From positions 163,593-227,592 of the forward strand of contig NZ_LYRP01000047.1 of NCBI RefSeq assembly GCF_001655675.1: a DNA stretch of 64,000 bases, written 5' to 3'. Made by a program: the position numbers and the translations under genes. Numbering within the stretch: the first letter of the stretch is position 1; every line of letters begins with the position of its first letter. This DNA comes from Mangrovibacter phragmitis (lineage in GTDB: Bacteria; Pseudomonadota; Gammaproteobacteria; Enterobacterales; Enterobacteriaceae). Positions 1-64,000 of this stretch are shown here, in pieces. Under the pieces are notes generated by a model. That model was not told the DNA's origin. It searched no databases and was given only the letters and a program-made list of their open reading frames with translations.

Positions 1-39
1 TATATAGCGTCTTGGGCAGTCATTCATCTCTGTTGATAA

Positions 40-68
40 AAGAAAAGCCCCGCCATTGCTGGCGGGGC
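40..68 (-). terminator. Second rnpB intrinsic terminator (repeat copy)
   Basis: A 9-bp GC stem (47-55 pairs with 60-68) with a four-base loop is followed on the minus strand by a T-rich run (46 to 40). It is the duplicate of the terminator at 147-175 and would catch read-through from rnpB. Confidence 0.85.
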
Positions 69-146
69 CTGAAAGTATGAAGCTGACCGGTAAGCCGCGT
101 TCTTTGTTATATAGCGTCTTGGGCAGTCATTCATCTCTGTTGATAA

Positions 147-175
147 AAGAAAAGCCCCGCCATTGCTGGCGGGGC
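147..175 (-). terminator. First rnpB intrinsic terminator
   Basis: The stem at 154-162 pairs with 167-175 and is followed on the minus strand by a T-rich run. It starts 7 bases past the inferred mature 3' end of RNase P RNA at 182, so the primary transcript needs only a short 3' trim. Confidence 0.88.
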
Positions 176-181
176 CTGAAA

Positions 182-560
<379 letters not shown>

Positions 561-567
561 GGCGCGC

Positions 568-596
568 AGTATAGAGGGTTTCACGCCGTCTGTCAC
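568..596 (-). promoter_or_regulatory. rnpB promoter (-35/-10)
   Basis: On the minus strand GTGACA (596-591) and TATACT (573-568) are separated by 17 bp, with the RNA start at 560 seven bases after the -10. The GC-rich stretch GCGCGCC between -10 and start resembles a stringent discriminator. The -35 overlaps the stop codon of garK (593-595), so promoter and gene end share bases. Confidence 0.8.
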
Positions 597-1738
597 CTTG
601 CGGTGCACATACCGACCATTAACGTGGCCGCAATATTACGCGACTCACGATAGATATTTTCAAACGCGCCCCGAAACGCCTCTTCCAGAGAGCCAATACT
701 GCTTAATACGCTGAATACGGCATCAATACCATACTGATGCACAACAGCGACATCCTTCGTCAGAGAGCCCGCTATACCAATGACGGGCTTATGGTATTTT
801 TTCGCCACACTGGCAATACCAACTGGCACCTTACCATGAATACTTTGGCTATCCAGTCGGCCTTCACCTGTAACAACCCAGGTGCAGTCGTGAATGTGTT
901 CTTCCAGATTCAGTGCTTCAGTGACAATCTCAATACCACTGCGCAACTCTGCACCCAAAAACGACATTAATGCTGCTCCCATACCACCAGCCGCACCAGC
1001 GCCAGGGACATTCTTCACATCGACATTCAGCGCACTTTTAATGATGTCTGCGAAGTGGTCAAGATTATAATCCAGCGTGCGAATCATGCTTTCCGTCGCC
1101 CCTTTCTGAGGCCCAAAGATTCGGGAAGCGCCGTATTCACCCAATAAAGGGTTGGTGACATCACAAGCAACATTAATCACGCAATGCGCAAGGCGGGAGT
1201 CCATATTGCTGATATCAATATTACGCAGTTGTAAAAGACTACCGCCACCAAAACCAATTTCCTCACCGGCTTCATCGGTAAGGCGGGCACCCAAAGCCTG
1301 AACCATACCCGCGCCACCATCATTGGTCGCACTGCCACCAATACCAATAATGATGTTTTGAGCACCTTTCTCCAGTGCATGGAGAATTAATTCCCCCGTA
1401 CCACGAGAAGTCGTCAGTAATGGGTTACGCTGTTCCGGTGGAACCAGTGCAAGACCGCTGGCCTGGGCCATTTCAATAAATGCGGTTTTCCCGTCACCCG
1501 AAATACCCCATTCCGCCATAACCTGTTGCCCTAAAGGCCCGGTAACCGGGGAGCTCATTCTGACTCCCTGAGTGGCCGTTATCATGGCATCAACGGTTCC
1601 TTCGCCACCATCGGCAACCGGCACGGAGACATATTCGGCATCAGGGAAGATTTCACGAAATCCTTTTTCAATTGCCTGCGCTACCTGAGTGGCAGAAAGG
1701 CTCTCTTTGTATGAGTCGGGTGCAATTACGATTTTCAT
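593..1738 (-). CDS. garK: Glycerate 2-kinase GarK
   Basis: A 381-aa protein with the full length and sequence of glycerate kinase type 1 (GckA/GarK family). It phosphorylates D-glycerate from tartronate semialdehyde reduction to 2-phosphoglycerate, feeding glycolysis. Visible motifs are DGGEGT near residue 43 and the glycine-rich GGSATNDGG near 135. It is the last gene of garP-garL-garR-garK, 64 bp behind garR. The stop codon lies inside the -35 region of the rnpB promoter, so garK transcripts would run into rnpB. Function is known from the family; operon membership is inferred from order and spacing. Confidence 0.96.
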   Translation of the reverse strand: MKIVIAPDSYKESLSATQVAQAIEKGFREIFPDAEYVSVPVADGGEGTVDAMITATQGVRMSSPVTGPLGQQVMAEWGISGDGKTAFIEMAQASGLALVPPEQRNPLLTTSRGTGELILHALEKGAQNIIIGIGGSATNDGGAGMVQALGARLTDEAGEEIGFGGGSLLQLRNIDISNMDSRLAHCVINVACDVTNPLLGEYGASRIFGPQKGATESMIRTLDYNLDHFADIIKSALNVDVKNVPGAGAAGGMGAALMSFLGAELRSGIEIVTEALNLEEHIHDCTWVVTGEGRLDSQSIHGKVPVGIASVAKKYHKPVIGIAGSLTKDVAVVHQYGIDAVFSVLSSIGSLEEAFRGAFENIYRESRNIAATLMVGMCTAR

Positions 1739-1802
1739 AAGGTTGTTGCCTGGTCATGCCACTCAGGGCGAAAACATCCGGGCGCTGTCTCGCGCCCTTG
1801 CC

Positions 1803-2693
1803 TTATCGGCTGACTTCAGTCTTAGCCAGTTTTTCGTAGTAGCATGCCAGTGCACTGTGGTCGGCAGAGCCAAGCCCGTCAGCACGTAATGCCTGCATCA
1901 TTTCCATTACCGCTGCGGTCAGAGGTAACTGAGCACCCACGCCATGGGAAGTATCCAGCGCATTCGCCAGGTCTTTAATATGCAGTTCAATACGAAAACC
2001 CGGTTTGAAATTACGATCCATAACCATTGGGGCTTTGGCATCCAGCACAGTGCTTCCTGCCAACCCACCGCGGATTGCCTGATAAACCAGATCCGGGTTA
2101 ACACCCGCTTTCGTTGCCAGAACCAGAGCTTCAGACATTGCTGCAATATTCAGGGCAACAATGACCTGGTTTGCCAGTTTAGTCACATTACCTGCACCGA
2201 CATCGCCGGTATGAACCACTGAACCTGCCATTGATTTCATCAGGTCGTAGTATTTATCGAATACTGCTTTGTCACCGCCAACCATCACAGACAATGTGCC
2301 ATCCACAGCTTTGGGTTCACCACCGCTAACCGGTGCATCAAGCATGGATACGCCTTTCGCTTTCAGTGCTTCACTGATTTCGCGGCTGGCAAGTGGAGCA
2401 ATGGAACTCATATCAATTAACACCAGCCCCTGGCGGGCACCTTCGATAATACCGTTCTCACCCAATGCAACTTCTTTCACATGTGGGGAGTTGGGCAGCA
2501 TCGTAATAATGACATCACACTGTTCAGCAATGGCTTTCGGTGTTGCTGCAGTTTCTGCACCTGCAGCAATAACATCGGCAATGGCTTCAGGATTACGGTC
2601 TGAAACCACCAGGGAATAACCGGCCTTAATGAGGTTTTTACTCATTGGTTTACCCATAATACCCAGGCCAATAAAACCAACTTTCATCGTCAT
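1803..2693 (-). CDS. garR: Tartronate semialdehyde reductase GarR
   Basis: A 2-hydroxy-3-oxopropionate reductase of the beta-hydroxyacid dehydrogenase family. An N-terminal Rossmann motif GFIGLGIMG binds NAD(P)H, DAPVSGGEPKA is the substrate-loop signature near residue 122, and GNVTKLANQ holds the catalytic lysine. It reduces tartronate semialdehyde from GarL to D-glycerate. The start at 2693 (MTMKV) has a GAGAGAGA Shine-Dalgarno 8 nt upstream; the usual annotated ATG two codons later at 2687 would be 14 nt away, so the earlier start is preferred. Second to third step of the same pathway as its neighbours. Confidence 0.96.
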   Translation of the reverse strand: MTMKVGFIGLGIMGKPMSKNLIKAGYSLVVSDRNPEAIADVIAAGAETAATPKAIAEQCDVIITMLPNSPHVKEVALGENGIIEGARQGLVLIDMSSIAPLASREISEALKAKGVSMLDAPVSGGEPKAVDGTLSVMVGGDKAVFDKYYDLMKSMAGSVVHTGDVGAGNVTKLANQVIVALNIAAMSEALVLATKAGVNPDLVYQAIRGGLAGSTVLDAKAPMVMDRNFKPGFRIELHIKDLANALDTSHGVGAQLPLTAAVMEMMQALRADGLGSADHSALACYYEKLAKTEVSR

Positions 2694-2726
2694 AATTTGC
2701 TCTCTCTCGCTATTTACAGGTGGTCG

Positions 2727-3497
2727 TTACTTTTTGAATGCATCACACAGTTTTTGAGTGGCACCGCGGAAAACCCCAAGGTCACTGCCCACAGCAACAA
2801 AGGTTGCGCCCCACTCCAGGTAACGACGGGCATCAGCTTCAACGGGTGCCAAAATACCGGCGGGTTTGCCATGTGCTTTTGCGCGTTCAAAAATATGCGC
2901 AATTGCGCGTTGCACTTCAGGATGAGAAGGGTTGCCCAGATAACCCAATGCGGCGGACAAATCACCCGGCCCCACGAAGATGCCATCCACACCCTCAGTC
3001 GCAGCAATTGCATCCAGGTTATCCAGCCCTTCCTGGCTTTCGATTTGCACCAGAATCGTGATGTTGTCGTTTACCGTTTTGAAATAGTCTTTAACTGTGC
3101 CGTAGCCATTACTGCGATGAGAAACAGAAACGCCACGAATACCTTGCGGTGGATAACGTGTCGATGCCACAGCCCGTACGGCATCATCTTCTGATTCAAC
3201 AAACGGGATCAGGAAGTTATAAAAACCGATATCCAAAAACCGTTTGATGATGACCGGCTCATTGGTTGGAACGCGCACCACAGGAGCACTGTGGCTGCCC
3301 TTCAGAGCCATAAGCTGGGGAATGAAGGTAGAAATATCATTCGGCGCATGTTCGCCATCCAGCACCAACCAGTCGAAACCAGCAAGGCCAAGCACTTCTG
3401 TTGTGATAGGGCTTGCAAGAGCAGACCAGCAGCCTATCTGTGTCTGGTGAGCCGCCAGCGCGGCTTTGAATGCATTTGGGAAAAATTCGCTATTCAT
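2727..3497 (-). CDS. garL: 5-keto-4-deoxy-D-glucarate aldolase GarL
   Basis: A 256-aa member of the HpcH/HpaI class II aldolase family, matching GarL end to end. DGEHAPND near residue 47 and the later GIFVGPGDL carry metal- and substrate-binding residues typical of the family. It cleaves 5-keto-4-deoxy-D-glucarate into pyruvate and tartronate semialdehyde. It lies 33 bp upstream of garR and 21 bp downstream of garP, consistent with a single transcript. Confidence 0.96.
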
Positions 3498-3518
3498 TTG
3501 TCTTGCCTTTATCGTTGC

Positions 3519-4847
3519 TTATTTTTGAAGTTCCATACGTTTGATATCGCCAACAACCAGCAGGTAGCAAACCATCGCCATCAGTGCTGAACAGCCGACA
3601 AAGATCAGAGCAGCATTAAAGGAGTGAAGCTCGCTGACCAGGTAGCCAATCACCAGTGGAGTCACAATTGATGCTACATTACCGAAGACATTAAACACCC
3701 CACCGCACAACCCAACGATCTCTTTCGGTGCAGTATCTGAAATTACCGGCCAGCCCAGCGCCCCAAAACCTTTACCGAAGAATGCCAACGCCATCAGCGT
3801 CACAACCAGTGCGGTGTTATCGACGTAGTTACACAAAATGATGGTTGAGGCCAGTAACATGCCAAGCACTATTGGTAACTTACGGGCAAAGGTAAGAGAG
3901 ACACCACGACGAATCAGGTAATCTGAGAACACGCCGCCCAATACTCCACCAGCAAAACCACACAGTGCAGGAATAGAAGCAACCAGGCCAACTTTCAAAA
4001 TTGACATGCCACGCGCCTGAACCAGGTAAATAGGAAACCAGGTCAGGAAGAACCAGGTAATGGTATTAATGAAATACTGGCCGAAAAATACACCTAACAT
4101 CATCCGGCTTGTAAGCAACTGTTTGATATAGTTAGCCTTTGGAGCAGCGATGCTGTCATTCTTGCGTTGGTCCATATCCACAACTGCTCCACCTTTACGG
4201 ATGAAGTCCAGTTCTGCTTCAGACATGCGCGGATGATCTGTTGGGTTATGGATAGTACGAGTCCAGATCCAGGTCAGGATAAAGCCAATAACCCCCATTA
4301 CGGTGAACACATGTTCCCAACCCCAGGTAAACGTGAGCCAGCCCAGTAACGGAGAAAAAATAGCTAATGAGAAATATTGCGCGGCATTAAACAACGCCGA
4401 GGCGGTGCCACGCTCTTTGGTCGGGAACCACGCGGCAACAATACGCGCATTTGCAGGGAATGAAGGCGCTTCGGAAAAGCCCAGCATAAAGCGCATCACG
4501 AACATTGAGATCCCGGCCCATGCAAGAGGAAATATGCCAACGAACCCTTGCAGGAAAGTAAACAATGACCAGAAAAATAAACTGTAGGTATAAACTTTAC
4601 GTGAACCAAATTTATCCAGTAGCCAACCTCCGGGAATTTGCATTAACAAATAAGCCCAACCGAAAGCCGAAAATATATATCCCAAAGAGATTGAACTAAG
4701 TTGTAGTTCTTTACCCACTTCAGCACCAGCGATGGAGAGAGTGGCCCTGTCTGCATAATTCACTGCAGTGACAATAAATATCACTAATAATATGAGATAT
4801 CGGGTGTGCATTCCCCGTTTAGCTTCCACCGTTTCATCCAAAATCAT
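3519..4847 (-). CDS. garP: Galactarate/glucarate/glycerate transporter GarP
   Basis: A 442-aa major facilitator of the anion:cation symporter family (GarP/GudP). About 12 hydrophobic segments are visible, with the family signature NYADRATLSIAG after the first membrane helix and the central hydrophilic loop at about residues 210-240. It imports D-galactarate, D-glucarate or D-glycerate across the inner membrane. The start at 4847 is chosen because AGAGG lies 8 nt upstream; the longer frame to 4877 adds ten residues absent from relatives. First gene of the operon. Confidence 0.93.
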   Translation of the reverse strand: MILDETVEAKRGMHTRYLILLVIFIVTAVNYADRATLSIAGAEVGKELQLSSISLGYIFSAFGWAYLLMQIPGGWLLDKFGSRKVYTYSLFFWSLFTFLQGFVGIFPLAWAGISMFVMRFMLGFSEAPSFPANARIVAAWFPTKERGTASALFNAAQYFSLAIFSPLLGWLTFTWGWEHVFTVMGVIGFILTWIWTRTIHNPTDHPRMSEAELDFIRKGGAVVDMDQRKNDSIAAPKANYIKQLLTSRMMLGVFFGQYFINTITWFFLTWFPIYLVQARGMSILKVGLVASIPALCGFAGGVLGGVFSDYLIRRGVSLTFARKLPIVLGMLLASTIILCNYVDNTALVVTLMALAFFGKGFGALGWPVISDTAPKEIVGLCGGVFNVFGNVASIVTPLVIGYLVSELHSFNAALIFVGCSALMAMVCYLLVVGDIKRMELQK

Positions 4848-5223
4848 TTTTCCAGCCTCTAAGTCGGGTACAAACAAATAAATTTAAAATATTTTTATGA
4901 ACACCATATAAATAAACCAATAAAAAAACTGGTAAGTGTTTTTTTAATTTTCCACAGTATAATCACAGTATAAATAATGCGCACCATGCAAACGCACAAT
5001 TGAAAGTGTGAATTTAAATTATCTAATGAGCAAATGCACAATAGCATGGGCGATAATGCACAATTTTTACTGTTCCCCACCTTGCCAGCTCTGGCTTCAG
5101 CATATTAAGTGATGCAGATCACATTTTATTCTGAATGAACCTGACATGCTAATTCCACAATATATTTATTAACCTTTTCATTTTTTAAATATCACCAGAC
5201 AGCGTACCTGGAGAATACTGGAA
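4848..5223. promoter_or_regulatory. Divergent garP/garD control region
   Basis: This 376-bp gene-free, AT-rich region separates the garPLRK operon from garD, so both promoters must be here. It contains a CRP-like site at 5104-5125 and three copies of GCACAAT at 4994-5000, 5036-5042 and 5058-5064. The copies are 42 and 22 bp apart, close to four and two helical turns. In E. coli these genes are activated by the PucR-type regulator CdaR; the repeats are candidate half-sites, which is an inference. No clear -35/-10 pair was assigned. Confidence 0.6.
5104..5125. promoter_or_regulatory. Probable CRP-cAMP binding site
   Basis: The palindrome AGTGA-N6-TCACA matches the CRP consensus TGTGA-N6-TCACA at nine of ten core positions. 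Its centre is about 110 bp upstream of the garD start codon, between the divergent sugar-acid genes. Catabolite control of the pathway is therefore likely. Confidence 0.65.
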
Positions 5224-6795
5224 ATGGCAACGATAGAAGTTAAACAGCATTCACCTCAGGCATTTTATATAAAAGTTCATGAAACTGATAACGTCGCTAT
5301 TATTGTTAATGACAATGGTTTAAAGGCTGGCACATGTTTTCCTGATGGCCTGACATTAATTGAGCATATTCCCCAGGGGCATAAAGTAGCCTTAAGTGAT
5401 ATTCCACAAAAAGGGGAAATAATTCGCTATGGCGAAGTTATCGGCTATGCGGTACGTAATGTTCCGGCCGGAGCCTGGATTGATGAATCCATGGTGGAAT
5501 TACCAAAAGCGCCACCCTTGAACACACTCCCACTGGCGACCCGCGTTCCTGAGCCTTTACCGCCGCTGGAAGGATACACCTTTGAAGGTTACCGCAACGC
5601 AGATGGCAGTGTCGGTACCAAAAACCTGTTGGGTATCACCACCAGCGTACACTGTGTCGCAGGGGTTGTGGATTATGTAGTCAAACTGATTGAGCGAGAC
5701 TTACTCCCCAACTACCCTAATGTTGATGGCGTGGTTGGGCTGAATCACCTGTATGGTTGCGGTGTGGCTATTAATGCGCCTGCAGCAGTGGTTCCGATTC
5801 GCACTATCCATAACATCGCGCTTAACCCCAATTTTGGTGGAGAGGTGATGGTGATTGGGTTGGGTTGTGAAAAGCTGCAACCTGAGCGCCTGTTGCAGGG
5901 TACTGAAGATGTTCAGCCAATAAATGTGGATGAAGCCAGCATAGTGCGGCTGCAGGATGAACAGCACATTGGCTTCCAGTCAATGGTGGAAGATATCTTA
6001 CGTGTCGCTGCCCGTCATCTGGACAAGCTCAACCAGCGTAAACGCGAAACCTGCCCGGCATCTGAACTGGTAGTGGGTACACAGTGTGGCGGGAGTGATG
6101 CATTCTCTGGCGTAACAGCAAACCCGGCAGTGGGTTTCGCATCTGACTTACTGGTGCGTTGCGGTGCGACCGTAATGTTTTCTGAAGTGACTGAAGTGCG
6201 TGATGCCATTCATTTACTCACTCCGCGCGCAGTCAATAAAGACGTAGGCAAACGCCTGCTTGAAGAAATGGCCTGGTATGACAATTATCTGGATATGGGG
6301 AAAACGGACCGCAGCGCCAACCCATCACCAGGGAATAAGAAAGGCGGGCTGGCAAACGTTGTTGAGAAAGCATTGGGCTCCATTGCCAAGTCTGGGAAAA
6401 GTGCGATTGTGGAAGTATTATCGCCCGGCCAGCGCCCCACAAAACGTGGGCTGATTTATGCCGCAACGCCTGCCAGCGACTTTGTTTGTGGCACACAACA
6501 GGTTTCATCAGGAATCACCGTTCAGGTTTTCACAACGGGCCGCGGGACACCTTATGGCCTGATGGCTGTACCGGTGATAAAAATGGCAACCCGTACTGAG
6601 CTGGCTAACCGCTGGTTTGACTTAATGGATATTAATGCCGGCACCATTGCAACGGGTGAAGAGACAATTGAAGATGTGGGCTGGAAGTTGTTCCTCTTTA
6701 TTCTCGATGTAGCCAGTGGACGGAAAAAAACCTTCTCAGACCAGTGGGGCCTGCACAACCAACTGGCTGTATTTAACCCCGCACCCGTGACCTGA
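5224..6795 (+). CDS. garD: Galactarate dehydratase GarD
   Basis: A 523-aa enzyme of the UxaA/altronate dehydratase superfamily. The N-terminal SAF-like domain covers roughly residues 10-95 and the catalytic part begins with [14 protein letters not shown]. Conserved cysteines, including [14 protein letters not shown] near residue 285, fit an iron-dependent dehydratase. It converts galactarate to 5-keto-4-deoxy-D-glucarate, the GarL substrate. The ATG has GGAGA 9 nt upstream. In E. coli K-12 garD is followed by other loci (the aga and yra fimbrial genes, from memory); here the next gene is rsmI. Confidence 0.96.
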
Positions 6796-6800
6796 TCCAC

Positions 6801-6848
6801 CAGCAAGGCATGAACACGCCACATTTGCTATGTTCATGCCTGCTTTGC
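6801..6848 (+). terminator. Hairpin behind garD
   Basis: A perfect 10-bp stem (6807-6816 with 6831-6840) with a 14-base loop lies just after the garD stop and before the convergent rsmI end. There is no strong T run (TGCTTTGCC follows), so it is a weak intrinsic terminator or a 3'-end stabiliser. Confidence 0.45.
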
Positions 6849-6858
6849 CAGGATAACG

Positions 6859-7725
6859 TCAACCGTTATCCTGTGCATCCAGCGCATATTTATACAGCGC
6901 ATTTTTCTTAACACCATGAATTTCTGCCGCCAGCGCGGCAGCTTTTTTCAGTGGTAATTCTGCCTGTAATAAGGCCAGAGTGCGCAATGCATCCGGCGGC
7001 AGGGCTTCTTCTTGTGCTTTATAACCTTCCACAATCAGCACCATTTCCCCTTTACGCCGGTTATCATCTTCCTGAACCCAGGCCAGTAATTCACCTATCG
7101 GGGCACCATATACAGATTCCCAGGTTTTGGTGAGCTCACGAGCCAGCACTACATAGCGCCCGGACCCCAGCACCGTATTTATATCCGCGAGGCTGTCCAG
7201 CAGACGGTGAGTGGATTCATAGAAAATCAGCGTGCGCGGCTCTTGCGACAATGCGGTCAGTGCATCTCGCCGCCCTTTTGGTTTGGCAGGCAAGAAGCCC
7301 TCGTAACAAAACCGGTCAGAAGGCAAACCTGCTGCGCTTAAAGCGGCAATGGCAGCACATGGGCCGGGTAATGGCACCACACGAATTCCCGCTTCACGGC
7401 AGGTGCGCACCAGATGATAACCCGGGTCATTAATCAGCGGTGTTCCGGCATCGGAAACCAGAGCAATGTTCTGCCCCTCTTGCAGCTTAGCCAGCAATGT
7501 TTCTGCTTTTTGTTGTTCATTATGGTCATGAAGTGCGAATAAACGCGCATTTATGGCAAAATGCTGTAAAAGTAACCCGGTATGACGGGTATCCTCCGCT
7601 GCAATAAGATCAACAGACTGCAATACGGACAGCGCACGTTGAGTAATATCACCCAAATTTCCGATAGGTGTAGGAACGATATAAAGCTGACCATCAGAAT
7701 TCAGCACTGATTCGTCTTGTTTCAT
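6859..7725 (-). CDS. rsmI: 16S rRNA (cytidine1402-2'-O)-methyltransferase RsmI
   Basis: A 288-aa SAM-dependent methyltransferase of the tetrapyrrole methylase fold. Conserved blocks are [12 protein letters not shown] near residue 17, EDTRHTG near 45, [13 protein letters not shown] near 90 and PGPCAA near 118. With RsmH it makes m4Cm1402 in the ribosomal P site. It is divergent from lpoA: the rsmI start (7725) and the lpoA start (7786) are only 60 bp apart, so the promoters must be compact or overlapping. Formerly yraL. Confidence 0.96.
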
Positions 7726-7785
7726 TGTTTCATCCGTATTGCCGATTTAATATTGAGCATTAAGCAAAAAAACACTGGATACAGT

Positions 7786-9921
7786 ATGGTACCGTCAAAC
7801 CGTTTTCGTTCTAAAGCTTCACGCAGCCTGCCAGTGGTTCTGGCCGCGATTTTGTTCGCAGGATGCGTCGCGCATGAACCAGACCAAAGTGCACCTTACA
7901 TGCAAGGCCAGGTAAAGGCCGGTTCCGCCTTCTACTTGCAGCAAATGCAGCAGAGTACGAATGATACCAAGACCAACTGGCAATTACTTGCCATTCGTTC
8001 ACTACTCCAGGAAGGGAAAACCAACCAGGCAGTGCAACTCTTCCAGGAACTACCACAGCAGGTTACCGCACAGCAACGTGATGAACAGGCATTGCTGGCC
8101 GTTGAAATGAAACTGGTGCAGCAAGACCCGGACAGCGCAAAAACACTGCTGGCAAATATAAATCCAGAAACACTGACCCCGTCTCAGGCGCAACGTTACT
8201 GGCAGGCGCAAATTGCGCTTAACCACGGCACGCCTTCTATTGAGTTACTCCGGGCGTTAATTGCTCAGGAACCCGGACTGCAGGGGAAGGCAAAACAGCA
8301 AAATATTGATGCAACCTGGCAGGCCCTTTCTTCAATGACCAGGGAACAAGCTAATGCACTGGTTATCAATACCGGTGAACAGACCTTACGTGGCTGGCTC
8401 GACTTGCAGCATATGTGGTTCGATAACCGTAATGATGCCACCATGCTACAGGCTGCAATCAAAGACTGGCAGACACGTTACCCGGACAACCCGGCAGCAA
8501 AAATGCTACCAACCCCACTGGCAAACGTGCAGTCATTCCAGCCTACGTCAGTTCAAAAAATTGCCTTGTTGCTGCCACTGAGCGGCCAGGCGGCCATTTT
8601 TGGTCGTACGATTGAGCAAGGTTTCGAGGCGGCCAAAAATGCAGGTACAACGCCAGTTACCCAGATTGCGCCGCAATCTGTACCTGCCTCTGCCAGCAAC
8701 ACTGAGGCAAATGGTGTGCAAACCACTCCGGGCACCACCGCAGACACAGCGGCAAGTGCAAACGGGGGGGTTGTCAGCCCATCTGCAGCATCCGTTGATA
8801 ATCTGACCGGTGAAACAGCTACCGCCACACAAACCGGCACTACGGCTACAACTGACACCACCACACCAGACACACCCGTTGTAGCCAGCACAACGCCATC
8901 TGCTGATACCCAGGCTATTAATAGCACCCCAGCAAATCCATCCGCTGAATTAAAAGTGTATGACACCAGTGCGCAATCCATTGATCAGATCATGGCTCAG
9001 GTCCAAAAAGACGGTGCCAGTATCATTATCGGTCCATTGCTGAAAGAAAATGTTAAAGCCGCAGTTAAAATCAATACCACTTTAAATATGCTGGCTCTTA
9101 ACCAACCGGAAGATGTGCAGAATCAGGCAAATGTCTGTTACTTCGCGTTGTCGCCAGAAAACGAAGCCGCAGATGCTGCGCGACATATTTGGCAATCCGG
9201 GCAACGTAACCCGCTGGTACTGATTCCACGCAATAGTTTTGGTTCGCGTATCAGTAAAGCTTTTGCCACGGCGTGGCAACAACTGGGTGGTGGTGTAGTA
9301 CTTGAGCAACAGTTCGGTTCAGTAAATGAGTTGAAAATGAGCATTAACCGCAATTCAGGTATTACGCTGACTGGCCGTCCCGTTCAGGCGAGCCTGCCAC
9401 AGCAGAAGAGTGTGACCATTGGTGGGTTAACCATTCCGGCAGCGCCTTCAGATGCAGACATCACTGCCGGAACCTCGGGAAAAGTAGACGCAGTATATAT
9501 TGTGGCGACTCAACCTGAGCTGGCACTGCTCAAACCGATGATAACCATGGGTTCAGGCAGCCGTAATGGCGGTGCAGTGTTGTATGCCAGTTCACGCAGT
9601 GCCCAGGGCGGTACCGGGCCAGACTTCCGTCTGGAAATGAGCGGTCTGCAATTCAGTGACATTCCGATGTTGTCCGGGGGCAATAATACCCTGATGCAGC
9701 AAGCGCTCGGCAGTGTGAATAACGATTACTCACTTGCCCGCCTGTATGCTATGGGTGTCGATGCCTGGACGCTGGCCAGCCACTTTTCGCAAATACGTCA
9801 GGTGCCCGGATACCAGGTTATGGGGAATACTGGCAACCTGACCGCCAATAGCGATTGTGTTATCAAACGGAAATTGCCATGGCTTATGTACCAACAAGGC
9901 AACGTGGTTCCCGTCAATTAA
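7786..9921 (+). CDS. lpoA: Penicillin-binding protein 1A activator lipoprotein LpoA
   Basis: An outer-membrane lipoprotein of 711 aa that stimulates PBP1A transpeptidation. It has a signal peptide with lipobox LFAGC (Cys at about 26), an N-terminal TPR-like helical domain to about residue 250, and a C-terminal domain related to periplasmic binding proteins. A Thr/Ala/Pro/Ser-rich linker of low complexity sits at about residues 286-385 and makes this protein longer than the roughly 678-aa K-12 form. The start at 7786 is preferred over an in-frame start 23 codons upstream that would place a long hydrophilic stretch before the signal peptide. Its end overlaps yraN by 43 bp. Confidence 0.95.
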
Positions 9922-10280
9922 GTGCCACACAACAGAAAGGCGCGCTCTGGGAACAGAGGGCGCGCCGCTGGCTGGAGCAGCAAGGATTACATTTTATTGC
10001 AGCCAATGTGCGTTTTGGCAGAGGTGAGATAGACCTTATTATGCAACAGGGCGGGTGCCTGGTTTTTGTTGAAGTGCGCTATCGCCAGTCAGCACTATAT
10101 GGTGGTGCGCAAGCCAGTATCACTCGCCAAAAAAGGCGTAAACTGTTACAAACTGCCAACTTATGGCTGGCGCAACAAAACCAGAGTTTTGATACTGTGG
10201 ATTGCCGTTTTGATGTGTTAGCCTTCACGAATGACCGGGCGGAATGGATACCTAATGCATTCTCCGCCTGCGACAATTAA
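9879..10280 (+). CDS. yraN: YraN, UPF0102 endonuclease-like protein
   Basis: A 133-aa UPF0102 protein with a predicted restriction-endonuclease-like fold. The motif GEIDLIMQQ followed by VFVEVRYR (about residues 49-70) matches the D-(E/Q)xK-type nuclease core. The biological role is not established. The start at 9879 (MAYVPTR) aligns with the family; the gene begins inside lpoA, a 43-bp overlap that suggests translational coupling. diaA follows 23 bp later. Confidence 0.9.
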
Positions 10281-10303
10281 AAGCCATTGCATCAGGATCT
10301 ATT

Positions 10304-10894
10304 GTGCTGGACAGAATTAAAGCCTGTTTTACCGAAAGTATTCAAACACAGATTGCGGCTGCAGAAGCGCTGCCAGATGCAATTTCACGCGCCGCACTCT
10401 CCATTGTTCAATGTTTACTGAACGGCAATAAAGTGCTGTGCTGCGGTAATGGCACATCTGCGGCGAATGCGCAGCATTTCGCCGCCAGTATGATAAACCG
10501 CTTTGAAACGGAGCGCCCCAGTTTACCTGCTATTGCACTAAATGCTGATAATGTGGTCCTGACCGCCATAGGTAATGACCGTTTGCATGATGAGATCTAT
10601 GCCAAGCAAGTTCGTGCTTTAGGCCATCATGGCGATGTTTTATTAGCGATTTCGACTCGTGGCAACAGCAGAGATATCGTGAAAGCAGTTGAAGCGGCTG
10701 TCACCCGTGATATGTCAATTGTGGCATTGACCGGTTATGACGGTGGTGAACTTGCCGGTCTGCTGGGCCCGCAAGATGTTGAAATTCGTATACCCTCTCA
10801 TCGCAGTGCACGTATTCAGGAAATGCATATGCTGACGGTGAATTGCTTATGTGATCTGATCGATAACACATTATTTCCTCACCAGGACGACTAA
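10304..10894 (+). CDS. diaA: DnaA initiator-associating protein DiaA
   Basis: A 196-aa SIS-domain protein very close to E. coli DiaA. It forms a tetramer that binds several DnaA molecules and promotes timely initiation at oriC. The phosphosugar-type motif [14 protein letters not shown] is near residue 47, with ISTRGNS near 108. Translation starts at GTG (10304) with AGGA 6 nt upstream; residue 1 is therefore Met although the codon is GTG. It lies between yraN and dolP, 9 bp before dolP. Confidence 0.95.
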
Positions 10895-10903
10895 GGAGTA
10901 CTC

Positions 10904-11479
10904 ATGAAGGCATTAACGCCGCTGGCAGTCCTTATTTCCGCTCTACTGTTACAAGGCTGTGTTGGCGCTGTAGTCGTGGGAAGTGCAGCCGTCGCAACAA
11001 AAACCGCTACCGATCCGCGAACTGTAGGTACTCAAGTGGATGATGGCACGCTGGAGTTACGTGCCAGTAATGCCCTGAGCAAAGATGAACAGTTGAAAAA
11101 AGAAGCTCGCGTCAATGTCATGGCATACCAGGGGAAATTGCTGCTGACAGGCCAGGCACCGACGCAAGCACTGTCTGAAGAAGCGAAGAAAATTGCCATG
11201 GGTGTGGAAGGTGCAACGGAAGTCTATAACGAAATCCGGATTATGCAGCCAATCAGCCTGGGCACAATTTCCATGGATACGTGGATAACCACCAAAATAC
11301 GTTCACAATTGCTGGCAAGTGATACGGTGAAATCATCGAACGTGAAAGTAACCACTGAAAATGGCGAAGTCTTCCTGATGGGGCTGGTAACAGATGCTGA
11401 AGCAAAAGCGGCTGCAGATATTGCCAGTCGGGTCAGTGGTGTTAAACATGTCACTACTGCGTTTACGCCCCTGAAATAA
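10904..11479 (+). CDS. dolP: Division-site outer-membrane lipoprotein DolP
   Basis: A 191-aa lipoprotein, formerly YraP. The signal peptide ends in the lipobox LLQGC (Cys19), and two BON domains follow (about residues 46-115 and 124-191), which bind anionic phospholipid. In known relatives it localises to division sites, supports envelope integrity and assists the BAM machinery. A strong AAGGAG Shine-Dalgarno lies 6 nt before the ATG. Last gene of lpoA-yraN-diaA-dolP; a terminator follows. Confidence 0.95.
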   Translation: MKALTPLAVLISALLLQGCVGAVVVGSAAVATKTATDPRTVGTQVDDGTLELRASNALSKDEQLKKEARVNVMAYQGKLLLTGQAPTQALSEEAKKIAMGVEGATEVYNEIRIMQPISLGTISMDTWITTKIRSQLLASDTVKSSNVKVTTENGEVFLMGLVTDAEAKAAADIASRVSGVKHVTTAFTPLK

Positions 11480-11541
11480 TAAGCTTCCCACTCTGGCGGT
11501 GTGCACGTCTGGCCAGAGATATCGCTATAGCCAGGAAAATA

Positions 11542-11575
11542 AAGCCCTGTATACGCAGGGCTTTGTTGTTTTGCA
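11542..11575. terminator. Bidirectional terminator between dolP and yraQ
   Basis: The stem AAGCCCTG / CAGGGCTT (11542-11549 with 11556-11563) is followed by T-rich TGTTGTTTT on the plus strand and by a T-rich stretch on the minus strand. It can end dolP and the convergent yraQ transcript. A second, weaker stem CTCTGGC/GCCAGAG lies just before it at about 11491-11518. Confidence 0.8.
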
Positions 11576-11601
11576 AAGTGCCGGTAACTGACCAGAACAA
11601 C

Positions 11602-12663
11602 TCAGAACATCAGTGCCAGCCCCCCCAGTACACTCCCGCAAACAATCACCATCAGCCCCGTGAGCCAGAGCGCTTTTGCCGGGAATGTTTTATGCAACAT
11701 AACCAGTGATGGCAGGCTTACTGCAGGTAACGTTATCAACAACGCCATCGCCGGAGCTGTTCCCATCCCTGCGGCCATCAGCGTTTGAATAACAGGAATT
11801 TCAGCCGCCGTCGGAATCACAAACAGGCACCCGGCAATTGCCATTGCCACAACCCAGAACAGGTTGTTTTCAATAATGCCGTCTGCATGAGGGAACAGCC
11901 AGACACGGGCGGCTCCCAGAATGAATACAGCAAGGATATATACCGGAATGGTACTCCAGAACAGCCACCATAACGCTGATGCCCACCGGCGTAAGAACCC
12001 CCCTGTTTGCTGGCTGGGTATGTTATCCAACAGCGCATTTGATTTAGCGCGGGCACTGAGTATATCAGGCTCCTTCACCCACTGTTGTACCATCCACGCC
12101 ACACCCAGCACGGTAACCAACCCGGCAACAACACGTATCAACGCAAATTGCCAGCCCAGTACAAATCCCATAAAGACCAGCGTAGCCGGATTAAGCAATG
12201 GGTTTCCCATCCAGAATGCCAAAGCGCCGCCCATGGAAACCGACTGACGGCGCATGCCTGCTGCCACTGGTGCCGCACAGCAAGTACACATCATACCGGG
12301 TATTGCGAATAACGCCCCAAACAGAGCTCCGCCAAAACGAGTTTGACCCAGTGTTTTCAGTAACCAGTTACGGGGGAGCAAAACCTGAATCAATGACCCC
12401 AGCAATACACCAAGTACAGCCGCTTTCCACACGGCCAAAAAATACACCACAGAGTAATCAATGGCCGACTGGAAGGGATGTGTTTCAGCCTGAGCAATAA
12501 TGGAATGCCCAATACTGTGGGTTTCAGCCGCAGTAAACGCTTTAAAATAATAGGGTTGCCATTTTACATACCAAAGACCGACAGCCGTTACCAGGAAAAA
12601 CAAGGCGGGTTTCCACCATGCAAATGCAGACACCCGTTCAGCAGGCGCGGATTGCGTTGCCAT
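11602..12663 (-). CDS. yraQ: YraQ, predicted permease (DUF318/UPF0718)
   Basis: A 353-aa integral membrane protein with about eight or nine hydrophobic segments. The signature GMMCTCCAAPVAAGMRR near residue 124 (three cysteines, two adjacent) and a second repeat-like block around PTAAEIPVIQTLMAAG near 286 are typical of the family, which includes ArsP-like efflux permeases. The substrate of YraQ is unknown; the cysteine motif hints at a thiol-binding ligand, which is speculation. It lies 78 bp downstream of yraR on the same strand. Confidence 0.88.
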   Translation of the reverse strand: MATQSAPAERVSAFAWWKPALFFLVTAVGLWYVKWQPYYFKAFTAAETHSIGHSIIAQAETHPFQSAIDYSVVYFLAVWKAAVLGVLLGSLIQVLLPRNWLLKTLGQTRFGGALFGALFAIPGMMCTCCAAPVAAGMRRQSVSMGGALAFWMGNPLLNPATLVFMGFVLGWQFALIRVVAGLVTVLGVAWMVQQWVKEPDILSARAKSNALLDNIPSQQTGGFLRRWASALWWLFWSTIPVYILAVFILGAARVWLFPHADGIIENNLFWVVAMAIAGCLFVIPTAAEIPVIQTLMAAGMGTAPAMALLITLPAVSLPSLVMLHKTFPAKALWLTGLMVIVCGSVLGGLALMF

Positions 12664-12741
12664 AAGAACCTCAAAAAAATATGTAGTGATTAAAACGTCC
12701 CGCGGCCTGCTATGCCAGGATACCAGGCAGGAACAATCTGT

Positions 12742-13386
12742 TTAAACTGTGTAATGCTTTGCGTCCTGGCTGAGTTGAGCGGAGTCCCTGACAACAACGG
12801 CAGACTTATTATCGGATAATGCATTAAACATCAGAGCCCGGGCGACATCTGCGGCTCTGATAGCCCGCAAGGAGCCTGGCAGGCATTTAAAAAACGGTGT
12901 GCTCAACGTTTCTGTCCAGCGTTTTTTACGGCGACTGCCCAGTAGCATGGATGGACGGGCAATGACCAGTTCAGGCCAGGCCTGTTCAATCAAAGCATAC
13001 TCTGCGAGACCTTTTGTTCGATTATAGAAGATACATGAGCGCGGGTTGGCCCCCATGGCGCTGACCACCAACATTTTTTCAGCACCAAGACGTAGCCCGG
13101 TTTTCCCGGTCAGTACCACCAAATCATGATCCACCGCGTAAAAAGCCTGAGTGCTGCCCGCATCATGGCGCGTTGTGCCAAGGCAACAGAAAACCAGGTC
13201 GACCGGTGTTGCGACCTGATTCAGGGCGTCTGCTAATTCAGGGGCTGCAATGCAAGTCACTTTCGGGTGGGAAGGTAGTGAACGGCGCGCGGCAATAACG
13301 ATATGAGAAATATGCGGGCTGGCAACCAGCAGTTCAAGCAAATGGCTGCCAACTAAACCACTGGCGCCGGTGAGTAATACATTCAC
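12742..13386 (-). CDS. yraR: YraR, NAD(P)-binding oxidoreductase-like protein
   Basis: A 214-aa short-chain-dehydrogenase-like Rossmann protein, related to NAD(P)H-binding and TIP30/HTATIP2-type proteins. The nucleotide-binding motif TGASGLVGSHLLE is at residues 6-18, and YNRTKGLAE near 121 holds the usual Tyr-x3-Lys pair. Substrate unknown. Its ATG overlaps the yhbP stop (13383-13386), suggesting co-translation. In K-12 the peptidase-like gene yhbO lies between yraR and yhbP; here it is absent. Confidence 0.87.
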   Translation of the reverse strand: MNVLLTGASGLVGSHLLELLVASPHISHIVIAARRSLPSHPKVTCIAAPELADALNQVATPVDLVFCCLGTTRHDAGSTQAFYAVDHDLVVLTGKTGLRLGAEKMLVVSAMGANPRSCIFYNRTKGLAEYALIEQAWPELVIARPSMLLGSRRKKRWTETLSTPFFKCLPGSLRAIRAADVARALMFNALSDNKSAVVVRDSAQLSQDAKHYTV

Positions 13387-13841
13387 TGGTCAAGACCTGC
13401 CTGCTGTGCAGCCTCAGGGTCACGGAACCAGAATAATTTCTTACCAAACCCCAGGGTGTTATCGGTGAATTTGAGTTCATCAACCAGAATTTCCCAAATC
13501 GGTGCTTTGTGGACTCTGGCGATTGGGAAACGCCGGTAATAAGGCTCACGCAATGGGCCTGAATCAGCTTCATCAACCAAACGAATAGTTCCGCTGTACT
13601 GCAGGCCACGAATCAGCGCGACACTTTTGGTCTGACCATTCACGGTACCCGCCACCGGCCTGCTTTGACCAATCATCTCACCATGGCGGGAGGCGGGATC
13701 ACTCAGCAGGTAAAACGCCACACGCTGTTCATCAAAATAAAAAAATGCATTAGCGCACCAGATACCACTTTCATTTGAGACACAAAAAGTGACGACATGC
13801 TGCTTCTTCAGCCACCGGCTGATAACACTCAGAGACTCCAT
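13383..13841 (-). CDS. yhbP: YhbP, FMN-binding split-barrel family protein
   Basis: A 152-aa member of the UPF0306 / pyridoxamine-phosphate-oxidase-like split-barrel family. Function not known; homologues bind a flavin. The conserved stretch DELKFTDNTLGFGKK lies near the C-terminus. The start at 13841 is supported by AGGAG 5 nt upstream and by alignment to the family; a frame open to 13925 would add 28 residues unlike relatives and run into the yhbQ promoter. Overlaps yraR by 4 bp. Confidence 0.87.
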   Translation of the reverse strand: MESLSVISRWLKKQHVVTFCVSNESGIWCANAFFYFDEQRVAFYLLSDPASRHGEMIGQSRPVAGTVNGQTKSVALIRGLQYSGTIRLVDEADSGPLREPYYRRFPIARVHKAPIWEILVDELKFTDNTLGFGKKLFWFRDPEAAQQAGLDQ

Positions 13842-13944
13842 CGCGACTCCTGTTTGTTTAAACCTGCGACGTGATTCTGGCGGCCACTGACCGGTCGCCC
13901 AATTCGTGGTAAGGTAGCCTGACACTCCTTTACAACTTAATACG

Positions 13945-14238
13945 ATGTCTGTCTGGTTCCTGTATCTTATTCACACGCAAAATAACCGCCTCTACACAGG
14001 CATTACAACGGATGTCGAACGCCGTTTTAGCCAGCATCAGCGCGGTAAAGGCGCAAAAGCGTTGCGGGGTGCGGGTAAGTTAAGCCTGGTATTCAGTTAC
14101 CCGATAGGTGATAAGTCACTGGCACTGCGTGCAGAATACCGGGTAAAACAATTTACCCGGGCTGAAAAAGAGCACCTGCTTACCGACAACACGAAACTGG
14201 TTAATCTTCTGGCGGGCTTGCACACGCCTGGAGATTAA
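13945..14238 (+). CDS. yhbQ: YhbQ, GIY-YIG nuclease-like protein
   Basis: A 97-aa single-domain GIY-YIG protein. The motif is visible as [15 protein letters not shown] (the GIY is replaced by YLI, YIG by YTG), with the catalytic Arg in VERRFSQH. Purified relatives cut DNA with little specificity; physiological role uncertain. It is divergent from yhbP (103 bp between starts) and converges on yhbS with a 4-bp overlap of the two 3' ends (14235-14238). Confidence 0.9.
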
Positions 14239-14738
14239 AAGTGATTAAAGTGTTCGTGATAATCAACCCGCCCAGAAATACCCGCCAGAGCCTCTTCCGC
14301 CAAAGGATAAACCAAGAAAGCATTTTCTGTCTCAGGCCAACGGCAATACAAGTCGAACTGTGCGGCTTTTTTAAAGCCCAGGTGTGAGTAAAACCCAGGC
14401 TCACCAAGCACAACAACAGCGGCATAACCAAATTCGTTTAACGAGTCCAACCCTTCATAGACCAGTTGCTTACCAAGCCCCTGGCCACGAAATGGTGCAT
14501 CGACTGCCAGCGGGGCCAGCCCGACCCATTGCCGGTCTTCCCCAGCGATATCTACCGGGCTGAACGCAATATAGCCAACCACCTGGCCTTCGTCATCGGT
14601 TGCGACGAGACCCAATGTCAGCAATCCATCTTCACGCAGGGAGTGAACCAGTTGCGCTTCTGCATCACCGTCAAATGCCCGGCGAAGCAGTGCATCAATG
14701 CCAGGGGCATCAATGGGAATTTCCACACGAATTAGCAT
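14235..14738 (-). CDS. yhbS: YhbS, GNAT N-acetyltransferase
   Basis: A 167-aa acetyltransferase with the acetyl-CoA pyrophosphate loop [13 protein letters not shown] near residue 80. It is the close relative of E. coli YhbS, for which protein acetylation and a link to regulation have been reported; the natural substrate is not fixed. It overlaps the end of ubiT by 7 bp, so the two are probably co-translated. Confidence 0.88.
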
Positions 14739-15256
14739 GTCTCACCTACTGAGGTCTGTTTGATTGCGGGCGCTTTTTCAAGGCCAGCTTCGACAAAGTC
14801 AGCGAGTTGAAGTAGCAGAACCCGCAACGGCTTAGGCATTGCATCCAGCTCTATAGCATCCATCAAATTTTTAACATATAAGCCAAGTTCGGTATCGCCT
14901 TCAATCACCAAACGGCGCTGGAAAAAGAGTGTATCAGGATCCTGCTTACGTGCTGCGACCAGTAACAGATCGTTGGCATCGGCAATAAAACTCACATCAG
15001 CATCTGCCTGTTCACGCACCACCAGCTGGTTCGCCTGCAACGAAGTAAACCACTGCAGCCCGATATCACGCACCTCGATACTCAGCCAGCGACCTTCCAG
15101 AAAGTCCAGCTCGCCTTCCTCCAGCGCCTGACGAAACTGCCAGCCAAGAACTTGTTCCAGAACTTTACGTTTCAACGCAAATGGCGTCAGCTTTACCGGC
15201 TGGCGCAACAACGCAGGACCAAGACGCACCAGATTTGTACGCAATTTTTCCAACAC
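14732..15256 (-). CDS. ubiT: UbiT, SCP2-domain ubiquinone synthesis accessory factor
   Basis: A 174-aa SCP2-family lipid-binding protein, formerly YhbT. It binds isoprenoid quinone intermediates and is required for oxygen-independent ubiquinone synthesis together with UbiU and UbiV, whose genes lie divergently next door. The family core QDPDTLFFQRRLVIEGDTE is clearly readable around residues 105-123. Start at 15256; the 248 bp to ubiU hold both promoters. Confidence 0.93.
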   Translation of the reverse strand: MLEKLRTNLVRLGPALLRQPVKLTPFALKRKVLEQVLGWQFRQALEEGELDFLEGRWLSIEVRDIGLQWFTSLQANQLVVREQADADVSFIADANDLLLVAARKQDPDTLFFQRRLVIEGDTELGLYVKNLMDAIELDAMPKPLRVLLLQLADFVEAGLEKAPAIKQTSVGETC

Positions 15257-15504
15257 GGGCTTTCACTCCTTAACACAATATTACCGCCTATTCTGCCACA
15301 TCAGGCTGGCGAGATAGCGGCTCAAATCAACTATTACACAGGTTTCATTACCAGTGTCTGGAGCTATGAATACGACTTTAGCTGCCTTAAATCAAAATGT
15401 ATCGTGTAAAGGTTAACTAGAATCGCACTTCGTTAACAATTCTTGCTGTCCAGTTACGGTCAGCCCGGTAACGTTGATGGTTACCAGACAATCCAGGAAA
15501 CGCT

Positions 15505-16500
15505 ATGGAGTTGCTTTGTCCGGCCGGGAATTTACCGGCTCTGAAGGCGGCCATCGAAAATGGTGCCGACGCGGTCTATATTGGCCTGAAAGATGATACC
15601 AACGCCCGCCATTTTGCCGGGTTAAACTTTACCGAAAAGCGGTTACAAGAAGCAGTGGAGTTTGTGCATCGCCATAAACGTAAACTACATATTGCTATCA
15701 ATACGTTTGCGCATCCCGATGGTTACACCCGCTGGGAAAAAGCGGTAGATATGGCAGCCCAACTGGGTGCAGACGCCCTAATTCTGGCCGACCTGGCAAT
15801 GCTGGATTACGCAGCCCGTCGCTACCCAGGCGTTGAGCGCCATGTTTCTGTTCAGGCATCAGCCACCAATGAAGCCGCCATTCGCTTTTATCACGATAAC
15901 TTCGCCGTCAGCCGTGTTGTGCTGCCTCGGGTGTTGTCTATTCACCAGGTGAAACAACTCGCCCGCGTTACCCCTGTTCCACTGGAGGTCTTCGCATTTG
16001 GCAGCCTGTGTATTATGGCTGAAGGGCGTTGCTATCTCTCCTCCTACCTGACAGGCGAATCACCGAATACCGTAGGTGCCTGCTCACCCGCGCGTTTTGT
16101 GCGCTGGCAACAGACACCGCAAGGGCTGGAATCCCGGTTGAACGACGTACTGATAGACCGCTACCAGGAAAACGAAAATGCGGGCTACCCAACCTTGTGC
16201 AAAGGGCGCTACCGGGTCGATGGCGATTTGTATCACGCGCTGGAAGAACCCACCAGCCTGAATACTTTGTCTCTCCTGCCTGAACTGATGTCCATGGGTA
16301 TAGCATCCGTCAAAATCGAGGGCCGCCAGCGCAGCCCGGCTTATGTTACTCAGGTTGCCAAAGTGTGGCGCCAGGCGATTGACCGCTGCAGCGCAGATCC
16401 CGAGAACTTCGTGCCACAAGATGCATGGATGCAGGCGCTTGGCGCAATGGCAGAAGGTACCCAGACAACCCTTGGCGCCTATCACCGGAAATGGCAGTAA
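15505..16500 (+). CDS. ubiU: UbiU, O2-independent ubiquinone hydroxylase subunit
   Basis: A 331-aa U32-peptidase-family protein, formerly YhbU. With UbiV it performs the three ring hydroxylations of ubiquinone synthesis without oxygen, using prephenate as hydroxyl donor in known relatives. The four [4Fe-4S] ligand cysteines are present: Cys169 (SLCIM), Cys176 (GRCYL), Cys193 (GACSP) and one in TLCKGRY near 232. A Shine-Dalgarno AGGAAA precedes the ATG. The upstream region has FNR-like half sites only (TTGAT near 15474), so FNR control is plausible but not shown here. Confidence 0.95.
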   Translation: MELLCPAGNLPALKAAIENGADAVYIGLKDDTNARHFAGLNFTEKRLQEAVEFVHRHKRKLHIAINTFAHPDGYTRWEKAVDMAAQLGADALILADLAMLDYAARRYPGVERHVSVQASATNEAAIRFYHDNFAVSRVVLPRVLSIHQVKQLARVTPVPLEVFAFGSLCIMAEGRCYLSSYLTGESPNTVGACSPARFVRWQQTPQGLESRLNDVLIDRYQENENAGYPTLCKGRYRVDGDLYHALEEPTSLNTLSLLPELMSMGIASVKIEGRQRSPAYVTQVAKVWRQAIDRCSADPENFVPQDAWMQALGAMAEGTQTTLGAYHRKWQ

Positions 16501-16511
16501 CAGGAGCAAAG

Positions 16512-17390
16512 ATGAAATATTCATTAGGGCCTGTGCTGTATTACTGGCCGAAAGAAACACTGGAAACGTTTTATACTGCCGCACAAAAAAGTGAAGCGGA
16601 TATTATTTATCTGGGTGAAGCTGTTTGTAGTAAGCGCCGGGCAACAAAGCAAGGTGACTGGATGGCGCTGGCAAAAATGCTGGCTGGTAGCGGGAAGCAA
16701 GTAGTGTTATCCACACTCGCTCTCGTTCAGGCACCTTCAGAGCTGGGCGAATTGAAGCGCTATGTCGATAACGGCGAGTTTATGATTGAGGCCAATGATT
16801 TCGGTACAGTCAACCTTGCAGCGGAACACAAACTGCCTTTTGTCGCCGGGCATGCGCTCAACTGCTATAACGCTGTCACGCTGCGTATTTTACTTAATCA
16901 GGGGATGGTACGTTGGTGTATGCCAGTTGAACTTTCCCGTGACTGGCTGATTAAATTACTTGAGCAGTGCGATACGCTGGGTATTCGTAATCAGTTCGAA
17001 GTGGAAGTACTCAGCTATGGTCACCTGCCGCTGGCATATTCTGCTCGTTGTTTTACTGCCCGTTCAGAAAACCGGGCAAAGGATGAGTGTGAGACCTGCT
17101 GTATCAAATACCCGGTTGGCCGCAATATGCGCTCACAGGAAGACCAGCAAGTTTTCGTGCTCAATGGTATTCAGACCATGAGTGGTTATGTGTACAACCT
17201 TGGTAATGAATTAGCCGGTATGCAAGGTCTGGTAGATATTGTCCGGTTGTCGCCAATGGGATTGGGAACGCTGGATGTGCTCAAACACTTCCGCGCCAAT
17301 GAGCAGGGTGAAAAACCCCTGGTACTGGAAAACCACCACGATTGTAACGGTTACTGGAAACGCCTGGCAGGTCTTAACCTCGAAGTCTGA
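16512..17390 (+). CDS. ubiV: UbiV, O2-independent ubiquinone hydroxylase subunit
   Basis: A 292-aa partner of UbiU in the U32 family, formerly YhbV. The cluster-binding cysteines are seen at Cys39 (AVCSKRR), Cys180 (ARCFTAR) and in DECETCC (193-197). The start at 16512 is fixed by GGAG 6 nt upstream and lies 11 bp behind ubiU; the longer frame reaching into ubiU is not credible. A terminator-like hairpin follows at 17451. Confidence 0.95.
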   Translation: MKYSLGPVLYYWPKETLETFYTAAQKSEADIIYLGEAVCSKRRATKQGDWMALAKMLAGSGKQVVLSTLALVQAPSELGELKRYVDNGEFMIEANDFGTVNLAAEHKLPFVAGHALNCYNAVTLRILLNQGMVRWCMPVELSRDWLIKLLEQCDTLGIRNQFEVEVLSYGHLPLAYSARCFTARSENRAKDECETCCIKYPVGRNMRSQEDQQVFVLNGIQTMSGYVYNLGNELAGMQGLVDIVRLSPMGLGTLDVLKHFRANEQGEKPLVLENHHDCNGYWKRLAGLNLEV

Positions 17391-17450
17391 AACAGCTCGC
17401 ATTGTTAACGCGCATCATCAATCTTTAATGCAGTATTAAAATTACATGAA

Positions 17451-17493
17451 CGGGCAGATGCTAAAACCATCTGCCCGGAGTCGTTCTTTTGTT
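17451..17493 (+). terminator. Terminator behind ubiUV
   Basis: A 10-bp stem (17451-17460 with 17468-17477) and seven-base loop are followed by GAGTCGTTCTTTTGTT. The T-rich part begins about 7 bases after the stem, so the terminator may be moderate. Confidence 0.6.
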
Positions 17494-17521
17494 CTCAACG
17501 ATGCGATAAAAGCGAGTGCTT

Positions 17522-18526
17522 ATGTCTGATTACGCCAGTGTACCGTTTTCTGTTCTTGACCTTGCCCCTGTACCTGAAGGCGCAGAAGCAGGTACAGCCT
17601 TCAGCCACTCTCTTGAGCTGGCAAAGCTTGCTGAGAAACTCGGCTACCACCGCTACTGGCTGGCAGAACACCACAACATGTCTGGTATAGCCAGTGCAGC
17701 AACCTCCGTGCTTATTGGCTACCTTGCGGCCAATACCACCACCCTTCATTTGGGGTCTGGCGGTATTATGCTACCGAACCATTCTCCACTGGTTATTGCA
17801 GAGCAATTTGGTACGCTGGAAACGCTCTTCCCGGGGCGTATCGACCTGGGGTTAGGCCGTGCGCCAGGGAGTGATCACCGAACAATGGCAGCATTACGTC
17901 GCCATATGAATAGCGAACTGGACAGCTTCCCGGAAGATGTCTGTGAATTAATAAACTGGTTCGATGCCAGTGAAAATGCTTCTGCCGTACACCCTGTACC
18001 CGGCTATGGGCTGCGTATCCCGGTATGGCTTTTAGGCTCCAGCCTTTATAGCGCTCAGTTGGCGGCAAAACTCGGGTTGCCTTTTGCTTTCGCATCGCAT
18101 TTTGCCCCCGATATGCTGTTCCAGGCCCTGCAGCTTTACCGCAGCAACTTCGTACCTTCCAGGCGTCTTGAAAAACCCCGGGCCATGGTGTGCATTAATA
18201 TTATTGCTGCCGACAGCAACCGCGACGCTGAGTTTTTGTTTACTTCAATGCAGCAGGCATTTGTAAAATTACGCCGTGGCGAAACAGGCAAATTACCTCA
18301 GCCAATCCAGAATATCGCTAATTTCTGGAGCCCGGCGGAGCAATATGGTGTTCAACAGGCACTGAGTATGTCTCTGGTTGGCGATAAAACCAAAGTGCGC
18401 CATGGCCTGTTAAGTTTATTGCGGGAAACCCAGGCCGATGAAATTATGGTTAACGGGCAAATCTTTGATAACCAGGCTCGCCTGCACTCCTTTGAACTGG
18501 CAATGGAAGTCAAAGCGAGTCTGTAA
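17522..18526 (+). CDS. yhbW: YhbW, luciferase-like monooxygenase family protein
   Basis: A 334-aa TIM-barrel protein of the bacterial luciferase-like, F420/FMN-dependent monooxygenase superfamily. Blocks such as WLAEHHNM near residue 44, [13 protein letters not shown] near 108 and WLLGSS near 166 are characteristic. Physiological substrate unknown. The ATG at 17522 is preferred; a GTG two codons upstream (17516) is possible. Its terminator lies between it and the convergent mtr. Confidence 0.9.
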
Positions 18527-18534
18527 TAGTGGAC

Positions 18535-18561
18535 TTACGCAGGGGCAACCCTGCGTTTTTT
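18535..18561 (+). terminator. yhbW intrinsic terminator
   Basis: The 8-bp stem ACGCAGGG/CCCTGCGT (18537-18544 with 18549-18556) with a GCAA tetraloop is followed by a T run. It ends four bases before the mtr stop codon, so it can also affect mtr transcripts on the other strand. Confidence 0.85.
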
Positions 18562-18565
18562 CGGT

Positions 18566-19813
18566 TTACTGATAAGCAGGCAACACATTAAAACTGGACA
18601 GAATATGAACCGCCGCGTTCACGATGCCAAAGCAAAGCACCAGTATAATGAGCGGTTTTCCTCCCCACACCCGAAACGGCGCATCCGGGAAGCGCTTGCG
18701 TGATTTTCGTGCCAACAGAGCCGGAACGACTGCCGCCCAAACCGTTGCCGCCAGGCCAGCATAACCAATCGCATAGAGAAAACCGTTTGGCCAGCACAAC
18801 GCCCCGGCAACCGGCGGCAGGAAGGTCAGCCCAGCTGTTTTCAGGCGGCCTGACGACGTGTCATCGAAGCTGAACAGATCAGCCAGATAATCGAACAACC
18901 CCAGAGTCACCCCCAGAAATGAACTTGCCACAGCAAAGTTGGAAAACGCCACCAACAGCAACCCCAGGTTTTTACTGTTCAGTACACTACCCAGAGCCTG
19001 AACCAGCACATCAATGTTGCCGCCTTTTGCAGCGATATCAATGAAGTTATGGCGCGGGATATTCCCCATCGTTCCCAGTAACCAGATAGCATACAGGCCC
19101 AGCGCGATAAGCGTTCCCCCCACCAGGCAACGCACGATAGCCGCAGGATTTTTCCCATAGTACTTCACAAGGCTTGGGACATTTCCGTGATAACCAAATG
19201 AAGCAAGGCAGAATGGCAGGGTCATCAACAAATACGGCGCATAATGTGGGTTGCTGTCTGCGGTGTTAAGCAATATCGCTGGCTGGACATGCCCAAGCAG
19301 TGTGCCAAAAGTGAGAAAGAACGTAATCACTTTTGCCCCCAACACAATGGCGGTTACCCGGTTCACCGCTTTTGTGCTCAGCCAGACAATAAAAGCAATC
19401 AACAGTGCAAAACCGGTTCCGGCAAAACGTGCTGAGATATTCAGGGATAAAGAAGAAAAAGTATGCTGCAGAATAGAACCACTTGCAGAAATATATGCAT
19501 AAGTAAGGATATACAGAACAAACGCGATGGACAGGCCATTGAGCAAATTCCACTTTTTACCCAGTAAGTCCCGTGTCAGGGTATCAAAACTCGCTCCCGG
19601 GCGATAATTGAGATTTGCTTCAAGAATCATCAGCCCTGAATGCAGCATGCAAAACCAGGTGAAAGCCAGCCCCGCCAGAGACCAAAAAAACCAGGCACCA
19701 GACATCACAACGGGCAGAGAAAACATACCAGCACCAATGATGGTACCCGCGATAAGCATCACGCCGCCCCAAACAGACACAGAGGCTGAAGATGATGTTG
19801 TGAGTGTTGCCAT
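18566..19813 (-). CDS. mtr: Tryptophan-specific transporter Mtr
   Basis: A 415-aa inner-membrane proton:tryptophan symporter of the aromatic amino acid permease family (HAAAP). Eleven hydrophobic segments are visible, beginning with [19 protein letters not shown] at residues 16-34, the family's glycine-rich first helix. The start at 19813 has GGAG 7 nt upstream; the open frame continues 62 codons further only by chance. A TrpR operator and a TyrR box lie upstream, consistent with repression by tryptophan and activation by aromatic amino acids as known in E. coli. Confidence 0.96.
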
Positions 19814-19860
19814 ACAAGCTCCATTGGGCCCATTTTTAGGCCAGTAATTATATGGAACAT

Positions 19861-19880
19861 TGTACCAGTACATGAGTACA
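19861..19880. promoter_or_regulatory. TrpR operator of mtr
   Basis: On the minus strand the site reads TGTACTCATGTACTGGTACA, a close match to the known TrpR operator of mtr with its GTAC half-site cores. It overlaps the likely -10 (TACAAT, 19863-19858) and the spacer, so bound TrpR-tryptophan would block RNA polymerase. Confidence 0.8.
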
Positions 19881-19936
19881 CGCTGAAATAACCTTGCCTG
19901 AATTGGCCAAAGCATAGTGAAATGCAAAATGTAAAA

Positions 19937-19954
19937 TGTAAAGAAAAGTTTACG
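19937..19954. promoter_or_regulatory. TyrR box of mtr
   Basis: TGTAAA-N6-TTTACG matches the TyrR consensus TGTAAA-N6-TTTACA at 11 of 12 specified bases. It lies about 75 bp upstream of the probable mtr -10 (minus strand), a distance typical of TyrR activation. A weaker, partly overlapping copy may exist at 19923-19940. Confidence 0.75.
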
Positions 19955-19989
19955 GTCGGTTATTTCGCTAAAGTGAGTATAAAGCAGGA

Positions 19990-20024
19990 AAAATAGCAAA
20001 AAAAAGCCCTGCTTACGCAGGGCC
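19990..20024 (-). terminator. Distal terminator of deaD
   Basis: The perfect hairpin GCCCTG-CTTACG-CAGGGC (20006-20023) is followed on the minus strand by eight T residues (20005 downwards). It ends transcripts coming from deaD before mtr. The same 18-bp palindrome occurs again at 20168-20185. Confidence 0.85.
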
Positions 20025-20119
20025 TCAGTCTGATGACAAACCTCATGTCCGCATAGAACGAGAGGATGTCACCAATAAAAAACCAGGAAAATCAATTTAT
20101 TGATTTTCGGCTACTAAAT

Positions 20120-20186
20120 AAAAAGAAGGGAAAACCACACTTTTTCCTTCTTTTTCATCAATTTGAAGCCCTGCTTACGCAGGGCC
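20120..20186 (-). terminator. Proximal hairpins behind deaD
   Basis: Two inverted repeats follow the deaD stop codon on the minus strand: GCCCTG...CAGGGC at 20168-20185 without a strong T run, and an AT-rich stem of AAAAGAAGG/CCTTCTTTTT type at about 20120-20155. Together with the hairpin at 20006 they form a staggered 3' end; the 396 bp between deaD and mtr otherwise hold the mtr control sites only. Confidence 0.6.
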
Positions 20187-20209
20187 TGAATATCAGTAGC
20201 TACGCTGAA

Positions 20210-22105
20210 TTATGCTTCGCTGAAGCGGCGTCGACCTGTTGAGTCATCACGCTCACGACGCGGTGCGCGACTGTCACGGTTATCACGACGTTCACCGTTA
20301 AATGGACGACCACCTTCACGGCGCTCACCACCACCGAAGCGACGGCCTTCACCACGGCCACCTTCGCGGCGTTCGCCACCAAAGCTACGACCACCACCAC
20401 CACCACGGCGTTCACCACGCGGCTGTGGCTGTGCATCACCTAATAGCTGCATATTCATCGGTTTGTTGAGAATACGCGTACGGGTAAAGTGCTGTAATAC
20501 GTCACCCGGCATGCCTTTTGGCAGTTCAATGGTGGAATGTGAACCAAACAGTTTAATGTTACCGATGTAACGGCTGCTGATATCGCCTTCATTTGCAATT
20601 GCGCCAACGATATGACGAACTTCAACACCATCGTCACGGCCTACTTCGATACGGTAAAGTTCCATTTCACCAGCATCACGGCGTTCACGACGCGGACGAT
20701 CACCACGTTCACTACGCTCGCCACGGCGATCACCACGATCGTCACGGTCACGGAATTCACGACGCGGACGGCGCTCAATAACCGGATCCGGCGGCAGAAT
20801 CAGCGGACGCTCACCCTGAGCCATTTTCAGCAATGCTGCGGCCAGCGTTTCCATATCAGCTTCTTCACCCGGCTGCAGTTTGCTTAACAGCGCACGGTAC
20901 AGATCGAGATCACTGCTTTCCAGTTGCTGCTGAACACTGGCAGAGAATTTAGCCAGGCGGCGCTCTCCCAGTAACTCAGCATTCGGCAGTTCCACTTCCG
21001 GGATGGTCAGCTTCATAGTGCGTTCAATGTTACGCAGCAGGCGACGTTCACGGTTATCAACAAACAGCAAAGCACGGCCAGCGCGACCAGCACGGCCAGT
21101 ACGGCCAATACGGTGAACGTAAGACTCAGCATCCATCGGGATGTCGTAGTTAACGACCAGGCTGATACGTTCAACATCCAGACCGCGTGCAGCAACGTCT
21201 GTTGCAATCAGAATGTCCAGGCGGCCATCTTTCAGGCGCTCCAGCGTTTGTTCACGCAGAGCCTGGTTCATATCACCGTTCAGTGCAGCACTGTTGTAAC
21301 CATTGCGTTCCAGGGCTTCGGCCACTTCAAGAGTCGCATTCTTGGTACGCACGAAAATAATCGCCGCATCAAAGTCTTCAGCCTCCAGGAAACGAACCAG
21401 CGCTTCGTTTTTACGCATGCCATAGACAGTCCAGTAACTCTGGCTGATATCAGGACGCGTAGTAATACTGGTCTGGATCCGCACTTCCTGCGGGTCTTGC
21501 ATGAAACGACGTGTAATACGGCGAATCGCTTCTGGCATAGTTGCAGAAAACAGTGCGGTCTGATGACCTGCAGGAATTTCTGCCATGATGGTTTCAACGT
21601 CTTCGATGAAGCCCATGCGCAGCATTTCATCTGCTTCATCCAGAACCAGACCTTTCAGTTGGGAAAGATCAAGAGTGCCGCGTTTCAGGTGGTCTAACAG
21701 ACGACCAGGTGTACCCACAACGATTTGTGGCCCCTGGCGCAAAGCGCGCAGCTGAACGTCATAACGCTGGCCACCATAAAGGGCCAGGACATTCACGCCA
21801 CGCATATGTTTAGAAAAATCATTGCACGCTTCTGCAACCTGAACGGCCAGCTCACGCGTTGGAGCCAGAACCAGGATTTGCGGTGCGCGCAACTCAGGAT
21901 CAATATTGTTCAGTAACGGCAGCGAAAACGCTGCGGTTTTGCCACTCCCGGTTTGGGCCATCCCCAGAACATCACGCCCTTCCAGTAAGTGCGGGATGCA
22001 GGCAGCCTGAATCGGCGAAGGTTTTTCATAACCCAGGTCGCTCAGTGCTTCAAGGATTGGGGCTTTCAGGCCCAGTTCGGAAAAGGTGGTTTCAATATCA
22101 GCCAT
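20210..22105 (-). CDS. deaD: ATP-dependent RNA helicase DeaD (CsdA)
   Basis: A 631-aa DEAD-box helicase for cold-shock ribosome assembly and mRNA unwinding. Motifs in order: Q motif PSPIQ near residue 31, Walker A AQTGSGKT near 52, DEAD in LDEADEM near 155, SAT in FSATMPEA near 186, and [10 protein letters not shown] near 330. The C-terminal region contains an RNA-binding domain and a tail rich in RGG/ERREGG repeats (about residues 565-631). The start at 22105 matches the family; it overlaps the stop of the small gene yrbN. GC-rich repeats in the tail cause many spurious frames. Confidence 0.97.
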
Positions 22106-22178
22106 GTAGTACAAGTGCCTCAGTGTCAATGGCGGCCAGTCTACATAACTCATCGTGAAAACGATCTGCAATTTTCAT
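22098..22178 (-). CDS. yrbN: Small protein YrbN overlapping deaD start
   Basis: A 26-codon frame on the minus strand reads [17 protein letters not shown] and continues to a TGA at 22098-22100. It matches the small protein YrbN annotated upstream of deaD in E. coli, as far as I remember its sequence. Its last codons overlap the deaD ATG (22103-22105), which suggests translational coupling as a leader peptide for deaD. Function not established; the reading frame lies in the long cold-shock leader. Confidence 0.75.
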
Positions 22179-22214
22179 TGAAAAGTGTGAACCGGCTCAA
22201 ATTTGTTGAATTGA

Positions 22215-22265
22215 CGAACAAAACAGCCCTCACCCCTGAAGGTGAAGACTCGATAAAAAGGGCTG
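22215..22265 (-). terminator. Terminator or attenuator between nlpI and deaD
   Basis: On the minus strand CAGCCC (22265-22260) pairs with GGGCTG (22229-22224), enclosing an inner TCACC/GGTGA helix, and TTTTGTT follows. It lies 15 bp behind the nlpI stop and ahead of yrbN-deaD. It may end nlpI mRNA or form part of the structured deaD leader. Confidence 0.6.
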
Positions 22266-22279
22266 AAAAAATTCGTCAG

Positions 22280-23164
22280 CTATTGCTGGTCCGATTCTGC
22301 CAGGTCATCTTGCTCCTGGCCCAAGAGCGATAATTCCAACAATGCATAGCGATGCTCGACAAAGTTATGAACGTTGTTAGCAAGCGCTAATTTGAACAAT
22401 GCCTCAGCACTGTCCTTATCCCCCAGACTTAGGTAATGCTTACCTAAATAGAAGTTGGTTTCACTGAGATGCTCAGCGAGCGAGGTGTTATCCGTTGCAT
22501 CTGCCTTGAGTCTGTCCATCAGTGTGCTTTCACTGATGTCACCAAGGTAGAATTCGACAATATTCCATCCCCATTGTTCCTTGTCCGATTCGTTGAAGCG
22601 TTGTCTTAACGCGTCTTTTGCCTGTTGTTTGTTTAACTTGCTTTCGTCAAGGTAAAGCCACAGGCTACGGAAAGGATCGTTAGGATCGTCATGATAAAAC
22701 GCCAGCAGATCATCTTGCGCTAACCGGTACCTACCGCCGTAATACAGCGCGATACCACGGTTTAAATACGCATAGTTGTAAGTTGGATCAAGCTCAAGTA
22801 CAGAATCAAACGCTTCATAAGCGGCATCAAAATTGCCCGCCTGCGTTAAATAAATCCCGAGATAATTAAAAGCCTCAGGCATATCTGGTCGGATTGCCAG
22901 CGCTTGAGAAAAATCATTCCGCGCTAAAGCTCTCAGACCGAGACTATCATACAACACTCCGCGCTCATATAAAAGCTGTGCGCGTTCATCCTCGGTTAAA
23001 GCCCGACTGGCAAGAATTTGTTCCATCCGCGCCAGGATAACTTCCTGCTGTAGTGTTGGCTGTAAAGGAACAGCAAGCACTTCATCCTTACGCCAGGCAG
23101 AGTTGCTGCATCCCGCCAGCGTCAGGGCTGTCGCAACGAAACACCAGCGCAAAAAAGGCTTCAT
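22280..23164 (-). CDS. nlpI: Lipoprotein NlpI
   Basis: A 294-aa outer-membrane lipoprotein with lipobox LAGC (Cys19) and several TPR repeats (about residues 60-170 and 230-265). In E. coli it acts as adaptor of the Prc protease and scaffolds peptidoglycan endopeptidases such as MepS. It sits between pnp and deaD, an arrangement conserved in enterobacteria, and may be co-transcribed with pnp through the hairpins at 23245-23326. Confidence 0.96.
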
Positions 23165-23244
23165 TTCCTACTCCCGAAGACAACAAATGGATGAACGTCC
23201 TGTTACCCGGTTGTATAACATGGCTTCCTGCCCTGAATGAAACA

Positions 23245-23326
23245 ACTCTTCATGTCACCATGAAGAGTCAACTCCGCATTCCAGATACTGTTTTTGTTGC
23301 CCGCCAGTGCGGCACTGGCGGGCAAC
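23245..23326 (-). terminator. Two strong hairpins between pnp and nlpI
   Basis: One inverted repeat is a perfect 15-bp arm pair with a single-base loop (23296-23310 with 23312-23326), lacking a T run on either side. The second has 10-bp arms (23245-23254 with 23259-23268) and on the minus strand is followed by GTTGTTTC. The second could end pnp transcripts; the first looks like a 3'-end block against exonucleases. Confidence 0.6.
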
Positions 23327-23370
23327 ATGTTTACAGACGGTATCGGATATTAATATGCCATAGAGCGAGA

Positions 23371-25521
23371 TTACTCTGCCTGAGTGTCAACCGCGGCATC
23401 CGGAGCAGATTTTTCTTCCTGCTCCTGCGCTTTTGGTTGCTCAACCGCTTCTTTCATGCTCAGACGCACACGGCCCTGGCGGTCAACTTCCAGTACTTTA
23501 ACCGGAACTTCCTGGCCCATCTGCAGGTAGTCTGTCACTTTTTCTACACGCTTGTCGGCAATCTGAGAAATATGCACCAGACCTTCTTTACCGCCGCCAA
23601 TCGCTACAAACGCACCGAAATCAACGATACGCGTAACTTTACCATTATAGATGCGACCAACCTCAATCTCAGCAGTAATTTCTTCGATGCGACGAATAGC
23701 ATGTTTTGCTTTATCACCATCAGTTGCTGCGATTTTCACAGTACCGTCATCTTCAATTTCAATGGTTGTACCGGTTTCTTCAGTCAGAGCGCGGATTACA
23801 GAGCCACCTTTACCGATAATGTCTTTGATCTTATCAGGGTTGATCTTAATCGTATGGATACGCGGTGCAAATTCAGAAATGTCACCACGCGGAGCATTGA
23901 TTGCCTGTTCCATCACACCCAGAATGTGCAGACGCGCACCTTTAGCCTGGTTCAGAGCAACCTGCATGATTTCACGGGTGATACCTTCGATTTTGATATC
24001 CATCTGCAAAGCAGTAATACCTTCACGAGAACCCGCTACTTTAAAGTCCATATCGCCAAGATGATCTTCATCGCCCAGGATATCAGAAAGGACAACGAAA
24101 TTATCGCCTTCTTTCACCAGACCCATTGCGATACCCGCAACAGCAGCTTTCACCGGCACACCTGCATCCATCAGTGCTAAAGACGCACCGCAGACAGAAG
24201 CCATGGAAGAAGAACCATTGGACTCAGTGATTTCAGAAACAACACGCACAGTGTATGGGAAACGGTCTGCAGCAGGCATAACAGCTGCCACACCACGTTT
24301 AGCCAAACGACCATGACCAATTTCACGGCGTTTTGGCGAACCTACCATCCCGGTTTCACCCACAGAGTATGGAGGGAAGTTATAGTGGAACAGGAAACGA
24401 TCAGTGCGCTCACCCATCAATTCATCGATGTTTTGCGCATCACGTTCAGTCCCTAAAGTTGCAGTAACCAGCGCCTGAGTTTCACCACGGGTAAACAGTG
24501 CTGAACCGTGAGTACGCGGCAGAACGCCTGTGCGCACATCCAGGCCACGAATCATGTCTTTTTCACGGCCATCAATGCGCGGTTCCCCAGCCAGTACGCG
24601 GCTACGGACAATGGTTTTTTCCAGCGCATGCAGAATTTCACCCAGTTCATTTTCGTCCAGGGCTTCATCTTCTGCCAACAAAGCAGCAATGACTTCAGAT
24701 TTAATGACATCAACCTGAGCATAACGCTCCTGCTTGTCAGTAATGCGGTATGCATCGCTCAGACGCGCTTCAGCAAGAGCAGCAACGCGCGCATTCAATG
24801 CTTCGTTAACGGCTTCTGGCTGCCAGTCCCAACGCGGTTTACCCGCTTCAGCAACCAGCGCTTTGATATTTTCGATAACAATCTGTTGCTGGTCGTGACC
24901 AAAGACTACCGCACCCAGCATCTGGTCTTCACTCAGCAGTTCAGCTTCAGATTCAACCATCAGCACAGCGTTATCAGTACCTGCAACCACTAAATCCAGT
25001 TTACTGCTTTTCAGTTCATCGGCAGTTGGGTTCAGAACATACTGGTCATTAATATAACCAACACGCGCCGCACCAATTGGGCCATTGAATGGAATACCAG
25101 ACAGAGACAAAGCAGCAGAAGCACCAATCATAGCAACGATATCAGGGTGAACCTGCGGGTTAACAGAAACAACCGTCGCAATAACCTGAACTTCGTTAAC
25201 AAAACCTTCCGGGAACAGCGGACGAACCGGGCGGTCAATCAGACGCGCAATCAGCGTTTCGCCTTCACTTGGACGACCTTCACGACGGAAAAAACCGCCT
25301 GGAATACGGCCAGCCGCGTAAGTACGTTCCTGGTAGTTTACTGTAAGAGGGAAGAAATCCTGGCCGGGTTTCGCTTTTTTAGCACCAACAACGGTGACGA
25401 AAACGGCGGTGTCATCCATGCTGACCATCACGGCCGCAGTTGCCTGGCGAGCCATCATGCCAGTTTCGATGGTGACGGTATGTTGACCATACTGGAATTG
25501 ACGAATGATCGGATTAAGCAA
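23371..25521 (-). CDS. pnp: Polyribonucleotide nucleotidyltransferase (PNPase)
   Basis: A 716-aa 3'-to-5' phosphorolytic exoribonuclease of the RNA degradosome. Order of domains: RNase PH 1 (about 1-210), helical linker, RNase PH 2 (about 310-540, with [14 protein letters not shown] near 485), KH ([16 protein letters not shown] near 567) and S1 (about 620-690). Translation starts at TTG (25521), with AAGGAT 8 nt upstream, as in E. coli. The leader upstream contains the RNase III hairpin used in its autoregulation. It follows rpsO on the same strand. Confidence 0.97.
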
Positions 25522-25593
25522 AATAGTATCCTTTCTTTAGACGAGTGACAGCACAACAAAGTGCTGTTGTGATTACCAGCCTTTATGCTCCCT

Positions 25594-25644
25594 CGCGACT
25601 AATGAAAACACAGAAAAATTATATGTGCTTTCATTAGCCGCGCG
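25594..25644 (-). promoter_or_regulatory. RNase III-type leader hairpin of pnp
   Basis: In the minus-strand transcript an imperfect stem of about 19 bp (25624-25644 with 25594-25612) with an A/T-rich loop lies 75-125 nt before the pnp start. Position and shape match the E. coli pnp leader stem cleaved by RNase III, after which PNPase degrades the 5' duplex and represses its own translation. The function is inferred from that homology. Confidence 0.75.
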
Positions 25645-25713
25645 AACCTCAGCAATAAAGACTATTAAAAGCAACAATACATTACTTTCTGGTGAATTGC
25701 TGCTTTTGAGTTG

Positions 25714-25743
25714 AAAAAAGGGGCCTCTGGAGGCCCCTTTTTC
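25714..25743. terminator. rpsO terminator
   Basis: GGGGCCTC-TG-GAGGCCCC (25720-25737) is flanked by A and T runs, so it is symmetrical and works in both directions. On the minus strand it ends rpsO with partial read-through into pnp, as in E. coli. On the plus strand it could end an antisense RNA such as SraG. Confidence 0.88.
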
Positions 25744-25758
25744 AGAAACTCGCAAATA

Positions 25759-26043
<285 letters not shown>

Positions 26044-26133
26044 TTAAATAAGAAAAAAGGGTGCCGATCTCTAATTCAGCAGCCCCAGAGCCGCGCTATT
26101 CTACCTGCGCGGACAGGTTATCGCAAGGTGAGA

Positions 26134-27078
26134 CTATACCGGATAATGAACAACCAAACGACGCGGCGCAACACGGCCTTCGTCATCAATTTCACCCATA
26201 CCGATAAATTCACCAGTCTCGCCTTCGGTAACGCGAACCAGACCGTCAGAAGGTACCCCAGCAACCCTGACCGGCTGCCCTTGTTTGAAATACGCCGCAA
26301 CAGCGGGCTGCAGATTCACTTGGGGGAAGTCGGCTGCCGGGCTGTCCATTGGCATCAGCAGAGGGTCCAGTACCGCCTCAATACCCGAGCCTTCTTCCTG
26401 GGCTTTCGCGACCAGTGTATTCAGGTGCTCAAGGGTCACCATGCGCTCGACCGGGTATTTACTGACAGCTAAACGCCGCAAAAAGGCAACATGCGCACCA
26501 CAACCCAGTTTTTCGCCAAGATCATCAATGATTGTGCGAATGTAAGTTCCTTTAGAGCAGTGTACTTCCAGCTCCAGTTCATTACCTTCGTGGCGGATAA
26601 ACAGCAATTCATACACAGTAATAGCACGCGCCTCCCGGGGAACTTCGATACCCTGGCGAGCATATTCATACAAAGGCCGCCCCTGGTACTTGAGTGCAGA
26701 GAACATGGATGGCACTTGTTCTGTTTCACCGCGAAAGCTTTCCAGCGCCTGAAGAAGATCAGATTCACTGAAGGTGGCCGGGCGCTCCTGAACCACAGTT
26801 CCGTCTGCATCAGAAGTATCGGTACGCTGCCCAAGCCGGGCAATTACACGGTAACGCTTGTCTGAATCTAACAGATAACGGGAAAACTTGGTTGCTTCAC
26901 CAAGACAAACAGGCAGCATGCCCGTAGCCAGTGGATCCAGCGCCCCTGTGTGACCTGCCCGATTAGCATTAAAGAGGCGTTTTACTTTTTGCAGCGCATC
27001 ATTTGATGACAGTCCATGCGGTTTATCCAGCAATAAAACACCATGGACATCACGCCCACGCCGACGAGGACGACTCAT
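26134..27078 (-). CDS. truB: tRNA pseudouridine55 synthase TruB
   Basis: A 314-aa enzyme that makes pseudouridine 55 in the T-loop of tRNAs and acts as a tRNA chaperone. The catalytic aspartate is in [14 protein letters not shown] (Asp48). A PUA-like domain covers roughly residues 250-314. The start is ATG 27078, which overlaps the rbfA stop (TGATG); a TTG one codon upstream is less likely. GGAGG lies 4 nt before it. Confidence 0.97.
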
Positions 27079-27488
27079 CAATCCTCCTTGTTGCTGTCAT
27101 CCGTTTCCGAATGGGAACGGCGCGCTTCATCCTGTTTAACCACACTGCTGACCAGGTTAGACATACGCATCCCTTCAACCAGAGAGTTGTCGTAGATGAA
27201 TGTCAGCTCCGGAACAATGCGCAAACGCATTGCCTTACCCAGCAACATGCGAATATAACCAGATGCATCCTGCAGCGCTTTCACGCCAGCTTTTACTGCT
27301 GCTTCATCCTGATCATTCAGGAAGGTGACATAAACTTTTGCATAAGCTAAATCACGGGATACTTCAACGCCTGAGACTGTTGTCATCAGACCTACACGCG
27401 GATCTTTAATTTCGCGCTGCAGAATGATTGCGATTTCTTTCTGCATTTCCTGCGATACGCGCTGCGGGCGACCAAACTCTTTCGCCAT
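27078..27488 (-). CDS. rbfA: 30S ribosome-binding factor RbfA
   Basis: A 136-aa KH-fold protein needed for 16S rRNA 5'-end maturation and cold growth. The core block [19 protein letters not shown] is visible around residues 27-45. The start at 27488 (MAKEFGRPQ) has GGAGAAAC upstream; the frame open six codons further is not used in relatives. It lies 70 bp downstream of infB and overlaps truB by one base. Confidence 0.96.
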
Positions 27489-27558
27489 AATAGTTTCTCC
27501 AGACAAATCAGGGGGGCACCAGGCCCCCCTTAATAATCTTACCGAGCCCAGAAAGGGA

Positions 27559-30264
27559 TTAGGAAATGGTACGTTGAACTTCGATTATTTCGAAGACTTC
27601 AATCATGTCGCCGGTGCGAACATCATTGTAGTTCTTAACGCCGATACCACATTCCATACCATTACGGACTTCGTTAACGTCATCTTTAAAGCGACGCAGA
27701 GACTCCAGCTCGCCTTCATAGATAACCACGTTATCACGCAGAACACGAATTGGGTTGTGGCGTTTAACCACACCTTCCGTAACCATACAACCCGCAATCG
27801 CGCCAAACTTCGGTGATTTGAACACATCACGAACTTCAGCCAGGCCGATAATTTGCTGTTTGTATTCCGGAGCCAGCATACCGCTCATAGCCTGTTTAAC
27901 TTCGTCAATCAGGTTATAGATAACGGAGTAGTAGCGCAGGTCGATGCTTTCAGCTTCAATAACACGGCGGGCAGAGGCATCAGCACGGACGTTAAAGCCT
28001 ACAACAATCGCGTTGGATGCAGCAGCCAGCGTCGCATCGGTCTCAGTAATCCCACCAACACCAGAGCCCACAATTTTCACTTTCACTTCATCTGTGGACA
28101 GCTTGACCAGAGAATCGGTAATTGCTTCAACAGAGCCCTGAACGTCGGCTTTCAGTACGATATTAACCTCAGAAACCTCACCTTCAGTCATGTTAGCAAA
28201 CATGTTTTCCAGTTTAGATTTCTGCTGACGAGCCAGTTTAACTTCACGGAATTTGCCCTGACGATACAGCGCCACTTCACGCGCTTTTTTCTCATCACGG
28301 ACAACTGTAGCTTCATCACCCGCTGCAGGCACACCAGACAAGCCCAGGATTTCTACTGGAATTGACGGACCCGCCTCTTCAACATCTTTGCCCAGTTCGT
28401 TACGCATTGCACGAACACGGCCATACTCGAAACCGCACAGGACAATATCGCCACGATGCAACGTACCTTCACGAACCAGCACAGTTGCTACCGGGCCACG
28501 TCCTTTATCCAGGAAGGATTCGATAACCACACCGCTCGCCATACCATTACGTACAGCTTTCAGTTCCAGTACTTCAGATTGCAGCAAGATAGCATCCAGT
28601 AGCTCATCAACACCGGTGCCTGCTTTTGCAGAAACATGAACGAACTGGCATTCACCACCCCATTCTTCTGGAATGATGCCGTACTGAGCCAGTTCGTTCT
28701 TAACGCGATCCGGATCTGCTTCTGGTTTATCAATCTTGTTCACAGCAACAACTACAGGGACTTTCGCCGCTTTAGCGTGCTGGATAGCTTCAATAGTTTG
28801 CGGCATCACGCCATCGTCTGCTGCAACAACCAGCACCACAATATCTGTTGCCTGAGCACCACGAGCACGCATTGCGGTAAACGCTGCGTGGCCTGGGGTG
28901 TCCAGGAAAGTAATCATGCCGTTGTCGGTCTGAACGTGATAAGCACCGATATGCTGAGTAATACCGCCGGCCTCACCAGAGGCAACCTTCGTTGAACGAA
29001 TGTAGTCCAGCAGAGACGTTTTACCGTGGTCAACGTGACCCATGATAGTCACAACAGGTGCACGCGGTTCTGCCTGAGCACCAGTATCACGGTCACTCAT
29101 TACTGCTTCTTCCAGCTCGTTTTCACGGCGCAGGATAACTTTGTGCCCCATTTCCTCAGCAACAAGCTGCGCGGTTTCCTGGTCAATCACCTGGTTGATG
29201 GTTGCCATTGCACCCATTTTCATCATTGCTTTGATGACCTGAGAGCCTTTCACCGCCATTTTGTTAGCCAGTTCCGCAACAGTGATGGTTTCACCAATCA
29301 TGACATCACGGTTAACTGCCTGAACAGGTTTCTGGAAACCTTGTTGCAGAGCGCTGCCTTTACGCTGACGCCCGCCTTTACCACCACGAATGGCGGCGCG
29401 CGCTTCTTCACGGTCAGCTTTGGATTCGGCGTGTTTGTTACCTTTCTTAGGACGTGAAGCTTTAGCGTTGCGACCACGGCCACGGCCACCTTCAACTTCA
29501 CGGTCATTATCATCTTCAGCCTGACGAGCATGCTGAGACGTTGTAACGTGATAGTCGCTGCTTTCCGTTTCTTCGTCAGTATTACGCCAACTGTCGGCAT
29601 TCTCTTCCGCCATGCGACGGGCTTCGTCTGCAACGCGGCGAGCCTCTTCCTCAATTTTGCGGCGGGCTTCTTCTTCAGCCTTACGTTTCAGCTCTGCTGC
29701 TTCTGCTTCACGACGGGCTTTCTCAGCCTGTACGGCTTTCTGTTGTTCGGATTGTTGATTGCTCACTTTGCTATTTTCCGCAGCTTCACGTTTCGCTTGT
29801 TCCGCGGCCTCACGCTTCGCATGTTCATCGGCATCGCGTTTGGCTTTCTCTTCCGCTTCGCGTTTGGCCTTTTCCTCAGCCACACGTTTAGCAGATTCCT
29901 CTGCTTCACGACTGGCCAGCTCTTCCGCCTCACGCTGCGCTTGCTCTTCCGCGGCAAGACGCTCAGCTTCTTGCGGATCACGTTTTACAAAGGTGCGCTT
30001 TTTGCGGACTTCCACTTGTACCGATTTACTTTTACCACCGGTACCCTGAATACTCAAAGTGCTGCGCGTTTTGCGCTGCAATGTTAACTTGTCTGGCCCT
30101 GAACCATGCTCACGGTTCAAAAATGCCAGCAAAGCTTGTTTTTCTTGCGCTGTCACCGAATCTTCAGACGATTTGCGGATCCCGGCATCAGCAAATTGCT
30201 GTATCAGGCGATCCACTGGAGTCTGAATCTCCGCGGCCAGCGATTTAATAGTCACATCTGTCAT
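27559..30264 (-). CDS. infB: Translation initiation factor IF-2
   Basis: A 901-aa GTPase that brings initiator tRNA to the 30S subunit. Domains: N-terminal IF2_N about 1-50; a long charged Ala/Glu/Lys/Arg helix about 95-230; a second IF2_N module about 320-375; the G domain with GHVDHGKTS near 409, DTPGHAAF near 454 and NKID near 507; then the C-terminal beta barrels. An internal GTG at codon 167 (29766-29764, KVSNQQ) matches the IF2-2 start of E. coli. The Met used for IF2-3 seven codons later is Gln here. Slightly longer than the 890-aa K-12 protein. Confidence 0.97.
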
Positions 30265-30288
30265 GCTGTTCCTTCCTGCTACAGTTTA

Positions 30289-31776
30289 TTACGCTTCGTC
30301 GCCGAACCAGCAAATATTTCGGGCGGCCATAATCAGCGCCCCGGCTTTCTCATCGGTTAAGCCTTCAATATCTGACAGGTCATCAATGCCCTGTTCGGCG
30401 AGATCTTCCAGCGTACTAATACCACGCGTAGCCAGTTTAAAGGCCAGCGCACGATCCATACCTTCAAGGTTAAGCAGATCGTCGGTAGGTTTCTTATCAC
30501 CGAGGCTTTCTTCCTGCGCCAACGCCAGCGTGGTCAGCGCGTTTTTCGCGCGGTCACGTAATGCTTCTACAGTAGCTTCATCAAGCCCATCGATTTCAAG
30601 CAACTCTTTCATCGGGACATACGCGAGCTCTTCCAGTGAGGAGAAGCCTTCTTCTACCAGAACAGTCGCGAAATCTTCATCGATATCGAGATACTTGGTG
30701 AACGTATCAATGGCGGCGTGTGCTTCAGCCTGGTGCTTAGCCTGTAAGTCTTCTACCGTCATGACATTCAGTTCCCAGCCACTCAGTTGAGAAGCAAGAC
30801 GAACGTTTTGACCGTTACGACCAATAGCCTGCGCCAGGTTACCCGCTTCTACCGCAATATCCATTGTGTGTTTATCTTCATCAACCACAATGGAAGCGAC
30901 ATCAGCAGGCGCCATTGCATTGATAACGAACTGAGCAGGATTATCATCCCACAGCACGATATCAATACGCTCGCCGCCAAGTTCAGTTGATACTGCCTGT
31001 ACGCGTGCCCCTCGCATCCCAACACATGCGCCAACAGGGTCGATGCGTTTATCATTGGTTTTCACCGCAATTTTTGCGCGAGAACCCGGGTCACGAGCCG
31101 CAGCTTTAATTTCGATGACTTCTTCGCCGATTTCCGGAACTTCAATGCGGAACAACTCAATCAGCATTTCCGGCTTAGCACGAGTCACAAATAACTGCGC
31201 ACCACGTGATTCAGGACGCACGGAATACAGCACCCCACGCACACGGTCACCCGGGCGAAAGTTTTCACGCGGCAACATATCTTCACGAAGAATGACGGCT
31301 TCTGCGTTATTACCCAGATCCAGCGTGATATTTTCGCGATTCACTTTCTTCACCATACCGGTGATGATTTCGCCTTCATGTTCACGGAACTGATCAACCA
31401 CCATTGCACGCTCTGCTTCGCGCACTTTCTGCACGATAACCTGTTTGGCAGTTTGCGTGGTGATGCGGTCAAAAGTCACTGACTCGATCTGGTCTTCTAC
31501 ATAGTCACCCAGATTCAGCGCAGGATCTTCGAACTGCGCGGCTTCCAGCGTGATTTCACGCGTAGGCTGGGTAACTTCCTCAACGATCAGCCAGCGGCGG
31601 AAAGTGTCAAAATCGCCACTTTTCCGGTCAATGCTGACGCGGACGTCGATTTCTTGCTCATATTTTTTCTTGGTCGCTGTTGCAAGGGCTGTTTCCAGCG
31701 CTTCAAAAATTTTTTCGCGCGGAACCGCTTTTTCATTAGAAACAGCTTCAACAACAGCCAAAATTTCTTTGTTCAT
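30289..31776 (-). CDS. nusA: Transcription termination/antitermination factor NusA
   Basis: A 495-aa RNA-polymerase-binding factor that modulates pausing, termination and antitermination. Order: N-terminal polymerase-binding domain 1-125, S1 about 135-200, KH1 and KH2 about 230-345 ([18 protein letters not shown] and [13 protein letters not shown]), then two acidic repeats about 360-495 with helix-hairpin-helix character. It lies 24 bp before infB and 25 bp after rimP in one transcription unit. Confidence 0.98.
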
Positions 31777-31801
31777 CCTGGGTTCGCCTCAAGCCAGACT
31801 A

Positions 31802-32266
31802 TTAAAAGTGGGGGACCAGGTTCGCTTTCTGAATATTACTCAGTGCGAACACTTCATCGTTGCCATCGACCGTAACGGTAACCATCTCACCATCAACCTG
31901 TTTGATGATGCCCTGCCATTTACGACGGTTCTGCACTGCCATACGCAACACCAATGTGACTTCCTCACCGAGAAAACGCGTGTAATGCGCGGCAGTAAAC
32001 ATCGGACGGTCAAGGCCAGGAGAGGAGACTTCGAGGTTATAAGCAACAGTGATTGGATCTTCTACATCCATTACTGCACTTACCTGATGACTAACATCAG
32101 CACAATCATCAACAGTGATACCATTCGGACTATCAATGTAGATGCGCAACGTAGACGTACGACCGCGAACAAACTCAATACCAACCAGTTCGTAGCCCAG
32201 AGCCTCTACTGGTGCAGTAATCATCTCTGTTAACTTTTGCTCTAATGTGGACAAGCCCACCCCCAA
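31802..32266 (-). CDS. rimP: Ribosome maturation factor RimP
   Basis: A 154-aa factor for 30S maturation, formerly YhbC/P15A. The family core [18 protein letters not shown] and [12 protein letters not shown] are visible. The start is uncertain: the listed frame begins at TTG (32266), and GTG (32260) or TTG (32254, giving LSTLEQ) are alternatives; no ATG fits, and the upstream G-rich run GGGGGTGGG could serve as Shine-Dalgarno for the last. First protein gene of the nusA operon, behind metY. Confidence 0.93.
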
Positions 32267-32311
32267 GACATAAAAAAAGGGCGCTAAGCCCAGTTATTCT
32301 CTCGTCAGATA

Positions 32312-32336
32312 ACAAAAAACCCCGATAAATCGGGGC
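32312..32336 (-). terminator. Terminator between metY and rimP
   Basis: CCCCGA-TAAA-TCGGGG (32320-32335) followed on the minus strand by TTTTTTGTT is a strong intrinsic terminator. It lies downstream of metY and 46 bp ahead of rimP. Since metY-rimP-nusA are co-transcribed in E. coli, partial read-through or antitermination, or a separate rimP promoter at 32267-32311, is needed. Confidence 0.85.
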
Positions 32337-32467
32337 TTTATATAACTGAACCCTACAAGCCGCGACTGCGACCTGGAACTATTTCCATGAGAATTTTTTT
32401 CAAAATTCCATTGTGAAAAGAACTGTCGCTCTTCACAGTATATTTGAAAAACAACTCTCAGGGAAAT

Positions 32468-32544
<77 letters not shown>

Positions 32545-32603
32545 TCCGAAAACGTGGCAAATACTACGCCTTTAACACAAAAAAAGCAAACTTCGCTGGG
32601 ATT

Positions 32604-32690
32604 TGGTACCGAGGACGGGACTTGAACCCGTAAGCCCAATCGGGCACTACCACCTCAAGGTAGCGTGTCTACCAATTCCACCACCTCGGC
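32604..32690 (-). tRNA. leuU: tRNA-Leu(GAG)
   Basis: An 87-nt class II leucine tRNA on the minus strand, with long variable arm and encoded CCA (32606-32604). The anticodon GAG is at 32656-32654. It begins GCCGAGGTGGTGGAATTGG at 32690. It is 59 bp upstream of metY and just behind secG; in K-12 argG and yhbX separate the two tRNAs. Confidence 0.98.
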
Positions 32691-32726
32691 ACTTATTTCG
32701 CACAAAAAGTACGATGATACGACAAC

Positions 32727-33062
32727 TTAGTGCGGGATATCGCTGCTCGGCTGCGCTGGCGCTGCCGGTTGAGTAGTCTTCTCAGTTTGAGCGGGCTGAC
32801 TCAGATTGTCCCAGCTGCTTCCCTTGGTGGTTTTGTTGCTGTTGATATTACCCAGCGCAAGGCTGATAATAAAAAACAGTGTCGCCAGCACGGCAGTCAT
32901 GCGGGTCATAAAGTTACCAGAACCGCTTGAACCAAACAGAGTTGCAGAAGCGCCTGCGCCAAAGGAGGCACCCATATCAGCACCTTTACCTTGCTGCAGC
33001 ATAATCAAGCCAACAAGGCCGATGGCTACAATAAGGAAAACGACTAAAAGAGCTTCGTACAT
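32727..33062 (-). CDS. secG: Sec translocon subunit SecG
   Basis: A 111-aa inner-membrane protein with two membrane segments (residues 1-20, ALLVVFLIVAIGLVGLIML, and about 52-72). The cytosolic loop QQGKGADMGASFGAG is strongly conserved. It assists the SecA cycle within SecYEG. The start at 33062 matches relatives. The C-terminal tail is Pro/Gln/Thr-rich. leuU lies directly downstream and may be cut from the same transcript. Confidence 0.96.
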   Translation of the reverse strand: MYEALLVVFLIVAIGLVGLIMLQQGKGADMGASFGAGASATLFGSSGSGNFMTRMTAVLATLFFIISLALGNINSNKTTKGSSWDNLSQPAQTEKTTQPAAPAQPSSDIPH

Positions 33063-33240
33063 AATTAACCTGTTCCTTGCGGATTTCCGCATGCCAATGC
33101 TTCTAACCAAAAAGACGTGGGTATTTGTCATTCCCCACTGAAGCGGGTGTGAATACTAACCAAAGCGCATGCACTGTGCAAGACCATTTTCTTCGCAATG
33201 ATTCAATTGCAGAAAAAAGCGGCAACACGCGCAGATTTCA

Positions 33241-33270
33241 GCCGGTGAGGCGAGAATCGCCCCTACCGGC
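33241..33270 (-). other. Hairpin behind glmM
   Basis: The inverted repeat GCCGGT/ACCGGC (33241-33246 with 33265-33270) encloses GGCG/CGCC (33249-33252 with 33258-33261). It sits 13 bp downstream of the glmM stop in minus-strand transcripts. No T run follows (TGAAATC), so it is not a clear terminator. Confidence 0.5.
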
Positions 33271-33282
33271 AGTGTCGTATTT

Positions 33283-34620
33283 TCAGACCGCTTTCACTGC
33301 ATCGGCTATTTGGTTAGCCAGTTGAGTCACCTGCGCTTCATCTTCGCCTTCCACCATCACACGAATTAGCGGTTCTGTACCTGATTTACGCAACAGGACT
33401 CGCCCGCGTTTACCCAAAGTGCGCTCGACTTCCGCTGTGACTTGTTTCACGCTATCGTGCTCCAGTGGGTCACCACTCCCCGCGGTATAACGGACATTAA
33501 CCAGAATCTGCGGGAAGAGTGACATACCACTGCACAAATCATGCAGGTTCATATGATTGCGCACGACAGCAGCCAGAACCTGAAGACCGGCAAGAATACC
33601 GTCTCCTGTGGTACTTTTATCCAACAGAATGACGTGGCCAGAGTTCTCCGCGCCAATACGCCAACCTTTTTCCTGCATTTTCTCCAGCACATAGCGGTCA
33701 CCGACCTTTGCCCGTGCAAATGGTATACCCAGCTGTTTCAGTGCCAGTTCCAGCCCCATATTGCTCATCAGCGTGCCGACCACCCCTCCCTGGAGTTTGC
33801 CCTGGCGCAAGCCTTCACGGGCAATAATGTAGAGGATTTGGTCACCATCAACACGGTTTCCGAGATGGTCGACCATGATCACGCGGTCGCCATCGCCATC
33901 AAAAGCCAGCCCAAGATCTGCGTTTTCCGCAATCACTCTGGACTGAAGCGCTGCAACATCTGTCGCACCGCATTTTTCATTGATATTCAGCCCATTGGGT
34001 TCACAACCCATGGTAATTACGTTGGCCCCCAACTCACGAAAAACATTTGGCGCAATGTGGTATGTTGCACCATTAGCACAATCGACAACCATTTTAAGGC
34101 CGTTCAAATTCAGTTCGTTTGGGAAGGTACCTTTGCAGAACTCAATATAACGGCCGGCAGCATCAACAATACGGCTGGCTTTACCCAGCATGGCCGATTC
34201 CGCGCAAGTAATCTCTTTTTCCAGTTCGGCTTCAATAGCTTCTTCTACCTCATCTGGCAACTTGGTACCTTCTGTAGAGAAAAACTTGATACCGTTGTCA
34301 TAATACGGGTTATGGGATGCCGAAATGACAATGCCAGCTTCAGCCCGAAAAGTACGGGTTAAATATGCCACTGCCGGTGTCGGCATGGGACCGGTAAACG
34401 AGGCAGACAAACCGGCAGCTGCCAGCCCGGCTTCCAGTGCGGATTCCAGCATATAGCCCGATATGCGGGTATCTTTGCCAATAATCACTTTTCGTGAACC
34501 GTGGCGTGCCAGCACTTTACCCGCAGCCCAGCCCAGTTTCAGAACAAAGTCAGGTGTAATAGGGGCTTGACCAACACAGCCGCGAATCCCATCGGTACCA
34601 AAATATTTACGGTTACTCAT
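33283..34620 (-). CDS. glmM: Phosphoglucosamine mutase GlmM
   Basis: A 445-aa alpha-D-phosphohexomutase that converts glucosamine-6-P to glucosamine-1-P for UDP-GlcNAc, peptidoglycan and LPS. The phosphoserine is Ser102 in [12 protein letters not shown], and the metal-binding loop is DGDGDR near residue 240. The start at 34620 ([14 protein letters not shown]) has AAGGA 11 nt upstream and lies inside the end of folP (8-bp overlap). Confidence 0.97.
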
Positions 34621-35461
34621 AGCGTCTATTTTCCTTCGCTGACAACGTCGCTTCCACAACCCGCATCGCCTCAACAGTTTCTTTTACATCGTGAACACGA
34701 ATAATATGTGCCCCTTGCATAGCGGCGATAACCGCACATGCAAGGCTACCGCTCAGGCGCTGATCCGGCCCCACATTCAGGAGTTGCCCAACCATCGATT
34801 TACGGGACATCCCCACCAACAGTGGCAAACCGAAATGATGCAGTTCAGATAAACGCGCCAGCAACTGATAATTGTGCCCCAGATTTTTACCGAAACCGAA
34901 GCCGGGGTCGAGTAACAATTTGTCTTTCGCGATGCCTGAAGCTTCACAGCGTGCAATTTGTTCCATCAGGAAATGCTCTACATCCTGAAAGACATCATCA
35001 TAATGCGGAGCATCCTGCATAGTGCGAGGTTCACCCTGCATGTGCATCAGACAAACTGGCAGCCCAGTTTCTGCCGCCGCTTCTATTGCTCCAGGCATTT
35101 TAAGTGAGCGGATATCGTTAATCAGATGTGCACCTGCTCGTGCGGACTCCCGAATAACTTCAGGCCGAGAAGTATCCACCGACACCCACACTTCAAAACG
35201 CTGTGCCAGCGCCTCAACAACCGGAATAACACGGGCAAGTTCTTCTTCCACACTCACTAAAGCGGCACCAGGCCGGGTAGACTCGCCCCCCACATCAACA
35301 ATGGTCGCCCCGGCGTTAATCATCAGGTTGGCATGTTTTACGGCTTCATTCAGGGTGTTGTGCTGACCGCCATCAGAAAAGGAATCTGGCGTGACATTTA
35401 AAATCCCCATGACATGAGGATGCGAGAGATCAAGTGAAGTCCCCTGAGCAAAGAGTTTCAT
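34613..35461 (-). CDS. folP: Dihydropteroate synthase FolP
   Basis: A 282-aa TIM-barrel enzyme joining p-aminobenzoate to the pterin for folate; the sulfonamide target. Signatures are [15 protein letters not shown] near residue 18 and GGESTRPGA near 58, with [11 protein letters not shown] and GMSRKS further on. The start at 35461 has GAAGGT upstream. folP and glmM overlap by 8 bp and are surely co-translated; a terminator separates them from ftsH. Confidence 0.97.
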
Positions 35462-35493
35462 GTGATTACCTTCAGAAAACGCGTTACGGATGA

Positions 35494-35517
35494 GAAAAAC
35501 CCCGGACAAGCCGGGGT
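35494..35517 (-). terminator. ftsH terminator
   Basis: CCCCGG-ACAAG-CCGGGG (35500-35516) followed by GTTTTTC on the minus strand lies between the ftsH stop and folP. folP-glmM therefore needs read-through or its own promoter in the 33 bp that remain upstream of folP or within ftsH. Confidence 0.82.
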
Positions 35518-35540
35518 TTACAGATTACAGCAAAATGGGA

Positions 35541-37478
35541 TTATTTATCACCAGCCTGCTCTGACATGGGATTTCCGGGTTTATTGATATCCGGGTCGTC
35601 CACTGGTTTTGGCGCTGTTGGCGTACCAGAGGAATTGTCAGTGTTGTTGCTGGCATTAGGGTCTTCCCAGCCAGCTGGTGGGCGCACATCACGCCGGGCC
35701 ATCAAATCATCAATCTGCGGTAAATCAATAGTTTCATATTTCATTAACGCATCTTTCATAGCATGGAGGATGTCCATGTTATCGTTAAGGATTTGACGGG
35801 CACGGTTGTAATTACGCTCAATCAGTGACTTCACTTCCTGGTCGATAATACGAGCTGTTTCGTCTGACATGTGTTTCGCTTTAGCCACACTGCGGCCAAG
35901 GAACACCTCGCCATCTTCTTCCGCATACAGCAATGGCCCCAGTTTCTCTGAGAAGCCCCACTGAGTGACCATGTTACGAGCAAGGTTGGTCGCGACTTTA
36001 ATATCGTTGGACGCACCAGTTGACACATGCTCAACACCGTAAATTATCTCTTCTGCCAGACGTCCACCGTAGAGTGTCGAGATCTGGCTTTCCAGTTTCT
36101 GACGGCTGGCACTGATTGCATCGCCTTCAGGCAGGAAGAAAGTCACACCTAATGCCCGACCACGAGGAATAATCGTTACTTTATGTACCGGGTCGTGTTC
36201 CGGCACCAGACGCCCAATAATAGCGTGGCCCGCTTCATGATATGCGGTTGATTCTTTCTGAGCTTCAGTCATCACCATTGAGCGTCGTTCAGCGCCCATC
36301 ATGATTTTGTCTTTCGCTTTTTCAAATTCAACCATGGACACAACGCGTTTATTACCACGGGCGGCAAACAAAGCGGCTTCGTTCACAAGGTTAGCCAGGT
36401 CCGCACCGGAAAAACCCGGTGTACCACGGGCAATAATAGCCGCATCGATATCCGGAGCCAGCGGCACACGGCGCATATGCACTTTAAGGATTTGCTCACG
36501 ACCACGTACATCAGGCAGCCCAACGACAACCTGGCGGTCAAAACGCCCAGGACGCAACAAAGCTGGGTCCAGAACATCCGGGCGGTTAGTCGCTGCAATG
36601 ACGATAATACCTTCATTGCCTTCAAACCCATCCATTTCGACCAGCATCTGGTTCAGTGTCTGTTCACGTTCATCATGACCGCCACCCAAACCAGCACCAC
36701 GCTGACGCCCCACCGCATCGATCTCATCGATAAAGATAATGCAAGGAGCTGCTTTTTTAGCCTGTTCGAACATGTCACGGACACGGGATGCACCCACACC
36801 CACAAACATTTCAACAAAGTCAGAACCTGAAATGGTGAAAAACGGTACTTTTGCTTCACCGGCAATAGCCTTGGCAAGCAATGTCTTACCAGTACCTGGA
36901 GGGCCAACCATCAGCACACCTTTCGGGATCTTACCGCCTAATTTCTGGAAGCGGCTTGGCTCACGAAGATATTCCACCAGTTCACCAACTTCTTCTTTCG
37001 CTTCGTCACAACCCGCGACATCGGCAAAAGTAGTTTTAATCTGATCTTCCGTCAGCATTCGCGCCTTACTCTTGCCGAACGACATGGCACCTTTGCCACC
37101 TCCGCCCTGCATTTGGCGCATAAAAAATATCCAGACACCAATAAGCAAAAGCATTGGGAACCATGAAATAAAGATCGTTGCCAGCAGGCTTTGTTCTTCT
37201 GGTGGTTCACCAACAACCTTGACGTTCTTGGTAAGCAGGTTATCAAGAAGTTTGGGATCGTTTACGGGGATATAAGTCGTGTATCGGTTACTATCTTTCT
37301 TGGTAACGGTAATCTCACGTCCGTTGATACGCGCTTCACGAATCTGATCCTGATTGACCTCAGACAGGAAGGTAGAGTAATCCACCCTGCGGCCATTAGA
37401 CTCGCTGGGCCCAAAGCTCTGGAATACTGACATCAGCACAACGGCAATGACCAGCCAGAGTATTAGGTTTTTCGCCAT
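35541..37478 (-). CDS. ftsH: ATP-dependent zinc metalloprotease FtsH
   Basis: A 645-aa membrane-anchored AAA+ protease that degrades LpxC, sigma-32, unassembled SecY and others. Two membrane segments (about 5-22 and 99-120) frame a small periplasmic domain. Motifs: Walker A GPPGTGKT near 193, Walker [14 protein letters not shown] near 247, and the zinc site HEAGH near 415. In K-12 the start is the ATG used here (37478). A TTG three codons upstream (37487) has the better-spaced GAGG, so an MSDMAKN form is possible. Its levels set LPS synthesis, linking it to the lpt/kds genes of the window. Confidence 0.97.
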
Positions 37479-37534
37479 GTCACTCAAGGGATTAACCTCA
37501 TATTACAACTGTGTTAACAAACAGCGTCAGGGTA

Positions 37535-38164
37535 CTATAGTTTACGCCCGGTCGCTACAATGTACACTTCACGTGAGCGAGCACGCGAAGCGTCCGGCTT
37601 ACGAACTTTAACACTCGTAAACAGGGAGCGAATTTCCCGCAGGTACTCATCGAAACCTTCGCCCTGAAAAACCTTCACTACAAAACTACCACCTGGTGCC
37701 AGAATATCACGACACATTTCTAACGCCAGTTCCACCAAATACATAGCTCGGGGAATATCAACAGCAGGTGTTCCGCTCATATTGGGTGCCATATCGGACA
37801 TGACAACCTGAACTTTTTTATCACCCACACGTTCAAGAAGCGCTTTCAGGACTAATTCATCACGAAAATCACCCTGAAGAAAGTCCACACCGACGATTGG
37901 ATCCATAGGTAAAAGATCGCAGGCAATGATACGACCTTTCCCGCCGATTTGACTTACCACATATTGCGACCACCCACCAGGCGCCGCACCAAGGTCGACA
38001 ACCGTCATACCCGGCTTAAAAAGTTTGTCACCTTGCTGTATTTCATCAAGTTTAAACCAGGCACGGGATCGTAACCCTTTTTTCTGTGCCTTCTGAACGT
38101 ATTTATCGCTAAAGTGTTCCTGCAACCAGCGGCTAGAGCTGGCAGAACGCTTTTTACCTGTCAT
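37535..38164 (-). CDS. rlmE: 23S rRNA (uridine2552-2'-O)-methyltransferase RlmE
   Basis: A 209-aa SAM-dependent methyltransferase (FtsJ/RrmJ) that modifies U2552 of the 23S A-loop late in 50S assembly. The SAM motif [15 protein letters not shown] lies near residue 57, with the catalytic K-D-K-E set including [11 protein letters not shown] near 165. It is 57 bp upstream of ftsH on the same strand and divergent from yhbY. Confidence 0.97.
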
Positions 38165-38284
38165 TTTATAATCCAGTCGGGTTCATCTTCCGCGAGCAAT
38201 ATCAAAAAGCGCACGGCGATTTGGCTATAATCAGGAGATGGCGGTAGAATGTCCCGTTTTCAATCCCAACGTAAGCAAAAAACG

Positions 38285-38578
38285 ATGAATCTGAGTACAA
38301 AACAAAAACAGCACCTGAAAGGTCTCGCGCATCCGCTCAAGCCGGTAGTCCTGCTTGGCAATAACGGTCTGACCGAAGGGGTGCTGGCCGAGATTGAACA
38401 AGCGCTGGAGCACCACGAACTGATCAAGGTTAAAGTTGCCACAGAAGATCGTGAAACGAAAACTTTGATAGTGGAAGCCATCGTGCGGGAAACCGGAGCC
38501 TGTAATGTACAGGTCATCGGTAAAACGCTGGTGCTTTATCGCCCATCCCAGGAACGCAAAATTTCGCTGCCTCGTTAA
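38285..38578 (+). CDS. yhbY: YhbY, CRM-domain RNA-binding protein
   Basis: A 97-aa CRM-domain protein that associates with pre-50S particles. The RNA-binding loop GNNGLTEGVLAEIEQAL with the GxxG-like GLTEG is visible near residue 26. The start at 38285 (MNLSTKQKQHL) agrees with relatives. Divergent from rlmE, another 50S factor, with 120 bp between starts. Confidence 0.93.
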   Translation: MNLSTKQKQHLKGLAHPLKPVVLLGNNGLTEGVLAEIEQALEHHELIKVKVATEDRETKTLIVEAIVRETGACNVQVIGKTLVLYRPSQERKISLPR

Positions 38579-38648
38579 CAAAAAGTGCAATAATCATCTG
38601 CATTTTTATAACGCAGGCTGAGCAAAATGACACGCTCCTTTCATGGTT

Positions 38649-38671
38649 AAAAGGCCGCATTGCGGCCTTTT
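38649..38671. terminator. Bidirectional terminator between yhbY and greA
   Basis: AAAAGGCCGC-ATT-GCGGCCTTTT is a symmetric inverted repeat lying between the two convergent genes. It has T/A runs on both flanks, so it serves both strands. Confidence 0.85.
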
Positions 38672-38710
38672 CCATTCTTTACAAAACCGTTATATCCAGC
38701 GTAGCAGAAA

Positions 38711-39187
38711 TCAGAGGTATTCTACCTTGATGATTTCAAATTCAACTAACCCACCAGGGGTGTTAATTCCTACGATATCATCGGCTTCTTTACCAATCAG
38801 CCCACGAGCAATTGGTGAGTTAACAGAGATAAGATTCTTTTTAAAATCGGCCTCGTCATCACCAACGATACGGTAAGTTTGCTCTTCTTCGGTATCAAGA
38901 TTCAGTACAGTTACCGTTGCACCAAAGATAACACGACCATTGTTAGGCAACCTGGTCACATCGATAACCTGTGCATTAGACAGCTTGCCTTCAATATCCT
39001 TGATACGGCCTTCACAAAAGCCTTGTTGCTCACGCGCAGCATGGTATTCGGCATTTTCCTTTAAATCACCGTGCTCACGCGCTTCGGCGATGGCTGCGAT
39101 GATCTCCGGACGGCGAACGCCCTTCAGAAACTCAAGCTCTTCGCGCAATTTTTCGGCGCCACGTAAAGTCATCGGAATAGCTTGCAT
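38711..39187 (-). CDS. greA: Transcript cleavage factor GreA
   Basis: A 158-aa factor that enters the RNA polymerase secondary channel and stimulates cleavage of backtracked RNA. The N-terminal coiled coil (about 1-75) carries the acidic tip DLKENAEY near residue 41. The C-terminal FKBP-like domain follows. The start at 39187 has GAGG 6 nt upstream; the longer frame upstream is the leader. A leader terminator lies at 39285-39320. Confidence 0.97.
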
Positions 39188-39284
39188 ATTATACCTCATT
39201 ATAAAAAACGCCCCGGACACAAGGGCCACAATTGGCCGCACAACCGGAGTACTGCCCGAAGAAACTCTGCATTCACCGGGCCAG

Positions 39285-39320
39285 AAACAAAAGAAAACTA
39301 CCCCGAAGCAAAGCTTCAGG
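39285..39320 (-). ncRNA. Attenuator-like terminator in the greA leader (GraL-like)
   Basis: On the minus strand CCTGAAGC-TTT-GCTTCGGGG (39320-39301) is followed by TAGTTTTCTTTTGTTT. It is about 100 nt upstream of the greA start. In E. coli the greA leader yields short GraL RNAs by termination in the same place; the identity here is inferred from position and structure. Confidence 0.55.
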
Positions 39321-39430
39321 CTAGTCGTATTTCGCATTTTGATACGTATTTTAACCTGAAGTTCCCCGGGGGTCATCGTTTACTTTACAGGGGATTGCAC
39401 CGTAGTATGACGGCACGTTTCCAGGTTTTA

Positions 39431-40873
39431 ATGCCAAAAATTATGCGATTTTTACATTTAGCTGTTGGGCTGGTTTTATCCTTCGCCTTAGAAGCTCAGG
39501 CTGCAAATATTGATGAATACGTCAAACAACTCCCACCAGGCGCTAACCTCGCGCTTCTGGTGCAAAAAGCGGGCTCAGATACGCCGCTTATTGATTACCA
39601 TGGCCAACAAATGGCACTGCCCGCCAGTACTCAGAAAGTGATAACGGCTCTCGCAGCCCTGTTATCGCTCGGCCCTGATTACCGTTTCACAACAACCCTT
39701 GAAAGCCATGGAAACATCAATGACGGGATTTTGCAAGGAGACCTTATAGCAAGGTTCACCGGCGACCCGACATTGAAGAGGCAGCAATTACACAATATGG
39801 TAGCCAGCCTGAAAAAGGCGGGAATTACAAAAATTCAGGGAAATATCTTAATTGATACATCGGTATTCGCCAGCCACGATAAAGCCCCCGGCTGGCCATG
39901 GAATGATATAACGCAATGCTTCAGCGCTCCGCCATCTGCGGCTATCGTCGATAAAAATTGTTTTTCCGTATCCCTTTCCAGTCCACGTCCCAATGAAACG
40001 GCTACGGTGCGCCTGGCATCGTATTACCCTGTTCATGTGTTTTCTAATGTGCGAACACTTGCCCATGGTTCTGCAGATGCCAAATATTGTGAACTGGATG
40101 TCGTCACAGGTGACCTGAATCGCTACACATTAACAGGTTGCCTGACCCAGCGTGAAGACCCATTACCTCTCGCGTTCGCTGTACAGGACGGGGCCAGCTA
40201 TGCCGGTGAAATACTCAAAGATGAGTTGAATAGTGCGGGAATAACCGTGAGCGGAACACTGATTCGCCAAACTCGAGTAAACCAGCCAGGGCAGGTTTTA
40301 GCCTCCACGCAGTCTGCTCCCCTCCATGATTTACTACGCATGATGCTAAAAAAATCTGACAACATGATTGCTGATACTGTTTTTCGCACTATTGGGCGGG
40401 AAACCCTGGGGGTTCAGGGAACCTGGCGGGCAGGCGCAGATGCTGTTCGCCAAATCCTGAAGCAGAAGGCTGGTATCGATTTAGGTAACACTATTCTGGT
40501 GGATGGTTCAGGTTTATCACGCCATGACCTGATTTCGCCTTCAACCATGATGCAAGTGCTACAATTTATTGCCAAAAATGATAATCAGCTAAACTTTATC
40601 TCAATGCTGCCACTGGCCGGCCATGATGGCACGCTGCAATACCGGGCCGGGCTGCATGAAGCAGGAGTGGATGGGAAGGTTTCAGCCAAAACAGGATCAT
40701 TGCAAGGGGTGTATAACCTTGCAGGGTTCATTACAACGGCATCCGGGCAAAAACTGGCATTTGTTCAATATCTTTCTGGTTATGCCGTTGAACCCGGCGA
40801 CCAACGTAACAGAAGGATACCGCTGGTACGCTTTGAAAGCCGACTCTACAAAGACCTCTATCAGAATAACTAA
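39431..40873 (+). CDS. dacB: D-alanyl-D-alanine carboxypeptidase/endopeptidase PBP4 (DacB)
   Basis: A 480-aa class C penicillin-binding protein. A signal peptide ends at EAQA-AN near residue 28. Catalytic motifs: SxxK in ASTQKV near residue 67, SxN in KSDNMIA near 311, and KTG in SAKTGS near 422. It trims pentapeptides and cuts cross-links in the periplasm. The start at 39431 is chosen for CAGG 6 nt upstream; MRFLH at 39443 and an ATG at 39407 are alternatives. The stop is only 2 nt before the basR ATG, so it forms one transcript with basRS; divergent from greA. Confidence 0.94.
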   Translation: MPKIMRFLHLAVGLVLSFALEAQAANIDEYVKQLPPGANLALLVQKAGSDTPLIDYHGQQMALPASTQKVITALAALLSLGPDYRFTTTLESHGNINDGILQGDLIARFTGDPTLKRQQLHNMVASLKKAGITKIQGNILIDTSVFASHDKAPGWPWNDITQCFSAPPSAAIVDKNCFSVSLSSPRPNETATVRLASYYPVHVFSNVRTLAHGSADAKYCELDVVTGDLNRYTLTGCLTQREDPLPLAFAVQDGASYAGEILKDELNSAGITVSGTLIRQTRVNQPGQVLASTQSAPLHDLLRMMLKKSDNMIADTVFRTIGRETLGVQGTWRAGADAVRQILKQKAGIDLGNTILVDGSGLSRHDLISPSTMMQVLQFIAKNDNQLNFISMLPLAGHDGTLQYRAGLHEAGVDGKVSAKTGSLQGVYNLAGFITTASGQKLAFVQYLSGYAVEPGDQRNRRIPLVRFESRLYKDLYQNN

Positions 40874-40875
40874 TT

Positions 40876-41538
40876 ATGAAATTACTCATTGTTGAAGATG
40901 ATTTACTGCTACAAGAAGGACTGGCTCTGGCACTGAATGGTGACGGATACGCTGTAGATACTGCAGCGACAGCAAATGATGCCGACGCGCTGATTCAAAG
41001 TGGTGAATACAGTCTGGTGATTCTGGATCTTGGGCTACCCGATAAAGACGGAGCAACACTACTCAGCCAATGGCGCCGAAGAGGGCTAAAAACTCCGGTA
41101 TTGATTCTGACTGCAAGGGATGCACTGGAAGACCGGGTCAGTGGTCTTGATGCAGGCGCAGATGACTACCTGGTAAAACCCTTTGCGCTGGCCGAATTAC
41201 AAGCCCGTGCCCGGGCTCTTATTCGCCGTTACCAGGGGCACAGTGACAATCTGTTGCAACATGATGACCTCACATTAAACCTCCAGACTCAACAAGTGTT
41301 GCTGCAAGGTAACGCTGTGGAAGTCACCCCCAAAGAGTTTGCTTTGCTGACCCGTCTGATTATGCGAGTTGGCCAAACTGTTCACCGGGAAACACTTCAG
41401 CAGGATCTCTATAGTTGGCAGGACGATCCTGGCTCAAATACCCTTGAGGTTCACATTCATAATCTGCGACGCAAGCTGGGTAAAGAACGCATCAAAACTG
41501 TTCGTGGCGTTGGCTATCGTCTGGAGAACCGGGTATGA
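40876..41538 (+). CDS. basR: Response regulator BasR (PmrA)
   Basis: A 220-aa OmpR/PhoB-type regulator. The receiver covers 1-115 with the acidic pocket (Glu7, Asp8), phospho-acceptor Asp51 in VILDLGLP and Lys in LVKPF; the winged-helix DNA-binding domain covers about 125-218. In relatives phosphorylated PmrA activates lipid A modification genes that lower polymyxin binding. It follows dacB by 2 nt, without a clear Shine-Dalgarno, and overlaps basS by 4 bp. Assignment as BasR rather than the related QseB rests on resemblance of the whole pair; fairly sure. Confidence 0.85.
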   Translation: MKLLIVEDDLLLQEGLALALNGDGYAVDTAATANDADALIQSGEYSLVILDLGLPDKDGATLLSQWRRRGLKTPVLILTARDALEDRVSGLDAGADDYLVKPFALAELQARARALIRRYQGHSDNLLQHDDLTLNLQTQQVLLQGNAVEVTPKEFALLTRLIMRVGQTVHRETLQQDLYSWQDDPGSNTLEVHIHNLRRKLGKERIKTVRGVGYRLENRV

Positions 41539-42593
41539 ACAGTATGCGTCGGCGTTTAATGGCAATGCTGGCGTTAATTTTTCTTTTCTTTCAACTTGTC
41601 AGCGTATTATGGCTGTGGCACGAAAGCCAGGAGCAAATTGGGTTCCTGGTCAATGAAACGCTGTCTGCCCGTACACGTAATCACCATGTTGAAAAAGAGA
41701 TCCACGAAGCCATAGCCTCATTATTAGTTCCTTCACTGGTTATGGTTGGCTTTACACTGTTTTTTTCTTTTCTGGCAGTGTCCTGGATTATCCAGCCACT
41801 CAACAAACTCAGTCGTAGTCTTGTTAACCGTTCCGCCGACAACCTTAGCCCATTACCCATGTTTTCCGAGATGGAAGAGATGGTAGCAGTCACCACGGCC
41901 CTCAATCAATTACTGTCCCGTCTGGAAAGTACCATTCAGCAGGAACGATTATTTACCGCCGATGCCGCCCACGAATTACGTACCCCACTGGCTGGTATTC
42001 GCCTTCATCTTGAGCTTATGGCCCAGTCCGGAAATAAACAGGCTGATTCGCTGATCCAGCGACTGGACCAACTGATGCATGTCATCGAACAGTTGTTAAT
42101 GCTATCCCGGGCAGGACAAGCCTTAGCCAGTGGGCATTATGATACGCACCAGTGGTGGAAAGATATTATCGAACCACTTCAGGAGGAAATGACAGAGATG
42201 GCTGAGAGGCATAATCAACGGATTATCTGGCCGGAAGATACTGGTCTCTCTGTGCAGGGGGACCCGGTGCTATTACGCCTGCTGCTCCGTAATCTACTGG
42301 AAAATGCCTGGCGGTATAGCCCTCAAGGGAGTTGTATCGAAATCCGCTTACAGGAAGAAAACAATGGCGCACATCTTCAAGTGCTGGATGAAGGGCCGGG
42401 CATCGACGAAGCTCACCGAAAAACTATTACGGAACCATTTCGTCGCCTGGATCAACGCTATGGTGGCAGCGGGCTTGGGCTCAACATCGTGCGGCGTATT
42501 GTGCAACTGCACCGGGGAAAATTGCTGATAGATAACCGTACTGATAGCCAGGGTTTGAATGCAGGTTGCTGGTTCCCGGATCATATTGATTGA
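41535..42593 (+). CDS. basS: Sensor histidine kinase BasS (PmrB)
   Basis: A 352-aa inner-membrane kinase. Two membrane helices (about 8-28 and 63-86) enclose a very short periplasmic loop with two ExxE motifs (Glu30-Glu33 and Glu55-Glu58), the type of site that binds ferric iron and aluminium in Salmonella PmrB. HAMP about 87-140; phospho-acceptor His146 in AAHELRTPLAG; ATP-binding N, G1 and G2 boxes in LRNLLENAWRYSP, DEGPGID and GGSGLGLNIV. The ATGA overlap with basR indicates coupled translation. It converges on obgE, separated by a terminator. Confidence 0.87.
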   Translation: MNSMRRRLMAMLALIFLFFQLVSVLWLWHESQEQIGFLVNETLSARTRNHHVEKEIHEAIASLLVPSLVMVGFTLFFSFLAVSWIIQPLNKLSRSLVNRSADNLSPLPMFSEMEEMVAVTTALNQLLSRLESTIQQERLFTADAAHELRTPLAGIRLHLELMAQSGNKQADSLIQRLDQLMHVIEQLLMLSRAGQALASGHYDTHQWWKDIIEPLQEEMTEMAERHNQRIIWPEDTGLSVQGDPVLLRLLLRNLLENAWRYSPQGSCIEIRLQEENNGAHLQVLDEGPGIDEAHRKTITEPFRRLDQRYGGSGLGLNIVRRIVQLHRGKLLIDNRTDSQGLNAGCWFPDHID

Positions 42594-42616
42594 AACTACG
42601 CCCACTGCGCAGTGAA

Positions 42617-42650
42617 GCAAAAAAGTAAGGCCGGGAAACCCGGCCTTACC
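42617..42650. terminator. Terminator between basS and obgE
   Basis: An 11-bp stem GTAAGGCCGGG-AAA-CCCGGCCTTAC (42625-42649) has six A bases before it, giving TTTTTT on the minus strand behind obgE. On the plus strand the T run is missing, so it is mainly the obgE terminator. Confidence 0.85.
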
Positions 42651-42668
42651 TGCAAAGCTACGTGGAGA

Positions 42669-44829
<2,161 letters not shown>

Positions 44830-44863
44830 TTAAAGCCCCTGGCGCTTTCCCCTGTGTCAGAAT

Positions 44864-44893
44864 GTAAAAAGCCCCGCAACGTGTTGCGGGGCT
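44864..44893 (-). terminator. rpmA terminator
   Basis: GCCCCGCAAC-GT-GTTGCGGGGC (44871-44892) is followed by TTTTTAC on the minus strand. It separates the ribosomal genes rplU-rpmA from yhbE-obgE and probably lets only part of the transcripts through. Confidence 0.87.
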
Positions 44894-44920
44894 TCAATCC
44901 GTTACCGGAACGCGAAAAAC

Positions 44921-45178
<258 letters not shown>

Positions 45179-45194
45179 TTAATCTGCTCCCCTA

Positions 45195-45551
<357 letters not shown>

Positions 45552-45762
45552 CTATAAATAATCACAATAGGGCGCGAATATTACGCAAATCCAGGACATT
45601 TGACAAGTACCATCATCAATTCGTGTAGAAAAAAAACACTACGCACAATGTTCCATTTATTAAGCGCATTTTTTCAGTACAATCTGTATTTGATGACCAG
45701 ACAGATACCCAATAACATGTTCCGTCGAACGGGATAAACCGGGCAACAGCCAGACTTTTGCG

Positions 45763-46734
45763 ATGAATTTAGAGAAAATAACCGAGTTAACCGCGCAAGA
45801 TATGGCGGGCGTAAACGCGACAATTCTGGATCAGCTCAACTCTGACGTTCAGCTAATCAACCAGTTGGGATACTACATAGTCAGTGGTGGCGGGAAACGC
45901 ATTCGTCCAATGATAGCGGTGCTTTCTGCCCGTGCTCTGGGTTATGACGGCAACGCGCATGTCACTATTGCGGCCTTAATTGAATTTATTCATACCGCTA
46001 CGTTGCTCCATGATGACGTTGTTGATGAATCAGATATGCGCCGTGGTAAGGCGACAGCAAATGCCGCTTTTGGTAATGCAGCCAGCGTTCTGGTTGGTGA
46101 TTTTATCTACACCCGCGCATTCCAGATGATGACGCAACTGGGCTCACTCAAAATACTGGAAGTGATGTCGGCGGCCGTCAACGTTATTGCTGAAGGGGAA
46201 GTACTTCAGCTAATGAACGTCAACGACCCGAATATTACAGAAGAAAGCTACATGCGGGTTATTTACAGTAAAACAGCACGCCTGTTTGAAGCTGCTTCTC
46301 AGTGTTCCGGCATTCTTGCTGGTGCAACGCCCGAACAAGAACTCGCCCTGCAAAATTATGGCCGCTATATTGGTACAGCCTTCCAGCTTATTGATGATCT
46401 GCTTGATTATAGTGCTGACGGCGCAACGCTGGGTAAAAATGTGGGAGATGACCTCAACGAAGGGAAACCCACTCTTCCGCTGTTACATGCCATGCAACAT
46501 GGCACACCAGAACAGGCCACTATGATTCGTCAGGCCATTGAGCAAGGTAATGGAAGGCATCTTCTGGAACATGTACTGGAAGCAATGGAAATGTGTGGTT
46601 CACTCGCCTGGACACGCCTGCGAGCCGAGCAGGAAGCGGATAAAGCCATTGAGGCGCTGGCAATACTTCCTGACTCCCCCTGGAAAGCAGCACTAACTGG
46701 CCTCGCACACATCGCCGTACAACGCAACCACTAA
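45763..46734 (+). CDS. ispB: Octaprenyl diphosphate synthase IspB
   Basis: A 323-aa trans-prenyltransferase making the C40 side chain of ubiquinone and menaquinone. The two aspartate-rich motifs are present: LLHDDVVDESD near residue 83 and LIDDLLDYSAD near 210. Essential in E. coli. It links to the ubiTUV genes elsewhere in the window, which act later in ubiquinone synthesis. No strong Shine-Dalgarno precedes the ATG. Confidence 0.97.
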   Translation: MNLEKITELTAQDMAGVNATILDQLNSDVQLINQLGYYIVSGGGKRIRPMIAVLSARALGYDGNAHVTIAALIEFIHTATLLHDDVVDESDMRRGKATANAAFGNAASVLVGDFIYTRAFQMMTQLGSLKILEVMSAAVNVIAEGEVLQLMNVNDPNITEESYMRVIYSKTARLFEAASQCSGILAGATPEQELALQNYGRYIGTAFQLIDDLLDYSADGATLGKNVGDDLNEGKPTLPLLHAMQHGTPEQATMIRQAIEQGNGRHLLEHVLEAMEMCGSLAWTRLRAEQEADKAIEALAILPDSPWKAALTGLAHIAVQRNH

Positions 46735-46756
46735 ACCACACCATATTGGCTTAGTT

Positions 46757-46800
46757 AAAAAGGATCTGCGCCACAGTGCCCGGATCCTTTTTCTTCTTTT
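46757..46800 (+). terminator. ispB terminator
   Basis: AAAAAGGATC (46757-46766) pairs with GATCCTTTTT (46783-46792), followed by CTTCTTTT. A typical intrinsic terminator 22 bp behind the ispB stop. Confidence 0.85.
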
Positions 46801-46953
46801 GGGCTCTTATGCAACGCATTACAAAAAGCTGAGCGCGGCTACACAAAACAAACTGCAAGCCTCAATATTAAGAACTTTCAAGAATCTCCTGTGCTATATA
46901 ACCCAGGCTTCCACTGAGTAGCCAATGCAACCCAATAGCGACAGGGAGAAAAC

Positions 46954-47217
46954 ATGGAAAGTAAGTTTGTTGACTGGCACCCGGCTGACATTATTGCCGC
47001 GTTGCGCAAGAAGGGAACGTCAATGGCCGCCGAATCACGTAAGGCCGGACTGAGTTCTTCGACTCTCGCCAATGCTCTGACACGCCCCTGGCCCAGGGGA
47101 GAAATGTTGATAGCCGATGCGCTGAATGTGAACCCATGGGAGATTTGGCCCTCCCGCTACTATGACCCGCATACCGCACAATTCATTGACAGAACCCGGC
47201 TCATTCGCCAACGTTAA
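46954..47217 (+). CDS. sfsB: SfsB (Nlp), Ner-like DNA-binding protein
   Basis: An 87-aa winged-helix-turn-helix protein of the Ner family (phage Mu Ner-like). The recognition region lies around LRKKGTSMAAESRKAGLSSS. In E. coli it was reported to affect maltose genes and is called a sugar fermentation stimulation protein; the direct targets are unknown. The family is phage-derived but this gene is fixed in this place in enterobacteria. Confidence 0.88.
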   Translation: MESKFVDWHPADIIAALRKKGTSMAAESRKAGLSSSTLANALTRPWPRGEMLIADALNVNPWEIWPSRYYDPHTAQFIDRTRLIRQR

Positions 47218-47244
47218 AAAAACCGGGGAACTCCCCGGTTTATT
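47215..47244. terminator. Bidirectional terminator between sfsB and murA
   Basis: AACCGGGG-AACT-CCCCGGTT (47221-47240) with A and T runs on either side separates the convergent genes and can act on both. Its A run begins at the sfsB stop codon. Confidence 0.88.
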
Positions 47245-47247
47245 ACG

Positions 47248-48519
<1,272 letters not shown>

Positions 48520-48560
48520 CTACATATTCAAAATCACAGTTACTGCAGCATCGTTGCAGC

Positions 48561-48815
48561 TCAGAATCCGTTTAATTTACGGTCGCGTTCCCACTCTGTC
48601 GGGGTATAGGCTTTGATGGATAAAGCATGGATACGGTTATCCGCAATGTATTCCATAAGAGGCCCATAAATCGTTTGTTGTTTTTTCACACGACTCATGT
48701 CGGCGAAGAGTTCACCCACTGCAGTAACCTGAAAGTGGCTACCGTCACCAGTGACGTGGACTTCCTGAAGGGGCAGTGTATTCATCAGCACCGTCTGAAT
48801 TTCATGATTTTCCAT
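48561..48815 (-). CDS. ibaG: BolA-family protein IbaG
   Basis: An 84-aa BolA-like protein, formerly YrbA. The BolA core is [19 protein letters not shown] and [12 protein letters not shown], with a conserved His and Cys-free site that binds an iron-sulfur cluster together with monothiol glutaredoxin in relatives. Linked to acid resistance in E. coli. First gene before murA; a longer N-terminus as sometimes annotated in K-12 is not possible here because no in-frame start precedes 48815. Confidence 0.93.
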
Positions 48816-48885
48816 GGGCTCTTCATCATCGTCGATTAATAAAACCAGCCAAACATCTTAGAGGAAAGTGTTCGCCGCTGAAATA

Positions 48886-48922
48886 AGCAAAAAGGCCTTG
48901 CAGTAAGAAAATGCAAGGCCTT
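48886..48922 (-). terminator. mla operon terminator
   Basis: AAGGCCTTGCA (48892-48902) pairs with TGCAAGGCCTT (48912-48922); on the minus strand TTTTTGC follows. It ends mlaFEDCB about 22 bp behind mlaB, ahead of ibaG. Confidence 0.87.
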
Positions 48923-48943
48923 GAAACTAACCCACTGAAAACA

Positions 48944-49243
48944 TTAGTGGGTATAGGGAAATACTGATTCTGGTAAATTATAGAGCTTGCTCAGCATATC
49001 AAGCTTTTCGTTCATGCCAGTGAGCACAACCTCATGCCCCCGGGAACGAGATATTGCTACCAGATGCAGTAAGATAGCCAGCCCCGCAGTATCTACCCTG
49101 ACCAGCTCGCCAACCGCTATCTCAGATAACGACTGGCAAACAACCTGCCGCTGTGACCAGAGTGGCAATAACGACCCCTGATCCAGAATACCAAACAGAG
49201 ACAGAACGCCGCTATCCAGTTGCCACTGCAAAGCACCTGCCAT
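48944..49243 (-). CDS. mlaB: Phospholipid transport protein MlaB (STAS domain)
   Basis: A 99-aa STAS-domain protein that binds the MlaF ATPase and stabilises the MlaFEDB complex. The conserved Thr loop is RVDTAGLAILLHL near residue 49. It is less similar to E. coli than the other Mla proteins. The start abuts the mlaC stop (49243). Confidence 0.92.
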   Translation of the reverse strand: MAGALQWQLDSGVLSLFGILDQGSLLPLWSQRQVVCQSLSEIAVGELVRVDTAGLAILLHLVAISRSRGHEVVLTGMNEKLDMLSKLYNLPESVFPYTH

Positions 49244-49872
49244 TATTTCTGCGCTTCCAGGGTAATCGGATGACTGGCAATGGCTTTAAGCTCCGCAGTC
49301 AGGCCATCTATCCCTTTCTGGCGCAGCAAATCCCCCCACTCATTTTGTTTTGTGGTGATCATGCTGACACCCTCCACAATCATGTCATATGCCTGCCAGT
49401 TCCCTGTCTGGCTATTTTTACGCCACTGGAAGTCGAGACGTACCGGAGGACGACCATTCGGGTCAATGATGGTCACGCGGATTGCCACGATAGTCGCATC
49501 ACCAATAGGTTGTTCCGGCGCGACCTGGTAGGTTTGCCCATGATACATTGCCAGTGCCTGGCCGTAAGCCTGCTTCAGGTATTCGCGGAAAGCCGCGAAA
49601 TAGGCCTCACGTTGCGCCGGAGTGGCTTCACGATAATAACGCCCCAGTACTAATGCGCCGGCATACTTAACCTGGACATAAGGCAATAATTCCTGGTCGA
49701 CTATCTCACGCAGATAATCCGGATTCTGGCGAATTTTCGCCTGTTCATTTTTCAGCCTGGAAAATGTCTTTTCCGCCGCCTGGTTCATTAAAACATACGG
49801 ATTAGACTGATCCGCCGCTACCGCTAAAGGAGCGATCACCAACATGGCAACCATTAACAGCCGTTTAAACAT
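49243..49872 (-). CDS. mlaC: Phospholipid-binding protein MlaC
   Basis: A 209-aa periplasmic shuttle that carries phospholipid between outer-membrane MlaA-OmpC and inner-membrane MlaFEDB. A signal peptide ends near AVAADQ (residue 20). The Tol-Ttg2 domain (about 30-195) includes [16 protein letters not shown]. It overlaps mlaB by one base and lies 15 bp behind mlaD. Confidence 0.96.
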
Positions 49873-49887
49873 GACATATCTCCAAAC

Positions 49888-50439
49888 TTAGTTCGTTTTC
49901 CCGGACGGGGATGGCTCATTATTCCCGTGTGACGTTCCTTGTGCATCGCCACTCGTCTTATTGTCGTTACCATTGTTGCCCTTATACAAGAACTGGCCTA
50001 TCAAGTCCTCAAGCACCATAGCTGACTTGGTATCCTGCACCGTGTCACCATCTTTCAGAATACCAGTGCCAAGTTCAGGGTCTTCAAACCCCACATTCAG
50101 CGCCAGATACTGTTCACCCAGTAAGCCTGAAGTACGCACAGCCAGCGAACTGGTGTCCGGAATGTGGTTGTAACGCTGTTCGATATCCATTGCCACACGG
50201 GGCAAATAGGTCTTTGGATCCAGGGAAATATCTGCCACCCGGCCAATCACTACGCCGCCAATACGGACTGGCGAGCGTGCTTTCAGACCGCCAATGTTGT
50301 CGAAAGTGGCATACAGACGATACGTTGGCTCAGTATGAAAGGAGGTGACATTCGCCACGCGCAGGCAGATAAAAAGAATAGCGGCAAACGCAACCAGCAT
50401 AAATGCGCCAACCCAAATTTCAAATTTCTTCGTTTGCAT
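49888..50439 (-). CDS. mlaD: Phospholipid transport MCE protein MlaD
   Basis: A 183-aa protein with one membrane helix (about 8-26) and an MCE domain (about 38-116, with YATFDNIGGLKARSPVRIGG). Six copies form a ring with a lipid channel on MlaE. The start at 50439 (MQTKKFE) matches relatives and lies 4 bp after the mlaE stop. The C-terminal tail is hydrophilic and variable. Confidence 0.95.
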   Translation of the reverse strand: MQTKKFEIWVGAFMLVAFAAILFICLRVANVTSFHTEPTYRLYATFDNIGGLKARSPVRIGGVVIGRVADISLDPKTYLPRVAMDIEQRYNHIPDTSSLAVRTSGLLGEQYLALNVGFEDPELGTGILKDGDTVQDTKSAMVLEDLIGQFLYKGNNGNDNKTSGDAQGTSHGNNEPSPSGKTN

Positions 50440-50443
50440 GAAC

Positions 50444-52049
<1,606 letters not shown>

Positions 52050-52280
52050 CTGATGTCCTTAAACTCTTAGCTTCAGATACACCTGTACATTTAAACACGG
52101 CATTGATTTCTGCTGTGCGCGATATTCTTACAGAATATTGCGCGGTTCAGTTAGCGAAAACTGGCATCGTTTTACTTTTCGGTGCCATATAGTCAAAATT
52201 AGGCAAGTGTTTCATGCTGTGCTGTTCCCACATAAGCCAGAGCAGTGAACCAGTCATTGTAACTGAATAAAGGATTTTTC

Positions 52281-53258
52281 ATGTTTGTAGCGACGTCTCT
52301 GTTAATCATCGGTTTACTTTTGGTGGTTTACAGCGCCGACCGGCTGGTCTTTTCTGCGTCTTTACTTTGCCATCGGCTAGGGGTTTCTCCCTTAATCATC
52401 GGCATGACTGTCGTTACCGTTGGCACATCATTGCCCGAGATAATTGTTGCGTTATCGGCAACGTTACGCGACCAGGGTGACCTGGCCGTAGGTACAGCAA
52501 TTGGCTCAAACATCACAAATATTCTGCTCATTCTTGGGCTCGCAGCAACGTTACACCCCCTAAAAGTCCACTCAGCGTTGCTACGCAGAGAAATCCCACT
52601 GATGCTGCTGGTCACGTTCATTGCCGGGTATATTCTGTGGGATGGTGAATTAACTCGTGGCGAAGGGATTGTCTTACTGATAATCGCCGCTATTTACTTG
52701 CTGCTGACAGTCAAATTTGCTCAGCATGCCCATCATAAAGAAAACGACAACCTGACCCGGGAGCAACTGGCAGAACTGCCTTGTGAAGGCTCTCTGCCCG
52801 TTGCACTTTTGTGGCTGGGCGTTGCGCTCATTATTATGCCGATAGCCACCCACATGGTTATTGACAACGCTACAGTACTTGCCAATGCCTTTAACATCAG
52901 CGAGTTCCTGGTTGGTATCACTGTACTGGCAATCGGCACCAGCCTGCCGGAACTGGCAACGGCAATAGCCGGAGCAAGAAAAGGTGAAGACAATATCGCT
53001 ATTGGCAATTTAATCGGCGCCAATATTTTCAACATCACAATTGTTCTGGGTTTACCTGCGCTCGGGTACCATAGCGACCTCGACCCGCTCATGATCCGGT
53101 ATGATTATGGCGTGTTATTGCTGGTCAGTCTGGTGTTTGCGCTACTTTGTTGGCGCCGTTCAGGTGAAATCAGTAAATGTGCGGGAGCGTTGTTATTAGC
53201 GGGTTTCATTGCCTGGTTAATTCTGCGCCTCGCCGGTTTTTTTCCTTTCGTCGAGTAA
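52281..53258 (+). CDS. yrbG: YrbG, sodium/calcium exchanger family protein
   Basis: A 325-aa CaCA-family antiporter with ten hydrophobic segments in two inverted repeats. The two alpha repeats are plainly visible: GTSLPEIIVALSA with GSNITNILLILG (near residues 48 and 74), and GTSLPELATAIAG with GANIFNITIVLG (near 218 and 246). The conserved Glu in each TSLPE is an ion ligand. Role in E. coli unclear. Starts a long plus-strand run to npr. Confidence 0.94.
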   Translation: MFVATSLLIIGLLLVVYSADRLVFSASLLCHRLGVSPLIIGMTVVTVGTSLPEIIVALSATLRDQGDLAVGTAIGSNITNILLILGLAATLHPLKVHSALLRREIPLMLLVTFIAGYILWDGELTRGEGIVLLIIAAIYLLLTVKFAQHAHHKENDNLTREQLAELPCEGSLPVALLWLGVALIIMPIATHMVIDNATVLANAFNISEFLVGITVLAIGTSLPELATAIAGARKGEDNIAIGNLIGANIFNITIVLGLPALGYHSDLDPLMIRYDYGVLLLVSLVFALLCWRRSGEISKCAGALLLAGFIAWLILRLAGFFPFVE

Positions 53259-53270
53259 TACGGACACGGT

Positions 53271-54257
53271 ATGTCACACAAAAACGTGGATGCAAACTTT
53301 GATTTCCAGCACGCCGGGAAAACCGTGCTGGCGGTTGAACGTGAAGGGCTGGCTCAACTGGACCAGTATATCAATGGCGACTTTACAGAGGCTTGCAGGA
53401 AGATCTTTGCCTGCCAGGGAAAAGTCGTGGTGATGGGAATGGGTAAATCCGGGCATATTGGCCGTAAAATGGCCGCAACATTCGCCAGCACAGGTACACC
53501 CGCATTTTTTGTTCATCCAGGTGAAGCCAGCCACGGTGATTTAGGCATGGTGACCAACAACGATATTGTTATTGCCATCTCTAACTCAGGCGAATCCAAC
53601 GAAATACTGGCGCTTATTCCAGTACTTAAACGCCTGAAAGTACCACTAATCAGCATGACCGGGCGGCCACAAAGCACGATGGCGAAAGCCGCAGATATCC
53701 ACTTGTGCATTCATGTACCGCAAGAGGCCTGTCCACTGGGCCTGGCCCCCACCACCAGCACAACCGCCACATTAGTTATGGGTGATGCGCTGGCTGTTGC
53801 TCTACTGGAAGCCAGGGGGTTTACCGCCGAGGATTTCGCACTATCGCACCCAGGCGGAGCTCTTGGGCGCAAGTTATTACTGCGTGTTAATGATATTATG
53901 CACACGGGTGATGAGATTCCCCATGTTAGTGAGCATGCTTCGTTACGCGATGCTTTACTGGAAATCACCCGAAAAAATCTGGGGATGACAGTTATCTGTG
54001 ATGACCAGATGACAATCCATGGTATTTTCACCGATGGCGATTTACGCCGCGTATTTGATATGGGCGTAGACCTGCATACTCTGGCAATTAAAGACGTAAT
54101 GACTCCGGGCGGTATTCGGGTTAAGCCGGGTACACTGGCTGTTGATGCATTGAATTTAATGCAGTCCAGGCATATTACATCTGTACTGGTTGCGGATGGC
54201 GACCATCTGGCTGGTGTGTTACATATGCACGATCTGCTGCGCGCTGGCGTCGTCTGA
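53271..54257 (+). CDS. kdsD: Arabinose-5-phosphate isomerase KdsD
   Basis: A 328-aa enzyme converting ribulose-5-P to arabinose-5-P, first step to Kdo. An SIS domain covers about 35-185 (GMGKSGHIGRKMAATF near residue 56), followed by two CBS domains (about 205-325). It lies 12 bp behind yrbG and 15 bp before kdsC, next in the same pathway branch. Confidence 0.97.
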   Translation: MSHKNVDANFDFQHAGKTVLAVEREGLAQLDQYINGDFTEACRKIFACQGKVVVMGMGKSGHIGRKMAATFASTGTPAFFVHPGEASHGDLGMVTNNDIVIAISNSGESNEILALIPVLKRLKVPLISMTGRPQSTMAKAADIHLCIHVPQEACPLGLAPTTSTTATLVMGDALAVALLEARGFTAEDFALSHPGGALGRKLLLRVNDIMHTGDEIPHVSEHASLRDALLEITRKNLGMTVICDDQMTIHGIFTDGDLRRVFDMGVDLHTLAIKDVMTPGGIRVKPGTLAVDALNLMQSRHITSVLVADGDHLAGVLHMHDLLRAGVV

Positions 54258-54272
54258 ATAGGATATGAAGTA

Positions 54273-54839
54273 ATGAGTACCCCCCAAGCGGTAACTGAAA
54301 CGTGCTACGGTCTGGTCGATAACTCAGTGATAGAAAAAGCGGCGCGGATTAAGCTGCTTATCCTTGATGTCGATGGCGTGATGTCTGATGGCCTCATTTA
54401 TATGGGCAACAATGGTGAAGAATTGAAAGCGTTCAATGTGCGGGACGGTTACGGCATTCGTTGCGCCCTAACATCAGGCATTGAAGTTGCCATTATCACT
54501 GGGCGTAAGGCAAAGTTACTGGAAGACCGTTGCCAGACACTGGGCATCACTCATCTTTGGCAAGGGCAAAGTGATAAGCGAATCGCTTACCAGTCGTTGC
54601 TTGCACACCTTTCGTTACAGCCGGAAGATGTCGCTTATATTGGTGATGATCTGATCGACTGGCCAGTGATGTCACAAGTCGGTTTAAGTGTGGCTGTCGC
54701 TGACGCTCACCCACTGCTGCTCCCCCGTGCAGATTATGTCACGACGATTTCTGGTGGGCGCGGGGCAGTAAGAGAGATTTGCGATATCCTGTTACAGTCT
54801 CAAGGCAAACTTGAGCAGGCTACAGGGCAATCAATATGA
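54273..54839 (+). CDS. kdsC: Kdo-8-phosphate phosphatase KdsC
   Basis: A 188-aa HAD-family phosphatase releasing Kdo for the LPS inner core. The nucleophile is in LILDVDGVMSDG (Asp32/Asp34), with the Thr/Ser motif IITGRKA near 76 and DDLID near 125. Its stop overlaps the lptC start (ATGA). Confidence 0.97.
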   Translation: MSTPQAVTETCYGLVDNSVIEKAARIKLLILDVDGVMSDGLIYMGNNGEELKAFNVRDGYGIRCALTSGIEVAIITGRKAKLLEDRCQTLGITHLWQGQSDKRIAYQSLLAHLSLQPEDVAYIGDDLIDWPVMSQVGLSVAVADAHPLLLPRADYVTTISGGRGAVREICDILLQSQGKLEQATGQSI

Positions 54840-55411
54840 GTAAAAGCAGACGTTGGGTCATTATCCTGCTTGCCCTGGCCGTTTTAATTTTGCTGGGGAT
54901 AAACCTCGCCGATACCGACAATAATTCGCAAGTGCAGGTCAATGATAACGAGCCCACTTATCAGAGTGAGCACTCCGATACGGTTGTATATAATCCAGAA
55001 GGCGCGCTCAATTATCGTCTGATAGCAAAACATGTTGAATATTATTCAGATCAAGAGCTGACCTGGTTTACTGACCCCGTAGTGACTTCATACGATACAA
55101 ACAAAGTCGCGACCTGGTCTATCCGGGCAGACAAAGCAAAACTGACCAATGACCGGATGCTTTATCTTTACGGGCATGTCGAGTTGGATGCACTGACGCC
55201 TGACTCACAGTTACGTAAAATCACCACCGATAACGCGCAGGTAAACCTGATAACTCAGGATGTTGCCTCCGATGATCTGGTGACGCTATATGGCACCACA
55301 TTTAATTCCAGTGGTTTGAAAATGCGCGGCAACTTACGCAGTAAAACGGCCAAGCTGATTGAAAAGGTTAGAACTTCCTATGAAATTCAAAATAAACAAA
55401 CTCAGCCTTAA
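54836..55411 (+). CDS. lptC: LPS export protein LptC
   Basis: A 191-aa bitopic inner-membrane protein. One N-terminal membrane helix (about 7-24) precedes a periplasmic beta-jellyroll that receives LPS from LptB2FG and passes it to LptA. It overlaps kdsC by 4 bp and lptA by 32 bp, so the three are translationally coupled. Confidence 0.96.
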   Translation: MSKSRRWVIILLALAVLILLGINLADTDNNSQVQVNDNEPTYQSEHSDTVVYNPEGALNYRLIAKHVEYYSDQELTWFTDPVVTSYDTNKVATWSIRADKAKLTNDRMLYLYGHVELDALTPDSQLRKITTDNAQVNLITQDVASDDLVTLYGTTFNSSGLKMRGNLRSKTAKLIEKVRTSYEIQNKQTQP

Positions 55412-55931
55412 CGTTCTGGTAGCCGGTGCATTGTTTGCCGCCAGCCTCCCGGCATTTGCGTTAACTGGCGATACGGATAAGCCTATCCATATCGAATCAG
55501 ATCAACAGTCTCTGGATATGCAGGGCAATATTGTTACCTTTACCGGTAATGTTGTTGTCACCCAGGGAAGCATAAAGATCAACGCGGACAAAGTTGTTGT
55601 GACACGTCCCGGTGGCGAAAAAGGTAAAGAAGTGATTGATGGCTATGGTAACCCTGCCACATTCTATCAAATGCAGGATAACGGCAAGCCGGTTAAAGGC
55701 CATGCCAGCCATATGCATTATGAGCTGCAAAATGATTTTGTCGTGCTGACTGGCAAAGCTTACCTGGAGCAACTGGATAGTAATATCACTGGCGATAAAA
55801 TTACCTATCTGGTGAAAGAACAGAAAATGCAGGCGTTTAGTGATAAAGGTAAACGCGTGACTACCGTTCTGGTTCCGTCCCAACTTCAGGACAAAAAAGA
55901 CCAGAAACCAGCCCCTAAAAAGAGTAACTAA
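55380..55931 (+). CDS. lptA: LPS transport periplasmic protein LptA
   Basis: A 183-aa periplasmic beta-jellyroll that oligomerises into the LPS bridge. The signal peptide runs to SLPAFA-LTGD near residue 25. The OstA-like core DKPIHIESDQQSLDMQ follows. The start at 55380 (MKFKINKL) lies inside lptC. The C-terminus is lysine-rich as in relatives. Confidence 0.96.
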   Translation: MKFKINKLSLNVLVAGALFAASLPAFALTGDTDKPIHIESDQQSLDMQGNIVTFTGNVVVTQGSIKINADKVVVTRPGGEKGKEVIDGYGNPATFYQMQDNGKPVKGHASHMHYELQNDFVVLTGKAYLEQLDSNITGDKITYLVKEQKMQAFSDKGKRVTTVLVPSQLQDKKDQKPAPKKSN

Positions 55932-55937
55932 TTCGGT

Positions 55938-56663
55938 ATGGCAACACTTACAGCGAAAAACCTGGCGAAGGCCTATAAAGGGCGCCGGGTCGTAGAAGAT
56001 GTCAGTTTAACTGTGAACTCTGGAGAAATCGTTGGCCTGCTGGGGCCAAACGGTGCGGGGAAAACTACCACGTTTTACATGGTAGTGGGTATTGTTCCAC
56101 GCGATGCCGGTAATATCACCATTGACGATGAAGACATCAGCCTGTTACCACTTCATGCCCGTGCCCGTAGGGGAATTGGCTATCTGCCACAGGAAGCGTC
56201 TATTTTCCGGCGTCTCAGCGTGTACGATAACCTGATGGCTGTGTTACAAATTCGCGATGATCTCTCCAGCGAACAACGTGTTGATCGGGCAAATGAGTTG
56301 ATGGAAGAATTTCACATCGAACATCTGCGCGACAGCCTTGGTCAATCACTGTCTGGTGGTGAACGCCGTCGTGTAGAGATTGCTCGGGCGCTGGCTGCTA
56401 ATCCGAAGTTCATTCTGCTGGATGAACCCTTCGCAGGGGTTGACCCCATCTCGGTTATCGACATAAAACGTATTATCGAACATCTGCGTGATAGCGGTCT
56501 GGGCGTATTGATTACCGACCACAACGTACGCGAAACGCTGGCGGTTTGTGAACGGGCTTATATTGTCAGCCAGGGTCATCTTATTGCCCATGGCACACCC
56601 AGTGAAATTCTCGAAGACGAGCATGTGAAGCGGGTATATCTTGGGGAAGAGTTCAGACTCTGA
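55938..56663 (+). CDS. lptB: LPS export ABC transporter ATPase LptB
   Basis: A 241-aa ABC ATPase: Walker [11 protein letters not shown] near residue 37, Q-loop in LPQEAS, signature SLSGGERRR near 139 and Walker [14 protein letters not shown] near 158. It powers extraction of LPS with LptFG. Six bp behind lptA; rpoN follows after 161 bp. Confidence 0.98.
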
Positions 56664-56824
56664 TAGGGTAAGCGTGACAGGATGTAAAAAAGAGTGAGCA
56701 CACCTCACATCAGGTTTGTTCGCTATTCGTTATCACTGTCACCGTTTCACTTTATCAGGAGAGTTTTTCTTTTTGCCAGGGCAGGTATTATTAACGTATT
56801 GACCTGAGGAAGTATGCTCTGAAT

Positions 56825-58258
56825 ATGAAGCAAGGTTTGCAACTAAAGCTTAGTCAACAGCTTGCCATGACGCCTCAGTTACAACAGGCCATTCGCCTGT
56901 TGCAACTGTCTACGCTGGAACTGCAGCAAGAACTCCAGCAAGCGTTGGAAAATAATCCGCTGCTTGAGCAAACCGATTTTCATGACGAAGTGGAAACTCA
57001 GGATGCTCAGGATAGTGAGTCGCTGGATACCCGTGAAGCGCTTGAGCAAAAAGATATGCCTGAAGAGCTGCCGCTGGATGCAAGCTGGGATGAGATCTAT
57101 ACCGCAGGAACCCCCTCCGGCACCGGTGCCGATTACATTGATGATGAACTGCCTGTTTATCAGGGGGAGACAACACAAACACTTCAGGATTACCTGATGT
57201 GGCAAGTGGAACTGACACCGTTCTCTGATACTGACAGGGCAATTGCCACGTCGATTGTCGATGCGGTAGATGAAACAGGCTATCTCACCGTTCCCGTTGA
57301 AGATATTCTGGAAAGCATGGGCGATGAAACCATAACACTGGATGAAATCGAGGCTGTACTCAAGCGAGTTCAGCGGTTTGATCCTGTGGGTGTAGCTGCC
57401 CGTGATTTACGTGATTGTTTGCTTATCCAGCTTTCTCAGTTCTCTCGTGAAACGCCTTTTCTTGAAGAAGCCCGGCAGATAATCAATGGGCATCTCGATC
57501 TTCTGGCAAACCATGACTTCCGGACACTGATGAAAATCACGCGTCTAAAAGAAGATGTGCTGAAAGATGCGATGATGCTGATCCTGTCTCTTGATCCTCG
57601 TCCAGGGCAGTCCATTCACACCACTGAGCCTGAATACGTTATTCCGGATGTACTGGTGCGCAAACATAAAGGGCACTGGACAGTTGAACTGAATTCCGAC
57701 AGTATTCCCCGCCTGTCCATTAACCAGCATTACGCCTCTATGTGCAACAATGCTCGTAATGACAGTGACAGTCAGTTCATCCGCAGTAATCTGCAGGAAG
57801 CGAAATGGCTAATCAAAAGCCTGGAAAGCCGAAATGAGACACTGCTCAAGGTCAGCCAGTGTATTGTAGAGCAGCAGCAGGCTTTTTTCGAAAATGGCGA
57901 AGAATACATGAAGCCAATGGTACTGGCAGATATTGCTCAGGCGGTGGAAATGCACGAATCAACGATTTCGCGCGTTACCACGCAAAAATACCTGCACAGC
58001 CCACGGGGCATTTTTGAGCTGAAATATTTCTTCTCCAGCCATGTGAATACTGAAGGTGGGGGCGAAGCCTCTTCCACGGCAATTCGCGCACTGGTGAAGA
58101 AGTTGATTGCCGCAGAAAACCCGGCAAAACCACTTAGTGATAGTAAACTGACTTCTATGTTATCTGATCAAGGTATCATGGTGGCCCGGCGCACTGTCGC
58201 AAAATACCGCGAGTCTTTATCCATACCGCCGTCGAACCAGCGTAAACAATTGGTTTGA
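56825..58258 (+). CDS. rpoN: RNA polymerase sigma-54 factor RpoN
   Basis: A 477-aa sigma-54. Region I is Gln/Leu-rich ([20 protein letters not shown], residues 9-28), region II acidic (about 55-110), the core-binding domain about 115-290, and the RpoN box [10 protein letters not shown] lies near 454. It directs transcription of nitrogen and other genes with AAA+ activators. Downstream lie hpf and the nitrogen-PTS genes. Confidence 0.98.
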
Positions 58259-58280
58259 CTCAACCGATAAGGAAGACAAT

Positions 58281-58568
58281 ATGCAACTCAATATCACAGG
58301 ACAGAATGTCGAGATTACTGAAGCTATGCGCGAATTCGTCAACACAAAGTTCGCCAAACTGGAGCAGTATTTCGAAAGGATCAACCAGGTCTATATTGTG
58401 TTGAAAGTGGAAAAAGTCACTCAAACAGCGGATGCTACACTTCATGTAAATGGCGGTGAATTGCATGCCAGTGCCGAAGGCCAGGATATGTATGCCGCAA
58501 TTGACGGTTTGATAGATAAACTCGCACGTCAATTAACTAAACACAAAGATAAACTGAAACAGCATTGA
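58281..58568 (+). CDS. hpf: Ribosome hibernation promoting factor Hpf
   Basis: A 95-aa short HPF that, with RMF, dimerises 70S ribosomes into 100S in stationary phase. The start MQLNITGQNVEITEAMREFV and the two-helix alpha/beta fold are readable. It lies 22 bp behind rpoN. Confidence 0.96.
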   Translation: MQLNITGQNVEITEAMREFVNTKFAKLEQYFERINQVYIVLKVEKVTQTADATLHVNGGELHASAEGQDMYAAIDGLIDKLARQLTKHKDKLKQH

Positions 58569-58592
58569 TGACCCAGGTATTTCCCTGAATCT

Positions 58593-58626
58593 CAGCGGCC
58601 CGTTATCGCAGGATAGCGGGCCGCTG
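58593..58626 (+). other. Strong hairpin between hpf and ptsN
   Basis: CAGCGGCCCG-T-TATC (58593-58607) pairs with GATA-G-CGGGCCGCTG (58612-58626) around a GCAG loop, about 14 base pairs. No T run follows, so it is not a terminator. It may stabilise the upstream rpoN-hpf mRNA or mark a processing site. Confidence 0.6.
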
Positions 58627-58653
58627 GCACAGAGGGTACCAGGTGGAGCTATG

Positions 58654-59136
58654 ATGAATAATGATTCCGCGCTGCAACTCAGCGCTGTCCTGAACCAGGA
58701 ATGTACGCGTAATAACGTACATTGTCAGAGCAAAAAACGTGCTCTGGAAATCGTCAGTGAGCTGGCGGCTAAGCAGTTAGGCCTTCCGTCACAAGCGGTT
58801 TTTGATGCTGTATTAACCCGCGAACGTATGGGAAGTACCGGCATTGGTAATGGTATCGCTATCCCGCACGGTAAACTGGAAGAAGACACATTACGTGCCG
58901 TTGGTGTATTTATCCGTCTGGAAACACCCATACCTTTCGATGCCATTGATAATCAGCCAGTTGATCTCTTATTCGCGCTGCTGGTTCCGGCAGATCAAAC
59001 TAAAACACACTTACACACTTTGTCGTTGGTTGCCAAAAAACTGGCCGACAAAACGATTTGTCGTCAGCTCCGTATGGCCCAAACGGATGAAGAGCTGTTT
59101 AACATTATTACTGATGCGGGAAATGCAGAAGCCTGA
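58654..59136 (+). CDS. ptsN: Nitrogen-PTS enzyme IIA(Ntr) PtsN
   Basis: A 160-aa EIIA-like regulatory protein that accepts phosphate from NPr and controls potassium uptake (TrkA, KdpD) and other targets. The phospho-acceptor His lies in GNGIAIPHGKLEED near residue 73. The second ATG (58654) is preferred: GGAG is then 5 nt upstream, against 2 nt for 58651. Confidence 0.96.
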   Translation: MNNDSALQLSAVLNQECTRNNVHCQSKKRALEIVSELAAKQLGLPSQAVFDAVLTRERMGSTGIGNGIAIPHGKLEEDTLRAVGVFIRLETPIPFDAIDNQPVDLLFALLVPADQTKTHLHTLSLVAKKLADKTICRQLRMAQTDEELFNIITDAGNAEA

Positions 59137-59359
59137 TTCCGGCTCAGTAATCATGAATTAACATCACATGATACCCATGAAAATTGGGGATGCATGCAGG
59201 CTAACACCGTAAACGCCACTGGCTTCATCTGCATCAGTAACGTAAAGGGTGTTTTACTGGTAGCGGTCATTAGGGTGCCTCTCAGGGATGAGAGAGATAA
59301 ATATAGCCACCCTGTGCAAACCGACAACGGGTATATTCAGACTGGGGGAGAGACTGTTC

Positions 59360-60214
59360 ATGGTGCTGATGATTGTCAGCGGCCGCTCAGGTTCAGGGAA
59401 ATCCGTAGCCTTGCGTGCTTTGGAAGATATGGGTTTTTACTGTGTAGACAACTTGCCAGTTGTGTTGCTACCCGATTTAGCCCGCACATTATCTGACCGG
59501 CAAACATCTGCGGCAGTCAGTATTGATGTACGCAATATGCCCGAGTCACCGGAAATTTTTGAGCAGGCAATGCGTAATTTGCCTGATACATTTTCGCCGC
59601 AACTTCTGTTCCTGGATGCTGACCGTAACACGTTGATTCGACGCTACAGTGACACAAGGCGTCTTCATCCGCTGTCCAGTAAAAATCTGTCACTGGAAAG
59701 TGCGATTGATGAAGAAAATGATCTGCTGGAGCCGCTGCGTTCCCGGGCTGATTTGATTGTTGATACCTCGGAAATGTCAGTGCATGAACTGGCTGAAATG
59801 CTGCGAACCAGGCTACTGGGTAAACGCGAGCGTGAGCTTACCATGGTGTTTGAATCATTCGGTTTTAAACACGGTATTCCTATCGATGCAGACTATGTTT
59901 TTGATGTTCGCTTTCTGCCAAACCCCCACTGGGATCCCAAATTACGCCCCATGACTGGTCTGGATAAACCCGTCGCTGCTTTTTTGGATCGCCATACCGA
60001 AGTGCATAACTTTATTTACCAGACTCGCAGCTACCTCGAGTTATGGTTGCCCATGCTGGAAACGAATAATCGTAGCTACCTGACGGTTGCTATTGGTTGT
60101 ACCGGTGGTAAGCACCGCTCTGTTTATGTTGCAGAACAATTAGCTGACTATTTCCGCTCACGCGGTAAAAACGTCCAGTCACGCCATCGAACGTTGGAAA
60201 AACGCAAAACATGA
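59360..60214 (+). CDS. rapZ: RNase adapter protein RapZ
   Basis: A 284-aa protein with Walker A GRSGSGKS (residues 8-15) and a C-terminal RNA-binding domain related to 6-phosphofructokinase. It presents the sRNA GlmZ to RNase E and so tunes glucosamine-6-P synthesis, the pathway that also uses GlmM of this window. The start at 59360 (MVLMIVSG) matches relatives; the frame is open 24 codons further upstream. The gap to ptsN is 223 bp, which I remember as much shorter in K-12. Overlaps npr by 4 bp. Confidence 0.96.
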
Positions 60215-60483
60215 CCGTAAAACAAACTGTTGAGCTCACCAATCGTTTAGGAATGCATGCGCGCCCGGCAATGAAGCTCTTTGAACTGGTACAAAGTTTT
60301 GATGCCGAAGTGTTGCTGCGCAATGAAAGTGGAACAGAAGCAGAAGCCAGCAGTGTGATTGCACTGCTAATGCTGGATTCTGCCAAAGGTGGGCACATTG
60401 AAGTGGAAGCAACCGGACCTCAGGAAGAAGAAGCGCTGGCTGCCGTTATAGCATTGTTCGACGCGGGCTTTGACGAAGATTAA
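60211..60483 (+). CDS. npr: Phosphocarrier NPr
   Basis: A 90-aa HPr-like protein (ptsO) that relays phosphate from EI(Ntr) to PtsN. The active-site His16 lies in [13 protein letters not shown]. It overlaps the rapZ stop by 4 bp and converges on mtgA with an 11-bp gap. Confidence 0.97.
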
Positions 60484-60494
60484 TTAACTGCAGG

Positions 60495-61223
60495 TTAATT
60501 CAGTTTGTGCTCTGCCAGAAAGTTTTCCCCACCCAGTTGCCTCATCTGGCGGAGTATCCATTGTTGCCTGGCACGGACATACCCTGAAGGCGCGCTGGCT
60601 TTATAAATAATCGGGTTTGGCAATACCGCGGCTAACAAAGCGGCTTCTGCAGGTGTCAGTTGTCTTGCAGTCTTATGGAAATAATGTTGTGCAGCGGCCT
60701 CAACACCGAAGATACCTTCACCAAACTCAGCCACGTTCAGGTAAACCGTTAAGATTCGGCGCTTACCCCACAACAATTCAATTCCCACGGTCAACCCGGC
60801 TTCCAGGCCTTTACGCAGCCATGATCGCCCATCCCACAAAAACATATTTTTGGCTGTTTGCTGAGAGAGTGTCGATGCACCACGTATCCGGTTTTCATGA
60901 CGTTCATTATGAGCCAGCGCTTGCTGAATCGCGTCAACATCAAACCCCCAGTGCTCAGGGAATTTCTGATCTTCAGCCGCAATGACCGCAATCGCCATCC
61001 AGGGAGAGATGTTATCCATGGATTCCCACGTTGAATGCGCCACATAGTGAAAATTCCCCGAAAACCAGGCCGATACCTGGCGCTCCACCATCACAGCGCT
61101 AAACGGGACAGGCAACATACGAAACAGCAGTATTAATGACAGCCAAAAACCAGCGAGCCCCAAAACACTATATAAGATGTACCGTTTAACTCTCGCTAAT
61201 AATCCTTTACTGCCTCGACTCAT
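60495..61223 (-). CDS. mtgA: Monofunctional peptidoglycan glycosyltransferase MtgA
   Basis: A 242-aa GT51 glycosyltransferase with one N-terminal membrane helix (about 14-36). Catalytic motifs: [14 protein letters not shown] near residue 78 (first Glu), [15 protein letters not shown] near 110, and [14 protein letters not shown] near 150. It polymerises lipid II glycan strands, in E. coli at the septum. The ATG at 61223 overlaps the elbB stop (ATGA); an in-frame TTG at 61229 is less likely. Confidence 0.96.
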
Positions 61224-61873
61224 TGGCAAAGAACCAGAACACGCGAGACAAGTTTTTCAATACCTTGTGCGGCTTCATCAATATTTTTCGCCAGCATATA
61301 GGCCGGTGTAGTTACCACTTTTTGGTCTTCATCCACCACAATATCCTCTACCGGACAAGGAACGTGCTCACCTCCCATCTCTTCCACTAATTCAGCTGTA
61401 TCAACATCCGTGCCAATAGTCAGGCGCACAGGAGTTTCAAGAATGTGAGGGAGCATGGCTGGTGCAATACAGATAAAACCAAGAGGTTTGCCCGCGGCAT
61501 GGCAATCCCGCGCCAGAGCCTTCAGTGCCGGGTCAACCGAGCACTCTGCACCGGCAACAGCAAAGTTACTCAGGTTCTTGGCCGCGCCAAACCCACCAGG
61601 AACTATAAGAGCATCCAGTTCCGCTGCCTGAGCCAGGCTGAGCGAGCTCACCTGCCCGCGGGTAATACGTGCAGCTTCAACCAGGCAGTTACGCGTTTCA
61701 TGCATTACCTCACCGGTAAGGTGATTTACCACGTCATACTGTGTTTTATCTGGAGCAAAACAAATGGCTTCTGCTCCTGCCCGAGCAATTGCCAGTAAAG
61801 TCAGGACGGCCTCATGGATCTCCGAGCCGTCATAGACTCCCGCACCGCACAGAACTACACCAATTTTTTTCAT
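61220..61873 (-). CDS. elbB: ElbB, DJ-1/PfpI-family isoprenoid biosynthesis glyoxalase
   Basis: A 217-aa DJ-1/ThiJ/PfpI protein, also called YhbL or GlxIII-like. The nucleophile elbow around [10 protein letters not shown] near residue 132 holds the Cys, and [10 protein letters not shown] near 15 the conserved Glu. It shows weak glyoxalase activity in E. coli; true role unclear. First gene of elbB-mtgA; the promoter lies in the gap that also carries arcZ on the other strand. Confidence 0.94.
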
Positions 61874-61994
61874 ACAAATTCTCTTTGTACTGCTGTCAAA
61901 TCGTTAAATAAAATGCTATTAAGACGCTATGCTTCACACATTTTACTGATTCATGTAACAACAAATTTAAGTTTTGCTATCTTATGGCTGAGTT

Positions 61995-62113
61995 GTGTAA
62001 GGAATTTCTCGTCTCGCCTCGTTAAAACATAAACCAATACTCTGCGGGACGTCAGTTTCCCTGGTGTTGGCGCAGTATTCGCGCACCCCGGTTAATCCGG
62101 GGTCATTTTTTTT
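61995..62113 (+). ncRNA. arcZ: Small regulatory RNA ArcZ
   Basis: The 3' part reads TTTCCCTGGTGTTGGCGCAG at 62056-62075, then TATTCGCGCACCCCGG and a terminator (CCCCGG-TTAAT-CCGGGG followed by TCATTTTTTTT). This is the conserved Hfq-dependent ArcZ seed and 3' domain, here in its usual place between elbB and arcB, opposite to arcB. It activates rpoS translation and represses motility and other genes in relatives; ArcA represses it. The 5' end is set from the about 120-nt length of the E. coli RNA and is uncertain by several bases; the upstream half is poorly conserved. The terminator stem overlaps the arcB stop codon. Confidence 0.92.
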
Positions 62114-64000
62114 CAGCACCAGCAACCCATTTTTCCAGCGCAGCAATATCGTTGCGCCATTCGTGCCGAATCTCATCTATCCACTCTCCGACGTTATCCC
62201 ACCATGCAGGTAAATCCGGAGACTGAACTTGCTGTGCCAGTTGCTGGATATGGCGTAACCCCACCGAGCCTGCGGCACCTTTGATTTTATGACCTTCTTC
62301 AACAATGCCTTTCTGGTCGCGTGCAGTCCAGTTGGACTCCAGCACACTTAAATAACCCGGCATCATTTTTTCAAACATAGCCAGCCCGTCACGAATCAAT
62401 TTTGGCCCGACTAACTCCATATACTGTTCGAGCATCGGTAAATCCAGGATAGCTTGTTTTTTATCATCAGTTTCAAGATTATTCACGCCATCCTCCTGCA
62501 CGGTATGTGCGTCCCAAAACTTCTTGATCATCGCGGTTAAAGCAGACACAGATAATGGCTTACTCAATACATCGTCCATGCCCGCATCCAGGTACTCTTT
62601 TTTATCTTTAAGTACATTGGCAGTTAACGCAACCAAAGGAGGCAATTCATCCCGGGTGAATGTCTGGGTTAATTTACGGGCAATATCCAGCCCGGTCATA
62701 TCCGGCAACTGAATATCCAATAAAACTAAATCGTATTCACCAGGAATAAATGTCGCCAAAGCTTCTTTACCGGTCATTGCCACATCAACAGAATTCCCCA
62801 TTTTTTCCAGCACAGAACGGGCGACAATCACATTCAGCTCAATATCTTCTACCAACAGAACATGGAGTGCCGGCAATGGCAACTCATCATCATCGTCTTC
62901 ATCCACTTCGTCATGAACAGCAGGAGCATGTACTGTCAGGGTAAACAATGCCCCCTCTCCTGGATTACTGGAAACGGTGATGTCTCCTCCCATGCTTTTT
63001 GCCAGACGTCGGGATACCGCAAGGCCAATTCCGGTTCCGGTTGCCGGCTTTCCACCCTGTTCATCTTTTACCTGATAATACATAGCGAAAATTTTATCCT
63101 GCTCGCCTGGAGGAATACCAATGCCCGAATCCTGAACCTCAAAGCGCATTATCTGGTCATCCTGATAGCTGACCCGCACCCGCACTTCTCCTTTGCGGGT
63201 AAATTTCACTGCATTACTAATCAGATTCCACAGAATTTGCCTCAGGCGTGTACCATCTGCGACTATTTTATGCGGTAACGGCTGGGCGGCTTCCATTACA
63301 AAACGCAGCCCTTTTTGCTGGGCCTGCAGGCCGGAGAGATTTTCGAGGTCAGAAAGAAAACCGGTAAAATCAATTGGCTGGTTATCCAGTTGCACTTTAC
63401 GGCGTTCAATTTTATCCATATCGATAATATCATTGAAGATATTACCCAGAGTGACAGCAGAAACATGAACGGTTTTCAGGTACTTCTCTTGTTCCGGTGT
63501 CAGGTCGGTATCCAGCAGAATACGGCTTAACCCAACAATCCCGTTCAGTGGCGTGCGCAATTCATGGCTGATAGTTGAAATAAACGTTGTTTTATCCCGG
63601 CTGGCACGCTCAAGTGCGTCCTGATAACGCTTGCGTTCAGTAATGTCACGCCCAAACCCCATCAGACCATGCCGTTTACCTACACGGTCGTAGTAAGGCA
63701 CTTTACGGATTTCAAAGCAGGCTTTGCGCCCATCGGGGTAATCCAGCCATTGTTCATAGGTGAGTGAAACATTGTGGCGAAAGACCTTCTCATCTGTTTC
63801 AATCACTTTCTCTGCCGCTTCAGTGGAATACACATCGGCCGGACGCAGGCCAATGAGTTGTTTCTCACTTTTCCCGGTTAACAACTCCATCGCCCGGTTA
63901 CAGCCAGAAAACTCCTGATTTTCATTGCGATAAAACACCAGGTCTGGTGATGCATCGAGAAATGAGCGCAAAAAAGAGGATTGTTGTGCCAGTTGGATCT
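62103..64000 (-). CDS. arcB: Aerobic respiration control sensor kinase ArcB (partial)
   Basis: The C-terminal 631 residues of the hybrid kinase ArcB; the first part (about 145 residues with the two membrane helices) is beyond the window end. Visible in order: PAS domain (SFLDASPDLVFYRNE onward), kinase domain with phospho-acceptor in ISHELRTPLNG and ATP site DSGIGIPPGE, receiver domain with the acceptor Asp in LVLLDIQLPDMTG, and the HPt domain with His in EEGHKIKGAAGS. It phosphorylates ArcA under low oxygen, sensing the quinone pool. The frame remains open to base 64000, so the start given by a Met at 63971 is not the true start. Confidence 0.97.
   Translation of the reverse strand, partial: IQLAQQSSFLRSFLDASPDLVFYRNENQEFSGCNRAMELLTGKSEKQLIGLRPADVYSTEAAEKVIETDEKVFRHNVSLTYEQWLDYPDGRKACFEIRKVPYYDRVGKRHGLMGFGRDITERKRYQDALERASRDKTTFISTISHELRTPLNGIVGLSRILLDTDLTPEQEKYLKTVHVSAVTLGNIFNDIIDMDKIERRKVQLDNQPIDFTGFLSDLENLSGLQAQQKGLRFVMEAAQPLPHKIVADGTRLRQILWNLISNAVKFTRKGEVRVRVSYQDDQIMRFEVQDSGIGIPPGEQDKIFAMYYQVKDEQGGKPATGTGIGLAVSRRLAKSMGGDITVSSNPGEGALFTLTVHAPAVHDEVDEDDDDELPLPALHVLLVEDIELNVIVARSVLEKMGNSVDVAMTGKEALATFIPGEYDLVLLDIQLPDMTGLDIARKLTQTFTRDELPPLVALTANVLKDKKEYLDAGMDDVLSKPLSVSALTAMIKKFWDAHTVQEDGVNNLETDDKKQAILDLPMLEQYMELVGPKLIRDGLAMFEKMMPGYLSVLESNWTARDQKGIVEEGHKIKGAAGSVGLRHIQQLAQQVQSPDLPAWWDNVGEWIDEIRHEWRNDIAALEKWVAGAEKK

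Follow-up and report, generated by a model that had tools for sequence, protein, structure and literature searches.

Conserved placement of basRS behind dacB in a clade of Enterobacterales and its likely expression as a single unit

In the 64,000-nucleotide stretch of Mangrovibacter phragmitis DNA analysed here (the window), basR and basS, which encode the PmrA/PmrB two-component system, lie directly behind dacB, the gene for PBP4, and the three genes likely form a single transcription unit. The placement is neither unique to the window nor new, as it has already been published. The features of the locus are:

38711-39187, minus strand: greA, divergent neighbour (ORF list and neighbourhood comparison)
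39290-39411, minus strand: greA leader (RF01769), antisense to the stretch before dacB (Rfam, 106.7 bits; gathering threshold 60)
39443-40873, plus strand: dacB, PBP4 (D-Ala-D-Ala carboxypeptidase/endopeptidase), 476 amino acids (above the cut-off of NF008322/TIGR00666; start from a 45-row alignment)
40874-40875, plus strand: dacB-basR junction of 2 nt, without Shine-Dalgarno or terminator; likely site of stop-restart coupling
40876-41538, plus strand: basR/pmrA, response regulator, 220 amino acids (NF007928, 387.8 bits; cut-off 330)
41535-42593, plus strand: basS/pmrB, sensor kinase, 352 amino acids, with two ExxE motifs in the periplasmic loop (NF008025, 543.4 bits; cut-off 314)
42623-42651, minus strand: terminator-like hairpin between the convergent basS and obgE, with its T-run on this strand
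42669-43847, minus strand: obgE, convergent neighbour (ORF list and neighbourhood comparison)

The window DacB matches the PBP4 model with 799.3 bits (NCBIfam cut-off 527), and BasR and BasS are both equivalog-level NCBIfam matches to PmrA and PmrB that pass their cut-offs, with BasS being 96-97% identical to that of two Mangrovibacter genomes. The dacB stop codon (TAA, 40871-40873) is separated by 2 nt from the basR ATG at 40876, no anti-Shine-Dalgarno duplex was found in the 20 nt preceding basR, and the basS ATG at 41535 overlaps the end of basR (stop at 41536-41538) by 4 nt, so that the reading frames, the sequence and the anti-Shine-Dalgarno search bear out the short gap without a clear Shine-Dalgarno and the 4-bp overlap described for this locus in a preliminary description. 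The sole correction to what had been observed there concerns the dacB start, given as 39431 and best put at 39443: the ATG at 39443 is present in all 45 aligned dacB genes and the protein read from it matches the PBP4 model from the model's first position, while the ATG at 39431 occurs in the alignment only in three Mangrovibacter-type rows. The flanks are occupied by greA on one side and by obgE followed by yhbE on the other and, as had been noted, eptA is absent nearby. The divergent greA and dacB share one control region, where a sequence at 39338-39365 on the minus strand (GGAACTT...TCAAA) resembles a sigma-E promoter for greA; it is conserved in the dacB/greA alignment.

A single search of genome contigs yielded 75 loci, 59 of which carry dacB, basR and basS in that order, in Serratia, Yersinia, Rahnella, Rouxiella, Ewingella, Cedecea, Shimwellia, Mangrovibacter and other genera, in agreement with the earlier belief that the placement is common to other genera; 13 further loci, of lower identity, have basRS without dacB, and the remaining 3 are distant kinases. 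Exactly one PmrB per genome was found in the 23 genomes searched whole (E-value 1e-40), and a search of 246 genomes of the family, a sample with many reduced genomes in which 123 have no PmrB at the cut-off, gave 124 PmrB matches in 123 genomes. Every one of the 53 close PmrB relatives in this sample (at least 58% identity) is encoded immediately after dacB, compared to none of the 71 at 54% identity or below, among the DacB matches listed (the best 137, the last low-identity ones being left out). Of these 71, 64 lie behind eptA and 7 behind neither gene; one genome outside these 137 matches (G121) was checked through its own stretch, which holds no dacB. The adjacency of dacB and basRS thus exceeds chance (53/53 vs. 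0/71). An eptA homologue is found elsewhere in the genome in 49 of the 53 dacB-linked genomes, and in that of the window it lies at G000:C2:28868-30442.

The window has pmrAB directly behind dacB and its sequence belongs to the dacB-type clade. It shares the regulator and sensor families, including the ExxE motifs of the sensor, with the pmrCAB systems of E. coli and Salmonella, which differ in that eptA directly precedes the regulator genes and the operon promoter carries a strong PmrA box, where the window has dacB and no box; eptA-type PmrBs are 43-54% identical to that of the window, and the order eptA-basR-basS was indeed found in E. coli, as previously stated. The ExxE motifs of the window PmrB (ESQE and EIHE) are both kept, as judged by eye, in 48 of 49 aligned rows and lost only in L129. 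Among described systems, dacB-pmrAB of Cronobacter sakazakii BAA894 was reported to be "under the same operon" (Hua et al. 2020, PMC7326031); it comes from a different genus than the window, the functional relationship is called unknown in that paper, and the word "promoter" is absent from its main text. A third pmrAB site without pmrC, 'locus 3', which has its own sequence variant and is also used by Y. pestis, has been proposed as a possible ancestral locus (Microb Genom 2024, PMC11004495), and is probably the dacB site, although the main text of that article does not name dacB.

The notion that dacB is co-transcribed with basRS and translationally coupled to it finds support as probable in the shortness of the gaps and the lack of a terminator. 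In all 60 dacB-type loci (the 59 named above and the window), the three genes follow each other tightly on the same strand, with a dacB-basR gap of 2-33 nt in 59 and of 68 nt in one, and with the 4-nt basR-basS overlap in 52. For the window and the loci closest to it, the gap measures 2-4 nt, without a clear Shine-Dalgarno, and most Serratia have a Shine-Dalgarno that overlaps the dacB stop or lies just behind it. Terminator-like hairpins 3' of dacB were found in none of 24 linked genomes, in neither of two genomes with a lone basR and in 10 of 19 unlinked ones; this count follows a looser rule, which replaced a first scan that was too strict (0/24 linked, 4/19 unlinked). The literature listed for dacB together with pmrAB or basRS showed no mapping of a dacB-basRS transcript, and dacB is not mentioned in the available text of PMC2565834 and PMC3140997.

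The main alternative, which we regard as unlikely, is that basRS is driven by a promoter of its own inside dacB, in which case the adjacency would only reflect a landing site and readthrough from dacB would be minor. Salmonella basRS does have an internal promoter within its eptA-type operon, and the terminators behind dacB in 10 of the 19 unlinked genomes mean that insertion there would have been possible without co-regulation. Against it, a 2-nt gap without a Shine-Dalgarno suits coupling, and a strong promoter inside dacB, the finding named earlier as one that would speak against a single unit, was viewed indirectly through synonymous conservation: this is clearly raised only at the 5' end and first codons of dacB, in linked and unlinked genes alike, as fits the divergent greA control region, and the comparison of the two gene sets revealed nothing convincing that is specific to linkage. 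Two weak rises occur in linked dacB (z of 1.8 at 39587-39631 and at 39857-39901), and as promoters can be poorly conserved, the scan leaves room for one inside the gene. A promoter scan found no promoter-like site on the plus strand of dacB, which says little since it detected fewer sites than in its own shuffles.

A genome-wide scan with a PmrA consensus gave 18 matches, compared to 13 for a control pattern, and was dropped as uninformative alone in favour of a weight matrix, built from the scan that detects the boxes of eptA-type loci. In these positive controls, 15 of 16 eptA genes match 11-12 of 12 positions between -61 and -64 and the sixteenth matches 10 of 12 at -64; a further locus (L061) has no eptA match. 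With this matrix, whose training sites come from the other BasR type, so that the site of dacB-type BasR could differ, a PmrA box at a shuffle fraction of at most 0.05 was found in 20 of the 22 stretches upstream of eptA taken from dacB-type genomes, that of the window included (four of the 22, whose start could not be located, were scanned whole). Before dacB, the same threshold was reached in two of the 24 linked and four of the 19 unlinked stretches and in neither of the two with a lone basR; the hits are a string roughly 255-280 nt upstream that, by its position, falls within greA. Apart from this string, the 24 linked stretches show no recognizable PmrA box ahead of dacB. The earlier call for a search for eptA and PmrA boxes is answered by an eptA elsewhere in the window genome with a candidate box, ATTAAGGTTTTACTAAT, which none of 60 shuffles equals, and by a weak candidate before arnB, CTTAAGTCTTTTCTAAG, which matches 11 of 12 positions while 10% of shuffles are equally good. 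The eptA box often reads [AG]TTAAGGTTnnnCTAA[TG] in dacB-type genomes, compared to CTTAAGGTTnnCTTAA in eptA-type ones (L181-L200, L124, L126), hinting that BasR and its site may have changed together.

The eptA part of the regulon therefore looks conserved while the dacB-basRS operon lacks a box of its own, and with a box on eptA and none on dacB, eptA is probably regulated by PmrA in trans, and the dosage of basRS would follow the dacB promoter without PmrA feedback. The opposite view, that dacB is itself under PmrA control and that wall trimming responds jointly with LPS modification, could draw on the gene order kept across the whole clade and on the one genus that retains basR and not basS behind dacB, but is most improbable given that linked genomes have no PmrA box ahead of dacB and that their pre-dacB region resembles that of unlinked ones. 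The previously suggested link between wall turnover and LPS modification is accordingly not supported, and appears weak beyond shared expression; if dacB and basRS are coupled at all, control would go in a single direction, with the dacB promoter setting the dosage of basRS.

We thus favour a scheme in which the ancestral dacB promoter, facing greA, would start one dacB-basR-basS transcript, ribosomes finishing dacB would probably translate basR by stop-restart across the 2 nt, and basS would be translated through its 4-nt overlap with basR. BasS would sense the envelope signal and BasR, recognizing PmrA boxes, would activate eptA and arn in trans, while in the predicted absence of such a box on its own operon, BasRS dosage would follow a housekeeping-type promoter, without the feedback found in the eptA-basRS operon. 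As a whole, we consider this scheme probable. Published RNA-seq data from a C. sakazakii pmrA deletion bear on it in two ways (PMC7326031): pmrB falls to 0.44 of wild type, which could mean feedback or transcript damage, and eptA is not lowered (1.16 of wild type), which counts against simple activation of eptA.

In a joint tree, the dacB-type and eptA-type sequences form separate clades, with a support of 100/100 for the former. Because another family of the order (f24) has eptA-basR-basS in 4 of 6 complete stretches, the eptA linkage is probably the older one and the dacB placement derived, an order that we infer from a tree drawn at midpoint and that differs from the published suggestion of a possibly ancestral locus 3 (PMC11004495).

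Both genomes sampled from one genus (g94) carry an intact basR-like gene 3 nt behind dacB and no basS there (L174 2866-3531 and L175 2886-3551, both on the minus strand), as well as an eptA-type pmrAB elsewhere. In the BasR tree, this lone basR falls inside the dacB clade. The two copies are 67% identical, with the frame open in both species and a dN/dS of about 0.12, a rough value as synonymous change is near saturation, compared to 0.01-0.06 for seven dacB-linked basR pairs and 0.017 between the DacB proteins of these two genomes; judged by these rates, the gene is fast-evolving yet intact. A search for this lone basR in 15 named genomes (13 eptA-type, 2 dacB-type) gave no match beyond the usual basR of the two genomes of dacB type. 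The g94 state is, as we read it, a replacement in progress of the dacB-linked by the eptA-linked pmrAB.

PmrAB is most familiar from a small number of species in which it is linked to eptA. Should the dacB-linked form lack positive feedback, it would respond to iron, acid or polymyxin in a more graded way and its level would depend on a wall gene, in which case conclusions from Salmonella would not be transferable to Serratia, Yersinia, Cronobacter and their kin. We tentatively suggest, as a possibility short of an even chance, that Enterobacterales have two PmrAB wirings, one eptA-linked and self-amplifying, the other dacB-linked, without feedback and with its dosage set by a housekeeping wall-gene promoter, and that, where the first replaces the second, selection can preserve the dacB-linked basR on its own, perhaps for a function connected with dacB.

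Some loci depart from both arrangements. In L130 and L131 (genomes G026 and G121), basRS adjoins neither dacB nor eptA, with a PmrB identity of 53-54%, and both pairs switch sides between the BasR tree and the BasS tree. Genome G049 has, beside an intact dacB-basRS, a second, lone eptA-type PmrB (L129, 3659-4813, minus strand) behind what the reading frames suggest is an outer-membrane porin-like gene; its H-box has no histidine (VASALQMP for AAHELRTP) and both ExxE motifs are lost. Genus g139 (L125-L128) has the two PmrAB types in separate species, the dacB-type in G253 and the other, without an adjacent eptA, in G161.
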